Below, piece after piece: positions 1 through 12,373 of a DNA stretch of 12,373 nt (within the stretch, counting starts at the first letter, position 1; the number at the start of each line of letters is the position of its first letter). Source of the DNA: Thermoproteota archaeon (GTDB taxonomy: Archaea > Thermoproteota > Bathyarchaeia > Bathyarchaeales > Bathycorpusculaceae); contig JAAZFA010000345.1 of the NCBI GenBank assembly GCA_012511995.1, positions 1-12,373 on the forward strand, given 5' to 3'. The notes below the pieces were generated by a model that made no database searches, was not told the DNA's origin, and saw only the letters and a program-made list of their open reading frames with translations. The position numbers were made by a program, and so were the translations under genes.

Positions 1-640
1 GGTTAAACAAAAGTATTCATTTTCAGTCTTTTTTTGCATCGTAACAGACTCTTTTCGGCATCTTGGGCATTTTACCATTGCTGCATCGAGCTGTCAAACC
101 TTTTTATGTTTAATAAAACTTATGTAATGATCTTTATATTTTATAAGATGAAACAGGCATTAGAACAAAATTATTTTGGACTAATTCGAACAGCATAAAG
201 GTTGCAAAAGAGTGCGCTTGAAAAAAGCACAGACTGATAACGACCTCCACACCTCTTGCCTAATTATGCCCCAAACCTGCTTTCATCAACCAAAAAACCA
301 CTCTCACAAAGATTCCAACCAAAAATACTCCAGCGGTTTCTCAGTTAGGCGGTTGGATTTGTTTAAGAACCGTGATAGGTTGTCTTTTTTTCCATAAATC
401 CATAATCAACATACATTTTTTTGGTTTGTTTTTGTCAGTTTGAAAGAACCGGACAGATCAGGTTCAATTGATTGAAAAAACACCTCAATCAGCGTAAAAG
501 GCTACAACTTAAACGATTTGTATGTTACTTATGGACTCATGGTTTTTTTATGTCAAGTGGGTGGCGGCTCATTTTTGTTCTTCATGGTTGTTGGTCTCTA
601 TAGTTTGATGTGTGTATTCTGGTGACCGGTTGGGCTTTTT
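1..640. other. AT-rich region without a recognised gene
   Basis: No coding region is supported here. The only longer open frame, GTG at 212 to 397 on the plus strand, gives a 61-residue low-complexity product, lacks a ribosome site and runs through a T-run that looks like a terminator. A TATA-like stretch at 131-146 and hairpin-forming repeats with a T7 run at 385-391 suggest a possible small RNA, listed separately. Another weak hairpin, TGATTGA at 469-475 with TCAATCA at 485-491, and a T7 run at 634-640 are also present. Two overlapping frames near 520-625 encode hydrophobic peptides of about 28 residues without ribosome sites and were not accepted as genes. Confidence 0.5.
170..391 (+). ncRNA. 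Possible small structured RNA ending in a T-run
   Basis: This is a speculative transcript. A TATA-like box at 131-146 would place transcription start near 170. Downstream are paired segments: CAACC 287-291 with GGTTG 378-382, TCCAACC 314-320 with GGTTGGA 351-357, and AACC 368-371 with GGTT 378-381. These alternatives compete for the same bases. A run of seven T at 385-391 follows at once, as expected for archaeal termination. No known RNA family was recognised. Chance pairing in AT-rich DNA is a serious alternative. Confidence 0.2.
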
Positions 641-829
641 TTACCTGAGTTCGTTTGTGTTTCCACTCGATGTAGGGGTAGATGGGTTTTTTGTCTTTGA
701 AGAGGGCTTCTTAGGTTCATCAGGAACCTGCAGTATTTCTTTGGTGCTCCTAACCGACAGCTTGCCGGGTTTCATGTTTGGGGCATAATAGACGGCGCTA
801 GTAATAAGCTTGATCCAATCTCCTATCAT
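641..829 (-). CDS. Doubtful 62-residue hypothetical protein
   Basis: A short reverse-strand frame starts at ATG 829 and is preceded by an in-frame stop. The first half is ordinary (it includes WIKLITSAVYYAPNM); the last 25 or so residues are rich in Pro, Ser, Thr and Lys and probably disordered. A TATA-like CTATAAA at 864-870 lies about 38 bases upstream of the start, which would give a short leader of roughly ten bases, but there is no convincing ribosome site. Codons end in G or C more often (AAG, GCC, GTC, CTG, CCC) than in the neighbouring genes, which could mean foreign origin, a gene remnant or simply no coding. I recognise no family. Confidence 0.3.
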   Translation of the reverse strand: MIGDWIKLITSAVYYAPNMKPGKLSVRSTKEILQVPDEPKKPSSKTKNPSTPTSSGNTNELR

Positions 830-1343
830 GTGATTCTATTACCAAAACCATATCTTTCCTAAGCTATAAACAACCGCACGTTAAGGAGCGAAAAAAGAAT
901 TAAACGACTTTTGTCCTAAAACTGATGAAACAAAATATTTTAAAAGAAAAATTAATTCAATTATAGATGTGATATAAACGATATTAATGTTAGATATAAT
1001 TCCAGTGTGTATTTAGCTCTTGGTAGGTTTAAACCGTTTTTAACTAATTTGTAGCGTTAACATGGTGGTTAAAAAAATAACATTGTGCTTTTGCACTTTC
1101 TTGTATCATAGCAAATAAATTTCTAAATACATACCCTTTTCAATTTTTTTATACCCAAAAACCTTGGTGCATATAGTTAACTACTATGGTATAAAATAGT
1201 GAAATTAACGATTTAATATACAATTAGCTGTGTTTCTTTAAAGATTAATTTAAAAACCCTTTAAACATGCGGTTGCCGTTTTAACTAATGAATGCGAACA
1301 CTCTTTTATTGACGAGAGTGAAGACTGGTTGGGGAATTAGTAA
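830..1343. other. Long AT-rich region upstream of the ESCRT-III gene
   Basis: No gene was found in these 514 bases. The left end may hold the promoter of the reverse-strand 62-residue frame (864-870). The right part may hold the promoter and leader of the ESCRT-III gene. A near-repeat of CCGTTTTAACTAAT occurs at 1034-1048 (one extra T) and at 1276-1289. A hairpin of CACTCT 1299-1304 with AGAGTG 1315-1320 sits 23 bases before the TTG start. Short frames in the leader, for example ATG 1288, lack ribosome sites. Confidence 0.5.
1176..1209 (+). promoter_or_regulatory. Candidate TATA box inside an inverted repeat, upstream of cdvB
   Basis: A good TATA-like stretch (TATAAAAT, 1190-1197) is flanked by ACTAT 1183-1187 and ATAGT 1196-1200, and further out by GTTAA 1176-1180 and TTAAC 1205-1209. 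The dyad is centred on the TATA box, an arrangement that would suit a repressor site. It would predict a start near 1220 and a leader of about 120 bases. Closer TATA-like stretches (1211-1220 and about 1246-1256) make the true promoter uncertain. Confidence 0.28.
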
Positions 1344-2000
1344 TTGGTTAAGGGTTTCACTAATAGATGGAAAGACAAGGAAAAAAATGAGTCATCCCTT
1401 GTTTCTAAAATAAAAAATGTTGGACAACCAACGGTAAGCTTAAAGGATCAAATTATAGCAGTTACACAACGCTTAGAGATTCAAACTAAAAGTCTTGACA
1501 CGGCAGTTTTAAGGTTTAAAAACCGAGATAAAGAAATATTTCAACGTATTGTAAAAGCAATGTCTCAACATGAAGAAGCAAGAGCAAATATTTTGGCAAC
1601 TGAACTTGCAGAAATACGTAAAGTTGAAAAAATGCTCTCACATGCTTCTCTTGCGTTACAAAGTGTTTCTATGCGCTTAAGTACTGTTTCAGAACTTGGT
1701 GATGTAGTCGCAGTATTAAGTCCCGCAAAGAATCTTTTAAATAATGTACGCACTGAAATGTGTGGGATCTTCCCAGAAGCTAGTCAAGAATTAGGAAATA
1801 TCGGAAACCTTCTCTCGGAAATCTGTGTTACAACCAATCAAAGCAATGACATACCCGTCAATAATATAATGGCAAGTGCAGATGCATTGTCCATTTTAGA
1901 AGAGGCAGAAGCAGCTGCAGAAATTAAACTTAAAGACAGGTTGCCAGAAGCGTTATCGACTGAGAATACGCCTCCAAGAAGAACGAGTTTAGAAGCTTAA
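1344..2000 (+). CDS. cdvB: ESCRT-III/CdvB-family (Snf7 domain) protein
   Basis: The 218-residue product resembles archaeal CdvB-type ESCRT-III proteins, which polymerise on membranes during cell division and are remodelled by the CdvC/Vps4 ATPase. It has a basic N terminus with FTNRWK, a long charged helical hairpin (about 33-110) and further helices to about 160, matching the Snf7 core. A variable linker and a short acidic tail follow. The tail, residues 193-204 (EIKLKDRLPEAL), resembles the MIT-interacting helix MIM1 of eukaryotic ESCRT-III. The winged-helix tail of Sulfolobus CdvB is not evident. The start must be TTG 1344, because a stop lies directly upstream and the next in-frame Met is at residue 73; GGGG at 1331-1334 is a weak ribosome site. 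No cdvA or cdvC gene is nearby, and the gene stands alone, so it could be one of several paralogues. Confidence 0.85.
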   Translation: MVKGFTNRWKDKEKNESSLVSKIKNVGQPTVSLKDQIIAVTQRLEIQTKSLDTAVLRFKNRDKEIFQRIVKAMSQHEEARANILATELAEIRKVEKMLSHASLALQSVSMRLSTVSELGDVVAVLSPAKNLLNNVRTEMCGIFPEASQELGNIGNLLSEICVTTNQSNDIPVNNIMASADALSILEEAEAAAEIKLKDRLPEALSTENTPPRRTSLEA

Positions 2001-2009
2001 TTTTAGCAA

Positions 2010-2048
2010 TTCTACCAATTTTTATGGTAGAAAAAAATGCCTTTTTTT
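2010..2048 (+). terminator. Hairpin plus T-run after cdvB
   Basis: TTCTACCA (2010-2017) and TGGTAGAA (2025-2032) form an 8-bp stem with a 7-base loop just after the cdvB stop, and seven T follow at 2042-2048. It would serve the plus strand. On the reverse strand no T-run follows the hairpin. The stop codon of the reverse gene ending at 2022 lies in the loop. Confidence 0.55.
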
Positions 2049-2285
2049 ATCTTGTTTATTTCGATATGATTTTTCTATAATCTGCAGTATAAAATCATCG
2101 GTGCAGTATTCTATACATTTGCAATTACCGCAAGACTTAGGTAGCGTTAAAATTACTGCTGCGTCGCTCAAAATATATTCTATTCTTAAATTTCTAATTC
2201 TACATTTTTTGATTGCACGGTTTGGTTGTACTGTTGTAATACCAAATCTTGAATCGTCAGAGCTTCTTCCTATAGTTTCTACCAA
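2022..2285 (-). CDS. Hypothetical protein with a CxxCxCxxxC motif
   Basis: An 87-residue reverse-strand product of unknown function. Cys52, Cys55, Cys57 and Cys61 form a compact CxxCxCxxxC group, with Cys28 further off, suggesting a metal or Fe-S site, though no known domain was recognised. Residues 31-50 look like beta strand, and residues 62-82 look like a basic helix. TTG 2285 is the chosen start: GAGG lies about eight bases upstream. The gene follows the DUF2795 gene by 46 bases on the same strand and could be the third gene of that small cluster. Codon choice looks coding-like (GAA, GAT, AAA, TTA). A plus-strand frame across the same DNA (2101-2313) is less convincing. It could still be a chance frame. 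Confidence 0.5.
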   Translation of the reverse strand: MVETIGRSSDDSRFGITTVQPNRAIKKCRIRNLRIEYILSDAAVILTLPKSCGNCKCIEYCTDDFILQIIEKSYRNKQDKKRHFFLP

Positions 2286-2331
2286 AAAGTTCCCTCGGAT
2301 AGAGTTAATCTAAAGTATGATAGTATTAAAA

Positions 2332-2553
2332 CTACTCTTTTTTGCCTACTTCCTTCATAACATGCACTGGAGAAATATATTCTTTCTCAGGAATCAAAGT
2401 TAAGCTTAATATGGTATCATTTGGCGCATTATTATTCTTTGCCAAATTAATTAAATCTTGTTTACTCGATGGATAATGAGCGCCTTTTAGGCAACCTTGA
2501 ATTTTAGCGGGACTTGCAAACCCTTGGGCAGTTGTACCTTCATCTTTAACCAA
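2332..2553 (-). CDS. DUF2795 domain protein
   Basis: This 73-residue protein matches the small DUF2795 family. Residues 19-66 contain the characteristic run: a GCLKGAHYPSSKQDLINLAK segment, then Asn-Asn-Ala, then a Leu-Ile-Pro before Glu-Tyr-Ile-Ser-Pro (the usual LPxxxYxSPxDV ending). The family is widespread in bacteria and archaea and has no established biochemical role. The start is TTG 2553: it is the only start in frame after the upstream stop, and a strong GGAGGTG at 2567-2561 lies seven bases before it. It begins 24 bases after the preceding reverse-strand gene, so the two are probably co-transcribed. Confidence 0.8.
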   Translation of the reverse strand: MVKDEGTTAQGFASPAKIQGCLKGAHYPSSKQDLINLAKNNNAPNDTILSLTLIPEKEYISPVHVMKEVGKKE

Positions 2554-2577
2554 ACATTTACACCTCCAATGATCCTC

Positions 2578-2787
2578 CTATTTTTCAAGTCGTACTTTAA
2601 TGGACCACGAAAGTTTCCGTGATAATTCTGCGGGGTCAGCATTTATTTTCTGTTTCGCTAAAAAAACATTAACTGCAGCTATTACTTTATTGTCTATATC
2701 TTGGGCTTCAATTATATTTAATAACATTTTAGCAATTTCATCGCATAGTTCTTGACCTTGTTGCTGACCTAACTTATCTGTATGCAT
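2578..2787 (-). CDS. Small helical hypothetical protein
   Basis: A 69-residue product, probably all helical, with a Gln-rich N terminus (LGQQQGQELCDE) followed by amphipathic helices (EIAKMLLNIIEAQD; KVIAAVNVFLAKQK; ELSRKLSWSIKVRL). No family was recognised. It is the first gene of the reverse-strand cluster and is followed after 24 bases by the DUF2795 gene. ATG 2787 is the start. The leader has no clear ribosome site, but a TATA box at 2821-2828 predicts a leader of only about a dozen bases, common in archaea. The promoter position and the tight link to a recognised family support it being real. Confidence 0.65.
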   Translation of the reverse strand: MHTDKLGQQQGQELCDEIAKMLLNIIEAQDIDNKVIAAVNVFLAKQKINADPAELSRKLSWSIKVRLEK

Positions 2788-2796
2788 AAAAAGTCA

Positions 2797-2828
2797 TCAA
2801 GATTCTATCTTGAAAATGTGTATTTAAG
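2797..2828 (-). promoter_or_regulatory. Promoter with operator-like inverted repeat for the DUF2795 cluster
   Basis: On the reverse strand, CTTAAATA (2828-2821) is a good TATA-like box about 38 bases before the ATG at 2787. Between it and the start lies an inverted repeat, TCAAGAT (2797-2803) and ATCTTGA (2807-2813), with 7-bp arms and a 3-base spacer. It covers the predicted transcription start (about 2799), where a bound repressor would block initiation. Confidence 0.4.
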
Positions 2829-2961
2829 AATCTGCTGTAACATCAGAGCATTACAAAACGTTAGATTATTCTGTAAATAGTTGGTTTTGCCAATTGAATG
2901 ATTTTACCTATTGGTTATGTTAAAAATACTGTTGATGTATAATACCTAATATAGCAGAACC

Positions 2962-2973
2962 TTTAATTTAAAT
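2962..2973 (+). promoter_or_regulatory. TATA box for the ABC transporter genes
   Basis: TTTAATTTAAAT lies about 45 bases before the TTG start of the permease gene. It predicts a transcription start near 2996 and a leader of about 20 bases that contains the AAGGAG ribosome site (3004-3009). Copies of the 9-mer GCTGTAACA occur at 2995-3003 and at 2834-2842, beside both divergent promoters. Confidence 0.4.
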
Positions 2974-3016
2974 GTCATTTCAGGTAGTAACATCGCTGTA
3001 ACAAAGGAGCGGCACC

Positions 3017-4699
3017 TTGCTTAGTAAAGTCTGGTATTCACTCAATGGTTTATCCTCTAAAAAACCCTTAAAGTACATTCTCTACATTTCTGCAGTGATA
3101 ATTTTTTTTGCATTAATATTGATTCCTCCAATTATTGGGATTTTATCAAAAGTTGACTCCTTGGATGCAGTTCTAAATGACCCAATAATGGTGGATGCTG
3201 TTCTTGGAGCTATTGGCGCTTCCTTTGCAATAGGTTTAGTAGTAGCCGCTTTGGACCTTTTAGCCGGTGTACCACTGGCATGGTTGATTACACGAGGAAA
3301 ATCTAAATGGTTAACAGTATTAGACACGTTAGCAGACCTTCCCTTCGTTGTTCCGACTGCTGCTTTAGGTTACTCTCTCTTGCTGTTCTGGAGTTTGAGT
3401 CCTGCGGAATTATTCGGTCAACCTTTTGTTTCACCCGGATGGGGACTAGTGATGCTTCTTCATTTCACGTTCTCCTTCCCAGTGGTCGTACGTGTTATCG
3501 TAGGTGCTTTACTAGATTACAAAATGGAGTACGAACGGGCATCTAGGACCCTTGGTGCACCCCCATTGACGGCTTCAAGAACTGTTACGTTTCCAATTAT
3601 AAAGCCATCGTTAATCGCGGCATACACTCTTGCTTTTGCTCGTTCACTTTCTGAAACGGGTGCTACCTTTATAGTAGCTGCAGGTCTCTTTTTAAATGGA
3701 CCTGTTTTCATTCAAACAGTCAGTAACCAATTCAGTAGTGGGGCTATTTCACAAAATACCTATGAAGGTGCAATTGTATTCGCAAGTCTCATCCTAATTG
3801 TAGTTTCTTTAATTCTATTCATTTTGATCCGTGTCCTTGGTAAAAAAATTAAACTTCCCTTCGGTCATGGCTTACCAACTTTTGAAAAGAAGCTTAGTTA
3901 TAAAAAAGGCGCTTATGTACGTGATAGTATTGCTTTAGCTGTCTTTTTTGTCATTGTTTTAGTTCCTTCATTATTTGTGGCTTTGCCTGCTTTCCAAGCA
4001 ATAATTACAGGCTCAACTTTTGTTGAGGTATTTACCGGTTCAGGTATATGGGCTAGTTTTTGGAGTAGTCTTGGTCTTTCATACGCTTTAGCAGCTATCG
4101 TTACTGTTTTAGGGATTCTCTTTGGCTTACCGATGGCTATTTTGATTTCACGCAAAACATTTGGTCAATTACCCTCCGCTATTCTTGATACACTGATTAA
4201 TGTACCAATTATTGTCCCCTCAATTGCTCTGGGTGTATCATTAAAATTCTTCTGGTCAAACTTATCTGGTGTTCCAGAATTTTTACTCTTAATATTTGCG
4301 CATTTAGCAATCACATATCCCTATTTCGTTCGGTCGATGTCTGCAGCAATGGAACGTATAAGTATTGAGATGGAGGAGGCTTCAAAAACTTTAGGTGCTA
4401 AACCTCTAACAGTTTTCCGTTCAATAGTTTGGCCGATAACAAAATATTCGATATTATCTGGCGCAATCATTGTTTTTACACGAAGCGTGAGCGAAACAGG
4501 TGCAACATTAGCAGTTGCTTCTAAATTAAAAACAGCTCCAGTTTTGATAGTCGATTGGGTTAATTCAGTCAGAGCAACTATTCCAACTATTCCAGGAGTC
4601 GATACGTTAACTGTTGGTTTAGCTTGTGGCTTGTTAATCCTATTTAGTTTCATTATATTACTTGTTTTAAGGCTTCTAACCAAAAAAGGAAAAGTTTAG
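3017..4699 (+). CDS. ABC importer permease, two fused membrane domains
   Basis: A 560-residue membrane protein made of two homologous halves, each a binding-protein-dependent permease domain with about six membrane segments. Each half carries the EAA loop that docks the ATPase: residues 172-197 (YERASRTLGA ... FPIIKP) and 452-476 (MEEASKTLGA ... WPITKY). Each also has a SETGAT segment after it (212-217 and 492-497). This double-length form is typical of the ThiP/FbpB group, which imports ferric iron, thiamine or similar small solutes; the substrate cannot be decided from sequence alone. TTG 3017 is the start, seven bases after AAGGAG at 3004-3009. The partner ATPase follows 50 bases downstream. 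No substrate-binding protein gene is adjacent. Confidence 0.88.
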   Translation: MLSKVWYSLNGLSSKKPLKYILYISAVIIFFALILIPPIIGILSKVDSLDAVLNDPIMVDAVLGAIGASFAIGLVVAALDLLAGVPLAWLITRGKSKWLTVLDTLADLPFVVPTAALGYSLLLFWSLSPAELFGQPFVSPGWGLVMLLHFTFSFPVVVRVIVGALLDYKMEYERASRTLGAPPLTASRTVTFPIIKPSLIAAYTLAFARSLSETGATFIVAAGLFLNGPVFIQTVSNQFSSGAISQNTYEGAIVFASLILIVVSLILFILIRVLGKKIKLPFGHGLPTFEKKLSYKKGAYVRDSIALAVFFVIVLVPSLFVALPAFQAIITGSTFVEVFTGSGIWASFWSSLGLSYALAAIVTVLGILFGLPMAILISRKTFGQLPSAILDTLINVPIIVPSIALGVSLKFFWSNLSGVPEFLLLIFAHLAITYPYFVRSMSAAMERISIEMEEASKTLGAKPLTVFRSIVWPITKYSILSGAIIVFTRSVSETGATLAVASKLKTAPVLIVDWVNSVRATIPTIPGVDTLTVGLACGLLILFSFIILLVLRLLTKKGKV

Positions 4700-4749
4700 A
4701 ATGATAAGCAATAAGAATAACAAAACCTCAACAAGTGGAGAGAATTAGA

Positions 4750-5856
4750 ATGCCAGACGTAAGAGTGGTAAACGTCGTCAAAAAATATGGTAAAGTTTAC
4801 GCGTTAAATAACGTTAGCTTGAACATACATGATCAAGAATACTTTTCGCTTCTGGGACCAAGTGGCTGTGGAAAAACTACTCTTTTGCGTCTGATAGCTG
4901 GTTTGATCGATCCAGATGGCGGCGAAATTTATATTGGTGATTGTCGCGTCGACAAAGCCCCTCCCGAGGACCGAGATATTGGTTTTGTTTTCCAGACATT
5001 CGCATTATTCCCTCATATGACTGCTTGGAGTAATGTGTTGTATGGTCCAAAAGTCAAAAATTATGATACAAAACAAGCTGAAACCATAGGGCATGAAGTA
5101 CTAGAGTTGGTTAAACTAAGCGAACGACTAAATGCTTACCCAAATGAACTTAGTGGGGGGATGATGCAACGAATTGCTGTGGCTCGTGCGTTGGCAGCAG
5201 GAGCAAAAACGTTACTTCTCGATGAACCTTTGGGACAGCTTGATGCTAAAGTACGTAATGATATTCGTTATGAAATCCGAAGAATGGCAAAAGATCTTAA
5301 GCTTACTGCAATTCATGTAACTCACGATCAAGCCGAAGCCATGTCAATTTCTGACCGGATCGCTGTAATGAAGAAAGGAAAAATAATACAGGTCGGAACC
5401 CCAAAAGAGCTTTACATGCATCCTAATAGCATTTTTGTCGCCTTTTTCATTGGCGAATCCAACCTGTTGGAAGGACATATTACAAAAAGTGATGATAAAA
5501 TCGCTGAAATGGAGTTACGTGAAGGATATACTATTGAAGCTTTTAATCAAAAAAAATTAAAAATGGGTGACCGTGCTGTCTTAGCGATAAGGCCAGAAAC
5601 TTGTGCAATGAGACAGGGTCTTATTAATGAAAATCGGAATGGATTATTTGGTGTTGTTGAAAAAACAACTTTTGAGGGTACAATCGTACGTTATGACATT
5701 AGGCTAGTTAATGGTGATCGCTTTTTAATTAATCGACCATCATTAACCGAAGAATGGGTAAGTATTGGTCAAGAGGTTACTATCACTTATCCTCTTGAGA
5801 AGGCACATCTGTTTCCATATCCAGAAAATGGATTAAACGACGAAATATCTGTATAA
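4750..5856 (+). CDS. ABC transporter ATP-binding protein (Fbp/Pot/ThiQ type)
   Basis: A 368-residue ATPase that powers the adjacent fused permease. All motifs are intact: Walker A GPSGCGKTT (36-44), Q-loop Gln82, signature LSGGM (134-138), Walker B LLLDEP (155-160), D-loop LGQLD (161-165) and switch His192. The C-terminal part (about 240-368) is the TOBE-like regulatory region of the CUT1/MOI-type importer ATPases, including an AIRPE segment at 279-283. ATG 4750 is preferred over the in-frame GTG 4735, because that GTG is part of the GTGGAGAG ribosome site lying about eight bases before the ATG. The gene probably shares a transcript with the permease. Substrate is unknown; ferric iron, thiamine and polyamines are the usual choices for this arrangement. 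Confidence 0.9.
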   Translation: MPDVRVVNVVKKYGKVYALNNVSLNIHDQEYFSLLGPSGCGKTTLLRLIAGLIDPDGGEIYIGDCRVDKAPPEDRDIGFVFQTFALFPHMTAWSNVLYGPKVKNYDTKQAETIGHEVLELVKLSERLNAYPNELSGGMMQRIAVARALAAGAKTLLLDEPLGQLDAKVRNDIRYEIRRMAKDLKLTAIHVTHDQAEAMSISDRIAVMKKGKIIQVGTPKELYMHPNSIFVAFFIGESNLLEGHITKSDDKIAEMELREGYTIEAFNQKKLKMGDRAVLAIRPETCAMRQGLINENRNGLFGVVEKTTFEGTIVRYDIRLVNGDRFLINRPSLTEEWVSIGQEVTITYPLEKAHLFPYPENGLNDEISV

Positions 5857-5859
5857 ACC

Positions 5860-5880
5860 TTTTTTAGTCTTTATTTCATT
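5860..5880 (+). terminator. T-rich terminator after the ABC transporter genes
   Basis: A run of six T at 5860-5865 follows the ATPase stop after three bases, and more T-rich sequence continues to 5880. No hairpin was seen. Archaeal RNA polymerase can terminate on U-runs alone, so this is a reasonable end for the two-gene transcript. Confidence 0.4.
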
Positions 5881-5923
5881 AATTCCGCAAATGCTTACAT
5901 AGTCATGAATTCCACACTTTTAT

Positions 5924-5958
5924 GCTCTTAAAATTTAAAAGCAAGTATAACGCTTTTA
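5924..5958 (+). promoter_or_regulatory. Promoter and operator-like palindromes of the hydrogenase/complex I operon
   Basis: TTAAAATTTAAAA (5928-5940) is a likely TATA box. It lies inside a 19-base near-palindrome, GCTCTTAAAATTTAAAAGC (5924-5942), with eight of nine pairs matching. Its right arm is reused in a second repeat, TAAAAGC (5936-5942) with GCTTTTA (5952-5958). Transcription would start near 5960, leaving a leader of about 35 bases with TAGGAGAG at 5981-5988. A TATA box is naturally AT-symmetric, so only the GC-containing ends and the second repeat argue for an operator. Confidence 0.42.
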
Positions 5959-5995
5959 GACAAATAACTTGGGGTAGGTATAGGAGAGTAATAGC

Positions 5996-6205
5996 GTGGG
6001 TATGTCTATGCTAGGTTGTTTCCGGAAAAATACTTGTTGTAAACCAGCAGTAAGAATATCAAGTATTATTCTATCCTCTAACATGCATGCAGATACACTT
6101 AAATACGGTTACATAGACGCTCTTGCATATAACAAGTGCAAACTTGCCCCTATACTTGAGGCAGCTTTAACGGAGAAAGTTGCATACGGAGTGATAACTG
6201 CATGA
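5996..6205 (+). CDS. Small Cys-containing protein at the head of the operon
   Basis: An unrecognised 69-residue protein, the first gene of the operon. Cysteines are at 8, 14, 15 and 48, three of them in an N-terminal basic stretch (CFRKNTCCK). The middle and C-terminal parts look mixed helix and strand; there is no clear membrane segment. GTG 5996 is the start: TAGGAGAG (5981-5988) lies seven bases upstream, whereas ATG 6002 is too far from it. The stop overlaps the nuoA start as ATGA (6202-6205), implying coupled translation, which is the best evidence that it is real. It could be an accessory, assembly or regulatory protein, or only a translated leader; sequence gives no function. Confidence 0.6.
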   Translation: MGMSMLGCFRKNTCCKPAVRISSIILSSNMHADTLKYGYIDALAYNKCKLAPILEAALTEKVAYGVITA

Positions 6206-6531
6206 TTATTGATGCCCTCATTGCATTCATCCTTATCTTTGTTTCAACTTATCTGATCTATTTTGTCGGTAAGAAATCGGCGCCAAAACCCGTTATTAGT
6301 GAAAATCAACAAGATGCCTATGCATGTGGAGAAAAAGTATCTTTTCAAGGAATAAAAATCAATGTTTCGCTTTATAAATACCTTATTTACTTCCTAATAT
6401 TTGATTCTTCAGTGCTACTCATAGCTTTTGCATCTTCTACAATTACGTCAATTAATCCTCTCTTATTAATCGTCTATCTTAGCATTATCCTTGCATCAGG
6501 TATAATACTTCTAGAAGGAGGTAAAGATTAA
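6202..6531 (+). CDS. nuoA: Complex I-type membrane subunit A (NuoA/FpoA family)
   Basis: A 109-residue membrane protein of the NuoA/ND3 family, which sits at the joint of the peripheral and membrane arms and helps couple electron transfer to ion translocation. Three membrane helices are visible at about 3-23, 57-77 and 84-104. The loop after helix 1 carries the diagnostic AYACGE (39-44, Cys42). Helix 2 has LIFDSS (65-70): the family's conserved Asp is present (Asp68), but the Glu of the usual FDxE is Ser70. The start overlaps the preceding gene (ATGA) and the end overlaps nuoB (TAATG). A NuoA-family subunit in an operon whose catalytic subunits look like hydrogenase is unusual. Confidence 0.85.
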   Translation: MIIDALIAFILIFVSTYLIYFVGKKSAPKPVISENQQDAYACGEKVSFQGIKINVSLYKYLIYFLIFDSSVLLIAFASSTITSINPLLLIVYLSIILASGIILLEGGKD

Positions 6532-7052
6532 TGGCTGACGCAAAGACATGGGCGCGTGTTAAGTCACCTTGGGTTTTACACTTTAATTCCGGAGCATGTA
6601 ACGGTTGTGACATAGAAATTGTTGCATTATTAACGCCAAAGTATGACGTTGAACGTTTTGGAATTAAACTTGAACCCTCACCCAGACATGCGGATATACT
6701 GCTAGTTACGGGCGCTGTTACCAATCAATGTGCTGAGCGGCTAAAGCGCGTTTATGATCAGATGCCCCAGCCAAAATTTGTGGTTGCTATCGGTGCTTGT
6801 GCTTGTAGCGGCGGTGTTTTTGCAGGAACCTATAACACCCTTGGTGGCGTTGACAAAGTCATTCCTGTTTCAGCTTATATCCCTGGTTGTCCTCCCCGGC
6901 CAGAAGCAATAATCGACGGGTGCGTCAAACTATTAAACGCAATTAATCCACCTAAAAAGAAAAAGCGTAAACAAGTTAATGGAATAAAAGAGGCGACTAA
7001 ATCTGAAGTAGTCCCTGTAGTAATGGAGGTAAAACAAGATGGCAAGCAATAA
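6531..7052 (+). CDS. nuoB: Small Fe-S subunit, NuoB / group 4 [NiFe]-hydrogenase type
   Basis: A 173-residue subunit that would hold the proximal [4Fe-4S] cluster passing electrons to or from the catalytic site. Likely ligands are Cys23, Cys26, Cys90 and Cys120, in ACNGCDIE (22-29), GACACSGG (89-95 region) and IPGCPPRPE (117-125). The CNGC spacing is that of group 4 energy-converting hydrogenases such as HycG, EchC and MbhJ; true complex I NuoB has two adjacent Cys here. From about residue 140 there is a Lys-rich segment (PPKKKKRKQ) and a variable tail beyond the family core. The start is ATG 6531, sharing one base with the nuoA stop, with AGAAGGAGG upstream. The gene ends 14 bases inside the large-subunit gene. 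Confidence 0.9.
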   Translation: MADAKTWARVKSPWVLHFNSGACNGCDIEIVALLTPKYDVERFGIKLEPSPRHADILLVTGAVTNQCAERLKRVYDQMPQPKFVVAIGACACSGGVFAGTYNTLGGVDKVIPVSAYIPGCPPRPEAIIDGCVKLLNAINPPKKKKRKQVNGIKEATKSEVVPVVMEVKQDGKQ

Positions 7053-8616
7053 TGCAGATATGGTATCCTTACTTGAATCGAAATTCGGCGACAAGATCCA
7101 AATTCAAAAAGATGTGCTTGGTACAGCCGCTATTATAGCAAATAATGGTATTCATTATGATGTTTTTAAAGCTATGATTGAAGCCGATGAAAAAACAGGC
7201 ATAACAGCTATCACTGGTTTGGATTTTGGCGCTAATTTGGGTGTATACTACCACGTTCATACAACTAACCAATTTTTTACGATTAAAGCAGTAGTTCCTA
7301 CAGTGGATCCAAAAATTAAAACGATCGTGGACATTCATCCCGGTGCCCTTTTTCATGAGCTTGAAGTAACTGACCTCTTTGGTATAGTATTTCAAGGGAA
7401 TGAATTTGATGGTCACTTCGTACTTTCAGAAAATTGGCCTGATGGTGTCTACCCATTACGTAAGAATGTTGATCCTACAAAAGTTAAACTTGTACCAACA
7501 CCCGAACGTGAATTTAACAAACCTGCAGAGGGTAGAGAAGTTAAGATTATTATCGGTCCACAGCATCCAGCACTTTTGGAACCTGAAAAGTTTTCTGTAA
7601 CAGTAGATGGTGAAACTGTAACAAAAGTAGAACCCAGAATCGGTTATGTTCATCGTGGTATCGAAAAAACAACCGAGTCCCGCACGTATTTACAAGATAC
7701 CTATTTGGTTGAACGTGTTTGTGGCATTTGTAACGCTTGTCATTCCTATGGTTTTGTAGAAACTGTAGAAAGAATCTTCAATGCTGATGTTCCTGAAAGA
7801 GCTCAGTATCTGCGAGTAATATCTTTAGAACTTAATCGTTTACACAGTCATTTGTTAACTTTAGGTCACGCTTGTTTAGAAATTGGTTATGAGACTCTCT
7901 TTCAATACTTCTGGAGAGACCGCGAACCAATCATGGACCTTGTTGAATTAACCACAGGCAACCGCGTTTACGGTTCCTTGATGACTATTGGAGGGGTACG
8001 TAGAGACTTAAACCCTGAGCATGTACCCAAAATTAAGGCTGTCCTAAATGACTTTAAAACTGAAAAAATGCCTTTTTTCAGAAAAATGTACCAAGATGAA
8101 CCTACCCTTAGATTAAGGATGAAAGATGTTGGAACACTAAGTCGAGAAGATGCGTTAAAACTCTCTGTCGTGGGCCCTGTTGCGAGGGGGTCAAACGTTG
8201 ATATGGATATAAGAAAAATCCAACCTTATGCGGCGTATGGCGAAATACCCTTCAATCAGATTGTATACACTGATGGCGATACTTGGGCAAGAATGAATGT
8301 ACGCTTAGATGAGGTTGAAGAAAGCATTAACATTATTGATTATGTAATAGATCATCTTCCATCCGGACCAATAAAGATTGATTTACCGCGAAGTGTGCCC
8401 GAAGGGGAAGCAATAGCCTGTATTGAGGCACCCAGAGGCGAACTCTTCTATTATGTGAAAAGCAATGGTACAGACATGCCTGATCGGGTTAAAATCCGTA
8501 CGCCTACATTTGCTAATATTCCGTCATTTCTAAAGACTGCCATTGGTGAGAGCATAGCTGATGTCCCATCAAATTTTGTCAGCTTAGACCCCTGCTTCTC
8601 ATGTACAGACAGGTGA
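7039..8616 (+). CDS. nuoCD: Fused C-D subunit with intact [NiFe] site (hydrogenase large subunit)
   Basis: The 525-residue product joins a NuoC-like 30-kDa domain (about 1-145, with HELEVTDLFGI at 106-116) to a NuoD/hydrogenase large-subunit domain (about 165-525), as in HycE. The second domain has IGPQHPALLEPE (172-183), GYVHRGIEK (202-210), the L1 motif ERVCGICNACH (225-235) and the L2 motif DPCFSCTDR (517-525). Cys228, Cys231, Cys519 and Cys522 are thus the four ligands of a NiFe centre; complex I subunits lack them. The protein ends directly after L2, so there is no C-terminal peptide for a maturation protease to remove. It is expected to make or use H2 with ferredoxin as partner. ATG 7039 follows GGAGGT at 7025-7030 by eight bases and overlaps nuoB. 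Confidence 0.92.
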   Translation: MASNNADMVSLLESKFGDKIQIQKDVLGTAAIIANNGIHYDVFKAMIEADEKTGITAITGLDFGANLGVYYHVHTTNQFFTIKAVVPTVDPKIKTIVDIHPGALFHELEVTDLFGIVFQGNEFDGHFVLSENWPDGVYPLRKNVDPTKVKLVPTPEREFNKPAEGREVKIIIGPQHPALLEPEKFSVTVDGETVTKVEPRIGYVHRGIEKTTESRTYLQDTYLVERVCGICNACHSYGFVETVERIFNADVPERAQYLRVISLELNRLHSHLLTLGHACLEIGYETLFQYFWRDREPIMDLVELTTGNRVYGSLMTIGGVRRDLNPEHVPKIKAVLNDFKTEKMPFFRKMYQDEPTLRLRMKDVGTLSREDALKLSVVGPVARGSNVDMDIRKIQPYAAYGEIPFNQIVYTDGDTWARMNVRLDEVEESINIIDYVIDHLPSGPIKIDLPRSVPEGEAIACIEAPRGELFYYVKSNGTDMPDRVKIRTPTFANIPSFLKTAIGESIADVPSNFVSLDPCFSCTDR

Positions 8617-8629
8617 TAGGTGAAAAGTC

Positions 8630-9634
8630 ATGAGTTTCATACTTGATCCTGTGCTAATCTTTAGAATACTCGTCTTTCCAGGGTTCACATTCATCTTCTT
8701 TTTAACCTTATTCTGTGATTGGGTAGAACGTAAACTTGAAGCACGTATACAAAATCGAGTTGGTCCCATGGTTGCAGGACCTGGTGGTATTCTTCAGCCA
8801 CTGGCAGACTTCATCAAACTCTTATCAAAAGAAGATATTGAACCACGAGATGCGAAAAAACTGGTTTTCAGGATTGCTCCAATTGCCGCTTTTAGCATCA
8901 TGGTTTTTGCTATGTGTTTTATACCGATTGACGGCGCCAGTGTCCTTTCAACTGGTGGATTTAATGGTGACTTAATTATTATTTTGGTTTTTTCAACGGT
9001 TGCTAACTTTTTATTATTCCTGGCTGGTTGGGCATCAGCTAATCCGTATGGCACAATTGGTGCAGCTAGAGTTTTAACGCAATTCTTAGGTTACGATATA
9101 CCGTTTCTCTTATTAGCTTTAACACCTGCATTTTTAGCTGGAAGTTTGAGTATTTTTCAAATTGCAGGATCTGCATGGCCAGCTATTCTACTTGCTCCGT
9201 GGGCATTTGTACTATTTATAATCACATTACAAGCAGAACTTGAAAGAGACCCATTCGATGTACCTCATTCTGACTCAGAAGTTGTTGGCGGCTTAGAAAC
9301 TGAATACACAGGCGCCAAATTAGCCTTCTTACATTTGACACGTGACATCCAAGTGGTCTTTGGTTCAGCACTGGTTGTAACGTTGTTCTTAGGAGGTCCA
9401 AGTGGTCCGGTGTTCTTTGGTTTAGATTGGTTCTGGTACACCTTATGGTTTGTACTTAAACTACTCGTCGTTATAGTTATATCCGAATACATTACTACAG
9501 TAGTAGCCCGATTACGAATTGACCAAGTGTTAACAGGCAATTGGAAAATACTGCTCCCTGCAGCGATAATAAGTTTGATAGTAGCAGTCGCATTGGTAAC
9601 TTGGGTCTATCATCCACTAGGGATTGGAGTGTAA
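8630..9634 (+). CDS. nuoH: Complex I-type membrane subunit H (NuoH family)
   Basis: A 334-residue membrane protein with about eight helices that anchors the catalytic module to the membrane arm. Family marks are WVERKLEARIQNRVGP (31-46), LQPLADFIKLLSKED (55-69), the loop ERDPFDVPHSDSEVVGG (205-221) with LETEYTGAKLAF after it, and VARLRIDQVL (292-301). In that loop the first Glu of the usual PFDxPEAESE is His213, and the second is Asp215; Glu217 is kept. Such changes may follow from loss of a quinone site, since hydrogenases have none, but this is inference. ATG 8630 follows AGGTGA by six to seven bases, 13 bases after the large-subunit stop. Confidence 0.92.
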   Translation: MSFILDPVLIFRILVFPGFTFIFFLTLFCDWVERKLEARIQNRVGPMVAGPGGILQPLADFIKLLSKEDIEPRDAKKLVFRIAPIAAFSIMVFAMCFIPIDGASVLSTGGFNGDLIIILVFSTVANFLLFLAGWASANPYGTIGAARVLTQFLGYDIPFLLLALTPAFLAGSLSIFQIAGSAWPAILLAPWAFVLFIITLQAELERDPFDVPHSDSEVVGGLETEYTGAKLAFLHLTRDIQVVFGSALVVTLFLGGPSGPVFFGLDWFWYTLWFVLKLLVVIVISEYITTVVARLRIDQVLTGNWKILLPAAIISLIVAVALVTWVYHPLGIGV

Positions 9635-9641
9635 AAACTAG

Positions 9642-10094
9642 ATGGTTAAAAAGAAAAAATCGAGATCACGGATATCACCGATATTTAAGCGAGCGGTTTC
9701 ACACTTGTTCACCAAGCCTGCTACTACCAAATATCCATTTGTGAAACCGACACTTCCGGCTGATTCCCGAGGCAAACTAGTCTATGAGATCAAAGCATGT
9801 AATGTTATAGACTTTGATTGCGGCGATGACTTTCGATTTGACATTGAAGCTATGCGGGGGTCCAATTGTCGAGTATGCGCACGTGACTGTCCAGCACAAG
9901 CCATTGAAATCGTTAAAGTAAATGGTAGAAAGCGTCCGCAAATTGACCTCAATAAGTGTGTATTTTGTTATCAATGTGTTGAATCTTGTCCTCGTGATGC
10001 TATTAAACAGTCTGATCTTTTCGAATTAGCGACTACTGATAAATCAGAACTTATTATGAGACCAGAATATTCAAAGAAGGGTGGATCAGAATGA
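9642..10094 (+). CDS. nuoI: Ferredoxin-like Fe-S subunit I (NuoI family), one Cys missing
   Basis: A 150-residue ferredoxin-type subunit that would carry electrons between soluble ferredoxin and the B subunit. The second cluster motif is complete, CVFCYQCVESCP (Cys106, 109, 112, 116). The first reads GSNCRVCARDCP: Cys76, Cys79 and Cys83 are present, but the position of the first Cys is Gly73. Extra Cys at 53 and 60 might substitute. The N terminus is strongly basic (KKKKSRSR), and the region 40-70 is an insert-like acidic stretch compared with typical NuoI. ATG 9642 is seven bases after nuoH; GGAGTG at 9626-9631 is somewhat distant. The stop overlaps the nuoJ start as ATGA. Confidence 0.88.
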   Translation: MVKKKKSRSRISPIFKRAVSHLFTKPATTKYPFVKPTLPADSRGKLVYEIKACNVIDFDCGDDFRFDIEAMRGSNCRVCARDCPAQAIEIVKVNGRKRPQIDLNKCVFCYQCVESCPRDAIKQSDLFELATTDKSELIMRPEYSKKGGSE

Positions 10095-10546
10095 TAATTG
10101 AAATCTTAGCTATTGGATTAATTATCTCCGCAGTATTGGCCCTATTTCTTGATGAAGTAGTTTATTCTGTTGCTGCTTTAGCAGCTACTTTTCTATTAAC
10201 TGCATTAATTTATGTTTTAAATGGAGCTGTTTTTGCTGGTATCTTCCAATTTGCTGTTAGTATAGGCACATTGGCTATTTTATTTCTATCAGGGGAGATG
10301 TTGGGTGAAAAACCAAGCAAAAAGGCTTCCTCCTTACGAATCGGTGGCTTAGTAGGTGTAGGTTTTCTGTTATCTTTGCCAGCGATTTTCTTATCAGTTT
10401 CTGGAGTCTCGCATGTTGCACCTGATGTAGAATTCGGCGATGCACTGTGGAATCTTAGAGGTGTTGACGTATTACTTCAAGCTATTGTAATTTTGACCGT
10501 GGCTATTGGTATTAGTATTGTTCTCTTTGAGCGGAGGAAGAAATAA
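10091..10546 (+). CDS. nuoJ: Complex I-type membrane subunit J (NuoJ family)
   Basis: A 151-residue membrane protein with about five helices, matching NuoJ/ND6. The conserved core is YSVAALAATFLLTALIYVL (25-43) followed by NGAVFAGIFQFAVSIGTLAI (44-63). In complex I the second part reads VYxGAI around a pi-bulge that takes part in coupling; here the Tyr is Ser57, while Gly59 is kept. There is a polar loop at 72-83 and a Lys/Arg-rich end. It is a single NuoJ-like subunit, as in Nuo and Fpo, not the split MbhD/MbhE pair of Mrp-type hydrogenases. The start overlaps nuoI by ATGA and the end overlaps nuoK by TAATG. Confidence 0.82.
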   Translation: MIIEILAIGLIISAVLALFLDEVVYSVAALAATFLLTALIYVLNGAVFAGIFQFAVSIGTLAILFLSGEMLGEKPSKKASSLRIGGLVGVGFLLSLPAIFLSVSGVSHVAPDVEFGDALWNLRGVDVLLQAIVILTVAIGISIVLFERRKK

Positions 10547-10866
10547 TGGATTATGTTATACTATCCATTGTATTGCTCTTCATTGGCATCTATGGTTTGC
10601 TTACAAAGCGTCAGTTACTTAAGGTGTTTATTTCGATTGAATTGATCGCTACAGCCGCTACTTTGAATTTTATTATGTTGGCTTCGCCGCAAGGCATGGG
10701 TGAAGCATTACTGGTTTTAGCGTTCTCAGTTGACACTGCTATTAGTGCTGTAATCTTGGCGTTGCTCGTTATAGTATCAAAACACTATGGTACAAGTGAC
10801 ATTACAAAGATAGTTGCTAAACTAAAAGAAAACGAAGTTGAAGAAAGCGAGGTTGAAACACAATGA
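10546..10866 (+). CDS. nuoK: Complex I-type membrane subunit K (NuoK family)
   Basis: A 106-residue protein with three membrane helices at about 3-20, 27-47 and 54-78, matching NuoK/ND4L, which carries acidic residues of an ion path. Glu32 in FISIELIATAATLNFI (28-43) matches the first conserved Glu (Glu36 in E. coli). The second (Glu72 in E. coli) is replaced by Asp63 in FSVDTAISAV (60-69). The C terminus (about 91-106) is an acidic tail, KENEVEESEVE, beyond the usual end. The start shares a base with the nuoJ stop (TAATG) after GGAGG at 10533-10537, and the stop overlaps the nuoL start as ATGA. Confidence 0.88.
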   Translation: MDYVILSIVLLFIGIYGLLTKRQLLKVFISIELIATAATLNFIMLASPQGMGEALLVLAFSVDTAISAVILALLVIVSKHYGTSDITKIVAKLKENEVEESEVETQ

Positions 10867-12373
10867 TGCTTGAAGAGTTCTCTGCATGGTTTGTCTGGGT
10901 TATTCCACTAATTGCAAGCTTATTTGTTCCATTAATTGGAAAATATAGTGAAAAAGCACGAAACTATTTTGTTATTGCTATAATGGGTGTAATTACAGCA
11001 TTAGCACTCACCCTTATTCCAGGTGTATGGTTTGGAAAAGGCGAAACAACTTACTATACCCTTGATTGGCTCCCTAATATAAACGGTGGTTCAGCAGGCA
11101 TAACCGCAGGTGTTTACATCGATCCATTGAGTGTACTATTCACCTGTCTTGTTGCCTTCTTTGGTGTAATCATCGCAGTTTATTCACTGGGTTATATGAA
11201 AGGAGAAGAAGGCTTAACCCGCTATTACTACTTACTATTACTCTTCATAGGTTCCATGATTGGTTTAGTAATCTCAGATAACCTTCTTCAAATGTTCATA
11301 TTTTGGGAAATGGTCGGATTATGTTCTTATGCTCTTATTAGTTTCTGGTATAAAAAACCAGAATCCATTCATTCCGGTGTAAAAGTTTTCATGATGACCC
11401 GCATCGGAGATATCGCATTACTCGCTGCTATCGGTATAATGTTCTTTATGTTTGGAACTTTTAGTTTTCATGGTATAATTACTGGTATTGAGACTGCAGC
11501 GGCAGCTCAAACACTCGATACTGGCATGCTTACTATTGCTGCATTTCTAGTATTAGGTGGTGCTATTTCAAAATCTGCACAATTCCCTCTTTTTACCTGG
11601 TTATATAGCGCGATGGAAGCACCAACTTCTGTTTCCGCATTACTTCATGCAGCTACAATGGTAAAAGCGGGTATATTTTTACTTGCGAGATTTATTGTAA
11701 TCTTTTCAGTAGCTCCAATCCTTATGAATGCACTACAAGTCGCTTGGTTCCCAACTATTGCATGGGTTGGCGTAATAACTGCTTTCATCGGTGCATCACT
11801 AGGCTTGATGACTACTGACATCAAAGGGGTGCTCGCATATTCTACCGTAAGCCAGATTGGGTTCATGATGGCAGGCTTAGGTACAGCGGTTGCTGGCGCA
11901 GCATCAATCGGTTGGTTCGCAAGCCTTTTTCACATGGTTAGCCATGCCTTCTTTGAAGGCCTGGGTTTCCTATTAGCAGGTGGTATCATCCATGCGGTAG
12001 GTACCAGAGACATGCGTTTAATGGGTGGTCTACGAAAAGCAATGCCTATAACCTTCGTATTGATGGGCATCATGGTTGTAACTACAAGTGGTTTACCACC
12101 ATTTGCAGCTTTCTTTAGCAAAGGGCTCATCTTAGAAAGCGTAGCTGTAATCGGTAGCACCGCAGGTCTTATTCAAACTGTACTACTCTATGTAACAGCG
12201 GCGATTACTTTTGCGTATTGCATTCGTATGTTTAGCTTAGTGTTTATGGGGAAAAAATCATTATTTCTTGAAAAACTACACATTCACGAGTCTCCAAGAA
12301 TAATGCTTATTCCTGCAGCAATCTTGGCTGTTTTTTGCATTATTTGGGGTCTCTCAGAACCTCTCTTAACAAC
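10863..12373 (+). CDS. nuoL: Complex I-type antiporter-like subunit L (NuoL family), cut by window end
   Basis: The frame runs from ATG 10863 to the window edge with no stop: 503 codons of a family usually over 600 residues. This is the distal antiporter-like ion-pumping subunit. Recognisable marks are MFIFWEMVGLCSYALISFW with Glu149 (E. coli Glu144), MTRIGDI, KSAQFPLFTW with Lys237 (E. coli Lys229), the SALLHAATMVKAGIFLLAR segment with Lys268, SHAFFEGLGFLLAG (360-373) and LPPFAAFFSKG with Lys420 (E. coli Lys399). In the fourth of these segments the usual HAFFK Lys (E. coli Lys342) is Glu365. ATG 10863 overlaps the nuoK stop as ATGA; ATG 10866 is an equally possible start. The missing C terminus would include the long lateral helix. 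M and N subunits would be expected next, but are not in the window. Confidence 0.9.
   Translation, partial: MMLEEFSAWFVWVIPLIASLFVPLIGKYSEKARNYFVIAIMGVITALALTLIPGVWFGKGETTYYTLDWLPNINGGSAGITAGVYIDPLSVLFTCLVAFFGVIIAVYSLGYMKGEEGLTRYYYLLLLFIGSMIGLVISDNLLQMFIFWEMVGLCSYALISFWYKKPESIHSGVKVFMMTRIGDIALLAAIGIMFFMFGTFSFHGIITGIETAAAAQTLDTGMLTIAAFLVLGGAISKSAQFPLFTWLYSAMEAPTSVSALLHAATMVKAGIFLLARFIVIFSVAPILMNALQVAWFPTIAWVGVITAFIGASLGLMTTDIKGVLAYSTVSQIGFMMAGLGTAVAGAASIGWFASLFHMVSHAFFEGLGFLLAGGIIHAVGTRDMRLMGGLRKAMPITFVLMGIMVVTTSGLPPFAAFFSKGLILESVAVIGSTAGLIQTVLLYVTAAITFAYCIRMFSLVFMGKKSLFLEKLHIHESPRIMLIPAAILAVFCIIWGLSEPLLT

Follow-up and report, generated by a model that had tools for sequence, protein, structure and literature searches.

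Loh, Herve and Brune described in 2021 an energy-converting hydrogenase of Bathyarchaeia subgroup 6 (Bathy-6) that has eleven subunits in the gene order of Fpo, carries the NiFe motifs L1 and L2, is assigned to group 4g by HydDB and is accompanied by neither FpoFO nor NuoEFG; they named it Hfo (PMC7886697). In the text of that paper, Hfo is proposed to link energy-converting hydrogenases to complex I more closely than Mbh does, the Na+ module of Mbh is said to be missing from Hfo, the organization of the Methanomethylicus enzyme is called near-identical to that of Hfo, and biochemical characterization is stated to be absent for all 4g enzymes (PMC7886697). The authors of the Bathyarchaeum tardum genome, which has the cluster, cite Loh et al., note the lack of NuoJ, and suggest that electrons from NADH enter via NuoEFG-like genes elsewhere in the genome (PMC10477458). 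A 2024 paper labels a Bathy-6 complex, which we infer to be the same cluster, as a dehydrogenase, either Fpo-like for F420H2 or Nuo-like for NADH (PMC11697101).

Hydrogenases that possess the whole membrane arm of complex I bear on the origin of complex I from hydrogenases, a case that was argued in print in 2021. The locus described here adds one more genome to that case, and the wider comparison brings in NuoA-bearing hydrogenases from many archaeal lineages.

A known hydrogenase in a further Bathy-6 genome

We analyzed a contig of 12,373 nucleotides (C162; its full length is called the window) from a 2.2-Mb genome assembled in 499 contigs and 85% complete. The gene cluster in its second half is, very probably, Hfo: an 11-subunit, Fpo-like, energy-converting group 4 [NiFe] hydrogenase, of class 4g by the HydDB call that Loh et al. 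made for Bathy-6. An earlier note, made from the letters of the sequence, had offered as one of its readings a separate kind of energy-converting hydrogenase equipped with the entire membrane arm of complex I. That description was right, and the enzyme is the Hfo of Loh et al., already published in 2021 from the same genus (PMC7886697); it shares with the enzyme described there the eleven subunits, the complex I gene order, L1 and L2, and the absence of FpoFO and NuoEFG.

We found a match to the fused large subunit (CD) of at least 63% identity in 24 of the 32 genomes searched in this genus, the source genome included, and none in the other eight; two of the 24 matches (G023 and G029) are fragments. 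Given this recurrence, the cluster is not a chance arrangement and hardly a misassembly. Table 1 of Loh et al. (PMC7886697) includes four of the genus members with CD, namely 'Ca. Bathycorpusculum acetigenerans' Emb289P1_bin127 (WQVG01000063.1), 'Ca. B. hydrogenotrophicum' Lab288P3_bin169 (WRCX01000046.1), 'Ca. B. fermentans' Nc150P4_bin1 (WRGM01000171.1) and 'Ca. Bathycorpusculum sp.' Nt197P4bin22 (WRJX01000098.1), and the window therefore comes from a Bathy-6 archaeon of that same genus.

Eleven subunits on two contigs

Eight open reading frames, all on the plus strand and tightly spaced or overlapping, run from position 6202 to the end of the window in the order A-B-CD-H-I-J-K-L. This is the order of complex I and Fpo, as the earlier note had read it, and both the gene positions and the Pfam families bear it out, since every subunit from A to L matches its expected family. 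The note had placed the start of the cluster at 5996, which is wrong: the open reading frame at 5996-6205 has no Pfam match and is no NuoA, and the first subunit, A, begins at 6202.

The NuoA/FpoA-like A subunit (6202..6531, 109 aa) matches PF00507 Oxidored_q4 at 25.8 bits against a cut-off of 23.3, and a gene stands in the equivalent position, with 43-72% identity, in all 12 relatives that have long flanks. It is followed by B (6531..7052, 173 aa), of the small hydrogenase subunit type, with the proximal cluster and a CNGC motif (PF01058 Oxidored_q6, 121 bits), and by CD (7039..8616, 525 aa), a fusion of C and the [NiFe] large subunit D that matches PF00329 Complex1_30kDa, PF00346 Complex1_49kDa and PF00374 NiFeSe_Hases. 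The NuoH/FpoH-like H subunit (8630..9634, 334 aa) matches PF00146 NADHdh at 283 bits, and the I subunit (9642..10094, 150 aa) is a 4Fe-4S dicluster protein that matches Fer4 families and scores 66.8 bits with the NuoI subfamily model, below the cut-off of 113. Next come the NuoJ-like J (10091..10546, 151 aa; PF00499 Oxidored_q3, 42.9 bits, cut-off 33.2) and the NuoK-like K (10546..10866, 106 aa; PF00420 Oxidored_q2, 54.2 bits), whose PDB matches are Nqo11/NuoK chains. The NuoL-like antiporter subunit L (10863..12373, 503 codons up to the contig end) matches PF00361 Proton_antipo_M at 238 bits and passes the NDH_I_L model (416.7 bits, cut-off 407.5).

The contig ends inside L, and the M and N subunits, for which the earlier note had suggested looking beyond the window, were both found elsewhere in the genome, on contig C461. 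A genome-wide search for the antiporter family gave three matches, which are L in the window and two genes on C461. On its minus strand, this contig of 3625 bases opens with 78 codons that match the L ends of two relatives, L043 at 69% over 78 aa and L051 at 64%; they are followed by M, of 542 aa, and N, of 503-509 aa depending on the choice of start. M and N are thus joined to the cluster by synteny and not by one continuous contig. In all 12 long-flank relatives, A-B-CD-H-I-J-K-L and two further L-like genes, M and N, run uninterrupted on one contig. By profile, A-B-CD-H-I-J-K with three L-family genes was found at 36 of the 92 loci examined (28 once eight duplicates are removed), many of the remaining loci being cut by contig ends or belonging to other lineages. 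The full set A, B, C, D, H, I, J, K, L, M and N is therefore present in the order of Nuo and Fpo. Four of the 12 long-flank relatives (L041, L043, L051 and L053) share the upstream permease and ATPase genes in synteny, which indicates that the contig belongs to this lineage.

Inspected by eye, L and M have retained the charged residues that are typical of the ion channels. N has Glu in place of Lys in what we take to be TM7; since the solved chain 6u8y_H also has Glu at the aligned place, we do not regard this as a new feature.

Hydrogenase-type catalytic subunits

CD carries the L1 motif CGICNACH at residues 228-235 and the L2 motif DPCFSCTDR at its extreme C terminus. The four cysteines that the earlier note had named as NiFe ligands (Cys228, Cys231, Cys519 and Cys522) are all there and are invariant across 11 aligned homologues, and the CNGC motif it had seen in B lies at residues 23-26. 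Both L motifs are also kept in relatives that were found without a motif filter (L012-L034 and L036-L040; L035 is truncated). Because relatives keep the same residues, we reject an assembly error as the origin of the cysteines, a doubt that the note itself had raised.

The solved structure nearest to B is MbhJ of the Pyrococcus furiosus Mbh, a group 4d enzyme (182 bits, compared with 139 for HycG and 137 for complex I-type chains). Among such structures, CD scores best with HycE (287 bits) and is also close to MbhL (273 bits), while complex I subunits reach 242 bits or less.

Electron input and the dehydrogenase alternative

The subunit set and its order are common to Hfo and to Fpo and complex I, which differ from it in that complex I large subunits lack the NiFe motifs and in that dedicated subunits take in F420H2 or NADH; the window's cluster has none of these. 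The cluster might thus be a respiratory Fpo/Nuo-like dehydrogenase that has retained its NiFe cysteines and delivers electrons to a lipid carrier, the donor being F420H2, NADH or ferredoxin. In addition to the gene order, B scores above the cut-offs of the NCBIfam NuoB subfamily models, as L does with NDH_I_L, so that by those models alone these parts are complex I-like, and two papers partly favor such a reading (PMC10477458, PMC11697101). We nevertheless consider it very unlikely. CD stays below the cut-offs of the corresponding NCBIfam models, with 306 bits for FpoD (cut-off 600) and 305 bits for NuoD (cut-off 459), and in the second of the trees described below, 13 complex I rows without NiFe motifs split from 64 NiFe-type rows at 100/100. 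No match to the FrhB/FpoF type (PF04432) was found in the genome, which is 85% complete, and Loh et al. report Bathy-6 to be without methanophenazine genes (PMC7886697). Where Fpo would have FpoF input and an FpoD-type D without NiFe cysteines, this genome has no PF04432 match, an FpoD score at half the cut-off and all the cysteines. Where respiratory complex I would have a D without NiFe motifs and NuoEFG in the cluster, we found the motifs, a position in the tree apart from complex I, and a NuoF-like gene on a different contig only.

The earlier note had asked whether F420- or NADH-input subunits adjoin the cluster. We found no FpoFO or NuoEFG beside it within the window, nor did the two relatives that we looked at (L042 and L043) show an input module after N. 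The single NuoF-like match of the genome lies on contig C279 together with another hydrogenase, which fits the report that every genome in the set of Loh et al. with a Hox hydrogenase also has an Hfo cluster (PMC7886697). Those authors describe an FrhB homologue in all TB2 members (PMC7886697), whereas the source genome gave no PF04432 match; its incompleteness may be the cause.

The NiFe cysteines, the matches to HycE, MbhL and MbhJ, a HypD maturase encoded in the genome, the lack of an input module beside the cluster in the stretches just described, and the architecture and genus shared with the published Hfo together suggest that Hfo likely couples ferredoxin-H2 chemistry to ion movement, in one direction or the other. 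Ferredoxin, the presumed partner, would dock at subunit I, and electrons would pass from the two 4Fe-4S clusters of I through the proximal cluster in B to the NiFe site in D, where H2 would be made or split if the site is filled as we suppose. H, J and K would link the reaction to putative ion channels in L, M and N. H2 may drive the reduction of ferredoxin in a reaction that consumes the membrane gradient, as Loh et al. argued (PMC7886697); equally possibly, H2 may be formed from ferredoxin, charging the membrane.

NuoA and the C-D fusion among relatives

Two search patterns returned 252 relatives, the best 80 of which are our named loci; since one of the patterns contains CGIC, the presence of L1 in all 80 is partly by construction. 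According to the earlier note, a NuoA-family subunit is not usual in group 4 hydrogenases; for the part of the group studied here this does not hold: an A-type gene stands directly before B at 55 of these best 80 loci, and NuoA is hence not peculiar to the window's operon. By record name, the A-bearing loci come from Bathyarchaeota, Brockarchaeota, Culexarchaeota, Methanomethylicia, Nitrososphaeria, Thermofilaceae, Hadarchaeota and Hodarchaeota. As grounds for refuting its own reading, the note had named a well-described class that carries NuoA, and Hfo largely is such a class.

Within the best 80, A precedes B at 40 of 45 loci with C and D fused and at 15 of 35 with C and D separate. A was scored with an iterated profile, and short upstream sequence gives false absences. 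Among the five fused loci scored without A, the contig of L065 still shows the end of A where it starts, and the contig of L092 begins at B. L090 is broken or misassembled: all that it has of B is a 22-residue piece, followed by a CD with its start missing. L079 and L107 are rearranged, with H on the opposite strand. In the 20 unfused loci scored without A, the gene may be truly absent or lost to a contig end. A Methanomethylicus locus (L133) has the order A-B-C-D-H-I-J-J-K-L and differs from the window in its separate C and D and in the 11 residues that follow L2.

Phylogeny of the large subunit

We compared two trees of the large subunit. The first is a maximum likelihood tree of 97 D-domain rows, which omits L035, L090, L091, L102 and L106 as truncated, L101 as a second place on one record, and L177 as the same gene as L171. 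From L012-L040 it uses only L012 and L040, and L041-L056 are stated to be unused, yet L045 is reported among its rows. The second has 77 rows, leaving out three long branches (L176, L045 and L173) and 17 rows of the window's clade. The complex I rows are bacterial, haloarchaeal and from the phylum Thermoproteota, with no Fpo reference row, and it is the absence of the NiFe motifs that led us to count the Thermoproteota rows as complex I.

In the first tree, the window falls in a clade of 43 rows (100/99), all with C and D fused, which holds the four Table 1 genomes of Loh et al. (L060, L062, L073 and L078) and so groups the window with Bathy-6. The names in this clade are those of Bathyarchaeia, except for L094 (Brockarchaeota), L058 ('Crenarchaeota archaeon') and L063 ('Nitrososphaerota archaeon'); L058 and L063 are members of the window's own genus. 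The fourteen rows that we take as complex I, none of which has the NiFe motifs, group in a single clade (99/100), and two further rows without these motifs, L176 and the C240 protein L045, lie outside it on long branches. CD, which the earlier note had suggested placing in a tree together with B, stands inside the [NiFe] group, in a clade of Bathyarchaeia and apart from complex I.

The earlier note had also raised the possibility of an evolutionary intermediate. Hfo would then belong to the hydrogenase lineage that gave rise to complex I, and both the shared eleven-subunit set and order and the closer link to complex I proposed by Loh et al. (PMC7886697) are consistent with this. In both trees, however, complex I branches from an unresolved region together with Culexarchaeota-, Hadarchaeota- and Nitrososphaeria-type lineages and Hfo, and Hfo as its sister is unsupported. 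We therefore consider a direct intermediate unlikely. Neither tree resolves the order among complex I, Hfo and the other NuoA-bearing hydrogenases, and large-subunit trees alone are insufficient to say which NuoA-bearing lineage is nearest to complex I. The note's interpretation thus stands as to a distinct hydrogenase and falls as to the rarity of NuoA, and as to an intermediate, the two trees leave the nearest lineage unplaced.

The C terminus of the large subunit

The window's version of Hfo has C and D fused and a large subunit without a C-terminal peptide, neither of which we found in the text on the published Hfo (PMC7886697). The words 'fused', 'fusion', 'C-terminal' and 'endopeptidase' do not occur in that text, although its Figure 5 may show the fusion.

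Hydrogenase precursors usually carry a C-terminal extension that is cut off by an endopeptidase (PMC7294309). The window's large subunit stops at the R of L2, as do those of L012 and of 33 of the named loci (the best 80 of 252), and the rows that end in this way form one clade of 35 rows (100/100). Its sister group of eight rows has 25-29 residues beyond L2, L107 has 29, and all 35 unfused loci among the best 80 of 252 keep an extension after L2, whereas L090, L091 and L102 are truncated upstream of it. Since the missing peptide is confined to one subclade, the window's version of Hfo looks derived, which also speaks against a direct intermediate on the way to complex I.

Some group 4 enzymes are known to have lost the extension. 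The one HycI-type protease match in the source genome, on contig C483, adjoins another hydrogenase. Whether the large subunit of this Bathyarchaeia clade has lost its maturation peptide altogether, with the NiFe site filled without a maturation protease, is a proposal whose chances we judge to be evenly balanced. If true, this would make Hfo with fused C and D a derived form, maturing without a protease, of an enzyme whose parts already resemble those of complex I. The solved MbhL chain likewise ends in CTDR, an Azospirillum row (L178) is likewise without the extension, and the aligned complex I subunits terminate at the residue that matches the end of L2.

A second hydrogenase-like complex without the L1 and L2 motifs

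Alongside the Hfo cluster of the window, this genome also encodes another hydrogenase-like complex (L045, genome G000, contig C240, positions 1-1849), with counterparts at two loci in relatives, L184 and L185. Its large subunit, which has neither the L1 nor the L2 nickel-iron ligand motif, finishes at the C-terminal end in NLSYAGTDL, and inspection by eye indicated that the cluster cysteines are absent from its small subunit too. At both L184 and L185, the complex is placed after L-like genes and, judged by eye, an H-like gene. We found matches of the L045 type in 7 of the 32 genus genomes, at 29-32% identity, and cysteine loss was inspected in three.

The L045-type complex resembles the Ehr complexes, which are described as having no Ni-Fe ligands (PMC6349859). 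A redox role for the L045-type complex would be doubtful if the small-subunit cluster is also lost.

Variation in Hfo-type clusters and the N subunit

Two of the loci fetched for comparison, L079 and L107, contain rearranged Hfo-type clusters, in which CD and I share one strand and H lies on the opposite strand, accompanied there by A in L079 and by B in L107. L079 is a second copy, the standard cluster of that genome being L057.

The N subunit at L044 (244-1749, minus strand) has Glu in place of Lys (GYAIE) in TM7, and Asp-Gln in TM8. Glu occupies this TM7 site in 28 of 42 N-slot rows, some of which are duplicate loci; among the other rows, eight contain M, three are short, and three have a different arrangement. 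The solved chain 6u8y_H also has Glu at this site.

The region upstream of Hfo

Directly upstream of A is a 69-codon reading frame (5996-6205) that had no match in Pfam and that matched 12 of the 60 loci searched (10 after removal of duplicates), at 31-50% identity. When upstream regions were aligned, gap lengths were mostly multiples of three. The frame is perhaps a small gene or a leader peptide of the Hfo operon. Two short elements precede it (5934-5974): at 5934 there is a TTTAAA box, and at 5968 a stretch that reads CTTGGGG here and CTCGGGG in most aligned relatives. They are a possible promoter and leader.

Farther upstream, 1344-2000 encodes a CdvB1/B2-like ESCRT-III cell division protein, which scored 141.6 bits against the model, below its cut-off of 350, and had no Pfam match at an E value of 0.01. 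An ABC permease fusion and an ATPase (3017-5856) matched subfamily transporter models, with tungstate, molybdate, sulfate, phosphonate, and polyamine transporters among those listed, all of the listed matches being below cut-off. This gene pair adjoins Hfo in 4 of the 12 relatives fetched with long flanking sequence.
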